A stretch of DNA of 64,000 nucleotides from an uncultured Granulosicoccaceae bacterium (lineage in GTDB: Bacteria; Pseudomonadota; Gammaproteobacteria; Granulosicoccales; Granulosicoccaceae): contig CALLMF010000031.1 in assembly GCA_938006335.1 (NCBI GenBank), positions 1 to 64,000 of the forward strand, given 5' to 3'. Both the position numbers and the translations under genes were made by a program. The first letter of the stretch is position 1. Each line of letters starts with the position of its first letter. Under the pieces are notes generated by a model, which saw nothing but the letters and a program-made list of their open reading frames with translations, searched no databases and had not been told where the DNA came from. Positions 1 to 64,000 of the stretch are shown here, piece by piece.

Positions 1-1
1 G

Positions 2-370
2 CTGCGGCTCATTTTTCCTGACACGCGCCAGCCATTGGTGGAATGGAATCTCGGCAACGATCGACCGCGCGTGTCACATTTTGCTGATTGGCGTCGCGCG
101 GTGGGATGGGCGAGGCGTCGCCGCCACCTGCTCGGCAAACGGTCCCACGCTGCCTTCCTGTTGACTCTCGCAAGCGCTAGTGCGGCAGACAGCGGTGAGA
201 GGCAAGCATTCTGGGTATTGCTACGCGAAGCATTCAAGGAGGGGAGACCCAATGTCGCAGAGCTGCTTACGCATCTCGCGAATTTCGCTCTGTCGCGATC
301 GACCAAACACGCGCTGGCGAGGATGGCTAATCGCTTGTACCAAACAAGAATGCGTCGAACAAACACCTGA
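2..370 (+). CDS. C-terminal part of an unidentified protein (5' end outside window)
   Basis: The frame is open from base 2 with no stop until the TGA ending at 370, so this is the last ~122 residues of a gene that begins before the window. The visible part is basic and helical, with Arg-rich stretches such as RRRRHLLGKR and a conserved-looking HAAFLLTLASA segment. It resembles the tails of some family 2 glycosyltransferases, but no catalytic motif is in view and I do not assign a function. It converges on the desaturase gene, whose stop lies 118 bases further on. The in-frame ATG-like start near 35 is unlikely to be the true start because the frame is open upstream. Confidence 0.5.
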   Translation: MRLIFPDTRQPLVEWNLGNDRPRVSHFADWRRAVGWARRRRHLLGKRSHAAFLLTLASASAADSGERQAFWVLLREAFKEGRPNVAELLTHLANFALSRSTKHALARMANRLYQTRMRRTNT

Positions 371-487
371 GGGTATAGGTCAATCGTCCGATTCAACGAG
401 ACGGTGTCACGGCAGTCACCGAACGTGTCGAGCGCCTTTGATGGTCTGTCACCCTGGTACTCACAAACTCAGCGACGCGACAGACCA

Positions 488-1624
488 CTAGGCTCTGCCC
501 AACTCTCCAAGAGACTCCTCATCAGCCGTGGCTGGCCCTTGTTGATAACGTCCCGCGGAATCGGGTAGCGGTGTATCAAAGGCATAACCGGGTTCACGCT
601 TCTGTCGCTCCCAGGTGTCCAGCATTTCGCGCCAGGCAGAACGCAAGCTACGCGGCTCCGGCATGTCCGCCTTGATCTCCTCGGCGAGCAGCGGCAGGTT
701 GTAGCAGGGAATACCTGCGTACATATGATGCTCGGTGTGCCAGTTCATGTGCCAGTACAGGAACTCGACACATCGGGGCAACCGAATCGAGCGCGTGTTC
801 TTGCGGAAATCGTCCACGCCTGCTGTCAGTCCACAATGCTGAGTCAACCCGAGCAGGTAGCTCAACCAGTTACCGATATAACTCGGTATCACCACAATCA
901 GCGGTAACACCCAGAGACCGGTGACCACAGCAATCACGACAACGCTTGCGTGAAACGCCAGCTGCAGCCTGGACCAGATAACCGACCTTCTGTGCTGGTC
1001 CGGTTGATCGGCACGGAGCGCTGCCAGCCACTCATTGGCAGGGATATCGGTGGACGCCGTCTTGCCACAGGCATCCAGCAACGTTGACCACACCGTGGCC
1101 AACAGCCCTCCCTTGCCAAACGTTCTGCCGGGCTTGGTCAGCAGGTTGATCGTGAACAGTTGCAGCAGAAACGTCTTGCCGACATTAGGGTGCAACGGCA
1201 ACAGCACCTCCCGATCACCCTCAGGATGCAGACTGAACCGATGGTGATACGTGTGGCTTGCCGCGTAGTCGTAGGGGTTCCACCAGCTGATCAGACTGAA
1301 CAGATGCAGGAAAAAGCGATTGAGCCACTTGGTCTTGAACACGGTTCCGTGCCCCAGCTCATGCACCGCCGTGCCACGAAAAAATGAGGCAACTGTACCG
1401 TGAGCAAACAAGGCGATCAGAAAGAGCAGCCATTGCTGTTGCGACCAGCATAGCCAGGTGACAAGGCCGGTCAGACAAAAGAGACCGAAATGCCCGCCGG
1501 CCTGCATCCACGCCTTGGCGTCACTGCGACGGGCAAGCTCATGCAGTCTGGCAGGAGGTAGTTTACTGCGGTACCACCGCGGCTTCAGTGAACGTTTGGC
1601 TTGGGCAAGCGTTGGGTAGGACAT
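488..1624 (-). CDS. Membrane fatty acid desaturase
   Basis: Integral membrane di-iron desaturase of 378 residues that would introduce a double bond, or a related oxidation, into an acyl chain or lipid. The three histidine boxes are visible: HELGH at residues 88-92, HTYHH at 124-128 and HTEHH at 296-300, with an extra His in TQHCG near 263. Hydrophobic segments lie near 45-85 and 222-262. The ATG at 1624 follows the stop of the upstream isomerase gene by only 12 bases, so it is probably the last gene of the minus-strand run that begins at the LysR gene. Substrate (fatty acid, carotenoid or other lipid) cannot be told from sequence. Confidence 0.9.
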   Translation of the reverse strand: MSYPTLAQAKRSLKPRWYRSKLPPARLHELARRSDAKAWMQAGGHFGLFCLTGLVTWLCWSQQQWLLFLIALFAHGTVASFFRGTAVHELGHGTVFKTKWLNRFFLHLFSLISWWNPYDYAASHTYHHRFSLHPEGDREVLLPLHPNVGKTFLLQLFTINLLTKPGRTFGKGGLLATVWSTLLDACGKTASTDIPANEWLAALRADQPDQHRRSVIWSRLQLAFHASVVVIAVVTGLWVLPLIVVIPSYIGNWLSYLLGLTQHCGLTAGVDDFRKNTRSIRLPRCVEFLYWHMNWHTEHHMYAGIPCYNLPLLAEEIKADMPEPRSLRSAWREMLDTWERQKREPGYAFDTPLPDSAGRYQQGPATADEESLGELGRA

Positions 1625-1636
1625 GACGGTGCAGCT

Positions 1637-2506
1637 TCAGGCTGGGCCAAACGTGGATCGGAACAGATCAATGCACTGACGAAAGCCGTGTTCAAAATCA
1701 CCGTCGCCGGGATGGAACACACTCTCGAAGCTGATCACACCGGCGTAGTTGTCCCGTCGTAGTGCATCAGCCATGGGTGAGAACTGAGATGCCAGCTGCC
1801 CTTCCCCCATGCGACGCACCTCAAGCGTTGCCCGTGGCGTATCCACCTGCACATCCTTGATATGGACATGCCCGAGGTAGCCGTCCTTGACCTCGTTGTA
1901 ACCGTCGGGGTACGCCTGCTCATGGCACCAGCAGTTGTTGGCGGGGTCCCACAACACCTGCAGCACATCCTTGGCATCAAGGTCATCGATGAGTTTGCGG
2001 CCAGTGTAGTTGGAGTTGACCATGGTGCCGTTACCGGTTTCCACAACGAGCGTGACCTTGGCATCGCGCGCCACGTTACAGGCAGGTGCTATCAGCGGCA
2101 GGATCGCGTCCCAGGCACCCTTTGCAACGTTCCATCGCTCAGCGCCGTTGTGCCCCCACAGTATCTGCTCCTTCTTCGGCGTCATGATCCGCACCAGCGG
2201 GCAATCGAGCACGTGGGCCATATCGATGACAAGCTTGAGTGCATCCATGTGTCGGGTGTGTAGTGCATCACCTGGTGTGTTGGCCGACGTCATGCCCGCA
2301 AAGATGTGGCGACTGAGGCATGACACCGACTTGCCACGATTACGCAACAGCCTGTCGATATCCGCTATCTCTGCAGGAGAGTGGTCACCCACCTCGGTGT
2401 CACCCACAAACTGCAACTCGGCGTACTCAAGACCGTATTCGTCCATGACATCGACCGCGTGCGACAGGTCGCGGCTGATGCCGTCACAGATCACACCGAG
2501 CTTCAT
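1637..2506 (-). CDS. Sugar phosphate isomerase/epimerase-like TIM barrel protein
   Basis: A 289-residue protein of the xylose isomerase-like TIM barrel superfamily (AP endonuclease 2 fold). Likely metal-ligand positions are visible on successive strands: the Glu of LVVETGNG, the Asp of VLWDPANN, the His and Lys of HVHIKD, and the Glu of ISFES. The ATG at 2504-2506 was chosen because it overlaps the stop of the upstream dehydrogenase as ATGA; the longer reading adds 21 residues that lie inside the neighbour. The overlap implies co-translation with that dehydrogenase, suggesting both act on one sugar or polyol acid. The substrate is unknown. Confidence 0.85.
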   Translation of the reverse strand: MKLGVICDGISRDLSHAVDVMDEYGLEYAELQFVGDTEVGDHSPAEIADIDRLLRNRGKSVSCLSRHIFAGMTSANTPGDALHTRHMDALKLVIDMAHVLDCPLVRIMTPKKEQILWGHNGAERWNVAKGAWDAILPLIAPACNVARDAKVTLVVETGNGTMVNSNYTGRKLIDDLDAKDVLQVLWDPANNCWCHEQAYPDGYNEVKDGYLGHVHIKDVQVDTPRATLEVRRMGEGQLASQFSPMADALRRDNYAGVISFESVFHPGDGDFEHGFRQCIDLFRSTFGPA

Positions 2507-3411
2507 CGCTGCACCGCCTCTCCACGATGAAGCTCCGCACCGACAATCTCTTCGATCACCCGCGTACACACCCAGTTGTCCCCATCGGGGTAACGCGTTT
2601 TACCCGCGTGGAAGATCTGCATCGCAGCCGCTGCCGTGTGCAAGGGAACACCAAGCGCCTCACCGAGACTCATGGAGATCGTTAGGTCCTTGTGCATCGT
2701 GGAAATGTGACTGCCCGTGCCTTCAAACTTCCGATCGATGATGTTCTCAAGTGCGGTCTTGGTGATGCCGCAGCCACCGCTACTGTTGGCCACGACGTTA
2801 AGGAAGGCTTCTCCGTTGATGCCCGCCTTGGCAGCCAGCACCGATGCCTCGAAGGTGGCGGAAAACATCGCACCCAGCAAGGATTGCAGACACGCCTTGA
2901 CGGTCTGCCCCTGACCGGGCGTCTCACCCACTGGCCAGATGGTTGACGACACCGCTTCCATCGCCGGTCGTGCAGTCTCGAGATCCGTCGGTGAGCCTGC
3001 CGCCATCATCGTCAACGTGCCACCTTGAGCGCCCGGGAATCCACCGGACACCGGTGAGTCGACCAGACCGATACCGGTGCCTTGCAGGGCTTGTCCAATC
3101 TCGGTGGCTTCCGCGGGTTTGATCGTGGCGGACAGCACGACCACTCCACCGGCTTGCATGCTGTTGACAAGGCCATCGTCACCGAGAATCACCGACTTGG
3201 CCTGGTCACCGTGCATGACCATCACGAACACCACATCCGAGCGTCGTCCAAGGTCGGCCACGTTTTCAGACGGTTCAACGCCGAGCTCCTTGAGCGCGTC
3301 CATACGCACCGGATCGATGTCGAACCCGGTGGTGGGGAAACCGTTGTGCAGCAGATTCTTCGCAAGCCCACTACCCATGTCGCCGACACCGACTACACCT
3401 GTACGCAGCAT
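2503..3411 (-). CDS. NAD(P)-dependent beta-hydroxyacid dehydrogenase (3-hydroxyisobutyrate dehydrogenase family)
   Basis: A 302-residue member of the 6-phosphogluconate/3-hydroxyisobutyrate dehydrogenase family. It has a Rossmann motif GVGDMG at residues 8-13, the substrate-loop motif DSPVSGG at 118-124, and a likely catalytic Lys172 in GQTVKACLQ. The Asn pair that usually follows that Lys is replaced by Leu-Gln, so the substrate may differ from the classical enzymes. The ATG at 3411 is preceded by an AGGAG ribosome site; the longer reading adds 15 residues upstream of it. It lies between the LysR gene and the TIM-barrel gene, with an ATGA overlap to the latter. Confidence 0.87.
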   Translation of the reverse strand: MLRTGVVGVGDMGSGLAKNLLHNGFPTTGFDIDPVRMDALKELGVEPSENVADLGRRSDVVFVMVMHGDQAKSVILGDDGLVNSMQAGGVVVLSATIKPAEATEIGQALQGTGIGLVDSPVSGGFPGAQGGTLTMMAAGSPTDLETARPAMEAVSSTIWPVGETPGQGQTVKACLQSLLGAMFSATFEASVLAAKAGINGEAFLNVVANSSGGCGITKTALENIIDRKFEGTGSHISTMHKDLTISMSLGEALGVPLHTAAAAMQIFHAGKTRYPDGDNWVCTRVIEEIVGAELHRGEAVQR

Positions 3412-3492
3412 CACTATCTCCTCATGATTCCCGTGGGACCTGAGAACGGATAACACCGAGAGATCGAAAACACAAGCGGCACTTACCCTTGC

Positions 3493-4467
3493 TTATCCCA
3501 CTTGCTCATCCCACTCGATCATCCCCCCCATTCCCGGCGCCATCGCTTCGAGCTCGGGCAGCAGTTCATCCTGCGCACACCGCGTGAAGGTGTCGGCCAA
3601 TAGCTCCGGCAGGGAGCCGAGTTCCTGCGCACGGTTGATCAGGTACACGCTGCGTGACAAACGAGAGAACGGTAGCTCGAATACATCCACCGCGCTGCGG
3701 AACCGGCTGGCATCGATCACACTCAGGGGAGTGGCCAGAGTCCAACCGCCTGTCTTCGCGACGGTGGCAATGACCGAGCGCGTGGTTTCAAACGAGAACT
3801 GACGCGAGGCTTCAAAGCGGATCCGCTTCAGGTGGGTGATCACGAGCTGCCCGATAGGCATGGCCTCGGAGTATTGAATCAGCGGGAGTGGGCTCAGTTG
3901 CTCGCGCCAGGGTTGATCCGGTTGGTACAAACCCTTCGCGACCACCAGCACAAACTGCTCGCGAAACAACTCCTGGATACGGAACCTCCCGATATCACTC
4001 GGCAGACTGGCGGTCACCGCAATGTCCGCTTCGCGCGACATCATCCGCCCTGTCACTTCGTCCGAACGGCCCGAAAACGTGGAGATGAAACTGCGCGACA
4101 ACCTCTCGTGCAGACCGGTCGCGACGGTCGGCGTGAGCGAGGCATCCAGGTCATCGATGATCGCGAACTTCAGCACCGGCACACTGCCCGCATTGGCATC
4201 GGCAAGCTCTGCCTCAGCCTCGGACACCGCCGCGAGAATCCTGCGCGCATGCAGGCCGAGTACCTGCCCAGCGGGTGTCAAAGCCACCGGCTTCTGTTTC
4301 CTGTCAAAGAGCGCCACACCGACGTTCTGTTCGAGCGTGGTGATGTGCTGGGAGACGCTGGACTTGCTCAGCCCCAGGTTGGCGGCCGCACCGGCCACCG
4401 ATCGGGCCTCTTCCAGCGCCACGAATATGCGCAGGCCTCGCAGCGTCAGTCGGTCAGTCAGATCCAT
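3493..4467 (-). CDS. LysR-family transcriptional regulator
   Basis: A 324-residue LysR-type regulator. The N-terminal winged helix-turn-helix occupies about residues 9-68 (LRIFVALEEARSVAGAAANL... SKSSVSQHI). A two-lobed periplasmic-binding-protein-like co-inducer domain follows from about residue 95. It is transcribed divergently from the large flavoprotein gene at 4582, with 114 bases between the start codons. It also leads the minus-strand set of dehydrogenase, isomerase and desaturase. LysR proteins usually control the divergent neighbour, so one or both units are probably its targets. I could not identify a convincing T-N11-A operator by eye. Confidence 0.93.
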   Translation of the reverse strand: MDLTDRLTLRGLRIFVALEEARSVAGAAANLGLSKSSVSQHITTLEQNVGVALFDRKQKPVALTPAGQVLGLHARRILAAVSEAEAELADANAGSVPVLKFAIIDDLDASLTPTVATGLHERLSRSFISTFSGRSDEVTGRMMSREADIAVTASLPSDIGRFRIQELFREQFVLVVAKGLYQPDQPWREQLSPLPLIQYSEAMPIGQLVITHLKRIRFEASRQFSFETTRSVIATVAKTGGWTLATPLSVIDASRFRSAVDVFELPFSRLSRSVYLINRAQELGSLPELLADTFTRCAQDELLPELEAMAPGMGGMIEWDEQVG

Positions 4468-4581
4468 GGGTTCGGATTTTACGACCGATGCGTTCGAAAT
4501 ACCTGAACCGCGTTCACCAAGCCGCTCGTCGTCGTCACCCCGGACTTATGATGCGGCCCACCACCCCACCGGACCACGCTC

Positions 4582-7023
4582 ATGGCGACTGCAAAAAAAA
4601 TGAAAACCCAGACGCGCGCCGTTGTCATTGGTGGGGGCATCGCTGGCTGCTCCACGCTGTATCACCTGACCCAGGAAGGATGGACCGATGTCGTGCTGGT
4701 CGAGCGTAACGAGCTCACCTCCGGTACCACCTGGCACTCGGCGGCGCAGGTCACCAACTTTGGTGCCACGCAAACGATGGTGGGGCTCAAGACCCACTCG
4801 ATCAATCTGTACAAGGAGCTTGCCGAAGACCCCGAGTACCCGATCAACTACCACCATGCCGATGGCGGTATTCGTCTGGCAAATACAGAAGCGCAGATGG
4901 ATGGCTACCGGCACTTCGTGAGCATGGCCAAGGGCATGGGCGTGGATTTCGAGGTAATCGATGCCGAGGAGTGCGCACGTCGTCACCCGCTGGTCTCGAC
5001 CGAAAACCTGCTGGGTGGATTGTGGGACCCGATGGACGGCGACATCGACCCGGCGCAGCTGTGTCAGGCCCTCGCCCGCCGCGCGCGCCTTGCGGGTGCC
5101 GAGGTCTATCGCAACACGCCGGTCATCGGCCTGACGCAGCACAAGGACAACAGCTGGACCGTGCATACCGAACACGGTGATATCCGCTGCGAGGTCGTTG
5201 TCAACGCCTGCGGTTACCGCGTGAACGAAGTGGGCGCGATGATGGGCGTGCACCACCCGGTAGCGTCGATGGAACACCAGTATTTCGTGACCGAAGCCAT
5301 CCCGGCCATCGAGGCAGCTGGCCACCGGATGCCTTTGCTGCGTTGCCCGATCAGCGACTACTACTGTCGCCAGGAAAAGAACGGTCTCCTGGTGGGCTTC
5401 TACGAACAGGATTGCAAGACCTGGGGCATGGACGGCATCGACCCTGACTTCGTGAACGCCTTGTGCCCGGACGACATGGACCGCGTGATGGACGTGCTCG
5501 AAGGTGCCTTCGAACGTATGCCTGCGCTGACAGAAGCGGGTATCCATTCCATCGTCAATGGCCCGATCACCTACACCATTGACGGCGCACCGCTGGTCGG
5601 CCCGATACCCGGCAAGCGCAATGCCTTCTGCATCATCGGCCTGCGCGCAGGTCTTGGCGAGGGCGGTGGCCACGGGTGGCTACTCGCACAACAGATCGTG
5701 CATGGAGAGGCGTGCTACGACACCTGGGTCATCGATCCGCGCCGATTTACCGGCCACGCCAACGTCGAACTCACTTCGCTCAAAGCCATCGAGGACTACC
5801 AGAACGAGTTCCGCTTTCACATGCCGCACGAGCATCGACCGGCCGGTCGTCCCGCCAAGACCACACCACTGACCCCGATACTCGCCGCCGAAGGCGCTGA
5901 CTTTGGTGTCGTCAACGGTTGGGAGCGTGTCGCGTACTTCAAACCCTCAGAGGACTTCAAGGAAACCCACAGCTTTCGCTTCAACGAACGCTTTGATGTG
6001 GTCGGCAAGGAAATCAGCGCCATACAATCCGGCGTTGGCATGACCGAAGTCAATGGCTTCAACCGTTTCGAGATTACAGGTACCGGTATCCGTGAGTGGT
6101 TGGACACCGTGGTGTGCAGCCGCGTGCCGCGCACGATGGGCAAGGTCGGCCTGACCTATCTCTTGAACCACGAAGGCAACATCAAGACTGAAGCCACGCT
6201 TGCCAACCTCGCCGAGGATCGCATCTGGTACGGCTCGGCCGCCGCGTCCGAGTATCACGACATGGACTGGCTGACCGGTCTGTTGCCCGATGACGGTTCG
6301 ATTCAACTGCGATCACTGACCAACGACTGGACCATCCTCGTGATAGCCGGTCCCAAATCCCGCGATGTGCTGTCTGCCGCATCGCGTGGCGACTGGTCCA
6401 GGGAGGCCTTTCCCTGGTTGTCGGTGCGCGAAGCCTTCATCGGTTTTGCGCCTGCGGTGGTCATGTCGGTGAGCTTCTCGGGTGAACTCGCCTACGAGAT
6501 CCACGTGCCCAACAGTCAACTCTACGCGGCGTATCTCGCCCTTCGTGCAGCAGGCGCAGCACACGGTCTCACGCTCTTTGGTAGCCACGCCGTGGAATCG
6601 ATGCGGCTCGAGAAAGGCTATCGCCACTGGAAGGCGGACCTCATCACCGAGTTCGATCCGATCGAAAGCGCGCTCGAACGATTCGTGCAACTCGACAAAC
6701 CCGCCTTTATTGGCAAGGATGTGCTGGTCGAACGGCACAAGAGCGGACCACGTCGTGCGTTCGTGACCCTCATTCTCGACTGCACCCATGCGCCAGCGCA
6801 CGGCGGCGACAGTATTGTTGACAAGGATGGCAACTGCATCGGCACGATCACATCGGGCGCCTGGGGTTACCGGACCGGTCAGAACATCGCCATGGGATTT
6901 ATCGACTGCGCGTTCGAAGCGATCGGTACCGCCGTGTCGGTCGAGGTGATCGGTGAGCCGGTCAAGGCACAGGTCGTTGCACCGGATCTGTATGACCCGA
7001 GCTACTCGCTGGTTCGTGCTTGA
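4582..7023 (+). CDS. Dimethylglycine/sarcosine dehydrogenase-like FAD enzyme with GcvT domain
   Basis: An 813-residue oxidoreductase predicted to demethylate a methylated glycine and pass the one-carbon unit to folate. The N-terminal DAO fold starts with the FAD motif GGGIAG (residues 17-22). His52 in GTTWHSAA matches the position of the histidine that carries covalent flavin in dimethylglycine dehydrogenases. A linker (FAO_M-type) region lies near 390-445, followed by a GcvT-type folate-binding domain near 450-720 and a GcvT C-terminal barrel to the end. The length matches the family. No strong ribosome site precedes 4582; an ATG six codons later (4600) is an alternative. It is divergent from a LysR gene. 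An MttB homologue at 44.5 kb may feed related substrates. Confidence 0.9.
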   Translation: MATAKKMKTQTRAVVIGGGIAGCSTLYHLTQEGWTDVVLVERNELTSGTTWHSAAQVTNFGATQTMVGLKTHSINLYKELAEDPEYPINYHHADGGIRLANTEAQMDGYRHFVSMAKGMGVDFEVIDAEECARRHPLVSTENLLGGLWDPMDGDIDPAQLCQALARRARLAGAEVYRNTPVIGLTQHKDNSWTVHTEHGDIRCEVVVNACGYRVNEVGAMMGVHHPVASMEHQYFVTEAIPAIEAAGHRMPLLRCPISDYYCRQEKNGLLVGFYEQDCKTWGMDGIDPDFVNALCPDDMDRVMDVLEGAFERMPALTEAGIHSIVNGPITYTIDGAPLVGPIPGKRNAFCIIGLRAGLGEGGGHGWLLAQQIVHGEACYDTWVIDPRRFTGHANVELTSLKAIEDYQNEFRFHMPHEHRPAGRPAKTTPLTPILAAEGADFGVVNGWERVAYFKPSEDFKETHSFRFNERFDVVGKEISAIQSGVGMTEVNGFNRFEITGTGIREWLDTVVCSRVPRTMGKVGLTYLLNHEGNIKTEATLANLAEDRIWYGSAAASEYHDMDWLTGLLPDDGSIQLRSLTNDWTILVIAGPKSRDVLSAASRGDWSREAFPWLSVREAFIGFAPAVVMSVSFSGELAYEIHVPNSQLYAAYLALRAAGAAHGLTLFGSHAVESMRLEKGYRHWKADLITEFDPIESALERFVQLDKPAFIGKDVLVERHKSGPRRAFVTLILDCTHAPAHGGDSIVDKDGNCIGTITSGAWGYRTGQNIAMGFIDCAFEAIGTAVSVEVIGEPVKAQVVAPDLYDPSYSLVRA

Positions 7024-7136
7024 GCAGCGAACGCTACGCGTGGCAATGAGCAGCAACATAATATTTCTATCGGGGATACCGTAGGTGGAGCGCTCGACGC
7101 TATGCTGCCTGCCATTGCCCTATCAACGGATCACCC

Positions 7137-7775
7137 ATGAGCGACGCCCCCGACATCACCGTCATCGATCATCCGCTGGTGCAGCACAAGCTGACCTTGC
7201 TTCGCGACAAGGACACCCCGGTTGCTCATTTCCGGCGTCTGATCCGGGAAATCTCGTTGCTGCTTTGCTACGAAGTCACGCGCGATCTACCGCTCACCAC
7301 GCGCGCCATAGAAACGCCGGTCGCCCCCATGGAAGCGCCGGTACTCGCGGGCAAGAAACTGTGCTTCGTGTCCGTACTTCGTGCCGGCAATGGCTTGCTC
7401 GACGGCATGATCGACCTGATGCCCTCGGCGCGTGTTGGCCACATCGGCCTGTACCGGGACGCAGAAACCCTCGATGCGGTGGAGTACTACTACAAGGTGC
7501 CGCAGGATTTGGGCGACCGCCTGACCATCGTTGTTGATCCCATGCTGGCGACTGCCAACTCGGCGATTGCCGCCGTTCAACGCCTCAAGGACGGTGGCGC
7601 ACGGCACATGAAATTCCTCAGCCTGGTCGCCTCCCCGGAAGGGGCTCGCGCCTTCAACGCGGCACATCCGGATGTCGGTTTGTACACCGGGGCGCTGGAC
7701 TCACACCTCAATGAACACGGCTACATCGTGCCGGGACTTGGCGACGCAGGCGATCGCATCTTCGGGACCAAATGA
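7137..7775 (+). CDS. upp: Uracil phosphoribosyltransferase
   Basis: Salvage enzyme converting uracil and PRPP to UMP in the cytosol. The 212-residue length is typical (about 208). The PRPP-binding loop is visible as [12 protein letters not shown] near residues 136-147, where many homologues have VLDPMLATGGS. The C-terminal uracil-binding segment includes [22 protein letters not shown]. The start at 7137 fits the family N-terminus. It appears monocistronic: 113 bases separate it from the flavoprotein gene, and the next gene begins about 180 bases downstream after a CRP-like palindrome. Confidence 0.96.
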
Positions 7776-7790
7776 AGATGCGCCACCGTT

Positions 7791-7806
7791 TGTGAGGTTC
7801 GTCACA
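7791..7806. promoter_or_regulatory. CRP/Vfr-type palindrome TGTGA-N6-TCACA
   Basis: The intergenic sequence holds a perfect TGTGA (7791-7795), six-base spacer, TCACA (7802-7806) inverted repeat. This is the core consensus of enterobacterial CRP and Pseudomonas Vfr operators. One more T-A pair extends the symmetry on each side. It lies 16 bases after the upp stop and about 148 bases before the sugar transferase start, so it could control the latter. A small hairpin with no regulator is the main alternative. No -10/-35 element was identified nearby. Confidence 0.5.
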
Positions 7807-7953
7807 ACTTTGTGTAATCACGCCGTTGCTTCTTGTTGGCAGCCATCGCGATCTTCAGCACATCACATGCTGGCCGATAGTTGAGCATTGAGGACACGCG
7901 CGGGTCACTGTGCATCGTCCATGTGCTGTTTGGGCAAGAGGGAGTATCTGCTG

Positions 7954-8682
7954 GTGTCGAGAATCGTGGCCGAATACCCAACGGATGGCGAAGATGAAAT
8001 TGTTATCGAGCGCCTGAACACACGCTCGGAGGTCTGCCCCGTGGACTCTGGCAGCCTGCCCACGATCGAGTTCAAGCCGGGTGTCTACCTGAACATCGTA
8101 AAACCGGTGTTTGACCGGACTGCCGCAGCACTCGGTCTTGTCGCGCTCGCCTTGCCGATGCTGGGTATCGCCCTGCTCGTCCGGCTGTCCATGGGCAACC
8201 CGGTGCTGTTTCGTCAACGACGCGTCGGCCGCGATGGACGCGAGTTCGATGTTCTCAAGTTCCGCACGATGAATGCGGACCGCCGGTCTGGAGACGAGCA
8301 GTCCGTCCCGGCGGATATGCGTCGCACACACAAGAGTGACGCAGACCCTCGCCACACGGCCGTTGGTCGTTGGCTGCGCCGACTGAGCCTGGATGAGTTA
8401 CCGCAGCTGATCAACGTACTGAAGGGCGAGATGAGCCTGATTGGTCCGCGACCCGAGCTCGTCGAAGTGGTGGCCAAGCATTACACCGACGAGCTGCACC
8501 AGCGGCACCTCGTGAAGCCCGGTCTGACAGGCCTGTGGCAGGTCTCCGCTCGTGGAGACGGCGCCATGCACGAGAACGGCGGCTGGGACATCGTGTACGT
8601 GCAGCGCGCCTCGGCGCTGACCGATCTGCGCATTCTGTTGCGCACACCGCTGGTCATCTTCGGCAGCCGCGCCGGACAGTAG
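7954..8682 (+). CDS. Undecaprenyl-phosphate sugar-1-phosphate transferase (bacterial sugar transferase)
   Basis: Membrane-bound initiating transferase for surface polysaccharide, of the WcaJ/PglC-type C-terminal domain family. It would move a sugar-1-phosphate from a nucleotide sugar to undecaprenyl phosphate. A single re-entrant or membrane helix (LGLVALALPMLGIALLVRL) precedes the family blocks FRQRRVGRDG, FDVLKFRTMN, DELPQLINVLKGEMSLIGPRP and KPGLTGLWQVSARG. I chose GTG at 7954 because AGAGGGAG lies about 9 bases upstream; an open frame back to 7888 would add 22 residues. No other polysaccharide genes adjoin it, so its polymer is unknown. Confidence 0.9.
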   Translation: MSRIVAEYPTDGEDEIVIERLNTRSEVCPVDSGSLPTIEFKPGVYLNIVKPVFDRTAAALGLVALALPMLGIALLVRLSMGNPVLFRQRRVGRDGREFDVLKFRTMNADRRSGDEQSVPADMRRTHKSDADPRHTAVGRWLRRLSLDELPQLINVLKGEMSLIGPRPELVEVVAKHYTDELHQRHLVKPGLTGLWQVSARGDGAMHENGGWDIVYVQRASALTDLRILLRTPLVIFGSRAGQ

Positions 8683-8750
8683 GCTCACCATGAAGACCCC
8701 TGTTGTCGACGGACTCGAGATCGAAGCGAGCACCTTCAAGCAGGTCGACA

Positions 8751-8770
8751 GCCCCGGTCGCATCCGGGGC
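8751..8770. terminator. Possible bidirectional hairpin between convergent genes
   Basis: GCCCCGG (8751-8757) and CCGGGGC (8764-8770) form a perfect 7-bp GC stem with a 6-base loop. It lies between the sugar transferase stop (8682) and the dctM stop (8778), where terminators for both strands would be expected. Neither side has a clear U-tract, so an intrinsic terminator is only possible. Confidence 0.35.
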
Positions 8771-8777
8771 GGCTCGG

Positions 8778-10274
8778 TCACAGCGGGATCAATGCCAGTG
8801 TGATGAACGGGAAGGCAACCAGGAGTGCGACCCGGATCAGATCGCTTGCCACAAACCAGATGACCGCCTTGTAGGTCTGCACGATGGGTGTATCGCGTTG
8901 CATCGCATTGATGACAAAGAGATTCATGCCGACCGGCGGTGTGATCAATCCGACCTCCACCACGATCAGCACCAGGATGCCGAACCAGATGGCGGTACGC
9001 TCGTCGATAACGCGATTGAGCGCGCCGTTGCTGACACCGCGAAGCCCGAGCTCCCGCGTCATCTCGCGCGTGAGTTCCTGACCACTCGCCAATAGTGTCT
9101 GCGCTTCCTGCAACAGCGCCGCGGGGATGTCCGCGCCACTGGCAACGAGATCAGCCAAGCGTGCGCCTTGCAGCTCGACCATGGTAACGAAACCAAAATC
9201 AAGCTCCTGCACGATGGGCCAGAAGATCGGGATGGTCAGCAGGATCATCGACAGGCTGTCCATCACGCAGCCCAACAGCAGATAGAACAACAGGATCACC
9301 ACGAGGATCAGCCACGGACTGTACGCGCTGTCACCAATCCATACCGCAGCTTCCTGCGGTAGTTGGGTGAGTGCTAGAAAGCCGTTGTATATCGCCGCAC
9401 CCAACACGATGAAGAAGATCATGGCCGAGGTGCGGGCCGTACTCTCGAACGCTTCTGTCAAGGTTCGACGCGACAAGGCACCGGCCCCCCAGGCGATCAG
9501 CCCGGTGCAAAGTGCGCCGACAGCAGCACCTTCCGTAGGCGTGAACCACCCGAGATAGATCCCCCCGACCACCAGGAAAAACACCAGCAGAACAGGCCAG
9601 ATCGCGATGAAGGCCTGCAGACGTTCCCGGTAAGGTACGCGTGGCCGTGTGCCAGCCGCATCTGGATGGATGCGCGCGTATATCGACACCACGATCATGT
9701 AACCGATGGCAGCCAGCACACCGGGAACAAATGCCGCAAGAAACAGCTTGGCAATATTCTGCTCGGTGAGGATCGCGTAGATGACGAGCACTACCGATGG
9801 CGGAATCAATATACCCAGTGTGCCACCTGCTGCCAGCGTTGCTGTGGCAAAGCCGCCCGAGTAACCGTAACGTTTGAGCTCAGGCAACGCGACTCGTCCC
9901 ATCGTGGCAGCGGTCGCAAGTGAGGAACCGCAAATGGCGCCAAAGCCCGCGCAGGCACCGACCGCCGCCATGGCGACGCCACCCTTGCGATGTCCCAACC
10001 AGCTTTCAGCAGACTTGAACAGCGCATGGCTCATGCCCCCGAGCGTGCTGAAGTATCCCATCAGCAGAAACATTGGCACGATGGACAAGGAATAGTTGGA
10101 GAACGTGGTGAAGGTTTCACTGCGTAGGCGTCCGAACGGGACCTTGACATCCCCTGTGACGATGACAAGACCGACGAGCCCGGTCAGGAACATCGCAAGA
10201 CCGATCGGCACCCGCAAAAAAATCAACACCAGCAGTGCGGGAAACGACAGCACGCCGATGAGCATGTCACTCAC
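8778..10274 (-). CDS. dctM: TRAP transporter large permease subunit (DctM family)
   Basis: Large membrane subunit of a tripartite ATP-independent periplasmic transporter, carrying a substrate anion with Na+ into the cell. It is almost entirely hydrophobic and has typical blocks such as LRVPIGLAMFL, GFGAICGSSLATAATMG and GLITPPVGMNLFVI. At about 498 residues it is longer than the usual ~430 because of a polar insertion of about 55-60 residues before TAIWFGILV. GTG at 10274 overlaps the dctQ stop as GTGA and has GGAG 7 bases upstream; the ATG at 10265 is an alternative. A much longer reading to 10598 runs through dctQ in another frame and is not real. Confidence 0.92.
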   Translation of the reverse strand: MSDMLIGVLSFPALLVLIFLRVPIGLAMFLTGLVGLVIVTGDVKVPFGRLRSETFTTFSNYSLSIVPMFLLMGYFSTLGGMSHALFKSAESWLGHRKGGVAMAAVGACAGFGAICGSSLATAATMGRVALPELKRYGYSGGFATATLAAGGTLGILIPPSVVLVIYAILTEQNIAKLFLAAFVPGVLAAIGYMIVVSIYARIHPDAAGTRPRVPYRERLQAFIAIWPVLLVFFLVVGGIYLGWFTPTEGAAVGALCTGLIAWGAGALSRRTLTEAFESTARTSAMIFFIVLGAAIYNGFLALTQLPQEAAVWIGDSAYSPWLILVVILLFYLLLGCVMDSLSMILLTIPIFWPIVQELDFGFVTMVELQGARLADLVASGADIPAALLQEAQTLLASGQELTREMTRELGLRGVSNGALNRVIDERTAIWFGILVLIVVEVGLITPPVGMNLFVINAMQRDTPIVQTYKAVIWFVASDLIRVALLVAFPFITLALIPL

Positions 10275-10852
10275 GACGCCGCTCCATCGTCTGGCAGCAC
10301 GGTGCGCCCGGTCGCGACTTCGATCACGCGCGCAACAACCATGTAGACACTGACCAATGCTGTCGCGACGGCCCCGGTGAGTGCCGCAGCATAGCCCCAC
10401 CACACCGGGTACTGCAGCAGGAAGGAGGTTTGTCCGGAGTTCTTCTTGCTCAACATGCCTTGCATGAGATGCCAGGCAATCAGCACCATCACGATGGCAA
10501 AAACGAGCTCCGTGATCATGCGCAGCACACCGCTTGCAGACGCGGGGAAACGCGAGGTCAGGATATCGACCGAGGCATGCGATCCGCGCAGCTGACACAA
10601 CGGCAGAAACGCAAAGATGGCAAACGCCATGCCGACCTCAACGAGCTCGATGTCACCATCGACCGCGCCGACGCCAAGGTCGAGCAACCGCTCGGCCAAA
10701 GCGGGCATGAGTGACTGTGCAAGCTCACCGTACAGAAAGGAGTTGAGCACGCGGCCGACGATCGACAGGCAGGTCATGATGACCAGAGCACTGAGCATCA
10801 CGCCACCCAGCAGCGCGAACAACCGCGCCAGCCTGTCGAAAAACCGATACAT
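10271..10852 (-). CDS. dctQ: TRAP transporter small permease subunit (DctQ family)
   Basis: The 193-residue small membrane subunit, with four hydrophobic helices (near residues 12-38, 70-90, 110-135 and 150-178). It couples the binding protein to the large permease. The ATG at 10852 (MYRFFDRLARLF) begins at the first helix; a 21-residue upstream extension is less likely. It follows dctP by 99 bases and overlaps dctM by 4 bases, giving the usual dctP-dctQ-dctM order on the minus strand. Confidence 0.9.
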   Translation of the reverse strand: MYRFFDRLARLFALLGGVMLSALVIMTCLSIVGRVLNSFLYGELAQSLMPALAERLLDLGVGAVDGDIELVEVGMAFAIFAFLPLCQLRGSHASVDILTSRFPASASGVLRMITELVFAIVMVLIAWHLMQGMLSKKNSGQTSFLLQYPVWWGYAAALTGAVATALVSVYMVVARVIEVATGRTVLPDDGAAS

Positions 10853-10951
10853 GCAGGAATCCGAGTCGGGGCAGCGACCACCGTAGCCGCTGCCCCGCGA
10901 TAGTACCGCGGCCAATCGGCAGCGGATCGTTCAGAGATCAGTCAGCGACAA

Positions 10952-11998
10952 TCACATCTCGGCGGTGGCACCCATGCACGTGCCGCTCATCAGCTCACGA
11001 GCCTGATCAATACGCGCTTGTCCATCGATACCCTTTTCGGCCATCTGGGCTACCCAGGTCTCGTAGATCGGGTTGACGGCTTCCTGCCACGCGGCGGTAT
11101 CGGACACGGTCAGGATCTCGTTGCCGTTGTCGATCGCAGCTTCGCGGGCCGGAGCGTCAGCGTCAGCCATCGTGCCACCAGCAAATACCGAGAAATTCAT
11201 GCCTGAGTTGTCATCGATGGCGGCCTTCATCTCATCGGACAAGCCTTCGTAGACGTCCTTGTTCATCGCGAGTACGAAGGTCAGTGTGTACAAGGCCGCG
11301 CCTTCGAACTCGGTGTGATACTCGACGAGCTCGGGAATCTTCAGAGCCGTCGTGACTTCCCACGGAATGGTCGTACCGTCGATCACACCTTTGGACAAGG
11401 CCTCCGGAATGGCAGGTACCGGCATACCGACAGGCTCCGCTCCAGACAGCGACAGCAGCTCGTTGACCATACGACCACCACCACGGATTTTCATGCCTTG
11501 CAGATCATCGGGTGTTTGCACCGGGTCGCTGGTGTGGAAAATTCCCGGGCCATGCACCCAGGTGCCGACGATTTTCACGTCCTTGAAGTCTTCGCTTTCC
11601 ATGTGTTCTTCAAACATGGTCCAGTACGCGCAGGATGCGGCGCGCGCGTCCTCCATCATGAACGGCAGCTCGAACACTTCCGTGCCCGGAAATCGGCCCG
11701 GCGTGTATCCCGACACGGTCCACACGATGTCCGCGACGCCGTCGATGACCTGATCCATCAGTTCCGGTGGTGCACCACCGAGCTGCATGGACGGGTAGCG
11801 GTCAATCTTGATCTCGCCGCCAGAGGCTTCCTCGACCTTGTCGGCCCAGACATCGAGGATGAGCTTTGGCACGTTGGCCTGCGCGGGCAGGAACTGGTGC
11901 AGGTTCAGCGTGACCTCCTGCGCGTGAGCCGCTGACACGCTGCCCGCGGTCAACAGCGCGCCAGTCAACAGCGCGCCAAGCGATGGCTTGATAAACAT
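10952..11998 (-). CDS. dctP: TRAP transporter substrate-binding protein (DctP family)
   Basis: Periplasmic solute receptor of 348 residues that delivers substrate to the DctQM permease. A clear signal peptide covers residues 1-26 with cleavage after AHA. The mature part carries DctP-type features, including GGAPPELMDQVIDGVADIVW and the ligand-contact region DDLQGMKIRGGGRM; an Arg in the latter region commonly binds the substrate carboxylate. The ATG at 11998 was chosen for the signal peptide. A GGAG lies about 12 bases upstream. The divergent aldolase gene at 12205 suggests the substrate is a carboxylic acid, but this is inference. Confidence 0.92.
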   Translation of the reverse strand: MFIKPSLGALLTGALLTAGSVSAAHAQEVTLNLHQFLPAQANVPKLILDVWADKVEEASGGEIKIDRYPSMQLGGAPPELMDQVIDGVADIVWTVSGYTPGRFPGTEVFELPFMMEDARAASCAYWTMFEEHMESEDFKDVKIVGTWVHGPGIFHTSDPVQTPDDLQGMKIRGGGRMVNELLSLSGAEPVGMPVPAIPEALSKGVIDGTTIPWEVTTALKIPELVEYHTEFEGAALYTLTFVLAMNKDVYEGLSDEMKAAIDDNSGMNFSVFAGGTMADADAPAREAAIDNGNEILTVSDTAAWQEAVNPIYETWVAQMAEKGIDGQARIDQARELMSGTCMGATAEM

Positions 11999-12204
11999 TG
12001 TCCGATGTGTCTCCAGGTGATTGATGTCTTTTCGAGAGGTGATCCATCTTTGCAGATCTCTACACTTACTGTAACACCGCAATACTAGCCCAGATCCACG
12101 ACACACCGCCGCGCTGGGCGCCGGCACGTTACCGACCCTCGACATCACGCCACCGAACAAGCGATCATGGCGGCATCCCCCTGACTACCCGTGAGGTGTT
12201 ATCA

Positions 12205-12879
12205 GTGTCACACGTCGTCGTGCAGCACATCGAGCGCGCCGCACCGAGCACATGCAGGAAACTGGCTGAAGCTGGGGTCGCCACCGTGCACGAGTCGCAG
12301 GGCAGAACCGGGATGTTGGCAAGCTACATGCGCCCCATCTATCGCGGCCCGGCTATCGCGGGGCCGGCGATTACCATCCTGGCGCCACCGGCTGACAACT
12401 GGATGTTGCATGTCGCCATGGAGCAGGTACAACCCGGGGACATCCTGGTCGTCGCCGTAACCTCACCAAGTGACGCAGGTTACTTTGGCGACCTGCTGGC
12501 AACATCACTACAAGCCCGGGGCGGACTCGGGGTGGTCATTGATGCCGGCGTGCGCGATACCCGTGAGCTTCAGATCATGGGTCTGCCCGTCTGGTCGAAA
12601 TCGATCAGTGCGCAAGGCACGGTCAAGGAAACGTTGGGCTCGGTGAATGTGCCCATCGTGTGTGCCGGCGCAACGGTCAATCCCGGTGATGCGGTCGTCG
12701 CCGATGATGACGGTGTGTGCATCGTGCCGCGCGCGCACGCCAACGACGTACTGGAAAAAACCCGCACGCGCATTGCCAACGAGGATGCCAAGCGCGTTCG
12801 GTTTGCCGAGGGGGAACTGGGCCTTGATGTCTACGACATGCGCAAGCGACTTCAAGAGAAGGGTCTGCGCTATATCTGA
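12205..12879 (+). CDS. RraA/LigK-type 4-carboxy-4-hydroxy-2-oxoadipate aldolase or oxaloacetate decarboxylase
   Basis: A 224-residue protein of the RraA-like fold, which includes class II 4-hydroxy-4-methyl-2-oxoglutarate/CHA aldolases with oxaloacetate decarboxylase activity. Typical blocks are visible: [12 protein letters not shown] near the start, [12 protein letters not shown] in the centre and the metal/substrate motif [14 protein letters not shown]. The GTG at 12205 follows GAGG by a normal distance; an in-frame GTG at 12196 overlaps that ribosome site. It is divergent from the TRAP operon with about 206 bases between the starts, which suggests the transporter imports an oxo- or hydroxy-acid it acts on. 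Regulation of RNase E is less likely given the length and context. Confidence 0.82.
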
Positions 12880-12889
12880 CTCGCCTTGC

Positions 12890-13093
12890 TCAACGCGAAC
12901 GCAGGTCCGCCAATGCGGCACGTTGCGGCGCTGTTTCACGCAGGTCAAGGTATGCCCGACCACCGTCAGGATTCTCGACGGCTTTTGCTGCTGTGCCAAT
13001 CGACAGACCTGCAGCCTTGCCAACCGCCCGCATCACCGCAGCGGGCGTTGCAGCAAACGTCGGCCCTATCGCTGCGACGCCGTGGGTCAGCAC
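12890..13093 (-). CDS. Small hypothetical ORF downstream of the oligopeptidase
   Basis: A possible 67-residue protein on the minus strand, beginning with GTG 14 bases after the oligopeptidase stop and ending 10 bases from the converging aldolase stop. Its composition (Ala, Gly, Val, balanced charge) looks protein-like. The frame stays open a little further upstream into the oligopeptidase gene, where it continues with a beta-strand-like RVAVVTSV. I see no ribosome site and recognise no family. It may be a real small gene, a degraded tail or a chance ORF. Confidence 0.3.
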   Translation of the reverse strand: MLTHGVAAIGPTFAATPAAVMRAVGKAAGLSIGTAAKAVENPDGGRAYLDLRETAPQRAALADLRSR

Positions 13094-13107
13094 TGACGTG
13101 ACAACGG

Positions 13108-15123
13108 CTACCCGGATGTCAGACCCATCACGGCCAACGCGAATACCAGACTGCGCGCCGTGTCAGCGAGTGAGGCATAGCGACCCGTACCACCAAAATG
13201 TCCCGACTCGAGATTGGTACGTAACAGCAGCGGCTGCTCGTTAGTGCGACATTCACGCAACAAGGCTACCCATCGGGCAGGCTCCCACCAGGTAACGCGC
13301 GGGTCACTGATGCCCGCAGTGACAAACAGTGCGGGATAATCATGGGCCCCCACCCGATCGACCGGCGAGTAACCGCGAATCCACTCCCGGGCCGCGGCGT
13401 CGTCGATGGGATTACCCCACTCACTCCACTCTCCCGGTGTGAGTGGCAGGCTGGCATCACTCATTGTCGCGAGCACATCGACAAACGGCACGTCGGCGAT
13501 GACACCGGCCACAAGCCCGGGGTCGCGGCGCACGACAAGGTCGGTGGTAGCGGCAACCAGAAGCCCCCCTGCAGATCCGCCCTGGATGACCAATCGCCCC
13601 CACTGCGCAAATTTTCGATCGACCATCGCGCGTAGCACGGCATACAGATCTTCAAACGAGGCGGCTTTGTGTTCCAGGCGCCCCGCTTCGTACCAGCGTC
13701 GTCCGAGCTCCTGCCCGCCTCGCACATGGGCGATCGCATAGACCACTCCGCGATCGACCAACGGCAACACGTCAGCCGAAAAGTCTGCAGGGACGCAGGA
13801 ACCATAAGCACCATAGCCGTACACCAGGCAGGGTGCGCTACCGTCCAGCGGCGTGTCTCGGTGATACAGGAGCGTGACCGGCACCTCGACACCATCGTAG
13901 GAGGCAACCTGCATGCGCTGCGTACGGTACAGCTGCGGATCATGCCCTGACGGAATGCGTCGCTGCTTCAGCAATCGACGTTCACCCGAGAGGATGTCTT
14001 CCTCGTATACCCGATCCGGTGTCGTTGGAGACGCGTAGGTCAGACGAAAACTCGATGCATCGAATTCCAATCCGGCGTCGATGCCGATGGCATACACCTC
14101 TTCATCGAAAGCAAGCTGACGCCGACGCCCATCCCGGTGCACAAGGGATACCTGCGCCAGCGCGTTCTCGCGCGCCAGAATGATCATCCAGTCTCCAAGC
14201 GCATCGACATCGAGCAAGGTACGACCTTCCCTATGGGCTTCCAACTCGCGCCAGTACGCTCGCGATGGAGACGCGACCGGCGCTTCCATCAGTTTGAAGT
14301 CGGGCGCATCGTCGACATTCGTCACGATCAGGAAGCGATCGTTCTGGTGCTCTAACGAGTACTCCACGCCGGGTGCGCGCGGCTCTATCAACGACGGATC
14401 TGCCGTAATGTCGTCAACAGCAATGAGTCGTATCTCGTTGCAGTCGGTCATGCTGGCTTCGATGACAACAAAGGCACCACTTCGGAACATGCCAAGGGAC
14501 AACGAGAAGCGCGTGTCCGACTCTTCGTACACCCGCTGTGGCTCCTGACCCAAGGTCAGCCGGTAGACGAGACTCGGTCTCAGTTCCTCATCGACCCGAG
14601 TGAAGAACACGGTGTCGGACGTGCCCCACACCACCTCGTAGACGTCCTCCAGCGTGAACGTGTCACGCCCGGTATCGAGATCCCGGATGTGCAGGGTATA
14701 ACGCTCATCTCCCGAGGTATCGACCGTCCATGCGAGCAGACGATGGTCCGGCGAATGCTCCACATCACCTTCTGCAAAATACTCGTGGTCGGACGCTTCC
14801 CGCTCCACATCGAGTATGACCTGCTCTTCACCACCATCTCGAGGGCAACGCAGGTACACACCGTATTCATCACCTTCGGAGTAGCGCGTACGGTATGCCC
14901 AGGGGCCGTCCTTGTCGGGGAGCGACACATCCACCGGCTCGATACGCCCACGAAGCTCGGATTCCAGCTCTTCAAACAACCCCTGGTGGGCAGAGAACCA
15001 CTGGTCCGCCCGTGCGTTCTCGGCAAGCAGATGATCACGAATACGTTCGGGCAACATCGCTGGATCCGCAACACATTCACGCCAATTGTCTGCACGCAGC
15101 CACGACCAATCCTGTTCGCTCAC
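13108..15123 (-). CDS. Prolyl oligopeptidase family serine peptidase (S9A)
   Basis: A 671-residue soluble peptidase with the S9A layout: an N-terminal seven-bladed propeller (about residues 75-400) and a C-terminal alpha/beta hydrolase domain. The nucleophile elbow is GGSAGG, the acid is probably the Asp of SDPRVTWW and the His lies in ESGHFGGTGR. It resembles oligopeptidase B-type enzymes, which cut short peptides, though no signal peptide is seen. The start is a GTG at 15121-15123 overlapping the stop of the DsrK-like gene as GTGA, so it is coupled to that operon. With gamma-glutamyltransferase upstream in the same run, a role in peptide turnover is possible. Confidence 0.9.
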   Translation of the reverse strand: MSEQDWSWLRADNWRECVADPAMLPERIRDHLLAENARADQWFSAHQGLFEELESELRGRIEPVDVSLPDKDGPWAYRTRYSEGDEYGVYLRCPRDGGEEQVILDVEREASDHEYFAEGDVEHSPDHRLLAWTVDTSGDERYTLHIRDLDTGRDTFTLEDVYEVVWGTSDTVFFTRVDEELRPSLVYRLTLGQEPQRVYEESDTRFSLSLGMFRSGAFVVIEASMTDCNEIRLIAVDDITADPSLIEPRAPGVEYSLEHQNDRFLIVTNVDDAPDFKLMEAPVASPSRAYWRELEAHREGRTLLDVDALGDWMIILARENALAQVSLVHRDGRRRQLAFDEEVYAIGIDAGLEFDASSFRLTYASPTTPDRVYEEDILSGERRLLKQRRIPSGHDPQLYRTQRMQVASYDGVEVPVTLLYHRDTPLDGSAPCLVYGYGAYGSCVPADFSADVLPLVDRGVVYAIAHVRGGQELGRRWYEAGRLEHKAASFEDLYAVLRAMVDRKFAQWGRLVIQGGSAGGLLVAATTDLVVRRDPGLVAGVIADVPFVDVLATMSDASLPLTPGEWSEWGNPIDDAAAREWIRGYSPVDRVGAHDYPALFVTAGISDPRVTWWEPARWVALLRECRTNEQPLLLRTNLESGHFGGTGRYASLADTARSLVFALAVMGLTSG

Positions 15124-16586
15124 TCTGTCGAGGCCATCGGCGGAAGCAAGGCATTGCCGATCAAGGTATGCAGACTGATGATTTCAATGTCCTCAAGAGA
15201 AGTATCTACCGCCGCCATCGGCAGTACGGTCGACAACTGGGTCTTGCAGATGGCGCAGATGGAAGCGAGGTGGGTCACCTGCTCTGTACTCACAACCGTG
15301 GCGAGTGCACGAGCACGCGGTAACACCCCTTGTACACGCACCTGCATCTGATCGTCTGACAACATGCCTCCGCCGCCACCACAGCAAAAGGTTTCGCGGT
15401 GCGTGCTACCGCGTGGCATCTCGACAAAGCGATCCACACTGGCGGTCAGGAGATCCCGTGGCAGCGTGAAGGCACCGTCCGCTGAACTCCCCATGCGCGC
15501 ACCCCGGGCTACATTGCACGAGTCGTGGTACGTCACCACCTTGCCGGCGTTGCGCGATGCATCCAGTCTGATGCGCCCGGCTTGCCAGAGCTCATGTGTC
15601 AGCTCGCACACATGTTCTGCACCTGCATTGGCCGTGACGCTTGCAAGCCTGTGCGCACCGACCAGGGCGGCAAGCCGAGTACCGGCGACCCGCCAGGCGT
15701 GCCCACACTCCCCGACAACCAGACGCGTCGTACCGAGGGCGCGCGCTGCATCCACCAGGCGTTGCGCCTGCCGTCTTTCGTGTTCAACATTGCCAGCGAA
15801 CAAGGCAAAGTTGGCGGCCTCCGAGGCCTCACTCGAGAGCGTCCACCGCACGCCCGCCACATGCAGCACCTTGGCAAGCCCGAGTAGCCCATCAACATGA
15901 GGCTCAGCAAAGAAATCCGCCGACGGCACCACCACGAGCACGTCGGCTGAGGCATCGTCCAATGGAAGTCGCACCGGCCCTCCCCACTCGGCCTCATCAA
16001 GCTCGTCAGCAAGATCCTCTTCCAAGCTGTCCAGCGTATTGGCGATGGCGGGGCGCTTCATGCCGAGGTTGTTGCCAAGGCGCGCGGCCTTCTCGACAAT
16101 GGTTTGCGAATAGTGCTGACCAAGCCCGACGCTCGCCAGCACCTCACGCCCTGCCATGGTGATCTCGCTGGTATCGATGCCCTTGGGGCAGAACACCGCA
16201 CAGCGACGACACTCACTGCACTGATGGAAGTAGCGATACCAGGTATCGAGCATGTCCCGATCGAGGTCGCGCGCGCCGACCAACCACGGCAGGTATCGCC
16301 CGAAGAACGTGAAGTGGCGACGCCACACCGAACGCAGCAGCTCCTGACGGGCCACGGGCATGTTGTTGGGGTCACCGGTGCCGATACCGTAGTGGCATTT
16401 GTCCGCGCAGGCCCCGCAGCGCGTACAGGTGTCCATGAACACGGCAAGCGCACGGTTGTTGCGCACCAGCTCGCCAAGACGCGCAATGGCCTTGGATTGC
16501 CAGTCATCAACGAGCTCGCCGGGGTATCCCAGGGACTCACTGGTCTGAGACTCGGCAATCAGTGGAATGATCGGATAGGACTTCAC
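15120..16586 (-). CDS. DsrK/HdrD-like iron-sulfur protein with CCG domain
   Basis: A 488-residue cytoplasm-facing electron-transfer protein related to DsrK and heterodisulfide reductase HdrD. Two ferredoxin-type [4Fe-4S] motifs of CX2CX2CX3C form are visible at Cys54/57/60/64 and Cys123/126/129/133. A CCG domain has Cys357 (YHDSC), Cys401-402 (CCGGGGG) and a terminal CAIC pair at 444/447, which in the family hold the catalytic cluster. GTG at 16586 was chosen because it overlaps the stop of the membrane-subunit gene as GTGA; a 77-residue upstream extension reads through that gene. In known Dsr systems DsrMK reduces or oxidises the DsrC trisulfide/disulfide with quinol. Confidence 0.87.
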   Translation of the reverse strand: MKSYPIIPLIAESQTSESLGYPGELVDDWQSKAIARLGELVRNNRALAVFMDTCTRCGACADKCHYGIGTGDPNNMPVARQELLRSVWRRHFTFFGRYLPWLVGARDLDRDMLDTWYRYFHQCSECRRCAVFCPKGIDTSEITMAGREVLASVGLGQHYSQTIVEKAARLGNNLGMKRPAIANTLDSLEEDLADELDEAEWGGPVRLPLDDASADVLVVVPSADFFAEPHVDGLLGLAKVLHVAGVRWTLSSEASEAANFALFAGNVEHERRQAQRLVDAARALGTTRLVVGECGHAWRVAGTRLAALVGAHRLASVTANAGAEHVCELTHELWQAGRIRLDASRNAGKVVTYHDSCNVARGARMGSSADGAFTLPRDLLTASVDRFVEMPRGSTHRETFCCGGGGGMLSDDQMQVRVQGVLPRARALATVVSTEQVTHLASICAICKTQLSTVLPMAAVDTSLEDIEIISLHTLIGNALLPPMASTE

Positions 16587-17272
16587 GGCGCGCGCGCATT
16601 CAATGTCGGCGCAAATAACACACCCGGGCCATGCAGCAACTTGCCAACCGGATACAAGGCAGCGAGCAACAGCACCGCGCCCAGGTGTAACCACAACGCC
16701 ATGCCACCGGGCAAGGCCACCGTATCGATGCGCAAGGCGGCACGCAGAAATCGCCCGACCTGGTAGGCATCCACCGGCCAGATGTGCTTCAACACCGCAC
16801 CCGACACGACAATACACAACAGCAGCAGCAACCAGAGGTAGTCACTCGGTACGGATATGTAGCGAACGCGTGCAACAAGGAGTCGCCGCGCCAGCAATAC
16901 GAGGAGCCCGCCGGTCAAGGCAAGGCTTGCGTAGGTCCCGTAGGGAATCAGCGGAACAATCCACAGCGGCGTACGCGGCCAGAGAAAACGCAGATGCAAC
17001 ACCAGCGTGAACAACAAGCCATAGTGCAGCAGCACGCAGCCACACCAGGTGGCCGGGCTCGCCCGCCACAGCGTACGAAAACCAACCAACTCGACGAACA
17101 ATCGCAGGCACACACCTGCACGCGTGCGCGGCGCGGGTGTCAACGGGATGGGAATGGCTTGCGGCGTATGCGCCCAACGCCACATGCGTAATGCAAGTCC
17201 GACTACACCACCGTAGATGGCAAGCGCGCAGGCAATGGACAAGGCCTGCACCGCCAGACCGGGATCAGACAC
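16583..17272 (-). CDS. DsrM/NarI-like cytochrome b membrane subunit
   Basis: A 229-residue membrane protein with about five or six hydrophobic helices. Candidate heme-ligand histidines lie in LLHYGLLF/VLHLRF, VLKHIWP and WLHLG/KLLHG segments, as in the NarI/DsrM family. It probably exchanges electrons with the quinone pool and anchors the DsrK-like subunit, whose gene overlaps its stop by 4 bases. A GTG at 17272 overlapping the dsrC stop by 8 bases is the best start; a longer reading to 17341 would lie within dsrC. The C-terminal tail is short and polar. Confidence 0.8.
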   Translation of the reverse strand: MSDPGLAVQALSIACALAIYGGVVGLALRMWRWAHTPQAIPIPLTPAPRTRAGVCLRLFVELVGFRTLWRASPATWCGCVLLHYGLLFTLVLHLRFLWPRTPLWIVPLIPYGTYASLALTGGLLVLLARRLLVARVRYISVPSDYLWLLLLLCIVVSGAVLKHIWPVDAYQVGRFLRAALRIDTVALPGGMALWLHLGAVLLLAALYPVGKLLHGPGVLFAPTLNARAP

Positions 17273-17573
17273 AGCCGGTCGGTTTGGGCAGACCGGCGTA
17301 GCGACAGGCCTGCTTGGCAGGCCCGCGCGGAAACAGCTCATAGAGATAGCGACTATTGCCCTTCTCCTTGCCGAAGCGCTTTCCGATCTGCTTGGTGAGG
17401 ATGCGAATGGCGGGGGCTATCTCGTACTGGGTGTAGTAGTCCTGCAGGAACTCGATGACTTCCCAATGGGCGTCGGTCAGAACGATATCGTCGGCAGCAG
17501 CCATCGTCTCTGCCAGCTCACGCGACCAGTCTTCACGCCGGCGGAGGTAGCCTTCGGCATCGGTCTCCGGCAT
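17265..17573 (-). CDS. dsrC: DsrC-family sulfur carrier protein with both redox cysteines
   Basis: A 102-residue protein of the DsrC/TusE family. The C-terminal arm carries Cys90 and Cys101 in a CX10C arrangement, with Cys penultimate (ending GCV). TusE proteins generally have only the last cysteine, so this is the DsrC-type form able to make a disulfide or trisulfide. The helix-turn-helix-like core (TDAHWEVIEFLQDYY) and the KRFGKEKGNSRYLYELFP block are typical. The ATG at 17573 begins 4 bases after the gamma-glutamyltransferase stop. The next two genes encode DsrM- and DsrK-like proteins, the known redox partners of DsrC. No dsrAB is in the window. Confidence 0.88.
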   Translation of the reverse strand: MPETDAEGYLRRREDWSRELAETMAAADDIVLTDAHWEVIEFLQDYYTQYEIAPAIRILTKQIGKRFGKEKGNSRYLYELFPRGPAKQACRYAGLPKPTGCV

Positions 17574-17577
17574 CACG

Positions 17578-19176
17578 CTAGTAACCTGCTGCACAACCGT
17601 CCTTGCGCGGATCGGATGCTCCCGTAAGCACACCACTCGCAGCGTCTATCGCAATGGCTTGAGAGCCACCTACCGGCGATACGCAGGGCGCGATAACGTG
17701 GCCGCGCGCGGCAAGGTCCTGGCGTGTCGCAGCGTCGATTCCACTCTCCACCTCGACCACGTCGGTATAGGGGTCCGGCATGAATCGCGCAACATCCATG
17801 GCTTCCTGAAGATCGAGACCATCACCGAAGTAGCGCGACAAAAACTGATATTGGCCCATCGCCTGATACTCGCCACCCATCACGCCGAAGACAAGCTCGA
17901 CCGCATGGTCATCGCCTTGTGTGGCAAGCGCCGGGATGATGGTATGCAGCGGACGCTTGTGCGGTGCGATGACATTCGGGCTGGCGGGATCCAGTGAGAA
18001 GCCCTGGGCACGGTTGGTCAAGGTGATGCCGCTGCGCGTGGTGATACCGCTTCCATGCGGAAAAAACAGGGTATTGATGAAACTGACGCACATGCGGTCC
18101 TTGTCGACCACACTGATGTACACCGTATCGCGGTGCTCGGGCAAGGTGACCTTAGGCAGTGGCGAACGAGCCTTGGCCTTGTCAATGACCGCAGCGACTC
18201 TCGCGGCATGTTCACGAGAGATGATCGCGTCCACCGGCACGTCGGCAAAGGCAGGATCTGCAAGCCTGTCACCCCGAATCCGGTACGCATGGCGGCACGC
18301 CTCGATCTCCATATGAATCCGATCGGCATTCAGCGTGTCACCGGAGGGAATATCCAGCTCGCCAGCAATACGCAACAGCAACAGCGCAATCAGGCCCTGA
18401 CCATTCGGCGGGCACTCCCAGATGGTTCTGCCCTGGTATGGAATCGCGATCGGCGACACGTACTCACCGGCCGCGCGCGCAAAGTCGTCCAAGGTATGAA
18501 AGCCACCGAGACTTGCGAGCTCGTCGACCATGTCCACGGCGAGTTCACCTTCGTAGAAAACCTGCCGTCCCTCACGTGCAATCGCTTCCAGTGCATCGGC
18601 GAGTTCGGGCAGCCGACGCACGCTGCCGACGGCTGGCGCCTTGCCGTTGTCGAGATACAAAGCGGCCGCCCGTTGATGCTGACTGAGAAACTCCACCTGA
18701 GACCCCGTATCCACCGCAACGCGTGACGACATCGGGAAGCCCTCACGTGCCGTGCGTATGGCCGGCGCCAGCAGTTCGGCAAACGGCATGCGACCGTGGT
18801 CACGGTGCAACTGCGTCCAGGCATCGACTGCGCCCGGCACCACGACCGAGTGGGCCGATCCTCGTTCGATACTGCCTGTGACTCCCTGGGCCGCAAGAGC
18901 CTCCGGAGTCGCACCACCCGGCGCCCTGCCCGACCCGTTGAACGCAATCGGCGTTCCCGCACCTGATGACAGCATGGCAAAACAATCACCCCCGATGCCG
19001 GTCATCGCAGGTTCGACCACGCATTGCATGGCGCACGCGGCGATCGCCGCGTCCAGCGCGTTGCCGCCTGCTTTCAGGATGTCCAGGCCGACATCGCTGG
19101 CGAGAGTCTGCGACGTGCAGACCATGCCGTGCATGGCATGTACCGGTGAGCGTCCGGGTTGATCGAGTGGTCTCAT
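17578..19176 (-). CDS. ggt: Gamma-glutamyltransferase family Ntn hydrolase
   Basis: A 532-residue self-processing enzyme that cleaves gamma-glutamyl amides such as glutathione, or acts as a related acylase. The autocatalytic Thr is Thr351 in RDTVYISVVD, which would become the N-terminus of the small subunit. Other family blocks are GGNALDAAIA, TGIGGDCF, PPNGQG and the late GVMGGEYQAMGQ. The ATG at 19176 follows an AAGGA site; the longer reading adds 56 residues into intergenic and upstream sequence. I see no signal peptide, so it may be cytoplasmic, unlike periplasmic E. coli Ggt. It sits between the histidinol-dehydrogenase paralogue (17 bases) and dsrC (4 bases). Confidence 0.88.
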   Translation of the reverse strand: MRPLDQPGRSPVHAMHGMVCTSQTLASDVGLDILKAGGNALDAAIAACAMQCVVEPAMTGIGGDCFAMLSSGAGTPIAFNGSGRAPGGATPEALAAQGVTGSIERGSAHSVVVPGAVDAWTQLHRDHGRMPFAELLAPAIRTAREGFPMSSRVAVDTGSQVEFLSQHQRAAALYLDNGKAPAVGSVRRLPELADALEAIAREGRQVFYEGELAVDMVDELASLGGFHTLDDFARAAGEYVSPIAIPYQGRTIWECPPNGQGLIALLLLRIAGELDIPSGDTLNADRIHMEIEACRHAYRIRGDRLADPAFADVPVDAIISREHAARVAAVIDKAKARSPLPKVTLPEHRDTVYISVVDKDRMCVSFINTLFFPHGSGITTRSGITLTNRAQGFSLDPASPNVIAPHKRPLHTIIPALATQGDDHAVELVFGVMGGEYQAMGQYQFLSRYFGDGLDLQEAMDVARFMPDPYTDVVEVESGIDAATRQDLAARGHVIAPCVSPVGGSQAIAIDAASGVLTGASDPRKDGCAAGY

Positions 19177-19192
19177 TGCCGTGTTCCTTGAC

Positions 19193-20557
19193 CTAGTAGT
19201 CGTCAGGCCCGGGCGCCTCACTACGGTGCGCCTTGCTGCGCAGTGTGGACACCGCGTTGGCATGCCCGTCGAAGCCTTCGTAGCGCGCAAACCGATAGGT
19301 GTGCGGGGCCAAAGTTGCATAACCGGTTTCTGTGACGTGACCAATGGAACACGTCTTCATGAAGTCGGCAACACCGAGCGGTGAGTGCGTGCGCGCGCCA
19401 CCGGCGGTGGGCAGTACGCAGTTCGGCCCCATGAGGTAGTTGGCCAGAGAGCCTGCAGCGTGTTCTCCCAACAGGATCTCTGATGCGTTGCGAATATGAG
19501 CGAGATGCTCGAACGGCGTCTTTGACAACACCTGGCAGTGCTCCGGCGCGTAGTCGTTCACGAAGGCGTAGGCGCTTGCGGCATCTTCGGCGAGCACCAC
19601 TCCACCGTGCGATCCGGAAAGCACCGTCGATGAGTACCCCGCGAGCGTGTCGCCCATGCGCGCCCAGTAGGCCGGGACCAATGCGCGAACCTGTTCGGCA
19701 AGGTCACGATTCCAGGTCACAAGAAACGCCCCGGAATCCGGGCCATGTTCGGATTCGATACAGAGATCCAGCGCCGCGATGTGGGCGTTGGCGCCGGGAT
19801 CTGCCAAGAGGATGGTTTCGCTGGGGCCGGCCGGCAAGCCCGGATCGATGACGCCAGCGAGCACACGCTTGGCGGCGACCAACCAGGGTGAACCCGGCCC
19901 GACGATCTTGTGGCAACGCGGCACACTCGTCGTGCCGAAGGCCGCGGCAGCAACGGCCTGCGCACCGCCGGCCTTGCACACGGTCTCCACACCGGACAGT
20001 CGTGCGGCAACCAGAGTCGCAGGGTCCACGTTTGCGTCGGGGCCTGGCGGGGTCAGAATGACCGGATCCGGCACGCCGGCAACCGCTGCAGGAATCGCCG
20101 TCATCAGCGTCACGACCGGAAAGCTTCCCTTGCCGCGGGGCGAATAACACGCCACGGAGTCGATCGGTGTCGCCCGCTCACCGACCACCACGCCGGGGCA
20201 GATTTCGGTCATCCACATGTCCTTTGGCCGCTGAGCTTCATGGAAGCGCCTGATATGGTCGGCCGCCACTTCCATCGTGTTGATCACTTCCGCATCCACC
20301 GCGTCGAAGGCGGCATCGATCTCGGCGGTGGTCACGGCAATACCATCGGCCGTGAGCGAGGCCGCGCCATCATGCTCGCGCGCAAACCGCGCAAGCGCCG
20401 CGTCACCCTCACCACGCACCGCATCGATGATCGGAAGTACCCCCGCAAGGAAGCGATCAAGGTCGTCTTCCTCACGCACGATCAGCGCGTCTCGGCCAGC
20501 GGCACCGAGCGTCGACAGGTCGTGCAGCGCGACAGGCGGTAGTTCGGACTCGGTCAT
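19193..20557 (-). CDS. Histidinol dehydrogenase paralogue
   Basis: A 454-residue member of the histidinol dehydrogenase family (NAD-dependent oxidation of a primary alcohol to acid, Zn-dependent). Typical blocks are YSPRGKGSFP, VCKAGGAQAVAAAA, KIVGPGSPW, the Zn-site regions ESEHGPDSG and YAPEHCQ, and a GPNCVLPTAG segment. No other his genes are near, and the first gene of a sulfur/peptide operon is an unusual place for HisD. It is therefore more likely a paralogue such as the sulfopropanediol dehydrogenase type (HpsN) or another alcohol dehydrogenase. An ATG at 20557 is preferred over an upstream TTG at 20575. Confidence 0.75.
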   Translation of the reverse strand: MTESELPPVALHDLSTLGAAGRDALIVREEDDLDRFLAGVLPIIDAVRGEGDAALARFAREHDGAASLTADGIAVTTAEIDAAFDAVDAEVINTMEVAADHIRRFHEAQRPKDMWMTEICPGVVVGERATPIDSVACYSPRGKGSFPVVTLMTAIPAAVAGVPDPVILTPPGPDANVDPATLVAARLSGVETVCKAGGAQAVAAAAFGTTSVPRCHKIVGPGSPWLVAAKRVLAGVIDPGLPAGPSETILLADPGANAHIAALDLCIESEHGPDSGAFLVTWNRDLAEQVRALVPAYWARMGDTLAGYSSTVLSGSHGGVVLAEDAASAYAFVNDYAPEHCQVLSKTPFEHLAHIRNASEILLGEHAAGSLANYLMGPNCVLPTAGGARTHSPLGVADFMKTCSIGHVTETGYATLAPHTYRFARYEGFDGHANAVSTLRSKAHRSEAPGPDDY

Positions 20558-20627
20558 CGGTGGGTATTCAGGCAACAGGAATCGACCAGAAGGAAAACAG
20601 TGAACTCATGCAGGTCTGCAACGCAGA

Positions 20628-21461
20628 TCAATTGGCACACAGGTCCAGCACTTCAGGCTCGTCACGATCAACGGGCCCCAGCTCCGGAAAGGCATCCAGC
20701 ACCCCTTCTACGATACCGGCCGCATAAGGGGCCCGTGCAAGATACGGCTGATCCTCCTCGACAGGATGCGCCAGGACATGCCGCCGCGTGGAGACGTCGC
20801 CATTGGCCACCAGCACCGATGGCCATGGCCCCAGCAGCGCGTCAAGGTCGTTGCCACTGTCACCGATGAATATGGTGTGGGCGTCGTCCACGCCGAGGCG
20901 GCTCTGCAGATGCTCTACCGCGCCTCGTTTACCGCTACCCGCAGGCAGCGCATCCACCAGCAGCTCGTCGACATCGGGGTCATGACTGACGGCAAAGCAG
21001 ACACGGGACGCCATGTCTCCAACGAGCTTGCACAGCAGGACTGGCGTGACCACCGCGTCGCTGATACCGCTGTAGCTGCGCTTGTACGCGCCCTGGCGCG
21101 CTGCGGACTGAGGCGTCAGACCCGCCCCTTCCAACAGCAGACTGTCCAGCCTGCGCGTATCCACATGCTGCCAGCGTTCGGCCAGCTGCTCGGGCCATTG
21201 CTCATCGGCAATCCATTCTCCATCAACATCGACTTCCAGCACGTGGGTACCCACATCGGCCGCGATGAAGTCGGGCTCCGGCAGATCCCACTGCTCCATG
21301 GCTACACGCACCAGCGCCGGGTCCCGGCCGGAGACATAGGCCAGCAGCACACCCGGCCGGCCAACCAGTTGGTCAAACTGATCTCGCGCGCCTGCCGGTT
21401 CGGCGACTTCTCCGTTAGGCAGCAGGGTGCGATCGAGATCGGTGCAAATCAGTATGGTCAC
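20628..21461 (-). CDS. Sucrose-6-phosphate phosphatase (HAD superfamily)
   Basis: A 277-residue HAD-type phosphatase that removes phosphate from sucrose-6-phosphate in the last step of sucrose synthesis. The catalytic motif DLDRT is at residues 8-12. The C-terminal metal motif GDSGND is present, and a Lys/Arg-rich KRG segment precedes it. The start is GTG at 21461, overlapping the sucrose-phosphate synthase stop as GTGA. In marine bacteria sucrose commonly serves as a compatible solute. It could also act on other sugar phosphates, but the adjacent synthase makes the assignment strong. Confidence 0.85.
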   Translation of the reverse strand: MTILICTDLDRTLLPNGEVAEPAGARDQFDQLVGRPGVLLAYVSGRDPALVRVAMEQWDLPEPDFIAADVGTHVLEVDVDGEWIADEQWPEQLAERWQHVDTRRLDSLLLEGAGLTPQSAARQGAYKRSYSGISDAVVTPVLLCKLVGDMASRVCFAVSHDPDVDELLVDALPAGSGKRGAVEHLQSRLGVDDAHTIFIGDSGNDLDALLGPWPSVLVANGDVSTRRHVLAHPVEEDQPYLARAPYAAGIVEGVLDAFPELGPVDRDEPEVLDLCAN

Positions 21462-23635
21462 ACGTCAAGAAACCGGTAGCGATCTATCGCCTCCAGTATG
21501 CCGCCCGCAAAGGGTCTACTGGCAAAATAGATGTTTTGCCCGGGTTCGAGCCCTACCAGCTCCTCATGTGCGCGGTTCCCGACGACGGCAGCGAGCGTGT
21601 TGCCACGCATCATGTCCTCGTCGGCACCCGACCCGCCGATCGCCAGCACGCGCTCCAGTGGGAGACCAAAACGCCCGGCCACATATCGCAGCGCGTGTCC
21701 CTTGGAAGCTCGCACCGGCACCACATTGACCAGGCGTTGATGCGAAAACAGGACATTGACCGACTGTTCGGCCTGGCGCAGTCGCGCCTCGATATCCCCG
21801 ATGGAGGGGCCGCCCTGCTCCGCGAGCTTGTAGCTGATCTTGAAGGCGCTGTGGTACTTGCGCTCTCGCCGCACCAGCCCGGGTACATCGTCGAGTACGC
21901 GACGCACGATCTCCGGAGTCCACTGCCAGGCAATGTGGCCGCGCCAGTGCGGATCATCGGCTAGCTTCGGTGCATAGCAGATACGCGTACCCGCGCTGGT
22001 CACGAGAATGTCCGGCTCCGGAATCCCGTGCTTGTGCATCAACCTCAGCGCGGTACGACGCCTGAGCCCCGTCGATATCGCAAACAGTAGTCGTTCGCGG
22101 TTTGCGCGTACCACCTGCAGGAGTTCCTTGAGTGCCTCGTCGTCACCGATCAGGCTGAGATTGAGATCGGTGAACAGCGCACGGTCAAAGTAGACCGGCC
22201 GCCAGTCCTGCGAATGCGGCGCGACGCTCGATGCGGAGCCCGTCTCGACAGCGGGATCCGCCACACGCGCCGGGTCGGGCACCGAGGCTTCGTCAATGAC
22301 GTCCGCCATCATCGACACGACCGACTCGGCGTGTGCCTGCCATGAGTAATGTTTGCGCACGCCAGACAGGCCGCGCCGCGACCACGTCTGCCAGGTCTCC
22401 CAATCGTGGGTAACCCTGTCCAGCGCCGCGCCCAGTGCTTCGGTATCCAGCGGATCGACAAGTATGCCGTTACGGCAGTTGAGGTGGATGTCACGTGGAC
22501 CACCGTTTTCGGTCGCAACAACCGGCAGGCCGCTGGCGGCCGCTTCAAGCAGCGTCAATCCGAAAGGCTCGGTCAGTGCAGCATTGACGAAGACGCCTCC
22601 GGTGAGTGCAGCCAGCCGATACAACACCGGGACATCGTCCTGTTCATGATGCTTTGGACAGGCCACCTTGCCGTACAGATCGTAGCTGTCGATCAGTTGC
22701 AGAACGTCTGTCAGGACACGACGAGCCCCACCTTGCAAGTCCTCGATGTTGTCCCGGTTGCCGAGCACCAGTATCAGATTGACGCGAGAGGACAATGTCG
22801 GGTGTTCGCCATAGGCACGCACCAGTGTGGCGATATTCTTGCGCGGATCAGCACGCGCGATCGCAAGGATCATCGGACGCTCCGGGTACTCCAGAAAGCG
22901 ACGCACCGCGACCGCTATGCTGCTGTTGCGCTCGTTGCCACCAGGGGGATGAAACCGCTCGAGATCCGTACCCGGCGGTATCACGGTCATGGCATCAGGG
23001 CGATAGAAGTCGTAGAGCTCGTACTGTTCCTCGATCTCCTGATGGGTACTGGCGATGACGCGCGAGGCGACCGCGAGCGTCTGCTCCTCTGCATGCACCC
23101 GTCGCGTCATCGCGTAGCGGCTCTCGATTTCGCCCGCGTCGACACCACTGGCAAGCAGACGTCTTCGCTTGACCCGTCCCAGGGAATGGCCGGTATGCAC
23201 CAGTGGCACTTCCAGCATGTTGGCCACGCGCGAACCCACGTAACCGCCATCCGCGTAGTGCGAGTGGATAGCGTCAGGGCGTAGTCCCTCAGCACGATAG
23301 AGGGACAACAGGTTATCGGTGAAGGTATCGAGGTGATCCCAGAGCTGCTCCTTCGGCAAATAGCCCGCCGGGCCACAATCAATGCGCAATATCTTCACGC
23401 CGGATGCGAGTGTCTCCACGGGCTCGCGGTAGCAGGGATCAACCGCGTCGTCCTCGACGCACCGGGTGACAAGATCAACCCGCGCAACGCCGCGGTGAGC
23501 TGCCAGGGCATTGGCCAGCTCCAGCACGTACAGCAGTTGCCCACCGCAGTCTGCATCCCGCCCCAACTCCAGAGCGCCACCACGCAACAGCCCGTGGACG
23601 CTGATCAAACACACATGCAAGCCTTGTTCGGCCAT
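21458..23635 (-). CDS. Sucrose-phosphate synthase with C-terminal phosphatase-like domain
   Basis: A 725-residue protein making sucrose-6-phosphate from UDP-glucose (or another NDP-glucose) and fructose-6-phosphate. The N-terminal glycosyltransferase (GT4) part begins with SVHGLLRGGALELGRDADCGGQ and has RADPRKNI and EPFGLTLLEAAASGLP. A HAD/SPP-like domain occupies about residues 485-725, but its first motif reads D490-L-N-L-S rather than DXDXT and the later metal motif is GGSGADED. It is therefore probably non-catalytic, as in plant synthases. ATG at 23635 fits the family; a longer reading adds 74 residues overlapping the divergent amidotransferase gene. The functional phosphatase follows with a 4-base overlap. 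Confidence 0.9.
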   Translation of the reverse strand: MAEQGLHVCLISVHGLLRGGALELGRDADCGGQLLYVLELANALAAHRGVARVDLVTRCVEDDAVDPCYREPVETLASGVKILRIDCGPAGYLPKEQLWDHLDTFTDNLLSLYRAEGLRPDAIHSHYADGGYVGSRVANMLEVPLVHTGHSLGRVKRRRLLASGVDAGEIESRYAMTRRVHAEEQTLAVASRVIASTHQEIEEQYELYDFYRPDAMTVIPPGTDLERFHPPGGNERNSSIAVAVRRFLEYPERPMILAIARADPRKNIATLVRAYGEHPTLSSRVNLILVLGNRDNIEDLQGGARRVLTDVLQLIDSYDLYGKVACPKHHEQDDVPVLYRLAALTGGVFVNAALTEPFGLTLLEAAASGLPVVATENGGPRDIHLNCRNGILVDPLDTEALGAALDRVTHDWETWQTWSRRGLSGVRKHYSWQAHAESVVSMMADVIDEASVPDPARVADPAVETGSASSVAPHSQDWRPVYFDRALFTDLNLSLIGDDEALKELLQVVRANRERLLFAISTGLRRRTALRLMHKHGIPEPDILVTSAGTRICYAPKLADDPHWRGHIAWQWTPEIVRRVLDDVPGLVRRERKYHSAFKISYKLAEQGGPSIGDIEARLRQAEQSVNVLFSHQRLVNVVPVRASKGHALRYVAGRFGLPLERVLAIGGSGADEDMMRGNTLAAVVGNRAHEELVGLEPGQNIYFASRPFAGGILEAIDRYRFLDV

Positions 23636-23764
23636 GGGAGAACGTGAAATTGCCAGTCGATTTCGGTAGCGTGCAAGCTGCTTGCGCGGCTCGTTCGACC
23701 ATGACAGTACCGCAACTGTCACGGGACTGGCCATGCGCACCGACTTACGAGGCACCGCTCGACC

Positions 23765-24484
23765 ATGACCGACAACAAGCCATTGCTTGGCATCCTGCAA
23801 TGCGGCGAAGCGCCGGAAAGCATGGAGCACCTGGGTGACTACGATGTGCTGTTCCACCGTCTGATGGGCCAGGACAATTTCGACTTCAGGACCTGGCGGG
23901 CCCTCGACGGCACGCTGCCGGATTCTCCTGAGGCGGCCAATGCGTGGCTACTGACCGGGTCACGCCACGGCGCCTACGAAGCACACGACTGGATTCCCCC
24001 CCTGGAGTCTTTTGTAAGGGAGGTACAGGCGCGTGGCGTGCCGATGCTTGGGATCTGTTTCGGTCACCAGCTGATCGCTCAAGCCCTCGGCGGGCGCGTG
24101 GAAAAATTCTCCGAGGGGTGGAGCGTTGGACGCACCTCGTACCGCTGGCTGGGTGATGACGCGGTGAATCTGGCGGCGGATATGGACCTGCCGCTGATGG
24201 CCTGGCATCAGGATCAGGTGGTCGAGGCGCCCCCATCGGCGCGCACCGTCGGCGAGAGCGACTTCTGTAAAAACGCCGCATTCGTCTACGGCGACTCCAC
24301 GTTTACCGTGCAACCACACCCCGAGTTCGACTCGAAATTCGTCGAGGGGCTGATCCGCACCCGTGGCGCACTGATCCCTCCGGATCGCCTTGCGGCAGCC
24401 ACCGAAAGCCTTGAGGCACCGTTGAAAAACGACGCCATCGCAGAGACCATGCGCCGCTTCGTGCTGGACAGAATTGCACGTTAG
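23765..24484 (+). CDS. Class I glutamine amidotransferase-like protein
   Basis: A 239-residue stand-alone type 1 glutamine amidotransferase of the GMP-synthase-like group (GuaA N-terminal domain relatives). The nucleophile Cys lies in LGICFGHQLIAQALGG, and the His-Glu of the triad lie in QPHPEF. Such enzymes release ammonia from glutamine or hydrolyse gamma-glutamyl compounds; the acceptor is unknown. It is transcribed divergently from sucrose-phosphate synthase, with 129 bases between the starts. No synthetase partner adjoins it. Confidence 0.88.
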   Translation: MTDNKPLLGILQCGEAPESMEHLGDYDVLFHRLMGQDNFDFRTWRALDGTLPDSPEAANAWLLTGSRHGAYEAHDWIPPLESFVREVQARGVPMLGICFGHQLIAQALGGRVEKFSEGWSVGRTSYRWLGDDAVNLAADMDLPLMAWHQDQVVEAPPSARTVGESDFCKNAAFVYGDSTFTVQPHPEFDSKFVEGLIRTRGALIPPDRLAAATESLEAPLKNDAIAETMRRFVLDRIAR

Positions 24485-24607
24485 CGCCAACAAAGTGTCA
24501 TCGCGGCGAACTGACTGTTATTATTTATGAGAACTGGGTAAGCGCGGCTTCACGCTTTGCCACTAGCGTGTCGGCACGGATCGATAGCGGTCACATTCCG
24601 CAACCCC

Positions 24608-24640
24608 CGGGCACCGGCGCATGCCTCACAGGGGTGCCCG
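24608..24640. other. Inverted repeat between amidotransferase and LysM genes
   Basis: CGGGCACC (24608-24615) and GGTGCCCG (24633-24640) form a perfect 8-bp stem with a 17-base loop. It lies 124 bases after the amidotransferase stop and 46 bases before the chosen LysM start. It could be a terminator without U-tract, a leader hairpin or an operator. Confidence 0.3.
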
Positions 24641-24685
24641 AGTCGTTATAGTGGCGCCTCTTCACAGCGATCTGGACTGCTCACG

Positions 24686-25138
24686 GTGATTGCCAAATCC
24701 GACCTGATCATTCTGGTGTTGTCTGCCAGCGCCCTCGCCGTCGGCGTATACCGCTGGCAGCTAAACACGCAGGCGGCGGGCATCGCCGCACTACCGGCGC
24801 CCGCGTCAGTGGCCAGCAGCACCCATCGTCCGGCGACGACCGTACTCGGCTCGACCGACAATACCAACGGTACTGCCGCAAGCGGCTTCAACCAACCGGA
24901 CGTGATCGAAGTCCAGGCCAGCGCCGTTGGCGAGCCGATCGTGGTCGAGGACACGGGCCCGATCGATGAAGCGCCACAGAGCCTCTACGGCACCTACCGC
25001 GTGCGCAGCGGAGACTACCTCGGACTCATCGCACAGCGCTTCGGCACCGACGTCGCCACGCTACGCGAGCTCAACGGCATCAACGGCAGCATCATTCAGG
25101 TCGGCCAGCAGATTCGCTACCCGCAGGTAGCCAACTAG
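24686..25138 (+). CDS. Membrane-anchored LysM domain protein
   Basis: About 150 residues: an N-terminal hydrophobic anchor (LIILVLSASALAVGVYRW), a Ser/Thr/Ala-rich linker and a single C-terminal LysM domain. The LysM core reads YRVRSGDYLGLIAQRFG, then LRELNGI and IQVGQQIRYP, a peptidoglycan-binding fold. The chosen GTG at 24686 places the anchor directly at the N-terminus; the frame is open back to 24557, which would add 43 residues without clear structure. The ribosome site is weak. It converges with the MFS gene, sharing 4 bases at the stops. A role in cell-wall binding is inferred from the domain. Confidence 0.8.
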   Translation: MIAKSDLIILVLSASALAVGVYRWQLNTQAAGIAALPAPASVASSTHRPATTVLGSTDNTNGTAASGFNQPDVIEVQASAVGEPIVVEDTGPIDEAPQSLYGTYRVRSGDYLGLIAQRFGTDVATLRELNGINGSIIQVGQQIRYPQVAN

Positions 25139-26364
25139 TGTTCTGTCCAGTTGATCTTCAGACGGATCAGTAGCCACGCGCCGACGGCGGCCAGCGCAAT
25201 ACAGGCGGTGACCACCACAAACAGCCACTGATCCCCGAACGGCACCAGAAACCCGACCAGTATCGTCAGCAGCACACCCATGCCCATCTGAACGGTGCCG
25301 GCCAGCCCGGAGGCCGTCCCCGCCAGGGACGGGTTCACGCTCATGATGGATGACATCAGATTGGGCAGAGACATGCCGTTGCTGAAGGCCACGAACTGCA
25401 TCGGCAGGAACAGCGCCACCGGGTGCGTAGAACCTGACAAGCCCCAGAACAGCAACAGGCCGACCATCAGGGGCAGCAGGCCCAGCTTGACCATCTTCAG
25501 CGCACCAAACATCGACGAGCAGCGTCCTGCCACCAGGTTACCGAGCAGGTAACCGACCCCCACGATCGCAAACCATAACCCGTAGTCTGACGGGGCCATG
25601 CCACGGCTGCGCATGGCAACACCCGGCGCACCCGCAAGAAAGCTGTAGTACACCCCGACCGATCCCGACAAGACAACGACCAGCGCCAGGAACACGGGCT
25701 GACTCATCAATCCGCGCATGGCTCCGACTGCAGGCCCACGTGTCGTTGCGCCACCGTCGCCAACGGGACTTACCAGGGTTTCGCGCTGCAGGACAAACGC
25801 GGCGACGAGGATCACCAGGCCTGCGATGGCGAGCCCCACGTACATGAGCCGCCAATGGTGGTGTGTGGTAATCCATCCGCCGATGGCCGGCCCGAACAAC
25901 GGCGCCACCATCATGGCAACAGTCATGTAGCCGATGACACTGGCCGCCTTGTCGCGGTCGTACAGATCGCGCACGATGGTGCGGGGCAGCACCATGCAGG
26001 CAGCCGCCCCGGCCCCTTGTACAAGCCGCGCAAGCAGTAGCATCTCCATGGAAGGCGCGACAGCGCACAAGGTACTGCCGGCACTGAACAGCGCGAGGCA
26101 GGTAATCATGACCGGCCGTCGCCCGAATCGATCAGCGGCCTGCCCCACCACGATCTGCGCAATCAATACCGCCACCATGAATGCGGTGAGTACCAGCTGC
26201 GCTCTGCCGTAGCTCGCGACAAAGTCGTCCATGATGGCCGTGGTAGCGGGCAGCACGCCGTTCATCGCGAGCGGCCCAAGGGCCGAGATCACAACGAGCA
26301 GAAACATCAAGGTCGGGCCGAGCGTCAGGCGAGGCGCGGCGACCGAGGAAGGAGTCGAGTTCAC
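25135..26364 (-). CDS. Bcr/CflA-type MFS drug exporter
   Basis: A 409-residue 12-helix major facilitator of the Bcr/CflA (DHA1) group, an inner-membrane proton antiporter for drugs or metabolites. The motif between helices 2 and 3 reads GQAADRFGRRPVM, and the helix 5 region (PAIGGWI) is typical of exporters. The start is GTG at 26362-26364, overlapping the stop of the CitE-like gene as GTGA, which indicates coupled expression. Its substrate cannot be read from the sequence. Confidence 0.9.
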   Translation of the reverse strand: MNSTPSSVAAPRLTLGPTLMFLLVVISALGPLAMNGVLPATTAIMDDFVASYGRAQLVLTAFMVAVLIAQIVVGQAADRFGRRPVMITCLALFSAGSTLCAVAPSMEMLLLARLVQGAGAAACMVLPRTIVRDLYDRDKAASVIGYMTVAMMVAPLFGPAIGGWITTHHHWRLMYVGLAIAGLVILVAAFVLQRETLVSPVGDGGATTRGPAVGAMRGLMSQPVFLALVVVLSGSVGVYYSFLAGAPGVAMRSRGMAPSDYGLWFAIVGVGYLLGNLVAGRCSSMFGALKMVKLGLLPLMVGLLLFWGLSGSTHPVALFLPMQFVAFSNGMSLPNLMSSIMSVNPSLAGTASGLAGTVQMGMGVLLTILVGFLVPFGDQWLFVVVTACIALAAVGAWLLIRLKINWTEH

Positions 26365-27245
26365 ACGAGCTTGAACCGTTGGGCGCGCGCGAGTGTGCGT
26401 TGCGCCAGATCGTGATGCAAGCGTTCGTACATCCGGCCATTGATTGCAACGACACCACTGCCGGCATTCGCAGGATCAGCGAAGGTCGCAACGATATCCC
26501 GCGCCTCGGCAATCGATGCCTCGTCGGGAGAAAATGCAGCGTGAGCCGCGTCAATCTGAACCGGATGGATCACCGTGCGGCCATCCATTCCCAGAGCGCG
26601 TGAGGCGCGGCAGTCCTCGGCGTAACCCTCGGCATCCTTGAAGTCGTTGTACACACCGTCAAGGATCGAAAGGCCGCCTGCACGTGCGGCGGCTACAAAG
26701 GTCTGGAGCCAGGCTTGCAACAACGAGCGTGGGGCTGGAACCGCCATGCCAGCAGCTAGCGACAGGTCATTGTTGCCTATGCATACCGTGGTAAAGCGTG
26801 CGCGAGCAGCACCGGCGGCGGCAAGCGAAGGGGCCGCGACCACGGCCGCAGGCGACTCGAGCATGGCCCACACCGCAACGGTGTCAGAGAGTCCCGCGGC
26901 CTCAAGTCGATCGATGAACTGCTGCACCTGCTCGCCAGACTCCGCCTTGGGTAGCATCACCGCATCCGGCGCAGCGGTTACCGCCGCATCAATGTCGTCG
27001 GCGTGCCACTCCGACTCAGCGGCATTGACCCGCAACACGCGCACGCGCTGCCCGTAGTCAAGTGACCGCAGGGAGTGAACCGCCGCTGTACGCGCCTCTG
27101 TCTTGGCATCCGGTGCCACGGCGTCTTCAAGGTCCACGATGATCGCATCAGCGGCGACCTCCGGCCCCTTGGCCATGAGCCGGGGCGACGAGGCTGGCAT
27201 GTAGAGCGCACTGCGTGGTGCCGGCGCATCGAAAACTGCACTCAT
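26361..27245 (-). CDS. HpcH/HpaI aldolase family, CitE-like lyase
   Basis: A 294-residue TIM-barrel protein resembling citrate lyase beta subunit and malyl/citramalyl-CoA lyases. Visible blocks include RSALYMPASSPRLM at the start, the metal-binding Asp/Glu of IIVDLEDAVAP, RVLRVNAAES with the family Arg, and the later WAMLESPAAV and GNNDLS. The ATG at 27245 (MSAVFDAP) was chosen because the longer reading crosses into the divergent purD region. It lies only 49 bases from purD on the other strand. A stand-alone CitE-like lyase for a CoA ester is likely; the exact substrate is not known. Confidence 0.83.
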   Translation of the reverse strand: MSAVFDAPAPRSALYMPASSPRLMAKGPEVAADAIIVDLEDAVAPDAKTEARTAAVHSLRSLDYGQRVRVLRVNAAESEWHADDIDAAVTAAPDAVMLPKAESGEQVQQFIDRLEAAGLSDTVAVWAMLESPAAVVAAPSLAAAGAARARFTTVCIGNNDLSLAAGMAVPAPRSLLQAWLQTFVAAARAGGLSILDGVYNDFKDAEGYAEDCRASRALGMDGRTVIHPVQIDAAHAAFSPDEASIAEARDIVATFADPANAGSGVVAINGRMYERLHHDLAQRTLARAQRFKLV

Positions 27246-27294
27246 GATCGGTAGGACGGGAAGCAAGCGTTGGCTGTCGCCGTACAATACGCTC

Positions 27295-28575
27295 ATGCAC
27301 ATACTATTGATCGGCAACGGCGGTCGCGAACACGCCATCGCCTGGAAACTCGCCCGCTCACCGAGGCTCAGCCGCCTGTCTGTCGCACCGGGCAATCCTG
27401 GTACGGCCAGCGAGGCAAAGACCACCAATATCGCGCTCGATGTCCAGGATATCGACGCCGTGGTTACCTACGCGCTGGAGTCCGTGGTCGAGCTTGCCGT
27501 CATCGGGCCTGAGGCACCCCTGGTCGCCGGACTTGCCACCGCCTTGCGTGCGGCCGGCATCCCGACGGTTGGCCCCGGTACCGATGGCGCACAGCTCGAA
27601 GGCAGCAAGGCGCACGCAAAGGACTTCATGGCGAGGCACAGGATTCCGACAGCCGCCTACGGCAGCTTCACCTCCGAGGAGGAAGCGCTCGCGATGATTG
27701 AAGCTCGCGGTGTACCCATCGTGATCAAGGCGGATGGGCTGGCTGCCGGCAAGGGCGTGGTTGTCGCCCATCAGATCGACGAGGCACGCGCCGCCGTCAG
27801 CGACATGCTGAGTGGCACTCGCCATGGCGAGGCCGGCCATCGCGTCGTGATCGAGTCGTTTCTGGAGGGCGAGGAAGCCAGTTTCATCGCGCTGATCGAC
27901 GGCAACACGGCGCTGCCCTTCGCTACCAGCCAGGACCACAAGGCACGCGATGAAGGCGACAAGGGTCCGAACACCGGTGGCATGGGCGCGTACTCACCGG
28001 CGCCCGTTGTCACGGACGCCGTGCACCAGCGAGTGCTGGATGAAATCCTGCAGCCGAGTCTCGACGGACTCAAGGCTGATGGTGTCGACTTCAGGGGCTT
28101 TCTTTACGTCGGGCTGATGATCGACGATACGGGCGCCCCTTCTGTCGTCGAATACAACGTACGCCTCGGCGACCCGGAGACCCAGCCATTACTCATGCGA
28201 CTGGACAGCGATCTGGTCGATCTCCTGGAGGCGACGGCCAATGGACGCTTGAGTGAAGTGACGGCCGAATGGTCGAGCGAGGTAGCCATCGGAATCGTGG
28301 TCGCGGCAGCCGACTACCCCGCAGGCTCAAGCAAGGGGGCCCCGATCAGCGGGATCGAAAGCGATGCCGACTGCACGGTCTTCCATGCCGGGACAGTCTT
28401 GCAAAATGACACCTTGGTGACCAATGGTGGACGCATCGTCTGCGTCACGGCCAAGGGGGACACGCTTGCCTTGGCCAAGGCCAGTGCCGACAAGGGCGCT
28501 GCCAAGGTCACATTCGATGGCGCGCGTTACCGTCGGGATATCGGGCACCGCGCGCTGCAAGTCGAGCGCGCCTAG
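27295..28575 (+). CDS. purD: Phosphoribosylamine-glycine ligase
   Basis: ATP-grasp enzyme of purine synthesis that joins phosphoribosylamine and glycine, 426 residues, matching the usual length. GNGGREHA sits at residues 7-14, the ATP-grasp part has [11 protein letters not shown], and the C-terminal part has the [12 protein letters not shown] block. The ATG at 27295 begins at the family N-terminus [10 protein letters not shown]; an earlier ATG at 27244 overlaps the divergent CitE-like start. Its TAG stop shares the palindrome CTAG with the rho stop on the other strand, so there is no intergenic space between them. Confidence 0.97.
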
Positions 28576-29828
28576 CGCTTCATCGAGTCGAAGAAGTCCA
28601 TGTTGGTCTTGGTCTGCTGGAGACGACCAATGAGGAATTCGATCGCCTCGATCTCATCCATGGAGTGTACGAATTTGCGGATGATCCAGGTCTTCTGAAG
28701 CTCGTCCTCGCTCATCATCAGCTCTTCGCGGCGCGTGCCGGAGCGGCTGATGTTGATCGCGGGGAATACGCGCTTCTCGGAAATGCGTCGCTCAAGATGC
28801 AGTTCCATGTTTCCCGTGCCCTTGAATTCCTCGTAGATGACTTCGTCCATCTTGGAGCCGGTCTCGACCAGCGCCGTGGCGATGATGGTGAGGCTGCCGC
28901 CCTCCTCGATGTTGCGCGCGGCGCCAAAAAAGCGCTTCGGGCGGTGCAAGGCATTGGCATCCACACCGCCGGTGAGAACCTTGCCGGAGCTCGGCACTAC
29001 CGTGTTGTAGGCACGCGCCAGTCGTGTGATCGAGTCGAGCAGGATGATCACATCCTTCTTGTGCTCTACCAGACGCTTGGCTTTTTCGATGACCATTTCT
29101 GCCACCTGAACGTGTCGGCTGGCAGGCTCATCGAAGGTGCTTGACACGACCTCGCCCTGCACCATGCGTTGCATCTCGGTGACTTCCTCCGGGCGCTCGT
29201 CGATGAGTAGCACCAGAAGGTGTGCATCCGGATTGTTGGCAGCGATGCTTTGCGCGATGTTCTGCAGGATCATCGTCTTGCCCGCTTTTGGTGGCGAGAC
29301 GATAAGACCACGCTGACCCTTGCCGATGGGTGCAGCAAAATCAATGATCCGTGCGGTGATGTCCTCGGTACTGCCATTGCCTCGTTCCATATCGAGGCGA
29401 TCCTTGGGGTGCAAGGGGGTGAGGTTCTCGAACAGGACCTTGTTGCGTCCGGTCTGAGGCTTGCTGAAATTGATCTCGTCGACCTTGACCAGCGCAAAGT
29501 AGCGCTCACCTTCGCGCGGTGGACGAATGCGGCCGAACACGGTGTCGCCGGTTCGCAGCGCAAAGCGCCGCACCTGACTGGGCGAGACGTAGATATCGTC
29601 CGGCCCTGCCAGAAAAGAGCTGTCTGCCGAACGCAAGAAACCGTAGCCGTCCTGCAGCAGTTCCAGCACACCGCCGCCGAATATGTTTTCTCCTTGCTTG
29701 GAGTGCGCTTTCAGGATCGAGAAGATCATGTCCTGTTTGCGCTGGCGAGCGACATTCTCGATTCCGATGGACTGCGCCACCTCGACAAGTTCGGTCGCGT
29801 TCTTTTTCTTGAGATCGGTCAGATTCAT
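28572..29828 (-). CDS. rho: Transcription termination factor Rho
   Basis: Hexameric RNA/DNA helicase that ends transcription; 418 residues, almost the same as E. coli Rho (419). The N-terminal Rho_N helix domain ([14 protein letters not shown]) and the cold-shock-like RNA-binding domain ([10 protein letters not shown]) are followed by the ATPase with Walker A PPKAGKT and the Q/R-loop regions. The ATG at 29828 is fixed by homology; a 34-residue extension upstream is not supported. Its leader carries a hairpin and a tandem repeat (29844-29886). Upstream in the same direction is trxA; rhlB lies beyond it on the other strand. Confidence 0.98.
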
Positions 29829-29843
29829 GCGCGTCACGATAGT

Positions 29844-29886
29844 GGCCTTGAAAGGCCCAGTGGTCAGCAGGCCAGTGGTCAGCTGG
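29844..29886 (-). promoter_or_regulatory. Hairpin and tandem repeat just upstream of rho
   Basis: GGCCTT (29844-29849) and AAGGCC (29852-29857) are perfect complements separated by two bases, ending about 16 bases before the rho ATG. Directly beyond are two copies of a 15-bp unit containing CCAGTGGTCAGC (29857-29868 and 29872-29883). No good Shine-Dalgarno sequence is visible for rho, so this structure may influence initiation. The regulatory role is inference. Confidence 0.4.
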
Positions 29887-30197
29887 ATTGGGAGGCCGTC
29901 GCGCAGATGCGCGTTACCGGCGTTACACAAGATCGGTAGCGGGGCCGCGCCGAGGCGGGCACCAGAGGGGAAGCTGGGAGCAAGACACGCGAAGAACCCG
30001 CGGTGGGTTCGGCTTGGGCGTAAGTCCCGGAACTGTCCAGGGAGGGGGATGCAGGGGACGTCGTATTGACGGCCGACACACAGGCGATGGCGATATCCTG
30101 TGCCCGCGAAGGTAACCGTAGCATGTGGAGCCCAGCACGTCTACCCGGCGATATCAGCGCCTGCGTAACCGTATGGCTCGATACCGGGGTCTAGCAA

Positions 30198-30223
30198 GCG
30201 GCGCGCCAACGCGGGCGCGCCGC
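30198..30223 (-). terminator. Strong GC hairpin downstream of trxA
   Basis: GCGGCGCGCC (30198-30207) and GGCGCGCCGC (30214-30223) form a perfect 10-bp stem with a 6-base loop, 23 bases after the trxA stop. The position fits a terminator or attenuator between trxA and rho. On the minus strand the following bases (TTGCTAGA) are only weakly T-rich, so termination efficiency is uncertain. Confidence 0.55.
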
Positions 30224-30245
30224 CTGGAATCGTGGACTGCGTGGC

Positions 30246-30572
30246 TCAGACGTTCTGATCGAGGAAGTCGCTGAGCTGGGCCTTGGACAAGGCGCCGATC
30301 TGGGTCGATTCCACTGCCCCGTTCTTGAACAGCATCAATGTCGGGATGCTGCGGATACCGTATTTGGGCGGAGTGTTGGGGTTTTCATCGATGTTGAGCT
30401 TGACGATCTTGACCTTGCCGTCGTACTCCGGCGCGAGGTCCTCGAGCACCGGACCGACGGCCTTGCAGGGCCCGCACCACTCGGCCCAGTAGTCAACGAG
30501 CACGGGCGTATCAGATTTCAGCACCTCCTGCTCGAAGGTGTCATCAGTAATCGCGGTAACATGGTCAGTCAT
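30246..30572 (-). CDS. trxA: Thioredoxin
   Basis: A 108-residue cytosolic disulfide reductase with the active site W-C-G-P-C (Cys33, Cys36) and the cis-Pro in RSIPTLMLF. Length and motifs match E. coli TrxA. The ATG at 30572 was chosen by homology ([10 protein letters not shown]); the longer reading adds 17 unrelated residues. It is upstream of rho on the same strand and divergent from rhlB, an arrangement also known in E. coli and other gammaproteobacteria. Confidence 0.98.
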
Positions 30573-30896
30573 GGTGATTCTCGCGTGGGTGTTCAGTTCG
30601 TCGGCGCAAGCCGCTGCTGTCAAGGATTATGGGGGCAAGCCGGGTCTTCGCAATGCTGCAGGTGAGTCAGAGAACCGCAGCCAAGCGGCATGGGCTCATA
30701 AACCGATGGGTGAGGCTTCGACTACCGGACCGATTGATCTCCGGGACATTCCTGTACCGGCACATCACAATCGCCCCATCAGTTTCAGGCACCACAACCC
30801 GAGCCCGGTCTGGTTCGGTGATCTTCCACAGTTGGCCCCTGCTAGGGCCTCCGCATTTGCGTCGCTCGGACCGCGGCGCCACTCTACCAGACCTCA
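30573..30896. other. Divergent trxA/rhlB intergenic region
   Basis: 324 bases between the trxA and rhlB start codons, expected to hold both promoters. Short open frames run through it on the plus strand, one ending at the rhlB ATG, but they look like chance. No clear Shine-Dalgarno precedes rhlB and I saw no strong inverted repeat or confident promoter element. Confidence 0.5.
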
Positions 30897-32420
30897 ATGA
30901 CTAGCTCAGACAACCCGGCCACACCGGCGTTCCGTGACTTCGGACTGCCCGCTCCGCTCTTGCAAGCCACCGAAGAACTCGGTTTTACCCACAGTACGGA
31001 GATACAGGCGCTCACGCTGCCGGTGATATCCGCCGGTCGGGATGTCGCGGCCCAGGCGCAGACCGGCACCGGCAAGACCGCGGCTTTTCTGCTCGGCAGT
31101 TTCTCCCGCCTGCTGACCACCGAGCCGGCCGAACGCCGCGCCGATCAACCGCGCATGCTGGTCATCGCGCCAACGCGAGAGCTCGCCATCCAGATCGGCA
31201 AGGATGCCCTTTCGCTCGGCAAGCACACATCGCTGAAGACCGCCGTGGTCTATGGCGGCATCGACTACGAGAAACAACGGGACCAGGTAGCTGACGGCAT
31301 CGATGTACTCATCGGTACACCCGGGCGACTGATCGACTACTTCAAACAGAAGGTGTTCGACCTGAAAGCGCTCGAGATCGTCGTACTCGACGAAGCCGAT
31401 CGCATGTTCGACCTCGGCTTCATTGCCGACATCCGGTTCCTGCTGCGGCGCATGCCACCTCCGGGCGAGCGCACCAGCATGCTGTTCTCGGCAACCTTGT
31501 CACACCGTGTCATGGAGCTTGCCTACGAGCACATGGACAAACCCGAGGAGCTGAAGACCGAAACCACCCAGGTCACGGCCGACGGCGTGCGCCAGTCCTT
31601 GTATCAACCCGCATCCGACGAAAAGATTCCGCTGCTGCTCGGGCTGATTCGAGATCTCGAACCTCAGCGTTCGATGATCTTCGTCAACACCAAACGCACC
31701 GCAGAACGCATTGAAAGTTACTTGGTGGGCAACGACATCACCTGCGGCCTGCTGTCCGGCGATGTGAGGCAGAACAAGCGCCAGAAGATTCTGGCGGAGT
31801 TCACCGGCGGAAAGATACCGGTGCTGATCGCAACCGACGTCGCAGCACGCGGACTGCATATCGACGATGTCAGCCACGTGTTCAATTACGACCTGCCGCA
31901 AAACGCCGAAGACTATGTCCATCGTATCGGTCGGACAGCACGTGCCGGCACGCAAGGGGTCGCCGTCAGCTTTGCGTGCGAGAACTACTCGTTCTCCCTA
32001 CCCGAGATCCAGGAATACATCGGCCAGAGCATTCCGTTGGCGCACATTACTGATGAGCTGCTCGTCGAGCCACGTCGCCCCGCTCGCATCGAGCGCGACC
32101 GCGTTGAGCGTCACGGCGAAAAGAAGGGTGGCAAGCGCGGGGGGCCACGCGACAAGCCTTCCGGAGATCGATCCGGGCGCGGACCTCGCTCGGCAGGGCC
32201 ACGCCCGCAGAAGACCGAGAAGGCAGCCGCCGCTGTCGAACCGGCGACAGAAGCAGGTGGAGAAGACGCGCCAAAGAAGAAGCGCCGACGTCGTCGCCGA
32301 CGCAAACCGGGTACTGGCGGTGCCGAGGCATCGGCCAAAACGGGTCACACGGCCTCGGACGCACACGGCAAGAGCAGCGGCAAGAGCAGCGGCAAGAGCA
32401 GCAACGACAGCGCCGATTGA
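30897..32420 (+). CDS. rhlB: DEAD-box ATP-dependent RNA helicase RhlB
   Basis: A 507-residue DEAD-box helicase. In order: Q-motif region FRDFGLPAPLL, Walker A AQTGTGKT, DEAD motif VVLDEADRMFDLGF, SAT motif FSATLS, and C-terminal helicase motifs including ATDVAARGLHIDDV and HRIGRTARAG. The block DLGFIADIRFLLRRMP and the position divergent from trxA-rho identify it as RhlB, an RNA degradosome-associated helicase in E. coli. A long basic, Lys/Arg/Gly/Pro-rich tail (about residues 395-507) ends in three GKSS repeats and probably binds RNA. Confidence 0.93.
   Translation: MTSSDNPATPAFRDFGLPAPLLQATEELGFTHSTEIQALTLPVISAGRDVAAQAQTGTGKTAAFLLGSFSRLLTTEPAERRADQPRMLVIAPTRELAIQIGKDALSLGKHTSLKTAVVYGGIDYEKQRDQVADGIDVLIGTPGRLIDYFKQKVFDLKALEIVVLDEADRMFDLGFIADIRFLLRRMPPPGERTSMLFSATLSHRVMELAYEHMDKPEELKTETTQVTADGVRQSLYQPASDEKIPLLLGLIRDLEPQRSMIFVNTKRTAERIESYLVGNDITCGLLSGDVRQNKRQKILAEFTGGKIPVLIATDVAARGLHIDDVSHVFNYDLPQNAEDYVHRIGRTARAGTQGVAVSFACENYSFSLPEIQEYIGQSIPLAHITDELLVEPRRPARIERDRVERHGEKKGGKRGGPRDKPSGDRSGRGPRSAGPRPQKTEKAAAAVEPATEAGGEDAPKKKRRRRRRRKPGTGGAEASAKTGHTASDAHGKSSGKSSGKSSNDSAD
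32367..32402 (+). repeat. Three tandem 12-bp repeats in the rhlB tail
   Basis: The unit GGCAAGAGCAGC occurs three times in exact tandem (32367-32378, 32379-32390, 32391-32402), encoding a Gly-Lys-Ser-Ser repeat at the protein's disordered end. It could vary in copy number by slippage without changing frame. Confidence 0.85.
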
Positions 32421-32459
32421 CCACGCTGTATCGCCCGTGCATCGCTGTGCGCGGGCGTA

Positions 32460-33098
32460 TCAGATAGCGCTATGCAACCGAACGCGATGCCCTTGCTCAC
32501 CATCGATCTCACTCTCGATGACATCGAATGGCGGTGAAATGAAAAACAGGTGCTTGCCGGCAACGATCAGCTCGGACGCCATTCCACGGGCGCTGAACCC
32601 CTGGCGATAGACGCTTGCAAGATAGGCCTTGTTTCGCCAATGAGTGGTCGTGACGATCGCGCGCAGATTGCCGACATCGATATTGGCGATCGCAAATGCG
32701 GTCATGGCCGCGTGAACGCGCCTGCCGCGAAAGTCAGGCAGTACCTCCACCTTGAACAGATACTGCGTATGGGGCGGTAAGGAAATGCCGATACCCTTGA
32801 ACTGCTCGCCGCCGCGATTGTGACGAGCTGCGACGCTATTACGGACGAAAAAACAGACGCCGACCACCCTGCCGTCAACATGGGCCGCAACTCCGGTGAA
32901 CCTCTGCGTGACGAAATCATCCACGAAGGCCTCGGTGACACTGAAGGCCTGCGAGGATCGGAGTTGCTGGAGTCCATCGACGTCCAGCAGGCGGCACTGC
33001 AGGTCTGCCATGGTGTTTTCAGCCGGTGCCTTGGAGACATCGAGGGTGAGTACCCGAGTGATATCCGACTGGACGAAAAATCGACCCAGGCGGGTCAT
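32460..33098 (-). CDS. GNAT-like N-acyltransferase
   Basis: A 212-residue protein with a GNAT-type acyl-CoA fold. The likely acyl-CoA-binding segment is VEVLPDFRGRRVHAAMTAFA, equivalent to the Q/RxxGxG/A loop, followed by NKAYLASVYRQGF. The ATG at 33098 (MTRLGRFFVQSD) is preferred over one 13 codons upstream. It converges on rhlB, 39 bases away, and is divergent from the JmjC/cupin-like gene at 33250 (151 bases between starts). The acceptor is unknown. Confidence 0.65.
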   Translation of the reverse strand: MTRLGRFFVQSDITRVLTLDVSKAPAENTMADLQCRLLDVDGLQQLRSSQAFSVTEAFVDDFVTQRFTGVAAHVDGRVVGVCFFVRNSVAARHNRGGEQFKGIGISLPPHTQYLFKVEVLPDFRGRRVHAAMTAFAIANIDVGNLRAIVTTTHWRNKAYLASVYRQGFSARGMASELIVAGKHLFFISPPFDVIESEIDGEQGHRVRLHSAI

Positions 33099-33249
33099 CG
33101 CGTTGCCTGATGTCATCCGACACAATTCCGAGGCCATTCGCCCGCATGCACTTTATATCGGAACGCAAACATGTGACTCGCCCGAGGCGCTGGCGCGCGC
33201 GGGATTGCTACTATTGGGGCTAGCATAGTCCGGGGCAGGTACCGATGTC

Positions 33250-34257
33250 ATGAACGCCAACTTTCCCATAGCCTGGAGTCCTGAGGAATACGCCAGATTC
33301 GGTACCGTACCGATGGTGAGCCGCCACGACTATCACCAGCGCGAACTGTTCGACAAAACCCAGTTGATTGCACTACTGGACAGCTTCCCGCGCAAGTGGC
33401 TGCAGGCGTTCACGATGGGTCAGGACCCGTGCAAGGCTTCCGAATGGTCGTGCGTCGATATTGCACCCGAGACCGACGGAGCATCACTGTGGAGAGCGGT
33501 CGAAAATGGCCGAATCTGGCTCAACATCACTCACATTGAAGAATACAGCGATGACTACGCATCGCTGGTCAAGGGGATGTACGAGCATTTGGGCCAGCAC
33601 TGCCCACACCTGCAGAACCCGCGCGCAAACTACAGCACACTGTTGATCAGCTCTCCCGGCGCACAGGTCTACTACCACCTGGACGCCGAGCCCAACATGC
33701 TCTGGCACATGCGCGGGCAAAAGAAGGTCTGGATCTATCCTGCCATGGATACCCGACTGGTGCCGCAGGAGTACATCGAAGATATCTATGCGGGAGAGAT
33801 TGACGAGAACCTCCCCTATCGATCCGAATTCGACCAGTTTGCAGAAGAATTTCTGCTCTCGCCCGGTGATGTCGCCTCCTGGCCTCACAACGGTCCCCAT
33901 CGGATAGTCAACCAGGACATGAACGTATCGCTGGCCACCAGCTACTACACACCCAGCATCTACAAGCGTCAGTACGTGCAGCTGGCCAACCGGTTTGTAC
34001 TGCGCGGCCTGGGTATTACTTCACGCAGCATGGCGGAAGATGGCGCATTGCCCGCGTTCAAACGCTTTACCTATCGCGCGGTCAACAAGATTCGACCCTT
34101 TGAACGGCGCGATCGATCAGCAAGCTATATCACTGACTTGCAGGTAGATCCGGATGAGCCGTTGGGGTTGCGCAAGCTTGAAAGCGCTCGACACGCATCA
34201 TTTTCCGCCAAAGGCAGCATCAGCGCAGACAACAACAACCCGTCGTCTGCCGCCTAA
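33250..34257 (+). CDS. Cupin/JmjC-like Fe(II)/2-oxoglutarate oxygenase candidate
   Basis: A 335-residue protein with a double-stranded beta-helix of the cupin_8/JmjC-like type. A likely metal triad is His143-Leu-Asp145 (in YYHLDAEPN) with a distal His from HNGPH (213-217), followed by the typical RIVNQDMNVSLATSYY strand. Relatives include peptidyl or other hydroxylases; no substrate is evident. AGGT lies about 10 bases before the ATG. The last ~80 residues are basic and then Ser/Asn-rich. It converges with the YdcF gene, sharing 4 bases at the stops. Confidence 0.75.
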   Translation: MNANFPIAWSPEEYARFGTVPMVSRHDYHQRELFDKTQLIALLDSFPRKWLQAFTMGQDPCKASEWSCVDIAPETDGASLWRAVENGRIWLNITHIEEYSDDYASLVKGMYEHLGQHCPHLQNPRANYSTLLISSPGAQVYYHLDAEPNMLWHMRGQKKVWIYPAMDTRLVPQEYIEDIYAGEIDENLPYRSEFDQFAEEFLLSPGDVASWPHNGPHRIVNQDMNVSLATSYYTPSIYKRQYVQLANRFVLRGLGITSRSMAEDGALPAFKRFTYRAVNKIRPFERRDRSASYITDLQVDPDEPLGLRKLESARHASFSAKGSISADNNNPSSAA

Positions 34258-35015
34258 GTGATGTACCCACGCACGCGGTACAGGGCAATGGCCAGCCCTT
34301 CCCGCCACGCCTGGGTACTCTTGAACAGCGCATCGATATGCGGCAGAAAGCCGATCCATCCGGCTGATACGGAGTACAGCGGGTCAACGGTAATCGGACA
34401 CACGGTGAAGCCCAATCCACTGAACGTCGCCGTCGCTCGGTTGGCATGCAGCGACGAGGTGACAAGGGCGATGGGCGGCGTCTGTGCCGGCTCCAGCAAT
34501 GCAGCGAGTTGCTGCGCGTTTTCAATCGTGGACCGACTGATGGATTCGAGCACGATACGGTCCCTGGCAATGCCCTGCTCTGTCAACACGGCAGCCATTA
34601 GGTCGCTGAGCTTGCGCGATGTCTGACCACCGCCCAGCACGTAGAACATCTGCTTCCCACTGTCGAGAGCTGCAGCCCGCAAGGTCCTTGTCAAACTATC
34701 CCTACCGAGAATCTCGTACGGGCTGTCACTGTCCACGTAGGCATCGATACTGGCGCCTGGGACCACAACAGAGGACCGATCCGATATCAGCTCACAGTTC
34801 GCTGAATAGTGCTGGTGCGTGGTTTCCAGTCGACCCACCAAGGCATTCGCGGTTATCGGTGCACTGGCCATCCATAGCGTGCCAGACGCAGCAAGCAGCC
34901 ACCAGGCGGCTGCCTGCGGGAATGGCCGCAGCCGCCAGACTCGGATCAGAGCGATCAACAGCAGACCGAAGACCAGCGTCAACGGCTGCACGATCCAATC
35001 AAGCAGCAACGACAT
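34254..35015 (-). CDS. YdcF/ElyC-type DUF218 membrane protein
   Basis: A 253-residue protein with two N-terminal membrane helices (about 9-25 and 35-55) and a periplasmic or soluble DUF218 domain. Family features are visible: VVVPGASID, VLGGGQTSRKL, TIENAQQLA and the VTSSLHANRA segment, which matches the S-x-H-x-x-R signature. DUF218 proteins such as ElyC and SanA affect envelope integrity or polysaccharide precursors. The ATG at 35015 overlaps, in the palindrome CATG, the chosen ATG of the divergent gene at 35014, so its promoter must lie inside that gene. Confidence 0.82.
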   Translation of the reverse strand: MSLLLDWIVQPLTLVFGLLLIALIRVWRLRPFPQAAAWWLLAASGTLWMASAPITANALVGRLETTHQHYSANCELISDRSSVVVPGASIDAYVDSDSPYEILGRDSLTRTLRAAALDSGKQMFYVLGGGQTSRKLSDLMAAVLTEQGIARDRIVLESISRSTIENAQQLAALLEPAQTPPIALVTSSLHANRATATFSGLGFTVCPITVDPLYSVSAGWIGFLPHIDALFKSTQAWREGLAIALYRVRGYIT

Positions 35016-36186
35016 GGCAGAGATAGCACACCTTGGCAGTCAGAACGGGAACGTCACGGTGGAACATATCACCACCGATGCCGGCTTTGATGCATTGCAG
35101 GATGATTGGCAGCATCTGGCATCGCGTTCTCGTGCAGCCAGCGTGTTCAACGGCTGGCATTGGAACCGTTTGTGGTGGCAACACTATGGTGATCTTGGTG
35201 AACTGTGCATCGTCGTGGTTCGGATCAACAACACGGTACGGATGATCGCGCCGTTCTACGTGTGCAGGACACGCATGTTCAGAATCTGGCCTGTCAAGAC
35301 GTTGAAATTCATCGGTACGGGTGGGGATACATCACCGGACGATCTGGACGTGCTGTACGACCAACCGTTTCAAGCCGTCACACTGAGTGCAGTAGCGCAA
35401 TCCATACTGCGATCGCTACCGGAATTGGCCAGAATCTCACTCGCTGATGTACCTGCTCAGTCGCCACTGCTTGACGAGCTCACAACGTCTGATGCCGCCA
35501 ATGGCTGGTCGTCCCCCCGCCTCTGGAAAACACAGCGGCGCGTTCAACAGTTGCCCGACTCACTCGAAACTTACCTTGCGGGTCTTAGCCGCAATGCACG
35601 AAAACACTGGCGACGTCGGACCAAGGCTCTGTCAGCGACTGAAGGCTTCCACTTTTCCCGGTGTACATCTGCACAGGAGGTTGACGATACGTTTGACGAA
35701 CTGGTGAGTCTGCATCGATCTCGTCACGCCACCAAGGGCAAGACTGACAGCTTCAATAGCCATCGCTATCTGCAGTTTCATCGAACACTGATGCACCGAT
35801 TACTGCAATCAGACGAACTCTGGCTCGTGAAACTGCAATTGAATCAGCGCACAGTGGGCGTCGAATACGCGTATCTATGCAACGGTGAGTTAGCCTTTTT
35901 TCAGGCGGGGTTCGATCCTGAGTATCAATCCGTCAGCCCAGGCCACCAATTGATGATGCACATGATCGAGCACGCTATTGCTACAGGTGTAACGTCCATC
36001 GATCTGCTCAAAGGCGACTACGATTACAAGAATTCCTACACCCGGCAATGGCGAACAACCGTCAGTATCGATTGGTGGCGCAGTTCCGTTGTTACCATGC
36101 TCTACCGGCATGCCCGAACGCTGAAGCGTTGGTGGACACGCGCTGCGACGGCGATGACTCGCTGGCGTCGACGTCGCGAGCAATAG
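35014..36186 (+). CDS. GNAT/FemAB-like (CelD/BcsL-type) acyltransferase
   Basis: A 390-residue protein of the acetyltransferase_6 (CelD/BcsL) group, related to FemAB. Visible parts are an N-terminal FNGWHWNRLWWQHYG block and a C-terminal GNAT domain with SPGHQLMMHMIEHAI and the IDLLKGDYDYKNSYT motif. Such proteins often modify polysaccharides or transfer acyl groups in envelope synthesis. The start is not certain: ATG 35014 overlaps the divergent ydcF start, GTG 35059 has a GGGAA a short way upstream, and an open frame extends back to 34819 inside ydcF. The basic Arg/Trp-rich tail is unusual. Confidence 0.75.
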   Translation: MAEIAHLGSQNGNVTVEHITTDAGFDALQDDWQHLASRSRAASVFNGWHWNRLWWQHYGDLGELCIVVVRINNTVRMIAPFYVCRTRMFRIWPVKTLKFIGTGGDTSPDDLDVLYDQPFQAVTLSAVAQSILRSLPELARISLADVPAQSPLLDELTTSDAANGWSSPRLWKTQRRVQQLPDSLETYLAGLSRNARKHWRRRTKALSATEGFHFSRCTSAQEVDDTFDELVSLHRSRHATKGKTDSFNSHRYLQFHRTLMHRLLQSDELWLVKLQLNQRTVGVEYAYLCNGELAFFQAGFDPEYQSVSPGHQLMMHMIEHAIATGVTSIDLLKGDYDYKNSYTRQWRTTVSIDWWRSSVVTMLYRHARTLKRWWTRAATAMTRWRRRREQ

Positions 36187-36410
36187 CGTGATCAGGCGAT
36201 AGCCAGACAAACGTGCAAACGCCCCACGGCAACCCGACGACCACCAAGCACCGCCGTGGCGAGTCTTGTCCGCTCGCTCATCACAGCATATCGAGCGCCG
36301 CCAGCTACCCTCTAGGCGGTAAACTGAGTGCTCGGACGACTCATCACGGGCACCGACGGGTCAAGTGGCGAGACCCGATGATCCGAAAGCAAAAAACCGA
36401 TATGAATTCA

Positions 36411-37085
36411 ATGAATTACGACTCATCGCGAGCCAGGCACAACATGATCGAGCAGCAGGTGCGTCCGTGGGACGTGCTGGACCAGCGCGTGCTCGACGTC
36501 CTCGCCGAGGTCATCCGTGACGAGTTCGTAGCAGAGGAACAGAAGCAGCTCGCCTACTCGGACTACGAGTTGCCCATCGGCCATGGTCAGCACATGATGA
36601 AGCCGGTTCTCGAAGGCCGTCTGCTGCAGTCACTCGAACTCGCCACCACCGATACCGTGCTCGAAATCGGTGCCGGCACGGGCTACCTGACCGCCTGCCT
36701 TGCACGACTTGCCAAGCAAGTGGACGCCCTCGAGGTCCACCCCGCACTGGCATCGGCCGCCAATGCACGCTTGCAAGCTATCGGCGTGGCCAATGCCACG
36801 GTGCTCGAGCAGGACGCCAACGACATCTGGGATGCACGTGACAGCTACGACGCTATTCTTTTCGGCGGTTCGGTGACCTCCGTGCCCGACTGGTACCGGA
36901 ACAAGATGGCCATTGGCGGGCGTTTGGTGGCCGTCGTGGGCAGCCTGTCCCAGCCCACGATGGAAGCGATTCGCATCGTGCGTGTAAGCGACACCGAGTG
37001 GCTCACTGAAAGCCTGTTCGAAACCTATCTCGCACCCCTTTCCTCATCGACTGACCACGCCGAATCAGCGCCGTTCGTGTTCTGA
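36411..37085 (+). CDS. Protein-L-isoaspartate O-methyltransferase family protein
   Basis: A 224-residue SAM methyltransferase of the PCMT family, which repairs isoaspartyl residues in proteins. It has the RHNMIEQQVRPWDVLD N-terminus common upstream of tolC, and the SAM motif VLEIGAGTGYLTACLA. ATGs at 36378 and 36402 are alternatives; none has a clear ribosome site, and the region to 36187 has no gene. The position directly before tolC is typical of many gammaproteobacteria, in which this paralogue is distinct from the surE-linked pcm. Confidence 0.85.
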   Translation: MNYDSSRARHNMIEQQVRPWDVLDQRVLDVLAEVIRDEFVAEEQKQLAYSDYELPIGHGQHMMKPVLEGRLLQSLELATTDTVLEIGAGTGYLTACLARLAKQVDALEVHPALASAANARLQAIGVANATVLEQDANDIWDARDSYDAILFGGSVTSVPDWYRNKMAIGGRLVAVVGSLSQPTMEAIRIVRVSDTEWLTESLFETYLAPLSSSTDHAESAPFVF

Positions 37086-37139
37086 CACAGCTTGGCCCGT
37101 GCCCAACGTTCTGGAACCGATGGTTTGTTGAAAACTGCA

Positions 37140-38477
37140 ATGACTCACTCAACCGATGGCCGTGGCGCGAGCTCCTGCCGCGTGCAATGCAGACGAATCC
37201 TCGCAGCGGCTTGTCTGACGCTGTTCGGGCAAGCGGCGCACGCCGTGGACTTGATGGAGGTCTACGAACTTGCGCAAGACTACGACGCGACCATCCAGTC
37301 CGCCTTTCATGACTTCCAGTCCGCGCAGTACAACGTGCCGGCCGTGCGTTCTGTTTTCCTGCCGCAACTCACCTTCAACGCCCTGGCGGGGCTGACGGAC
37401 TTCAACTCCGACCAGAGCAGTACCTATCTCGACAACACGCTGCAATTGAGCCTGAGCCAAACGCTGTACGACAGGCAAAGTGGCGCCTTGCTCGAGCAGG
37501 CCAAGATCGGTGTCAGTCAGGCCGAGGCCCAGTACGCTGCAGCGGTACAGGACCTGATCCTGCGCGTAGCTACCGCCTATCTGGACATACTACGCGCCGA
37601 AGCCAATGTGGAATTCAGCCAATCGGAACTGCAGGCCATCGCGCGCCAGCGCGAACAAGCCGAACGACGATTCGACGTCGGCCTGGTCGCCGTCACCGAT
37701 GTGCGCACGGCTCAAGCGCAATACGATCTGGCAGTTGCTCAGGAAATCGTGGCATCGAATTCGTTGGAAACCGCGCGAGAAGCGCTACGGGTCATATCCG
37801 GTGTCAACGCCGAGCAGGTCTCGCAACTCGCAAGCGACTACCCGCTTGTGCGTCCGATTCCCGACAACGTCGAGAACTGGGTGGAGCTGGCACAAGCCAC
37901 CAATCTGCCATTGGTTATCGTCCGATTGTCTACCGACAGTGCACGCGCCGCTATCAAGGCGGAACGCGCCCAGCGCTACCCGACCATCAGGTTGACCGCC
38001 AGCGCCAGCGCCCTCAATACGGAGCAGGACCTGCGCGACCGCAGTGCCGAAGCGGGCGAGATTGGCGTACAGGCCACGCTTCCGATCTACAGTGGTGGAC
38101 GAATCAACGCCGAGGTCGCCCAGGCACAAGCCAATTGGCGTTCGGCAACCGCGGACCTTGAAGCGCAAGAACGCGCCGCCGTTCAGCAAGCTCGGGACGG
38201 GTTTCGTGGCGTTGTCGCCTCGATCGCTCAAGTGCGTGCACTGAATCAGGCACTCGTATCGACGCAACAATCGGCCGACGCTGTAGAAGCAGGCTTCCGA
38301 GCCGGAACCCGAACCTCCGTGGAAGTACTCAACGCACTGCGTGATGTATTTCAGGCGCGTGCCGATTACGCCAATGCGCGTTACGACTACATCCTCAGCT
38401 CCTTCAGACTCAAGTCTGCTGCCGGCACCTTGGGCGAGGCGGACCTGCGCGCCGTCAATCGTTTTCTGGTCGACTGA
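37140..38477 (+). CDS. tolC: TolC-family outer membrane efflux channel
   Basis: A 446-residue outer membrane trimeric channel for type I secretion and tripartite efflux. The signal peptide includes RRILAAACLTLFGQAAHA, and the mature protein begins VDLMEVYELA. Two OEP repeats follow, each with long helices and beta-strands (TLSQTLYDRQSGA and VQATLPIYSGGRINAEV mark equivalent positions). The ATG at 37140 was chosen to keep a normal signal peptide; the frame is open to 37092. It follows the methyltransferase by 54 bases and precedes the lipid A acyltransferase by 48, suggesting an envelope operon. Confidence 0.92.
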   Translation: MTHSTDGRGASSCRVQCRRILAAACLTLFGQAAHAVDLMEVYELAQDYDATIQSAFHDFQSAQYNVPAVRSVFLPQLTFNALAGLTDFNSDQSSTYLDNTLQLSLSQTLYDRQSGALLEQAKIGVSQAEAQYAAAVQDLILRVATAYLDILRAEANVEFSQSELQAIARQREQAERRFDVGLVAVTDVRTAQAQYDLAVAQEIVASNSLETAREALRVISGVNAEQVSQLASDYPLVRPIPDNVENWVELAQATNLPLVIVRLSTDSARAAIKAERAQRYPTIRLTASASALNTEQDLRDRSAEAGEIGVQATLPIYSGGRINAEVAQAQANWRSATADLEAQERAAVQQARDGFRGVVASIAQVRALNQALVSTQQSADAVEAGFRAGTRTSVEVLNALRDVFQARADYANARYDYILSSFRLKSAAGTLGEADLRAVNRFLVD

Positions 38478-38525
38478 AGCTCTGTCGCACGTCTCATCGC
38501 GAAACCGCCAGTCAGTGACCTCGAC

Positions 38526-39455
38526 GTGACCACGCCAGCGGGAGAGCCCTTCAACTGGCGCGACTGGACAGCTCCCAGGTACTGGCACACCTGGATGGGT
38601 ATCGGGTGTCTCTGGCTACTGACACGCCTGCCTCTCGACACGGTCCTCGCCTGCGGGCGCTCGCTGGGGCCCTTGGCCATCAGACTGATTCCCGGCAGAC
38701 AACGCATTGTCGCGCGCAATCTGCGCCTGGCCGTACCACAGCTTGATCACGCGGCAGTGGCTGCGCAGTCAAGTCGACATACGGGAATGTCCGCGGCGGA
38801 AATGAGCTGGCTCTGGTTTCGGGGTGCCGATGCGCTGGAGAGACGATTCACCGTGGAAGGTGCAGAGCACGTCGAACGCGCGCTCGCGACCGGGCGAGGC
38901 GTGATTCTGTTGCAGGCTCACTTCACCTGCATCGACGTGTGCGCGAGTGCAATCTGCACGCGCTGGCCGGCGTCGGCCGTCTATGACCCGCCAAAGAACC
39001 CCTTGTTCGGCGCGATACAAGCGAGCGCTCGTCGTCGATACGTGACCGGGATCATTCCGAATCACGACATCCGTAACATGGTGCGACGTTTGAAGCGTGG
39101 GGAGATGGTCTGGTTCTCGCCGGACCAGGCGGTAAGTGCGCGCCGAGGCGGTATCGCGACAAGATTCTTCGATCAACCCGTACTGACATCAAGCGGTACG
39201 GCACGCATTCTGGCGATGACCGGCGCGGTGCTGATTCCATTGACACCCTCACGTTGCGACGATGGCTCGGGCTACCGTCTTCGGTTCGACGAAGCCGTGG
39301 ACATCGATAGCAGTGATGTAACCGCTGCCACTCAAGCGGTCAACGACCTGCTCGAATCGCAAGTGCATCTGCAACCGGGGCAATACCTCTGGTCGCACAA
39401 ACGGTTCAAACCTCCGAGCAAGGACTACCCGGACCCGTACGCTGATATCCCTTGA
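38526..39455 (+). CDS. Lipid A biosynthesis lauroyl/myristoyl acyltransferase (LpxL/HtrB family)
   Basis: A 309-residue inner-membrane acyltransferase adding a secondary acyl chain to Kdo-lipid A. The catalytic HX4D motif appears as H-F-T-C-I-D in LLQAHFTCID. Other family blocks are WFSPDQAV and GTARILAMTGA. An N-terminal hydrophobic helix (IGCLWLLTRLPLDTVLA) anchors it. The start is a GTG with no strong ribosome site. Its stop overlaps the TTG start of waaA (TTGA), coupling the two lipid A/Kdo enzymes. Confidence 0.9.
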   Translation: MTTPAGEPFNWRDWTAPRYWHTWMGIGCLWLLTRLPLDTVLACGRSLGPLAIRLIPGRQRIVARNLRLAVPQLDHAAVAAQSSRHTGMSAAEMSWLWFRGADALERRFTVEGAEHVERALATGRGVILLQAHFTCIDVCASAICTRWPASAVYDPPKNPLFGAIQASARRRYVTGIIPNHDIRNMVRRLKRGEMVWFSPDQAVSARRGGIATRFFDQPVLTSSGTARILAMTGAVLIPLTPSRCDDGSGYRLRFDEAVDIDSSDVTAATQAVNDLLESQVHLQPGQYLWSHKRFKPPSKDYPDPYADIP

Positions 39456-40720
39456 GCATTCCCCACGACGTCAATCACCCGACTGCACCACCCTGTCGTT
39501 ATCGCGTGGCGGTGCGCATGCTGTCACCGGTCTTGCTGCTATGGGTCCTGGTCGTCGCGTGGAAGCAGGCTCGCCCGCGAGGGCAGCTATGGCGATTCCT
39601 GCGTGAGCGACTCGGCATATATCCGCACGAACACGCTCTGCACGCGCCTAAACGCTGGATCCACGCAGCCTCTGTCGGAGAAGTGCTGACGGCAATTCCG
39701 CTGCTGGATGCGCTGATCGAAGCGGAGGGTGCGCAAGCACTGCTGGTCACAACCACCACGGTCACCGGAGCCGAGGTTCTCTCTCAACGCGTACCGGCCG
39801 TGTCGCATCGCTACGCACCGATCGACCTGCCGGGTGCGGTCAAGCGCTTCATCAGGCACCAGCCGATACGGTCGCTCTGGATCATGGAAACCGAACTCTG
39901 GCCATGGCTCATTGCCAAGACCAAGCGTAACGGCACTCCGTTGAGCATTGTCAACGCGCGCCTCTCATCGCGAACGATTGCCGGCGCTGCGCGAGTGATG
40001 GCACCGGTGTACGCCGACGCCTTGCTCGGTGTCGATGTCCTTGCCCGCAGCGCAGAAGATGCTGCGCGCTATCGAGCACTTGGGGGCACCCGTGTCACCG
40101 AAGTCGGAGACCTGAAGCTCGTTGCTCCTCTTCAGCAAGAAAGACAGCCTTCGCTAGTGTCGAGGCCCTATCACCTGTGCGCGTCGACCCACAACGACGA
40201 GGAGGCGTCTCTTGCCAGCGCGTGGTGTGCAACAGACAAGCAAGCGCTATTGGTCATCGCTCCACGTCACCCCGATCGTGGCGACTCACTCGCAACTCAA
40301 CTGTCGAGTATCGCAGGACACAACGTAGGTCAACGCTCCATGGGGCAGCTACCCGAGGCACATCACCGTGTGTATCTCGCAGATACGCTCGGTGAGCTTG
40401 ACCGCTGGTACACACACGCGACGACCGTGTTCGTTGGAGGCTCGCTGGTTGAACGTGGCGGGCACAATCTGATGGAAGCGGCCCGGCGCGCGCGACCCAT
40501 TAGCACCGGACCTCATACCAGCAACTTCGCTGAAGCCTGCCAGTCCCTGCTCGCAGCCGATGCGCTGTATCGAGCATCGGATGCAGACGCGGTGGTGAAG
40601 TGGATGCGGTCACTGGATGCCACGGAGTGCCGAGCCATGGGCGAGCGAGCCCGACGCGTCGCACTGGAAGATCAGGCGGTGCTGCCGCGCTATCTCTCAG
40701 CGCTGTCAATCGCTGCCTGA
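39452..40720 (+). CDS. waaA: 3-deoxy-D-manno-octulosonic acid (Kdo) transferase
   Basis: A 422-residue membrane-anchored glycosyltransferase (GT30) that adds Kdo from CMP-Kdo to lipid IVA. Family blocks seen are IHAASVGEVLTA, TTTTVTGAEV, ETELWPWLI, NARLSSRT and the C-terminal FVGGSLVERGGHNLMEAA. The TTG at 39452 overlaps the preceding stop; internal starts at 39512-39518 would remove an N-terminal stretch before the anchor helix (SPVLLLWVLVVAW). It converges with the Kdo kinase gene, overlapping by 15 bases. Confidence 0.94.
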   Translation: MSIPHDVNHPTAPPCRYRVAVRMLSPVLLLWVLVVAWKQARPRGQLWRFLRERLGIYPHEHALHAPKRWIHAASVGEVLTAIPLLDALIEAEGAQALLVTTTTVTGAEVLSQRVPAVSHRYAPIDLPGAVKRFIRHQPIRSLWIMETELWPWLIAKTKRNGTPLSIVNARLSSRTIAGAARVMAPVYADALLGVDVLARSAEDAARYRALGGTRVTEVGDLKLVAPLQQERQPSLVSRPYHLCASTHNDEEASLASAWCATDKQALLVIAPRHPDRGDSLATQLSSIAGHNVGQRSMGQLPEAHHRVYLADTLGELDRWYTHATTVFVGGSLVERGGHNLMEAARRARPISTGPHTSNFAEACQSLLAADALYRASDADAVVKWMRSLDATECRAMGERARRVALEDQAVLPRYLSALSIAA

Positions 40721-41458
40721 AATGCTTTCAAGCAGACGAGCTCGCCACGCCGCCTCGATCTTGACAGCTGCCTGATCAACACCAAGACGCTGCAGGGATC
40801 GCGACAGTCTCGACAGATTGGCCATGGCCCAGGGCGTGTCCGGAGACACGCGGGCGCCCTCGTGCAAGCGGCCTCGGTCAAAATCAATCACATGCACCTG
40901 GCCGGACTCATCAAGCAGGATATTGTGTGCGTTCAGATCGGCGTGCTCGACCCCACAAGCGTGAAACTTCGCGATGCACTCACCGATCGCAGGCCACGCA
41001 GCAGCATCCGTCGTGCCATTCGCCGCGCCTTCGGCCAGGGAATGCCCCGCCAGGCGATGCATGACCAGCTCACCGGTCTCGAACAGCAGGAAACGCGTCC
41101 GTTGCGCGGCAAATACGCGCGGCACCGGCAAGCCCATGGCCTCCATGCGCAGCAGCAGCGCAAACTCTCGCATGGATCGGCTACGCTCAATCCCAACCTG
41201 CATATAGTGACGCGTACTGACGTGCCGAACGAGGCCACCGCGGCGATATTCGCGAAGCACCAGAGGCGTCGAATTCATTTCAAAGAAGACGGTACCCCCC
41301 CGTCCCGCAGCGGGAATATCGGTCACCCACCCCTGCTGCCGTAGCATCGCGGCATCAAACACGATGGGATCGAAGGCCGGCTCACTATCGGACCGGTAGC
41401 GCCAGGTGCGCGTGGGGTTCTGCGGATCCTGGCGGGTGACAATGCCTGCAGGATGCAA
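40706..41458 (-). CDS. kdkA: 3-deoxy-D-manno-octulosonic acid kinase
   Basis: A 250-residue protein-kinase-fold enzyme that phosphorylates the first Kdo residue of LPS. The catalytic loop HADLNAHN (Asp174) and the metal motif IDFDRG (Asp192) are clear, and the KdkA N-terminal R-GGTVFFE segment is present. The start appears to be TTG at 41458, 7 bases after the stop of the small zinc protein. Its location tail-to-tail with waaA supports the assignment over other WaaP-type kinases. Confidence 0.88.
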   Translation of the reverse strand: MHPAGIVTRQDPQNPTRTWRYRSDSEPAFDPIVFDAAMLRQQGWVTDIPAAGRGGTVFFEMNSTPLVLREYRRGGLVRHVSTRHYMQVGIERSRSMREFALLLRMEAMGLPVPRVFAAQRTRFLLFETGELVMHRLAGHSLAEGAANGTTDAAAWPAIGECIAKFHACGVEHADLNAHNILLDESGQVHVIDFDRGRLHEGARVSPDTPWAMANLSRLSRSLQRLGVDQAAVKIEAAWRARLLESISGSD

Positions 41459-41465
41459 GCTTGTG

Positions 41466-41669
41466 TCAATCCGCAGGGGCGGACTGCTTGTCAGTCAACT
41501 TGAAACTCGTGCCGCAGTAGCTGCAGCTTGCGACACCGTCCGGCGCATCTTCCAGCGGAATGTACACCCGCGGATGGCTATTCCACAGCGGCGCATCCGG
41601 TGTCGGACAATGCATCGGAAGCTGATCTGCAGTGACCTCGACGTGGGTCGTTTCCGGATCTGTGGTCAT
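41466..41669 (-). CDS. Small CHCC zinc-finger protein
   Basis: A 67-residue protein with a C-X10-H-X16-C-X2-C zinc ribbon (Cys21, His32, Cys49, Cys52), the zf-CHCC family related to the mitochondrial NDUFS6 subunit. The real start is the ATG at 41669 (MTTDPETT); a longer open reading upstream to 41942 would overlap the divergent glycosyltransferase gene. It precedes kdkA on the same strand. Genes of this family often sit near waaA in proteobacteria; its function is unknown. Confidence 0.85.
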   Translation of the reverse strand: MTTDPETTHVEVTADQLPMHCPTPDAPLWNSHPRVYIPLEDAPDGVASCSYCGTSFKLTDKQSAPAD

Positions 41670-41854
41670 GGTGTCTGGGTGTTGATGGGTACCAGGAAGC
41701 GACCTTGCAGGCTGGCAGAACACCGCGCGGCTCGCCTGCCGCGTATTGGACCACAAACTTGTGCTCGGTGACCCGACCGGAGACGAGATTCGGCGCGCGT
41801 TATAGTAACGCCGATTCCCCATCCCACCAGGCGTATGCGCCTCAGGACAGAGCT

Positions 41855-42742
41855 GTGCCGGGCCGTCGCACATTGAAACTTCTGGCAGGCAGCCCGCTAC
41901 CGGCGCGCTGGCTGTACCCATCACCACCCACAACAGATGCACGCACGCCCCGCCACGGCACGCTATCCATCGAGATTGTCTCCCATTGCTGGGGATATTC
42001 GCGCTTGCTTGCGTATCAGCTCACCTCGCTGATCGATCATCCGGTCATTGAAGCGCGGATCCGCATGACCGTCTTCTACAGCGACGAAGACAGTGCGACA
42101 TCTCGCTTGCTCGAGTTCGTGGCGACCCATTCGATAGAAAACGTCGTCTGGAACTGGCAGGTGCTCCCGAAAGAGCAGCTGTTTCGCCGCAGCATCGGTA
42201 GAAACCTGGCTGCCAAGGCCTCAACGGCCGACTGGGTGTGGTTCACCGACTGTGACCTGACCTTCCAGGCACACTGTCTTGACAGTCTCAATCGTGCGCT
42301 GCAAGGACGCACCGATGCCCTCGTGTACCCACGCATCGAATCGAAAACGGATGCGTACTCGGATACGAACACATCAGGAGATGTGTCCAATTCATTGCAA
42401 CGGCCTCGATTGCTGCGGGTAGACCCGGACAATTTCGTACCGCACACGGTGACGCGCGCCACCGGTCCCTTGCAGATCACTCACGGTGATGTCGCAAGAG
42501 CGGTCGGCTATTGCGACGCGGTGCCCTGCTTTCAGCAACCGCAACCCCGCTGGCAAAAGGCGGAGGAAGACCGCGTGTTTCGCTGGCTACTCGGCACGCA
42601 GGGTGTCGCGATAGATGTCGACGGTGTGTGCCGCGTACAGCATGTCAGCAAAGGGCGCTACGGCGAACCTGGCGTATCCGCTGCAGCGCGGCAAGGCGTA
42701 CGTCGCCTGCAGGACAAGCGCCGGCGCGCACATATGGATTAA
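41855..42742 (+). CDS. Family 2 glycosyltransferase
   Basis: A 295-residue GT-A fold glycosyltransferase. The N-terminal strand IEIVSHCWGYSRLLAYQL, the acidic motif WFTDCDLTFQ and the late acceptor-side segment KAEEDRVFRWLL are typical. GTG at 41855 follows an AGGA site by about 8 bases; an upstream reading to 41705 would overlap the divergent zinc-protein promoter. It converges with the next glycosyltransferase, sharing 4 bases at the stops. Close location to waaA and kdkA suggests LPS core or O-chain sugar transfer, but this is inference. Confidence 0.82.
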   Translation: MPGRRTLKLLAGSPLPARWLYPSPPTTDARTPRHGTLSIEIVSHCWGYSRLLAYQLTSLIDHPVIEARIRMTVFYSDEDSATSRLLEFVATHSIENVVWNWQVLPKEQLFRRSIGRNLAAKASTADWVWFTDCDLTFQAHCLDSLNRALQGRTDALVYPRIESKTDAYSDTNTSGDVSNSLQRPRLLRVDPDNFVPHTVTRATGPLQITHGDVARAVGYCDAVPCFQQPQPRWQKAEEDRVFRWLLGTQGVAIDVDGVCRVQHVSKGRYGEPGVSAAARQGVRRLQDKRRRAHMD

Positions 42743-43557
42743 CTACCAATGCCGTGCTCCGTACGGCGGATCTTCTGTCGTGCCACGTTGACGCGCAAGG
42801 CCTTGTTGGCCTTCACCATCTCCGGGTCCTTGTAACCTCGAGCGTGATCCAGGTGCACGCAAATCGCGTCGTAGCGCACGTGGCGCGCCTTGATACCCGC
42901 GTTTTGCAGACGCACGCCCAGCTCGCGATCCAGACCGCCCCAGCGCATGCGTTCGTCAAAGCCGCCAGCGACGATGAGGTCGTCACGCCAGACGGACGCA
43001 TTCGAACCCTTCAAATTACAGGCGGTCGGCGTTATGCGGTTCATGAGACGCGCCATGGTCGGACCACACTCGATCTTGCTGCGCTTGGCACTCGCGGGCA
43101 ACCCGTTCTCGCGCAACCAATCCCAATCGAAACAGCGCTGCGCAACGACGTCATCGCGAGAAATCGCAAGGCTCGTTGACATCGGTAACTTGAAGTAGCT
43201 GCCCGACAGATACGACCCTCGCTGTGCACGTGCGGCATGTGTCGCGAGGAAATCTCGCCGGCAGATGCAGTCCCCGTCGGTAAACACGATGTAGTCGTGG
43301 CGTGCTGCAAGAATGGCGCGGTTGAGGATTCGACACTTTCGAAACCCCTCATCTTTCTGCCACTCGTGCCGCAAATCGACACCCCGTTCGGCGAAGGCCT
43401 CACGGTATCGATCTACCAGTGCTCGTGTGCCAGGCCCGGATCCATCATCGGCCACGATGACTTCAAAGTTCCGGTGTGATTGCTCGAGAAATCCCCAGAA
43501 GGTTTTCTCCAGCCAGTCCTCGGACTCGTAGGTCGAAAAGATGACCGACACATTCAT
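42739..43557 (-). CDS. Family 2 glycosyltransferase
   Basis: A 272-residue GT2 enzyme. It starts with the strand SVIFSTYESEDWLEKTF, has the nucleotide-sugar DXD-type motif in VFTDGDCICR, and the galactosyltransferase-type GGFDERMRWGGLDRELGVRL block near the end. The ATG at 43557 overlaps the stop of the TPR gene as ATGA, so it is the third gene of a minus-strand methyltransferase-TPR-glycosyltransferase set. The product is probably a surface glycan. Confidence 0.88.
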   Translation of the reverse strand: MNVSVIFSTYESEDWLEKTFWGFLEQSHRNFEVIVADDGSGPGTRALVDRYREAFAERGVDLRHEWQKDEGFRKCRILNRAILAARHDYIVFTDGDCICRRDFLATHAARAQRGSYLSGSYFKLPMSTSLAISRDDVVAQRCFDWDWLRENGLPASAKRSKIECGPTMARLMNRITPTACNLKGSNASVWRDDLIVAGGFDERMRWGGLDRELGVRLQNAGIKARHVRYDAICVHLDHARGYKDPEMVKANKALRVNVARQKIRRTEHGIGS

Positions 43558-43901
43558 GGCTTGGCATCACCATCGAGCGACTTGATCGCACGGCGCCGGA
43601 ACACCTCGATCTCCTTGACGCTTTGCTTGTCTCCGTTTGCTTGCCCCACCTGCAAGCCTTGATCAAAGGCTTCAATGGCCTCAGGCACCCTGCCTGCAGC
43701 CACCAGCGCGCGCCCCAGTAGCTTCCAGGCAGCGGTGTAATCCTGCTTGAGGCTCACCGCTTCGGTCAGGTGCGTGATGGCCTCGGATGGCTTGCCCTGA
43801 TCGAGATAGGCGCCACCGAGGGTAAAGCGCAGCATCTCGCTATCCTGACCGCGGGCCAGCATGGCTTCAAAGCTGCTGATGAGCTGACTCTGATCCGTCA
43901 T
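43554..43901 (-). CDS. Small TPR-repeat protein
   Basis: A 115-residue protein of helical tetratricopeptide repeats (about three), for example LGGAYLDQGKPSEAITHLTEA and ALVAAGRVPEAIEAFDQGL. It has no signal peptide and probably acts as a cytosolic scaffold. It lies 9 bases after the methyltransferase gene and overlaps the glycosyltransferase start by 4 bases, so it is likely co-expressed with both. Confidence 0.85.
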   Translation of the reverse strand: MTDQSQLISSFEAMLARGQDSEMLRFTLGGAYLDQGKPSEAITHLTEAVSLKQDYTAAWKLLGRALVAAGRVPEAIEAFDQGLQVGQANGDKQSVKEIEVFRRRAIKSLDGDAKP

Positions 43902-43910
43902 GCGCTCAGT

Positions 43911-44486
43911 CTAGGCGTGTCGCGCTGCACGCGCTACGAGCATCGCCTCTGCGGGGGACGAATCGGGCACTGTTGCCGCGTGTGTGGCGTCGCTGGCCGG
44001 CTCATCGTGGTGTAGCACGGTGAGTGTCGGAAACAAGCGCGGAAGCTCTCCAGGGCTCAGCAGGTAGTCCGGGTTGCGCAAGCCCCGTGTAAACGTCTGG
44101 TAGAACAAAACGCCGCCGGGCCGCAGCGCCGCAGCGATTGCAGGACAGACCGACCGGTCCAGGAATCGGCTCACCACGATGACATCAAAACTCGCCGGCT
44201 GCGGAGGCTGCGCCACAAGGTCCCGAACCGCCGAGATGCTGATACCACTGCCACGGCGAGCCTCAAGCTTGGCCACGACCTCCGGTGAAATATCCCAGGC
44301 CGTGACTGTCAGTCCGCGGTCAGCCAGCCACTCGCCATTACCCGCGAGCCCACAGGCAAAATCCAATGCCATCCCCACCGTTGGCAGCAGGCGCGAATGA
44401 CGCGATAGCACCGCCGCCGGCGGCGGTACCGTGTCACCGGCATACGCGTAACGTGCGTCCCACTTTGCCCGAACCATGTCGCTCAT
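43911..44486 (-). CDS. SAM-dependent methyltransferase (TehB-like)
   Basis: A 191-residue class I methyltransferase. The SAM motif ALDFACGLAGNGEWLAD and the VTAWDISPE acidic loop are visible; the segment FDVIVVSRFLDR matches motif II. It resembles small thiol/tellurite-type (TehB) or thiopurine methyltransferases; the substrate is not known. The ATG at 44486 (MSDMVRAKWDARYA) was chosen because the longer reading covers the divergent mttB start. It heads the methyltransferase-TPR-glycosyltransferase set. Confidence 0.83.
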   Translation of the reverse strand: MSDMVRAKWDARYAYAGDTVPPPAAVLSRHSRLLPTVGMALDFACGLAGNGEWLADRGLTVTAWDISPEVVAKLEARRGSGISISAVRDLVAQPPQPASFDVIVVSRFLDRSVCPAIAAALRPGGVLFYQTFTRGLRNPDYLLSPGELPRLFPTLTVLHHDEPASDATHAATVPDSSPAEAMLVARAARHA

Positions 44487-44546
44487 GAGTACATGATGCC
44501 TGCATCGACGACTTATAGTCTGTCGTAGAACAAGAAGGAGTCCTAC

Positions 44547-46103
44547 ATGTCGGAAACCAAGCTTCGCCGCCGTCGTCGCGGTGCACGCGCGGCCATGCAC
44601 GCCGAGCGCGCGGCCCCCTTGTCTGACACGGACCGACCTATCCGACCCGGGATGTCAGGCGGGCGATACCAACCGCTGTCCGACAGCGACATTGCCCGTA
44701 TCCACGAAGCGGTGCTCGACACACTGGAGACCATTGGTCTCGGCCAGGCAATACCCAGTTGCATGGACGCGGTGGTTGCAGCGGGTGGCCACTACAAGGA
44801 TGGACGCTTGTTCTTTCCTCGTGCGCTCGTCGAAGACACCATCGCCAATGCCAACCGCGACGTGGTGCTCTACGGACGCGACCCCGTTCACGACATGACC
44901 CTCTCGGGCTCACAGCTGTATTTCGGGACAGCGGGCGCGGCAGTCCATGTCGTGGATGTGGACACACACGATTACCGCGAATCACAGCTGGCTGACGTCT
45001 ACGATTTCGCGCGGTTGGTCGACCAGCTGGACAACATTCACTACTTTCAGCGATGTGTCGTGGCACGAGATGTCGACGAACCTGCCGACATGGATTTCAA
45101 CACCTGCTATGCCGCGGTACGCGGCACGACCAAGCATGTGGGCTCCAGCTGGGTAGAGCCCGAGCACGTCACCGAGTCGCTGAAAATGTTGCACACCATA
45201 GCGGGCTCGGAAGCCAAGTGGCGCGAGCGCCCGTTTGTGAGCATGTCAAATTGCTTTGTGGTTCCACCCTTGCGTTTTGCAGAAGATGCCTGCCGATGCC
45301 TGGAAGTTGCGGTAAGGGGTGGCATGCCGGTATTGCTGTTGTCCGCCGGACAGGCGGGTGCAACCAGTCCGGCTTCGCTTGCAGGCTCCGTCGTGCAAGC
45401 CGTTGCTGAAGTGCTTGCAGGGCTTGTGTACGTCAACCTGCTGGTGCCAAAACACCCGGCGATCTTCGGGACATGGCCGTTTGTCTCGGACTTGCGTACC
45501 GGATCGATGAGCGGTGGCAGTGGTGAGCAAGCGGTACTCGCCGCTGCCTGTGGGCAAATGGGCCGTCACTACGGCCTTCCCACCGGTATTCCGGCCGGCA
45601 TGGCAGACGCAAAGCTCCCCGATGCACAGTCCGGTTACGAAAAAGCGTACACGCTGACTCTGGCCGCGCATTCCGGGACCAATCTGGTGTACGAGTCCGC
45701 TGGCATGCACGCGTCCTTGTTGGGGTGTTGCTACGAATCGATGGTGATCGACAACGACATGCTTGGGGCTATCAACAGAACGGTACGCGGCATCGAAGTC
45801 AACGATCAGACCCTCTCGCTCGATGTCATGCGTGACACCTGTATCGACGGCCCCTCTCACTATCTTGGCCACTCGCAGACGCTTGAGCGTATGCAGAAGG
45901 ACTACGTCTATCCCGAGATTGGCGACCGCAACAGCCCAAAGGAATGGCTGGAGAAAAATCGTCCGGAGTTGATGACGACAGCAAAACAACGTCTTGCCAC
46001 ATTAATGAAAAACCACCCAGGCTCGTTTGCGGACGACGTTGATGACGTGATACGTGCGGAGCACAAGGTGCTTCTGCCCAAGGACGCGATTGGCCGTCTC
46101 TGA
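44547..46103 (+). CDS. Trimethylamine methyltransferase (MttB) family protein, non-pyrrolysine
   Basis: A 518-residue TIM-barrel corrinoid methyltransferase homologue. Family blocks are present (YFGTAGAAVHVVD, FGTWPFVSDLRTGSMSGGSGEQAVL, QSGYEKAYTL). The frame has no internal TAG, so it is of the non-pyrrolysine branch whose studied members (such as MtgB) demethylate glycine betaine or related quaternary amines. A perfect AAGGAG ribosome site (44535-44540) sits 6 bases before the ATG. No corrinoid protein gene adjoins it. The basic N-terminus (KLRRRRRG) is common in marine homologues. It may supply dimethylglycine to the enzyme at 4.6 kb. Confidence 0.9.
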   Translation: MSETKLRRRRRGARAAMHAERAAPLSDTDRPIRPGMSGGRYQPLSDSDIARIHEAVLDTLETIGLGQAIPSCMDAVVAAGGHYKDGRLFFPRALVEDTIANANRDVVLYGRDPVHDMTLSGSQLYFGTAGAAVHVVDVDTHDYRESQLADVYDFARLVDQLDNIHYFQRCVVARDVDEPADMDFNTCYAAVRGTTKHVGSSWVEPEHVTESLKMLHTIAGSEAKWRERPFVSMSNCFVVPPLRFAEDACRCLEVAVRGGMPVLLLSAGQAGATSPASLAGSVVQAVAEVLAGLVYVNLLVPKHPAIFGTWPFVSDLRTGSMSGGSGEQAVLAAACGQMGRHYGLPTGIPAGMADAKLPDAQSGYEKAYTLTLAAHSGTNLVYESAGMHASLLGCCYESMVIDNDMLGAINRTVRGIEVNDQTLSLDVMRDTCIDGPSHYLGHSQTLERMQKDYVYPEIGDRNSPKEWLEKNRPELMTTAKQRLATLMKNHPGSFADDVDDVIRAEHKVLLPKDAIGRL

Positions 46104-46274
46104 CGAGTCCACCTGCTTGGCGCGGCCTTGGCGACAACACCGGGAGTACCATGCGCCCTGCTCTTCGGCAGGAAGGCGCACCGCCCAATCCGGTGGTACT
46201 GTTTTCAGCGTGTCCGAGGTACCCTCGGCGCTGTGGAGCGTGATGTGCGCTTGCCAAGGGCCATTTGCGCACGC

Positions 46275-47171
46275 ATGCCATTTCGGGATCATCTTCTCGC
46301 CCTGCTGGCAGTGGCCATCTGGGGTACCAATTTCGTGCTCATTCGTATCGGGCTCGATGAGCTATCGCCGATGCTGTTCGTCGGTCTGCGCTTTTTCTTC
46401 TGCGCCATCCCGCTCGTGTTCTTCCTGCCAAGGCCAGCGGTAGCCTACAGGCTCGTGGCGGCCTACGGCCTGCTGATTGGCTGTGGCCAGTTCGGTCTGT
46501 TGTTCTGGGCGATGCAATCGGACATCTCGCCGGGGCTTGCGTCGCTGGTCGTACAGCTACAGGTGTTCTTCACGATCCTGCTTGCGGCGTTCCTTTTTGG
46601 CGAGCCTGTACGATGGCTTCAGCGTGCCGCCTTGCTACTGTGCTTTGCCGGCCTGTTTGCCATCATCGTGTTCACCGACGGCTCTGCCACCCACCGTGGT
46701 GTGATGCTGGTACTGGCTGCCGCACTCTTCTGGGCGCTAGGCAATGTACTGATCAAACGCATAGGCGCGCTCGACATCGTTGCCTTCCTGGCATGGTCTT
46801 CCCTGGCAGCGGCACCTCCTTTGTTGGTCGCTGCACTGTGGCTCGATGGCTGGACTCCGACTATCGCCGCACTGTCGTCCATATCATGGACCACGGCGAG
46901 CATTGTTGCGTGGCAAGCCATCGGCAATACGCTGATTGGCTACGGCATCTGGAACCGCTTGCTCGAACGCCACCCAGCAGCAGCCGTCACCCCTTGGGCT
47001 CTCATGGTTCCGGTGTTCGGCATGAGCGCATCGTGGTTGATACTTGACGAGTCCCTCCTGTGGTGGAAGCTCTTGGCAGCGGCGTTGGTGACAAGCGGTC
47101 TGGCAGTCAACTTCGTGGCGCTGGATCAGCCACGCAAACTCAAGTCAAGTCCATCGTATAGAAGCGACTGA
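46275..47171 (+). CDS. EamA/DMT-family exporter
   Basis: A 298-residue membrane protein of two EamA (5-helix) repeats, an inner-membrane exporter of amino acids or metabolites. Typical features are AIWGTNFVLIRIGL at the first helix and the internal repeat start ALFWALGNVLIKRIG. The ATG at 46275 gives an immediate first helix; an open frame extends to 46128. Its end overlaps the converging acetyltransferase gene by 32 bases. Its substrate is unknown. Confidence 0.87.
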   Translation: MPFRDHLLALLAVAIWGTNFVLIRIGLDELSPMLFVGLRFFFCAIPLVFFLPRPAVAYRLVAAYGLLIGCGQFGLLFWAMQSDISPGLASLVVQLQVFFTILLAAFLFGEPVRWLQRAALLLCFAGLFAIIVFTDGSATHRGVMLVLAAALFWALGNVLIKRIGALDIVAFLAWSSLAAAPPLLVAALWLDGWTPTIAALSSISWTTASIVAWQAIGNTLIGYGIWNRLLERHPAAAVTPWALMVPVFGMSASWLILDESLLWWKLLAAALVTSGLAVNFVALDQPRKLKSSPSYRSD

Positions 47172-47598
47172 AGTCGTTCTCCGGGTAGTCAGCAAAAGGC
47201 CCGCATCGTTTGAACCCTGAGCCTTCGTACAAGCAGATGGCGGCCGCAAACAGGCGGGTGGTGCCCGTCTCGAGACTCAGACGCTCGTAACCGCGGTCCT
47301 TGGCGACGGCAATGATGTGCTCCAACATCTTGCGCCCTACCCCTTTGCCAAGAAAAGTCTTGCTGGTGCGCATGGATTTCACTTCCCCGTGAACCCGATC
47401 AAGCTCGCGCAGCGCTCCACAACCGGCGAGCAAACCGCCATCCCACATGGACCACACGGTGATCTCCGGCACAGCAAGCGCCGACACGTCGAGGTAGTGA
47501 CATGCGCCTTTGGGTGAATTCTCTTGCATTCCCTTGGCATGCAAGGCAAGCAAGTCCTGGATTTCAGGTCCGGTCAGATCGTCTTCAATGATATTCAT
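47140..47598 (-). CDS. GNAT family N-acetyltransferase
   Basis: A 152-residue GNAT enzyme. The acyl-CoA motif is KTFLGKGVGRKMLEHII, followed by ERLSLETGTTRLFAAAICLYEGSGF with the typical Y-x-x-x-GF end. It resembles the YjgM/PaiA-type single-domain acetyltransferases; the acceptor is not known. ATG 47598 was chosen because MNIIEDDLTGPEI starts the fold; a longer frame runs to 47727. The 297 bases between it and the sensor kinase stop contain no gene I can support. Confidence 0.88.
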   Translation of the reverse strand: MNIIEDDLTGPEIQDLLALHAKGMQENSPKGACHYLDVSALAVPEITVWSMWDGGLLAGCGALRELDRVHGEVKSMRTSKTFLGKGVGRKMLEHIIAVAKDRGYERLSLETGTTRLFAAAICLYEGSGFKRCGPFADYPENDFSRFYTMDLT

Positions 47599-47895
47599 GA
47601 ATGCGGCACTGTGTTGGACAGTCGGCGACAGCAAACACTGGCACACCGACAATAACCCAGGGAAAGTGCTGCCGTACAGTGGCGACATATCACCACATTG
47701 CCCATCGCTGCACACCTGTATCGACAAGACGCACCGGACACTCGCTCTTGCCGCGCGTCCAGCGCTCGATCATTTTGATGAAAAGCGCGCAGATTCAATT
47801 CTGCGCAGCGCCTGCATCACGGATAAGCGCCCTGATCGAAACGCCGTCCGGGGTCCGAAGATTGGCTTGACACCCAATGGCTTGGCAGCAAACGG

Positions 47896-49752
47896 TCAGG
47901 CCAGCGACAAACGCTCACGCATGATGCCGTCCAGCTGCTCTGATGTGAGCGGTTTTCTGAACACATCAATCCCCATCTCGGTGATGTCGCGCATTCGTTC
48001 CGGGGATTCGCTTCCGGTGACGACAATCACGCTCTCATTACCTCGCTGATCGGCCACCTGAACCGCAATGTCCAGACCGCGCTCATCGGCACCGAGCATG
48101 TCGTCGATAATCGCAAAGTCGATATTGATGCCAATGTTCTCGAGCACCCCGATGGCATCCTGCTTGTTGTCGCTGAGAAGTGGCTCACCTCCCCGGCTGA
48201 CCACATGACGACTCAGGGCGTCGAGCACTCCGGGTTCGTCATCAACGATGAGGATCTTATGGCCTTTGAGGTCAACGGGCTGGACTGCCGGCGCCCCTTG
48301 TTTACCGATCGGCCTGTGGTCTTCGACCCTGGGTACAGATCTCGAATCGGACAGAGGCAATATCAGTCGAAAACACGAGCCTTCACCCGGTGTGGACTCA
48401 AGCTCTACCCTGGCGCCGAGTATTTCTGCAAGTCGTCGAACGATCGCAAGTCCAAGTCCGGTGCCTTCACCGGTTCTGCGGGCCGGATTGTTGAGCTGCG
48501 CAAAGTCATCGAAGATCAGCTTCTGGTTGGCCTCGTCGATACCGATGCCCGTATCAACCACCTCGATGATGGCGTTGTTTCCGGTGGCGTCCGGACGGAC
48601 ATGGACCTGGACAGAACCTGCTTCTGTAAACCGCACGGCGTTGCTGAGTAGATTACCAATCAGCCGTTCAAGCAGCATCGTGTCGACCTGAGCGTGGAGT
48701 GTTTCGGCATGACACGCCAGTACAAGCCCCTTGGCATCGGCTTGCGGGCGCACGGTTTCGATGGACGATTTCAGATAGTCACCAAGCTCCACCAATACGG
48801 GTTTGGGCTGGAAACCACCAGCATCCATGCTGGACAGATCAAGTATGGCGTCGAACTGGGCACGAAGCCTCGCTGCTGCCATCGCCGCCTTGTCCACAAG
48901 ATCAACGGTGTCGGGTGACGTTACCGAGAGCTGCAAGGCGTCTATATACAAGGACAGTGCATGAAGCGGCTGGCGCAGATCGTGGCTGGCTGCCGCAAGA
49001 AACTCGCTCTTGGAATGACTGGCTGCACGCGCGCTGTTCAGAGACGACTCCACCAACTGCTGACTACTTTGAAGTTGCTGATTCTGCTCGGCGTTCTCCA
49101 GACGCATGCGTATGGAATCGCGAAAAAATGCGCTGTTGCGCCTGGCAAAGCCAAGCTCCAGCAACAAGATGGCAAGGAGTAACAGGGCAATGGCAGGTTC
49201 ATCCCGATTACCGAGTCCAGCAAAAAACACCATGCCTTGCCCGAGGTTTACAAACAGCAGAATGGGCAACAGCCGGATCTGGGTCATCGAGTTGATCGTG
49301 CTACCAATCGAGTACATCGCACTCAGCAAGGTAATCGCAAACACGATTCTTTCATCACCTGGAATACACACCAGCCAGTACCCGGTCCCGATGATCAGGG
49401 GCATTGCAACACCGGTCAGAAAGAGTATCCCCTCGTTATGCATCAATTCAGACGCATCCGCGGCCTTGAGCCGGCGTTCTACACGTACACAGACCCACGC
49501 TCTGACAATCGTTGCTGCCACGATAGCAGCCAACCAAGCAGCGAATATCGCGGTGTCAGTGCGTGTCTTGAACGATATGAAGTAGACAGTCGCAACAATC
49601 ACGACAAGCACGAGCGACTGTCGGCTCTGGAATGTGCGCACTTCCTGGGAGCAGCGCATCACCTCCCGCTCGAGGGAGTCACTCGTGAGACGATCCACCG
49701 TCAGTCCGGTAAGCCGCTCGTTGAGTGCGTTCCAACGTTCAACGAGATTCAT
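47896..49752 (-). CDS. Hybrid sensor histidine kinase with receiver domain
   Basis: A 618-residue membrane kinase. About six hydrophobic helices lie between residues 45 and 200 (no large periplasmic domain), then a coiled stretch (about 215-245), a HisKA domain with the phospho-acceptor His257 in AAASHDLRQP, and an HATPase domain with N-box NLLSNAVRF and G-boxes DTGIGI and GTGLGLAIV. A C-terminal receiver has acidic DDE (504-506) and probable phospho-Asp550. The ATG overlaps the stop of the 1850-residue fusion gene as ATGA, so the kinase is coupled to it. A partner DNA-binding regulator is not in the window. Confidence 0.92.
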   Translation of the reverse strand: MNLVERWNALNERLTGLTVDRLTSDSLEREVMRCSQEVRTFQSRQSLVLVVIVATVYFISFKTRTDTAIFAAWLAAIVAATIVRAWVCVRVERRLKAADASELMHNEGILFLTGVAMPLIIGTGYWLVCIPGDERIVFAITLLSAMYSIGSTINSMTQIRLLPILLFVNLGQGMVFFAGLGNRDEPAIALLLLAILLLELGFARRNSAFFRDSIRMRLENAEQNQQLQSSQQLVESSLNSARAASHSKSEFLAAASHDLRQPLHALSLYIDALQLSVTSPDTVDLVDKAAMAAARLRAQFDAILDLSSMDAGGFQPKPVLVELGDYLKSSIETVRPQADAKGLVLACHAETLHAQVDTMLLERLIGNLLSNAVRFTEAGSVQVHVRPDATGNNAIIEVVDTGIGIDEANQKLIFDDFAQLNNPARRTGEGTGLGLAIVRRLAEILGARVELESTPGEGSCFRLILPLSDSRSVPRVEDHRPIGKQGAPAVQPVDLKGHKILIVDDEPGVLDALSRHVVSRGGEPLLSDNKQDAIGVLENIGINIDFAIIDDMLGADERGLDIAVQVADQRGNESVIVVTGSESPERMRDITEMGIDVFRKPLTSEQLDGIMRERLSLA

Positions 49753-52700
49753 GCCGGGAGAACCCCCAGCAAGTCGACAGTGGCGCCAGACCGGTGCAGC
49801 AATGCTCCGCTGGCGTCATAGCTACCGAGGGTCATTCGGGCATTCATGGAATCAAGATCGAGCCGTGTGAACTGCTGATTGGCATCGGAGAGTAAATGTT
49901 GTTGCAGGGTCAAGGTCACATCCGAGCCGCGTATCGGCACCGTGACGGTTCGTCCCCAATCGATGCTTTGAGCGGCGACATTCGCAAACGGCAGCGGTGC
50001 GAACAAGCCGGAGGCCACCACTTGATGCATCTGCACCGAACGCCCCGACCTTTCCAGTTCGATGTGAGCATGACACGAGAGATGCGGATCACCCGACAGC
50101 CAGACCACCCGAGTGACTGCCGGCAGCTGGACAATGGCATCAAACAGCGTCTCGAGAAATCCGGAATACGCGAGCAATCCATCGACATGCTGCTGCAAGG
50201 ATGGATGTGCCACAAGGTCTCGCGACACGGGCATGAATGCTGAGCCACTCGCAACGAACAACACCGTTTCATCGTCTTTCGTTGCCTGCAGCCAGTCGCA
50301 GAACGCGTCCAGCTGTGAGCCACCAAGCAAAGCCGTCGCCTGAGCCCGGTCAATGTCCTGGCGTTCAAAACGCGTATCGAGACAGAACAAGCGATGCCCG
50401 CGACACCGCACTTCTCCCCACAGGCGCGGCGTTTCATCAATCCTTGCGCCCATGCCGACATGCCGATGAGACTGAAAATTGGCCGCCTCCCTGCGAGCCA
50501 CCTCGAAGAGCTCGCGTGCCGAGCAATCCGCGTTGACGGCAAGTCCGGCATAGTCATCGTAGAGAGCATGATCATCGGCAACGAAGCGTGTCGGCACTCG
50601 TGACATCACGCGGCGCATGGCTGATCCCCGAAAGGCCGTGCGGTAGCGTCCGCGGAACCTTTCGTAGAGGGCTATCGGATCCGCAAGATCCGCGGTCGCG
50701 TCTGCATAGATCTGATCACCGAGCAGTAGCAACATGTCAATCCCGGCGTCTTCGCCACTGTGCGCGTTGGCGAAGATATGGCGATCGATACCTTCAAATA
50801 TGGTGTCGCTGAGCTCTCGCTCGAAGGTGGAACCCGGGTGCAGACACGACCCGAGCCCAAGACAGAGATCAGGCTCGCCGTCATGCGGACCTTCACCGAA
50901 GCGGCGTCGCCACCACGGGAGATCGCCGGTCGGCGTGAGCGAGCTATTGGCAGCCGTCGACAGATCGGGTTGTGCGGCGTGTACGACCCGTGCTTGCGGC
51001 AGGCAAGGCAACAACGTGGGGTGTGTGATGCGATTCAGCCAGAATCGACCTCCACGGGGAGACACTGGATACGGACGAGTAAGCGACTCGGAAGGTACGA
51101 CACGCAGTGCACCGTCCTGCGTTCCAGCATTCAGTTCGATCGCTTCCGGAAGATGCGTGCTGTAGTCGTCCGTTTCGTTCCAGACCAACAGATCGGTGTC
51201 GTTGTCGAGCGAAAGCACCGGGCCACATAGCGGGGTAAGACTCGGATCGAGACGCGTATGGGGCCTGTCTTCCGGCTTGATCCGCCGATCAGCGTAGCGC
51301 GTGGCAAACGTGGTGAAGCGATCATGCTCACGACCGGCTGACGCCTCGGCCTCGGCTGCCTTGAAAAAGTGCAGCAAGGCCGGACCCGCGGAGCGAGTCG
51401 CATGCTTGCCGAAAATCATGTCCATGTGACCGTAGTCAGCAAAGGTCTCAAGCCACACGCCATGCCGTGCGTGCTCTGGTGTGTCGTCTCCAGGCAGCGC
51501 GTCCCCCGAATCTGCTCGCCGAAAACGCATCAACAGCTCGGCAGACAGCCTCGACGATTCAATATCAAACACCCTGTTGACATCGCCGTGAAGAAACAAG
51601 GTAGGAAACGTGAAGTACTTTGCGAGCGCTTGTTCGTTCACGTATTCACTGCTTCCCTCGTGCGCCACCAGGCGGTTGCGCGTGACACTGAAGTAGACCT
51701 GTTGAAGCACGGCAATCGGCACAGGGCCGATCATACCGGCAAAGGCCCGCTTCAGCCTCCGCGACACATTCCGGTGGTTCCACTGCTGACCCCAGAAAAT
51801 CGTGTAGCGAACGTATACGGAGCGGGCAAAGCCTCCGCCACGGCTATCACGCCAATGCTTGCTCCAGGGCCATTCAACGCGCTCCTTTCGGTCGATCGTT
51901 GAGGTCGCCAGGCGATCGAAAATGATTTCGGTCCAATGAGGTCGTGAATGCAGGCGTGGCTCTACGGTATCGATCAGCTCCAGGTCCTTGACCAGTGCCC
52001 AACCATTCTCGCGCGCTCGATTGTCCGCCGATGCGTACAACCACGGCGTCACCGCATGCGGCACGAGAGACGCCAACATGGATCGTTGTGGCGCATCCGG
52101 CTGCTGCAACTTGCCGGCTAGTGCGGCGATGGACACCGCGCCCGCACCGATGCAGTGTGAAAACACATGCACCTGCCGCGCGAGACCAGTAGATGCTCCG
52201 CTATTGATGACGTCAAACACCTTGCGCACGGCCCAGGGCAGATCGATCAAGGCGATATCGTCCCAGGTGTGTGCCGGGTCAACGGACAGGCGTGAGTTGG
52301 CACTGGTGCGATGGTCGACAATCCACACCTGAAAACCGTTGGCAAGAAAGTACTGCGCGTAGTTTTCACTCAGAAGATCAGTCCAGAAGATCTCACTGCT
52401 GTGTGCGAGTCCGTGCACCAGTAGCAGAGCTGGCACTTCGGTGTTGACCAACCCGGCAGGTCGGTACTGAATCAGCCGAGTGAGTTCATCCGGGCTGGTG
52501 TAGGTCGTGACCGGCTCGCTACTGTGTTCGACACCTTCCCTGATGTAGCAAAGCCTGTCAGGCGGCAGGTTCATTCTCTCCCGATCAAAGCCGTCGAGAT
52601 CCTGCATGCGCTCGTAGTCGTGCGCACCAAAGCTCCAGAAATGCGTCTGCAGCAGCATGCGCGCCATCAGTGACATCGAACGCACGATAGCCACGAGCGC

Positions 52701-55301
52701 GTGCGGTGTGTCCTCTGCCTGCCGGATCTGTAGCGGTGCCGGCCCCTTCGTGATCCCGATCAGATCGATCGAGAATTCCGTGTGCATTGAAACGACACCT
52801 GATCGGCGCCAGTGCATCGGCAGCTGGAACAAGGTGTTCCAGACGGTCTCGCCGCGTGCCCGGAATTCAAGAGACTTCCGCCCTTCCAGCAACAAGTCTT
52901 CATGTTCCAGTCGATACACGAGATGGCGGTAGTCGCTATGCAATCGCGCCACACGCACGTAGCCTGCCGCGCGTTTGAGGAAGCCTCCTGAACTCGACGA
53001 TGTCGTGCTTTCCGACGGACGCCTGCGTAGCAATCCGAGGAGTGCAGCCCCCACCGCAAAGGGTCGATACCGGACATACCGGACACCCGCACTAAGCATA
53101 CGGGCCCAGCTCCTGAGTCCGCTCGCCCGATCTTCCTTGCCGAGCGTCACACCGCCCTGTAGATGCATCAGAGCCTCGTTCGGGAACTCGACATCGGCAC
53201 TGGTGTGCAACAAGGGATCCGTGAGTTCGTACAGCTCGGCCCGCGCAGGCAATTCGCGCCCGGGGTCGTTCTTCCAGCGATCCAGCGACGTGGTCCCGGA
53301 AAATTCAAAACAGATGTCGAGCGCGAGGGCTTGCACATCCTTGTTCACGGGTTTACCGATGAGCCGCTGAAGCGCGAGACGCTGCTGTTCGCGGGTGGCG
53401 GCATCGGTGTCCAGCTTCCAGAACAAGCGCTCGCTGAAGTCCGCCACGACGGGCGAGGCGGTGATCGCCGGCGGCTCGGGTATGTCCGGGAGCTTCTTGA
53501 ACCGTGGTTCGAGCAACGCGAAGGGGGCCGACGTCGGCATGTCGCGACCCGCCATGCGACTGCCCAGGCAGTAGGCAAGACTCGAGATGGTCAACATGGG
53601 ATTCGTGCCGACTGCCCCGGGGACCGCAGCCCCATCAAGCACGTACAGATTCTCGTAGACGTCGGTGCTGTCGAGCTGCGCGGGCGCAGAATGGAACACC
53701 TGCCCGTAGGTGTTCACAACTCCGGTCGCGGCACTGCTCCCCATGTTGCATCCGCCCAGTGGATGTACGGTGGTGACGCTACCTTCAAGGGCATCTGCTC
53801 CCTCGAAGATGTCGACAAAATCATCCGGCAAGGGTTTTCGAACCGGATTCGCCTGATAGCGCCCTCCATCCAGACCATCGAACGCACGTTGCTTGAGCGA
53901 CGTGAACGCAGCGTGCAAGCGGGAGTAGAAGCCGTGCTTGCCACTGTCATGCGGCCAGTAGGGTAAGACCTGACCGCCGGCGCCGTCGGCACGAAGCGTG
54001 CCCTGATTGCCATCAAAGCCCATGCTCAACAGCACTTGCGTGTGTTCGGCGAGCGCGTCGTCGCTGACCAGTTGATCGTTGTCGGGGTTGTCCTTCTGCC
54101 AGGCCGTCGGCTCGCTGGCCACAAAGCGTCTCAGGAACTCCAGTGAGGTTGTCAGTTCGCTGAACAATCCAACGATAGGGTGCGGTATGGCACCGTCCTC
54201 AAGGGTCAGACGTCCCGCACCTTCCGCACCATCGGTAACGGCTCGACCCACGATGGTCGGCCCGGGTCGGCTGGTGGCGCCGATGTCAGGAGTGCCAGCC
54301 ATCGCGTTCACAGGACTGCGCTGCCCGATGGACAGATGCAAGCCATCGCCGTTGGTCGAGAAGCTCTTGCCGAGGCGTGGAGACAACTGCAACGATCGAG
54401 AGCGCATCAGAATCTCGGTGCTGCCGATGGCGCCTGCGCATAACACGACTCGCCGCGCGGCGATGACAAAGGTCGTGCTCGCGTCCCGAGAAAGAGTTCC
54501 GTGAACCTGCCAACCCTCTTCGGATTCTTGCAGCGACAGTACGCGCGCACCGGTGTGCAGCGAGACGCCACGTTGATGCGCCAGTGGCCAGGCGTTCAGG
54601 TTAAGTGATTGCTTCGCACCCGAATGGCAACCGATCACACAGTTGCCACACGCATTGCAGGGACCGTGATCGACGCTATGCGGGCCTGGACCGTCCACGT
54701 TGATGGACAAGGGTGGCCGCTCGGTACGTGCACCAAACGCGCTGGCCGTTCGCGCCAGGGCATCAAACTTCCGTATGGGAATATCAGCCGGATACGGAAC
54801 TGCCCCCAACAAGGCCTCGATCTTGGTCTGGCATGCGGCAAAGCGCTTGGCCCAGGGCGCGCCGTCCGGCTGTGGCCACGTGTCCAGCACGCCGTCCAGC
54901 GGAGGTACCACCACCGACGCATTGACCAGCGAGGTTCCGCCCAGGCCGTTGCCAGAAATACTGACGATGCCGTCACCGCTACGGACATCCCACAGGGCGG
55001 TATCGTCACTAACAGCCGCTGGTGCAACCGCGCCATTGCTGGCATTTGTAAATCGTACATTGGACGCAACGTCACCCAGGCTGCGCGGCATGTCCTGAGG
55101 CAGAAATTCGTCGCCACGCTCCAGGACCGCGATCTCACCGGGCTGGGCAATGTTGTCTTCGGTCAGTGCGAGCGCTGCCATCGCAGCACCGTAGCCAGAA
55201 CCGATGATCAGCGTGTCGAAAGCCGGCGGATTGACCGCGTCGTCGCCGCCCGCGAGCAACGCCTCAAAGGGACGTGAGAGCCAAAACGTCACGAGCGACA
55301 A
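49749..55301 (-). CDS. Giant fusion: GMC oxidoreductase + alpha/beta hydrolase + PhoD-like phosphatase
   Basis: One open frame of 1850 residues. Residues 1-600 are a cholesterol-oxidase-like GMC enzyme: FAD motif GSGYGAA (34-40), a CX2CX2CX3C group (Cys215-225) before GAKQSLN, and HPLGGCNMG (513-521). Residues 620-900 form a linker domain I do not recognise. Residues 940-1320 are an alpha/beta hydrolase with oxyanion-side LLVHGLAH, nucleophile elbow S-H-Cys1050-I-G, probable acid Asp1246 and His1292. Residues 1475-1850 resemble PhoD metallophosphatases: GSC, GDQIYAD (1528-1534), DDH (1576-1578), and GDPHLSCHAH (1737-1746). The start is a TTG at 55301 (GTG 55292 is alternative). No signal peptide is clear. 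Sterol, lipid or phosphoester breakdown is a guess. Confidence 0.85.
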   Translation of the reverse strand: MSLVTFWLSRPFEALLAGGDDAVNPPAFDTLIIGSGYGAAMAALALTEDNIAQPGEIAVLERGDEFLPQDMPRSLGDVASNVRFTNASNGAVAPAAVSDDTALWDVRSGDGIVSISGNGLGGTSLVNASVVVPPLDGVLDTWPQPDGAPWAKRFAACQTKIEALLGAVPYPADIPIRKFDALARTASAFGARTERPPLSINVDGPGPHSVDHGPCNACGNCVIGCHSGAKQSLNLNAWPLAHQRGVSLHTGARVLSLQESEEGWQVHGTLSRDASTTFVIAARRVVLCAGAIGSTEILMRSRSLQLSPRLGKSFSTNGDGLHLSIGQRSPVNAMAGTPDIGATSRPGPTIVGRAVTDGAEGAGRLTLEDGAIPHPIVGLFSELTTSLEFLRRFVASEPTAWQKDNPDNDQLVSDDALAEHTQVLLSMGFDGNQGTLRADGAGGQVLPYWPHDSGKHGFYSRLHAAFTSLKQRAFDGLDGGRYQANPVRKPLPDDFVDIFEGADALEGSVTTVHPLGGCNMGSSAATGVVNTYGQVFHSAPAQLDSTDVYENLYVLDGAAVPGAVGTNPMLTISSLAYCLGSRMAGRDMPTSAPFALLEPRFKKLPDIPEPPAITASPVVADFSERLFWKLDTDAATREQQRLALQRLIGKPVNKDVQALALDICFEFSGTTSLDRWKNDPGRELPARAELYELTDPLLHTSADVEFPNEALMHLQGGVTLGKEDRASGLRSWARMLSAGVRYVRYRPFAVGAALLGLLRRRPSESTTSSSSGGFLKRAAGYVRVARLHSDYRHLVYRLEHEDLLLEGRKSLEFRARGETVWNTLFQLPMHWRRSGVVSMHTEFSIDLIGITKGPAPLQIRQAEDTPHALVAIVRSMSLMARMLLQTHFWSFGAHDYERMQDLDGFDRERMNLPPDRLCYIREGVEHSSEPVTTYTSPDELTRLIQYRPAGLVNTEVPALLLVHGLAHSSEIFWTDLLSENYAQYFLANGFQVWIVDHRTSANSRLSVDPAHTWDDIALIDLPWAVRKVFDVINSGASTGLARQVHVFSHCIGAGAVSIAALAGKLQQPDAPQRSMLASLVPHAVTPWLYASADNRARENGWALVKDLELIDTVEPRLHSRPHWTEIIFDRLATSTIDRKERVEWPWSKHWRDSRGGGFARSVYVRYTIFWGQQWNHRNVSRRLKRAFAGMIGPVPIAVLQQVYFSVTRNRLVAHEGSSEYVNEQALAKYFTFPTLFLHGDVNRVFDIESSRLSAELLMRFRRADSGDALPGDDTPEHARHGVWLETFADYGHMDMIFGKHATRSAGPALLHFFKAAEAEASAGREHDRFTTFATRYADRRIKPEDRPHTRLDPSLTPLCGPVLSLDNDTDLLVWNETDDYSTHLPEAIELNAGTQDGALRVVPSESLTRPYPVSPRGGRFWLNRITHPTLLPCLPQARVVHAAQPDLSTAANSSLTPTGDLPWWRRRFGEGPHDGEPDLCLGLGSCLHPGSTFERELSDTIFEGIDRHIFANAHSGEDAGIDMLLLLGDQIYADATADLADPIALYERFRGRYRTAFRGSAMRRVMSRVPTRFVADDHALYDDYAGLAVNADCSARELFEVARREAANFQSHRHVGMGARIDETPRLWGEVRCRGHRLFCLDTRFERQDIDRAQATALLGGSQLDAFCDWLQATKDDETVLFVASGSAFMPVSRDLVAHPSLQQHVDGLLAYSGFLETLFDAIVQLPAVTRVVWLSGDPHLSCHAHIELERSGRSVQMHQVVASGLFAPLPFANVAAQSIDWGRTVTVPIRGSDVTLTLQQHLLSDANQQFTRLDLDSMNARMTLGSYDASGALLHRSGATVDLLGVLPA

Positions 55302-55516
55302 GCCAATGGCAACGCGCCACCGAAACTACCTGAACATCCCAACATCGGCTGCCGCCCCATCCGAGCTACTACTGATATCCAGACTCTCGCTCCAGACCTG
55401 ATGCGTGGCGCCTGCACGGTGGTGATCTCAGGCCAATGTATCCACTGACCAAACCCAATATCTCACGCACCCTGCTTTCCCGCAAGAGGCGCACATCCGG
55501 GTCACCGTTTTTCGCT

Positions 55517-55663
55517 TCATGCACTCAGCTGCGCCTTCAGTCCTCCATCTATCAGGAAGTTGGAGCCGGTCACAAACGCTGCAGCGTCCGTGCACAGGTA
55601 GGCTATCAGGACCCTGGGCTGATCGAAACGTGATGCTTCTCCACTTATACGTGAGTTGAGCCA
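55517..55663 (-). pseudogene. Remnant of a short-chain dehydrogenase behind uxuA
   Basis: Directly after the uxuA stop, in the same frame, the minus strand encodes a clear short-chain dehydrogenase tail: LIAYLCTD, then AAAFVTGSNFLIDGGLKA, ending in TGA at 55517-55519. The Rossmann start, the YxxxK site and about 200 residues are missing. An ATG overlapping the uxuA stop (TGATG) opens another frame with MAQLTYKW, which may be the remains of the original start. The likely parent is an oxidoreductase that reduces fructuronate or a related acid. Bases 55302-55516 beyond it hold no gene and must contain the promoter of the giant fusion gene. Confidence 0.75.
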
Positions 55664-56845
55664 TCAGGCCGCGGTCAAGGATGCAACGGCCCGTTCCACA
55701 CCACGCAGCTCTGCAAGGCCCTTGAGTCTTCCGATGGCGGAGTAGCCAGGATTGGTTTTCTTGTGGACATCGTCAAGCAACAGATGACCGTGATCCGGGC
55801 GCATGGGTATGAACGGGTCGGCACGGCCTGCTTGCTGTCGGCGTGCCTCTTCTTCAAGCAACACTGCAATCAACTGGACCATATCAACCCCACCTTCAAG
55901 ATGATCGTCTTCAAAGAAGACACCATCCGCCTGGATCGTCACGTTCCTCAAATGAGCAAAGTGAACGCGCGAGGCAAACGCTCGAGCAATCTCGATCACA
56001 TCGTTGTCGGCACGCGAACCGAGCGAACCCGCGCACAGGGTAATGCCGTTGGCTAGCGTCGGCACAGCGGCAAACAGTGCCGCATAGTCGGATTGTGTGG
56101 ACACCACCCGCGGCAAACCGAACAAGGGCAATGGCGGATCGTCGGGATGCAGGCACACACGCACACCGCAGGCTTCTGCAGCGGGAGCAACCTGCTCGAG
56201 GAAGCTCACCAGATTGGCACGAAGTGCGTCGGCGTCGACACCCGCAAACTCTTCGATAGAGCGGCGAATACCTTCTCGGCCATGAGACAGCTCAGAGCCT
56301 GGGAGTCCGGCAATGATGGTGGCTTCAAGCGTCTCGATCGCACCCTCATCCATGCGAGAGAAGCGTGCTTGTGCCTCGGTGATAAAGGTAGCGGCATAGT
56401 CTTGCTCCGCACGTTCTCGACGCAGGATGAACAGGTCATAAGCGGCAAAATCCATAAGATCAAAGCGCAACGCAAGACCACCACGATCGGTCGGATAACG
56501 AAGGTCTGTTCGTGTCCAGTCGACAATGGGCATGAAGTTGTAACAGATGGTGTCGAGCCCCTGCGACGACAGGTTCTGCAAGGTCTGTATCCATTGATCG
56601 ATGTACTCTGCTGCACGCGCATCGCCCAACTTGATTGCAGGGTGTACCGGAATGCTCTCTACAACCGACCACTGCAGCCCAGCGGCCTCGATGGCGGACT
56701 TCCTCGCCGCGATGTCTTCCACCTGCCACACCTCGCCGGGAGCTGCCGTGTGCAGGGCGGTGACGATACCTGTAGCGCCAGCCTGGCGAACGTCAGCGAG
56801 AGTGACCGGATCGTCGGGCCCAAACCATCGCCATGTTTGAAGCAT
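55664..56845 (-). CDS. uxuA: Mannonate dehydratase
   Basis: A 393-residue TIM-barrel lyase (E. coli UxuA has 394) that dehydrates D-mannonate to 2-keto-3-deoxygluconate in hexuronate breakdown. Family features include the MLQTWRWFGPDDPV N-terminus, YNFMPIVDWTRTDL, the metal-site region CLHPDDPPLP, GITLCAGSLG and HFAHLRNV, and MRPDHGHLLLDD. The ATG at 56845 fits the family exactly. The following gene, expected to be the oxidoreductase partner, is reduced to a fragment. No other uronate genes (uxuB, uxaC, kdgK) are in the window. Confidence 0.95.
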   Translation of the reverse strand: MLQTWRWFGPDDPVTLADVRQAGATGIVTALHTAAPGEVWQVEDIAARKSAIEAAGLQWSVVESIPVHPAIKLGDARAAEYIDQWIQTLQNLSSQGLDTICYNFMPIVDWTRTDLRYPTDRGGLALRFDLMDFAAYDLFILRRERAEQDYAATFITEAQARFSRMDEGAIETLEATIIAGLPGSELSHGREGIRRSIEEFAGVDADALRANLVSFLEQVAPAAEACGVRVCLHPDDPPLPLFGLPRVVSTQSDYAALFAAVPTLANGITLCAGSLGSRADNDVIEIARAFASRVHFAHLRNVTIQADGVFFEDDHLEGGVDMVQLIAVLLEEEARRQQAGRADPFIPMRPDHGHLLLDDVHKKTNPGYSAIGRLKGLAELRGVERAVASLTAA

Positions 56846-56998
56846 TCGATTCTTTCGTGCCTGGGAGGCGATCGATCATAAGGGATGCGTCGACTGCTCG
56901 CTGCGAAACCCATCGTCAAGCTGTACGCTCAAGGATCCTGACCAACGAAGCTATCGCCAACAGGCGAGCCCGGGTCGCCACAGCAATTTCAATTCATC

Positions 56999-57532
56999 AT
57001 GCGCTGGATACTCTCAGTAGTCCTCGTCCTGATCCATCTGACAGGTACCGCATCATCGGCCGAGTCGGAAATCGATGCGTCGCTTGAGCCGGTCCCCTGC
57101 ATGAGCCTTGATGATGAGCGAGTGGTCGAGCTGCACCAGAACATGAAGGACACCGTGCTGAGTATTCAGGTGTGCATACAGGAGGAAAACTACAGCGATG
57201 CCGCAGGCTTGTACTTCATCACCTGGCCTTTCCTGATGTTCAACGAAGAAGCCACTCGAAACGATCGTGTGACGCAGGCTTACGTCACGGCGTTGGAGGC
57301 GTCCCTACAGCACTATTTCACCGGCATGACAGAACAACAGCAGGACGCTCTGTTCAACGAGCTCGACACCATCGTGGAGGAACCAGCAGAGCGCACACGC
57401 CTGTGCGAGCGCCTCGCCACTAGCCCACCGCCAGTTGTGGAGATTCGCCAGGATGCGTCCTCGGCTCCCCCGGTCGAGAATACCGACGAGCTCTGGTCCG
57501 CGACGCTTACACGCTACGGTTGCGACCGTTGA
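56999..57532 (+). CDS. Secreted protein of unknown function
   Basis: A 177-residue protein with a signal peptide (MRWILSVVLVLIHLTGTASSA, probable cleavage after ASSA) and an acidic helical mature part. It contains four or five Cys, including PCM near the new N-terminus and a terminal YGCDR, so disulfides in the periplasm are possible. I recognise no domain. It is divergent from uxuA (153 bases apart), and its end overlaps the converging MATE gene by 26 bases. Confidence 0.65.
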   Translation: MRWILSVVLVLIHLTGTASSAESEIDASLEPVPCMSLDDERVVELHQNMKDTVLSIQVCIQEENYSDAAGLYFITWPFLMFNEEATRNDRVTQAYVTALEASLQHYFTGMTEQQQDALFNELDTIVEEPAERTRLCERLATSPPPVVEIRQDASSAPPVENTDELWSATLTRYGCDR

Positions 57533-58892
57533 TCGATCTTTCGCTCAACAGGAACTTGAGCCTGATGCCCTGCAACAAGGCAGACACTGTCAAGCCGGCG
57601 ATCAGACCTCCCCATAACCCTGCAGGCCCAAAACCAGCGACGTGCGCGGCAAACCATCCCACCCCGAATCCGATGCCCCAGTAGCTGAGGAGATTGATCA
57701 CCATCGGCACGCGTGTGTCCTGGATGCCGCGTAGCAGACCGATGAATACCGCCTGCATGGCATCGGAAATCTGAAACACCGCCGCGAGCAGCAGAAGCTT
57801 GATCGCAAAAGAGCGGACAGCGATGTCATCAGTAAACAGACCCGCGATCGATTCACGAAACAACACCAGTATCAACGCCGTGGTCATCGCGAGTGGCAAA
57901 GCAAGCAGTACACCTGCGATGACGCGCAAGCGCACGCCAGGCCACCAGCCCCTGCCGTAGGCAGATCCCGCGCGTGCGGTAAGTCCGAACGACAAACCAA
58001 GAGGCAACATGTAGAACGCCGCGGTCAAGGTAATCGCGATGTTATGCGCGCCGACCTCCACTACACCGAATTGCGCCATCTGAACCGCTGTTGCCATGAA
58101 CAGGCCGGCCTCCGCCACCAGCATAAGAGATATCGGCGCCGACATGGTCATCAATTGCTTCAGGCGCCTTGAATCCGGGCGCTCCAACGGTGCATACAAG
58201 TCAAAACGCCGAAAGGTTGGACGCGTCAGCAGGAGAAAGATCACGGCACAGGTCAGCGTTTGTACCGCAACCGTCGCCCAGGCAATACCTGCTATTCCAA
58301 GGGGTTCGATACCGAGCGGCGCAAGCCCCACACCAAGCCCCAATGTCACGTCAACACAGGCGTTGATCACGACACCGATGATCTGAACCAGCATGACCTG
58401 TTGAGTGCGCGCAGTCGCTTCACACACATTGCGTGCCGCAAGTAACAGTATCGCCGGCGGCAGACTCCACTTGGCTATGCCCAGATAGGCATGCACCGAC
58501 GGCAACAGATTCGCGTCCAGATCCCAGGCATCGACGCCGATGGTCGGGTGCTGATCGAACAGCGCCATGAGCAGTAATCCAAGGCTGCCGAACAACAGCG
58601 CCATCCACAGCCCCTGACGAAACACCACGCCGACTTCACGTCGCCGACCCTGCCCGCGCAAGGCCGCCATGGTGGGCGACAAGGACGCCATGAGTCCCGT
58701 ACCCGCGACCACGATGAAAAACAGCATGCCGGCACCGATCGCCACCGCACCCAGCGCTTCTGGTGTGATGCGGCCCGCGACCAGGGTGTCGACCACGCCG
58801 TTGGCGATCGCGAGCACCTGGGCCGCCATGAGCGGCAGGCCGATCCGCAATGCTCGTCGCATCTCGGCAACAAGCGCTGTCTTGTGGCGCAT
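57507..58892 (-). CDS. MATE-family multidrug/metabolite exporter
   Basis: A 461-residue, 12-helix MATE (NorM-like) antiporter. The start GLPLMAAQVLAIANGVVDTLVAGRI and the internal repeat near SAPISLMLVAEAGLF mark the two pseudo-symmetric halves. It probably uses Na+ or H+ to export cationic compounds. ATG at 58892 lies one base after the trkH stop, so it is likely the last gene of the ntrYX-trkAH unit. Confidence 0.92.
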   Translation of the reverse strand: MRHKTALVAEMRRALRIGLPLMAAQVLAIANGVVDTLVAGRITPEALGAVAIGAGMLFFIVVAGTGLMASLSPTMAALRGQGRRREVGVVFRQGLWMALLFGSLGLLLMALFDQHPTIGVDAWDLDANLLPSVHAYLGIAKWSLPPAILLLAARNVCEATARTQQVMLVQIIGVVINACVDVTLGLGVGLAPLGIEPLGIAGIAWATVAVQTLTCAVIFLLLTRPTFRRFDLYAPLERPDSRRLKQLMTMSAPISLMLVAEAGLFMATAVQMAQFGVVEVGAHNIAITLTAAFYMLPLGLSFGLTARAGSAYGRGWWPGVRLRVIAGVLLALPLAMTTALILVLFRESIAGLFTDDIAVRSFAIKLLLLAAVFQISDAMQAVFIGLLRGIQDTRVPMVINLLSYWGIGFGVGWFAAHVAGFGPAGLWGGLIAGLTVSALLQGIRLKFLLSERSINGRNRSV

Positions 58893-58893
58893 T

Positions 58894-60345
58894 TCAGACG
58901 CGCCAGAACGCCGGCGTAAACAGAACGAGTAGCGTAAAAATCTCGAGACGACCGAACAGCATCGCGATGCTCAGCACGACGTAGGAAAAATCACCGAGTG
59001 AGGAATAGTTGGCCGCGACGATGCCAAGCCCTGGTCCCAGATTGTTGAGGCAGGCAACCACGGCAGAAAATGCGCTCTCCTGATCCAGTCCGGCAGCCAT
59101 CAGCAACAACAACATCAGGATCAGCAACACGACGTAGGCTGAAAAGAAGCCCCAGACGACATCGATCATGCTGTTGTCCAGCGCCTGGCCACCGATCTTG
59201 ACAACGATCTTGGCGTTGGGGTGCAACAAGCGCTTGAGCTCACGCAACCCCTGCTTGTAGAGCAGCACGACGCGAATCACCTTCATGCCGCCACCGGTGG
59301 AGCCGGTACAGCCGCCAGCAAAAGAAGCAAAGAGCAGAAAGATCGGCAGAAATCCTGGCCACTCGAAGTAGGCCTCGGACGTAAACCCCGTGGTCGTACC
59401 GATTGATACCACGTGAAACAAGGCATCGACAAAGGCGTGGTGCCCGGAAAGCGTTTCAGTGAACAACAAGTAAAGGCCACTGATGATCGTCATCCCGAGC
59501 ATCAGGAAGATGAATACCCGGAACTCCTCGTCACGAACGTAGTGTCTCAAGCTGCGGGTCCGGGCAGCAGTAAAATGCAATGCAAAGTTGACCGCCGAGA
59601 TCAACATGAAAATGATGGCGATCGACTCGATGAGATTGGATTCGAAGTAACCGATTGAATTGTCGTGAGTGGAGAAACCACCGATAGCCACCGTCGAAAA
59701 ACTATGCGCGATGGCATCAAAACCCGACATGCCGGCAAGCCAGTAGGCAAGCGCACACGTCACGGTCAGGCCGAGATAGATGTACCAGAGTGCCTTGGCG
59801 GTGCCGGCAATACGCGGCGTCAGTTTTTCCTTGTTGAGCCCGGGTGTCTCGGCGCGAAACAGCTGCTGCCCACCAATACCCAACATCGGTAACACCGCAA
59901 TGGCAAGCACGATGATCCCCATACCGCCCAGCCACTGCATCTGCTGACGATAAAACAGGATGGAGTGCGGCAGTCTGTCCAGGCCAACGATAAGCGTCGC
60001 ACCCGTGGTCGTGAGTCCACTCATGGACTCGAATACGGCAGCGGGAATCGACAGATCCAACGGACTGTACAACCAGAACGGCAGTCCCCCGAAGATGCCG
60101 AGTACCGTCCAGAACGCCACCACGACGACAAAGCCGTCGCGCAACTTGAGCGCCGCACGCACATGCCTGACAGGAAAGTACAGCAGAACACCGGTAACCA
60201 GGGTCGTCAGGAATGCACCGAGAAACGGCACGATGGCCCCGTCCTGATAAATCAGCCCCACCAGCACCGGAGTCAGCATGGTGATGCTGAACAGGGCAAG
60301 CAGAATTCCAACAACGCGCTGAACGACACGCAACTGTACTGGCAC
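58894..60345 (-). CDS. trkH: Trk potassium transporter membrane subunit TrkH
   Basis: A 483-residue K+ channel-like transporter of the Trk/Ktr/HKT superfamily with four pore loops. Filter-type segments are visible: SMSGLTTTGATL, STVAIGGFSTHDNS, IGTTTGF and CLNNLGPGLG, each carrying the conserved Gly; GGCTGSTGGGMKV lies in a cytoplasmic loop. The start is GTG at 60345, 23 bases after the trkA stop. It forms the membrane part of the Trk system regulated by TrkA, important for osmotic adaptation. Confidence 0.96.
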   Translation of the reverse strand: MPVQLRVVQRVVGILLALFSITMLTPVLVGLIYQDGAIVPFLGAFLTTLVTGVLLYFPVRHVRAALKLRDGFVVVVAFWTVLGIFGGLPFWLYSPLDLSIPAAVFESMSGLTTTGATLIVGLDRLPHSILFYRQQMQWLGGMGIIVLAIAVLPMLGIGGQQLFRAETPGLNKEKLTPRIAGTAKALWYIYLGLTVTCALAYWLAGMSGFDAIAHSFSTVAIGGFSTHDNSIGYFESNLIESIAIIFMLISAVNFALHFTAARTRSLRHYVRDEEFRVFIFLMLGMTIISGLYLLFTETLSGHHAFVDALFHVVSIGTTTGFTSEAYFEWPGFLPIFLLFASFAGGCTGSTGGGMKVIRVVLLYKQGLRELKRLLHPNAKIVVKIGGQALDNSMIDVVWGFFSAYVVLLILMLLLLMAAGLDQESAFSAVVACLNNLGPGLGIVAANYSSLGDFSYVVLSIAMLFGRLEIFTLLVLFTPAFWRV

Positions 60346-60368
60346 GGGATGCAGACTCGGCTTGTGGG

Positions 60369-61742
60369 TCAGACGAAGGTCACACTGACCTGAAACAGCT
60401 TTTCCACATCACCAATCTGTTGCTTGTCAGTGATCAACACGATGAGGTGGTCCTCGGGTTCGATCACAAGATCATGGTGACCGATCAGTACATCCTTGCC
60501 ACGAACAACGACACCGATATTGGCGCTCTTGGGCAGCTTGATCTCGCCAATGGTACGCCCCACCAGCATCGATGTCTCCTTGTCTCCGTGAGCAACGCCC
60601 TCCAGCGCTTCGGCCGCACCCCGGCGCAGCGAATGCACCGCCACAACATCCCCGCGCCGAATCAGGGTCAGCAACGCGCCGATGGTAATTTGCTGTGGGG
60701 AGATTGCAACGTCGATGATGTTGCGCTCTACCAACTCGACATAGGCCGGGCGATTGATCAACGACATGATCTTGCGGGCGCCCATGCGCTTGGCAAGCAT
60801 CGCCGAGAGGATGTTGGCTTCGTCGTCGTTGGTCAAGGCACAGAACACATCCATCTGCTGAATGCCTTCCTCGATGAGCATCTCCTGATCGGCGACGTCA
60901 CCATTGAGCACCATTGAACTGGTCAATTGTGACGCAAGCTCGATCGCCCGATCTTCCCGCGCTTCAATGATCTTTACCCGGTAGTGACGCTCGAGCTTGC
61001 GGGCAAGCAACTGCCCGATGTTACCGCCGCCAGCGATCATGACGCGCTTGTTCGGCACGTTGTCGTGATGAAACTGTGACATCACCACGGCCGTATGCTT
61101 GCGCTCGCCAAGGAAGAAGACATTATCCTCTTCCAGTATCACGGTAGAGCCCGTCGGAATGATGACCTCGTCGCCTCGGTACACCGCCATCACACGAGTT
61201 TCCATATCACCCAGCAAATCCGGCAAGCGCGATAGCGCAAGCCCCGCCATCGGTGCGCCGGGCTGTACTTCCACGCCGACCATGCGCACGGCACCGCGTG
61301 CAAAGTCGAGAACCTGGATCGCGCCCGGGTGCTCGATGATGCGGCGTATGTGATCGGTAATCAGCTGTTCCGGGCTGATGATCACATCGATTGGTATGTG
61401 TTCGTTGTTGAACAGATTCTTCTCGCTGGTGTACTCGTGCGAGCGTATACGTGCAATCTTGGCTGGCGTGCGATACAGGGTGTACGCAATCTGGATCGCA
61501 ACGATGTTGGTCTCGTCCGAGTTCGTTGCCGCGATGATCATGTCGCAGTCTTCAGCGCCGGCTGCACGCAACACCTCTGGGTAGGACGCGGGGCCCGTGA
61601 TCGTCCTCAGGTCGGTACTGTCCTCAAGCGCCTGCAAGCGCGCCGGGTTGGTATCAACCACGGTAACGTCGTTGTCTTCGCTAGCGAGACTCTGGGCGAC
61701 GGTAGACCCCACCTGACCTGCACCGAGCACGATGATCTTCAT
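60369..61742 (-). CDS. trkA: Trk system NAD-binding regulatory protein TrkA
   Basis: A 457-residue peripheral protein with two RCK (TrkA-N/TrkA-C) modules. The first NAD motif is GAGQVGSTVA at the very start and the second is GGGNIGQLLA near residue 236. Length and duplicate structure match E. coli TrkA (458). The ATG at 61742 overlaps the ntrX stop as ATGA. It binds NAD(H)/ATP and gates TrkH, whose gene follows. Confidence 0.97.
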   Translation of the reverse strand: MKIIVLGAGQVGSTVAQSLASEDNDVTVVDTNPARLQALEDSTDLRTITGPASYPEVLRAAGAEDCDMIIAATNSDETNIVAIQIAYTLYRTPAKIARIRSHEYTSEKNLFNNEHIPIDVIISPEQLITDHIRRIIEHPGAIQVLDFARGAVRMVGVEVQPGAPMAGLALSRLPDLLGDMETRVMAVYRGDEVIIPTGSTVILEEDNVFFLGERKHTAVVMSQFHHDNVPNKRVMIAGGGNIGQLLARKLERHYRVKIIEAREDRAIELASQLTSSMVLNGDVADQEMLIEEGIQQMDVFCALTNDDEANILSAMLAKRMGARKIMSLINRPAYVELVERNIIDVAISPQQITIGALLTLIRRGDVVAVHSLRRGAAEALEGVAHGDKETSMLVGRTIGEIKLPKSANIGVVVRGKDVLIGHHDLVIEPEDHLIVLITDKQQIGDVEKLFQVSVTFV

Positions 61743-63118
61743 GCGTCGCGCACCTTGTCAAGATCGATATCCAGGCTCCTGAGCTTACGGTAGAGATGCG
61801 TACGCTCCATGCCTACATGCTTGGCAAGATCGCCGATATTGCCTTGGGAATCGATCAGACAACGTATCAGGTAGCGGCGCTCGAAATCGGCCCTGGCTTC
61901 CCTGAGTGGCAAGTCATGACGCAGCACGATACTCGTGTCCTCTGCCTGCTCACCCGGCTCGCGCACACCAAGGGCCCTGTCGATTTCGGCAACCTCGATT
62001 TCACTGCTGCCACCGAGTAACAACAAGCGTTGCACCAGATTCTTGAGTTCGAGCAGATTGCAGGGCCAATCGAAGTTGCGCAAGCGATTTTGCGCAGACA
62101 GCGTGAAATGCCGATACGGGAGGCCCTCCTGCTCGACATGCCAGTTGACGAAGCCTTCAAGCAGCGCAGGAATGTCCTCGCGCCTGGAGCGCAAGGACTC
62201 GATGGTGATCTCTTCGGTGTTCAGGATACGCGCGAGCGTGGTATCAAAGGCATTGCGTTTGAGCAGCTCTGCCATGGGCTCGCGCGAGGTCGCCACAAAG
62301 CGACACTGCAAGGGCACTCGGGTGTTACCGCCCACGCGCATGAAACCTTGTTGTTGAATGGCTTGACGCAAGCAGGTCTGTGCACTGGCGGGCAATAGCT
62401 CGACATCGGTCAGGCACAGGGTGCCAGCGCCAGCGGTTTCCAGATACCCGGGGCGAACCGCGTCCCCGGTTTCTTCCCCGTAGAGTTCAAGGTGTGCGTT
62501 GGCCGACGACAAGGCATCACATCGCAAGTGCGTGAACGGCCCCGTCGGAGACAGCCCACGATCGTGCAGATTCTGTGCAAACACGAGTCGGCCGCTTCCC
62601 AACTCGCCAACCAGCATGACGGGTGTGCTGCGGGTAGCCACGTCATCAAGTACCGCACGAAGATTCTCGACCACGGGGCTGTCACCCAGCAACTGCGGCA
62701 GCCGTGCGATCGGCAACGTTTCGTTGGAATCGTTTGCCGCGACGTGTCCCGCATCAGCAAAGGCCCGCTCCACCGTCAGTAGTAGCTTGGCGAGCGAGAC
62801 CGGCTTTTCGATGAAGTCCACTGCACCGTGGCGCGTGGCTTCAACCGCCGTCTCCACGGTGCCATGCCCGGAGATCATGATGACCGGAAACGCCAACGTG
62901 CCACCGAGCTTCCAGCTCTTGAGCAGGGTCACCCCATCCATATCCGGCATCCAGATATCGAGCAGGACCAGATCCGGCCTCTGCTCCTCGACTGCCAGCT
63001 GCGCTGCGGTCGCGGTATCTGCCACCGATACTGCATAACCCTCGTCTTCCAGTATTTCCTGGAGAAGGCTGCGTATGTCTGGCTCGTCGTCAACGACGAG
63101 CACGGATCGCATGTTCAT
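61739..63118 (-). CDS. ntrX: NtrX-like response regulator with degenerate AAA+ domain
   Basis: A 459-residue regulator: receiver (1-120, probable phospho-Asp54 in LLDIWMPDMDG), central AAA+ region (about 140-375) and a Fis-type helix-turn-helix (about 412-452, QGNIGDLAKHVGMERTHLYRKL). The central domain looks inactive: Walker A reads GELGSGR with Arg177 replacing Lys, the GAFTGA loop is absent (YGEETGDAV instead), and Walker B is LCLTDVE without the usual DE. NtrX proteins often lack GAFTGA. ATGA overlaps join it to ntrY upstream and trkA downstream. It probably regulates without sigma-54 ATPase activity. Confidence 0.85.
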   Translation of the reverse strand: MNMRSVLVVDDEPDIRSLLQEILEDEGYAVSVADTATAAQLAVEEQRPDLVLLDIWMPDMDGVTLLKSWKLGGTLAFPVIMISGHGTVETAVEATRHGAVDFIEKPVSLAKLLLTVERAFADAGHVAANDSNETLPIARLPQLLGDSPVVENLRAVLDDVATRSTPVMLVGELGSGRLVFAQNLHDRGLSPTGPFTHLRCDALSSANAHLELYGEETGDAVRPGYLETAGAGTLCLTDVELLPASAQTCLRQAIQQQGFMRVGGNTRVPLQCRFVATSREPMAELLKRNAFDTTLARILNTEEITIESLRSRREDIPALLEGFVNWHVEQEGLPYRHFTLSAQNRLRNFDWPCNLLELKNLVQRLLLLGGSSEIEVAEIDRALGVREPGEQAEDTSIVLRHDLPLREARADFERRYLIRCLIDSQGNIGDLAKHVGMERTHLYRKLRSLDIDLDKVRDA

Positions 63119-64000
63119 GCCCGTTTCCTATCTGATGCGGTAGTGGAATTCACGTGGGTAGGCTGCTCGTCAGCCGGTGCTTGCCCACCGTAAGCCGCGC
63201 TTGTTCGCCCCGTGTTTCGGGTGGGAGAGCTCGAGGGATACGGTAGCGCAACGGTGACTCGTGCTCCCTGCACCAGACCATCATCGTGTCGGTTGTCGAG
63301 TCGAATGGTACCGCCATGCTCCTCCACGATCTTCTTGACAATGGCAAGCCCCAGACCGGTGCCCTTGGGCTTCGAGCTGACGTAGGGTTCGAACAAACGA
63401 TTCACCCGCTCGGCCTCGAAACCCGGGCCGGCATCCTCACACACGATCTCGGCAGCGTCGCGCTCACCACTGCCAGTCTGCGCGCTACGCGTCACGAGAT
63501 GTACGCGTCGCTCGGTCTGATCCGACTGAGCTTCGAGCGCGTTCTTGACGAGGTTGTGCACCAGCTGTCGCAGCCGCGCAAGATCCACGGGCAGAGGCGG
63601 CAGGTTTTCCTGCAGGGTCGTGTCAATCGTGACACCGCCGTCCTCGGCCGAGCGGTAGAGTTCAGCAACCTCGGCCACCAGAGTGTTGATATCGGTGTTC
63701 TGCAGCGCGAGCGAGGGTGCTGCCGCATACTCCGCGAAGGCGTTGACCATGGACTTCATCGAATCCACCTGATGTTCGATGGTGCGCGTGAGCCGCCCCA
63801 GAAGCTCGCGATCAGACTCGTCGACCCGCGTCGAGAACTTGTGACGCAAGCGCTCTGCCGAGAGCTGAATGGGCGTGAGCGGGTTCTTGATTTCGTGAGC
63901 GAGACGCCGCGCAACCTCACTCCATGCAGCGTCACGCTGCGCACTGACTACCGCCGTCATGTCGTCGATGACGATCACTCGCCCGGTCGTGACATCCGCT
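63115..64000 (-). CDS. ntrY: NtrY-like sensor histidine kinase, 3' part
   Basis: The frame is open from the window end to the TGA at 63115, giving the last ~294 residues of the kinase. A PAS-like end (GRVIVIDDMTAVV) leads into the HisKA domain with phospho-acceptor His in RLAHEIKNPLTPIQLSAERL, a signature of NtrY. The ATPase domain has LVHNLVKNALEAQ, CEDAGPGF and GTGLGLAIVKKIVEEHGG. The membrane and PAS/HAMP parts lie outside the window. The stop overlaps the ntrX start as ATGA. Confidence 0.93.
   Translation of the reverse strand, partial: ADVTTGRVIVIDDMTAVVSAQRDAAWSEVARRLAHEIKNPLTPIQLSAERLRHKFSTRVDESDRELLGRLTRTIEHQVDSMKSMVNAFAEYAAAPSLALQNTDINTLVAEVAELYRSAEDGGVTIDTTLQENLPPLPVDLARLRQLVHNLVKNALEAQSDQTERRVHLVTRSAQTGSGERDAAEIVCEDAGPGFEAERVNRLFEPYVSSKPKGTGLGLAIVKKIVEEHGGTIRLDNRHDDGLVQGARVTVALPYPSSSPTRNTGRTSAAYGGQAPADEQPTHVNSTTASDRKRA

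Follow-up and report, generated by a model that had tools for sequence, protein, structure and literature searches.

Serine triads are nearly always completed by Asp or Glu, while cysteine triads may use Asn or no third residue at all (PMC9825947), and in the alpha/beta hydrolase fold the acid can relocate to the end of strand 6 (PMC11878206, PMC7034887). A few described alpha/beta hydrolases carry a Cys nucleophile. PHA synthase (PhaC) has a Cys at the nucleophile elbow, dienelactone hydrolase (DLH) likewise uses Cys (PMC11878206), and artificial cysteine lipases derived from CALB combine a lipase fold with a Cys nucleophile (PMC6642262), as is predicted for the enzyme described here. For DLH, PhaZ and PHA synthase, a 2024 survey of the superfamily gives the triad as Cys-Asp-His, and the section in which it treats variation of the active site contains no Cys-His-Asn type (PMC11878206). 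We describe a hydrolase module encoded in a 64,000-nucleotide stretch of DNA from an uncultured Granulosicoccaceae bacterium (the window). It is likely an acid-lipase-like alpha/beta hydrolase in which Ser-His-Asp has been replaced by Cys1050-His1292-Asn1242 and which would perform acyl-enzyme chemistry coupled to a GMC oxidoreductase.

Organization of the Fusion Gene

The gene occupies 49749..55301 of the minus strand, to which all further window coordinates of the gene and its parts also refer. It encodes an 1850-aa fusion protein in a reading frame without internal stop, with a TTG start as called mechanically, and the modules follow in the order GMC oxidoreductase, middle region, alpha/beta hydrolase and PhoD-like phosphatase. 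The GMC oxidoreductase module (residues ~25-590; 53532..55229; Pfam match at residues 112-576) is cholesterol-oxidase-like. Searches of NCBIfam and the PDB placed it closest to cholesterol oxidase, far under the equivalog cut-off, and both active-site motifs, HPLGG and NPxxT, are retained. The same module contains a CxxCxxCxxxC motif at residues 215-225 (54627-54659), which is kept in all relatives that are readable there. This motif resembles a 4Fe-4S cluster site, which could supply the GMC enzyme with a non-oxygen electron acceptor. The middle region (residues ~620-930; 52512..53444) has no Pfam match and is conserved across the larger fusions. The acid-lipase-like hydrolase module (residues ~930-1335; 51297..52514) matches PF00561 above the cut-off, with the best stretch at residues 957-1060, and the PhoD-like phosphatase module (residues ~1470-1830; 49812..50894) matches its Pfam family at residues 1520-1750.

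Distribution of the Hydrolase Family

The alignment of the hydrolase comprised 54 homologues, which form 36 clusters at 60% identity, have a median pairwise identity of 24% and belong to the Proteobacteria, Actinomycetota, Bacteroidota and Spirochaetota. Members were found in Leptospira, Persicobacter, Bernardetia, Azospirillum, Rhizobium, Ensifer, Rhodococcus, Pseudonocardia and Arthrobacter, and close relatives (40-62% identity over the hydrolase) in Granulosicoccaceae, Pseudohongiella and further gammaproteobacteria. The close relatives were sought with six peptide patterns, of which one included the Cys, so this set on its own is partly circular; the whole-genome and plasmid searches for members did not require the Cys. 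Scores of the class search fall from ~1e-98 to 1e-15 with the gap between them empty, and no mixed intermediates (Cys/Asp or Ser/Asn) were seen within the family. The hydrolases fall under no specific family of Pfam or NCBIfam, and a PDB sequence search returned no close member. In Gammaproteobacteria bacterium LSUCC0112 (L039:4431-9871) the fusion is divided between two reading frames, through a frameshift either of the gene itself or of the assembled sequence.

The Cysteine at the Nucleophile Elbow

The elbow of the hydrolase module reads V-F-S-H-C1050-I-G-A-G. An earlier note on this DNA had pointed out Cys1050 in the elbow S-H-C-I-G, and its codon (52152..52154) and residue numbers are correct. 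The whole 1850-aa protein contains a single G-x-S-x-G, GASTG at 1035, which precedes the elbow. Conservation of the Cys among homologues, by which the note had proposed to judge it, is high: Cys is present in 52 of the 53 aligned sequences with a residue in this column and in 35 of the 36 clusters, and since it is retained this widely, its presence in the window is not due to chance. The preceding His1049 (53/53) and the elbow Gly1052 (54/54) are invariant. The note's view that the module is not a plain serine lipase therefore stands, because a conserved Cys occupies the elbow. The one deviating sequence, L081, has Gly in place of the Cys. The same gene was found as L108:7306-8475, with His and Asn retained, and from its residues this family member is a candidate inactive or changed copy.

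Fold and Relation to Acid Lipases

A profile HMM of 33 diverse members matched human gastric lipase with an E-value of 9.6e-24 over positions 9-349 of 351. This alignment pairs the Cys with the Ser of G-H-S-Q-G, the Asn with the Asp of G-G-K-D-L-L and the His with the His of Y-N-H-L-D. We take these residues of gastric lipase to be Ser153, Asp324 and His353, which agrees with a numbering offset that stays at 8 along the chain. The match to Pfam PF04083 was weak and present in 5 of 20 members.

Two AlphaFold2 runs, each on a shallow alignment of 13 sequences, gave a mean pLDDT of 63.9 and a pTM of 0.59 for 751 residues, and a pLDDT of 72.5 and a pTM of 0.80 for the 416-residue hydrolase. Both models place Cys1050 on the elbow, as the earlier note had supposed, exactly where strand 1044-1049 meets the following helix. 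In the 416-residue model, Asn1242 lies three residues past strand 1234-1239 and His1292 five residues past strand 1282-1287. Judged by the secondary structure of the models, Cys, Asn and His occupy the canonical positions of the fold, and the module has the features of the alpha/beta hydrolase superfamily, with the nucleophile at a strand-helix elbow, the third residue past strand 7 and the His past the last strand. In Foldseek searches against the PDB, lysosomal and gastric lipase were the top hits of the longer model, and the shorter one retrieved a broad set of lipases with these two in the top ten. In overall sequence and fold the module agrees with the gastric/lysosomal acid lipases, but it lacks their Ser-His-Asp triad, as the corresponding columns hold Cys and Asn.

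The Third Triad Position

The triad base His1292 (51426..51428), already named as the catalytic His in the earlier note, is invariant (54/54). The acid named alongside it, Asp1246 (51564..51566), has to be given up, with D in only 26 of the 54 sequences and L in 19. The true acid column stands four residues before it, at Asn1242 (51576..51578), the third triad position, where gastric lipase has Asp and all 54 homologues have Asn. Asp stands in this column in three Ser hydrolases (L085, L087 and L088) from the margin of the searches for members. According to hhalign the same holds for the Cys-nucleophile PHA synthase L070, from which alone the acid column of PhaC was read because the C-terminal half of PhaC L071 was misaligned. 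A triad acid shifted to strand 6 is ruled out, as none of the 54 sequences has D or E at 1079-1086. Since Asn1242 is invariant, strand 6 offers no acid and both the Ser relatives and the PHA synthase keep Asp, the triad is predicted to be Cys-His-Asn.

The Cys-His pair might instead be completed by a carboxylate from elsewhere, either Asp1294 or Asp1246, with Asn1242 having a structural role only. Asp1294 (51420..51422), the Asp of the H-x-D motif, is invariant (54/54) and lies two residues past His1292, and acids can move to another strand in the alpha/beta hydrolase fold (PMC11878206). However, both Asp1294 and Asp1020, the other invariant acids, are also found in Ser-His-Asp acid lipases, which use the strand-7 Asp. 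Neither Asp1246 nor the strand-6 site provides a conserved acid, and the invariant Asn1242 sits exactly at the acid's place. We therefore regard a carboxylate from elsewhere as unlikely.

A non-catalytic module, which would bind an acyl group or lipid or whose Cys would have a redox or structural function, was also considered. L081 indicates that a copy can lose the elbow Cys, and the nearby GMC module carries the CxxCxxCxxxC motif. Against this, the elbow Gly and the Cys, His and Asn at the triad positions are co-conserved over very wide distances, including in stand-alone copies, and this joint conservation is therefore read as an active-site signature, which makes a non-catalytic role very improbable. 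The proposal in the earlier note of a PHA-synthase-like or DLH-like Cys-His-Asp enzyme (polymerase or acyltransferase) is hardly credible: the Cys does occupy the same elbow site, PHA synthase profiles do match weakly and hhalign pairs the family with PhaC L070 at a probability of 98.9%, but the profile match is far weaker than that to gastric lipase (E-value 1.5e-5, elbow half only), the acid column holds Asn instead of Asp, the window protein has no Pfam match to PhaC_N (2e-69 for the control PhaC L071), the DLH Pfam family matches neither this protein nor 20 homologues, and a true 660-aa PHA synthase is encoded elsewhere in the same genome. The absent domains, the Asn column and the weaker profile match rule out membership in PHA synthase or DLH.

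Gene Linkage of the Hydrolase

GMC, middle, hydrolase and PhoD modules are joined in one chain in the window and in L051, L053-L056, L099 (Ensifer) and L109. In L044-L050 and L110 the first three are fused and PhoD is an adjoining gene, and in L093-L096, L101, L111 and L112 GMC and hydrolase are fused and neither a middle nor a PhoD module is detectable. Separate hydrolases have a GMC gene close by in L098, L100, L103, L106 and L107; in the stretches examined of L097, L102, L104, L105 and L108 no GMC gene was seen near the hydrolase. The hydrolase is thus fused or gene-linked to a GMC oxidoreductase in most layouts and, since the GMC motifs are retained, we infer that it is tied to the oxidation of a lipid-like alcohol. 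Our literature search returned nothing relevant on a GMC/hydrolase fusion.

Some loci encode further proteins. The gene order in L107 is hydrolase, acetoacetate-decarboxylase-like, patatin-like and GMC, and this gene run (L107:6841-13720), like the similar one in L103, also encodes a 566-aa protein without Pfam match. In L111 (L111:7200-9137) a gene for a RoxA-like cytochrome c directly follows the GMC-hydrolase fusion, and this cytochrome is a possible electron partner.

Proposed Mechanism

The module is predicted to act as an esterase or acyltransferase, the latter being possible. Cys1050 would be the nucleophile, its thiol activated by His1292 as base, and the neutral Asn1242 would orient His1292, as in papain. 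The predicted substrate is a lipid ester or thioester, which the thiol would attack to form an S-acyl enzyme. From there the acyl group would pass to its predicted acceptor, which may be water, an alcohol or an amine. Catalysis by Cys-His-Asn is plausible because Cys triads can use Asn (PMC9825947). The hydrolase would work jointly with the fused or gene-linked GMC flavoenzyme, probably on a single substrate of lipid or sterol-like nature, and in the large fusion the PhoD-like phosphatase may also take part. For the family as a whole, we lean towards the view that it is a widespread, unnamed bacterial family with the acid-lipase fold and a natural Cys-His-Asn triad, in which both swaps were fixed together and which works in GMC-coupled acyl transfer.

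Comparison with Known Systems

The gastric and lysosomal acid lipases (human gastric lipase 1HLG, lysosomal acid lipase 6V7N) match the family over the full length of the profile and have the same fold, and they share with it the H-x-D motif, a helix D-x-P motif and the triad columns. Unlike these lipases, the family is bacterial, has Cys for Ser and Asn for Asp, and occurs in fusion or gene linkage with a GMC oxidoreductase. The acid column of PhaC holds Asp (L070) and the enzyme has a PhaC_N domain, both of which are absent here, and the triad of DLH is Cys-Asp-His, whereas the family has Asn. The residues Cys, His and Asn are shared with papain-type cysteine proteases (PMC6642262, PMC9825947), but the folds are unrelated and the likeness is one of residues only. 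The CALB cysteine variants are laboratory-made and described as Cys-His-Asp, whereas the present family is natural and carries Asn.

A Cys-His-Asn alpha/beta hydrolase would, from its sequence, be a variant new among the acid-lipase-like ones, relative to the main texts of a mostly open-access literature. The observation that Ser needs a carboxylate while Cys allows Asn (PMC9825947) could thereby be examined within one scaffold, and two residue swaps would suffice for such a test because both changes are fixed beside Ser/Asp lipases and Cys/Asp PHA synthases. In addition, a conserved and unannotated GMC-linked enzyme unit gains a concrete predicted chemistry.
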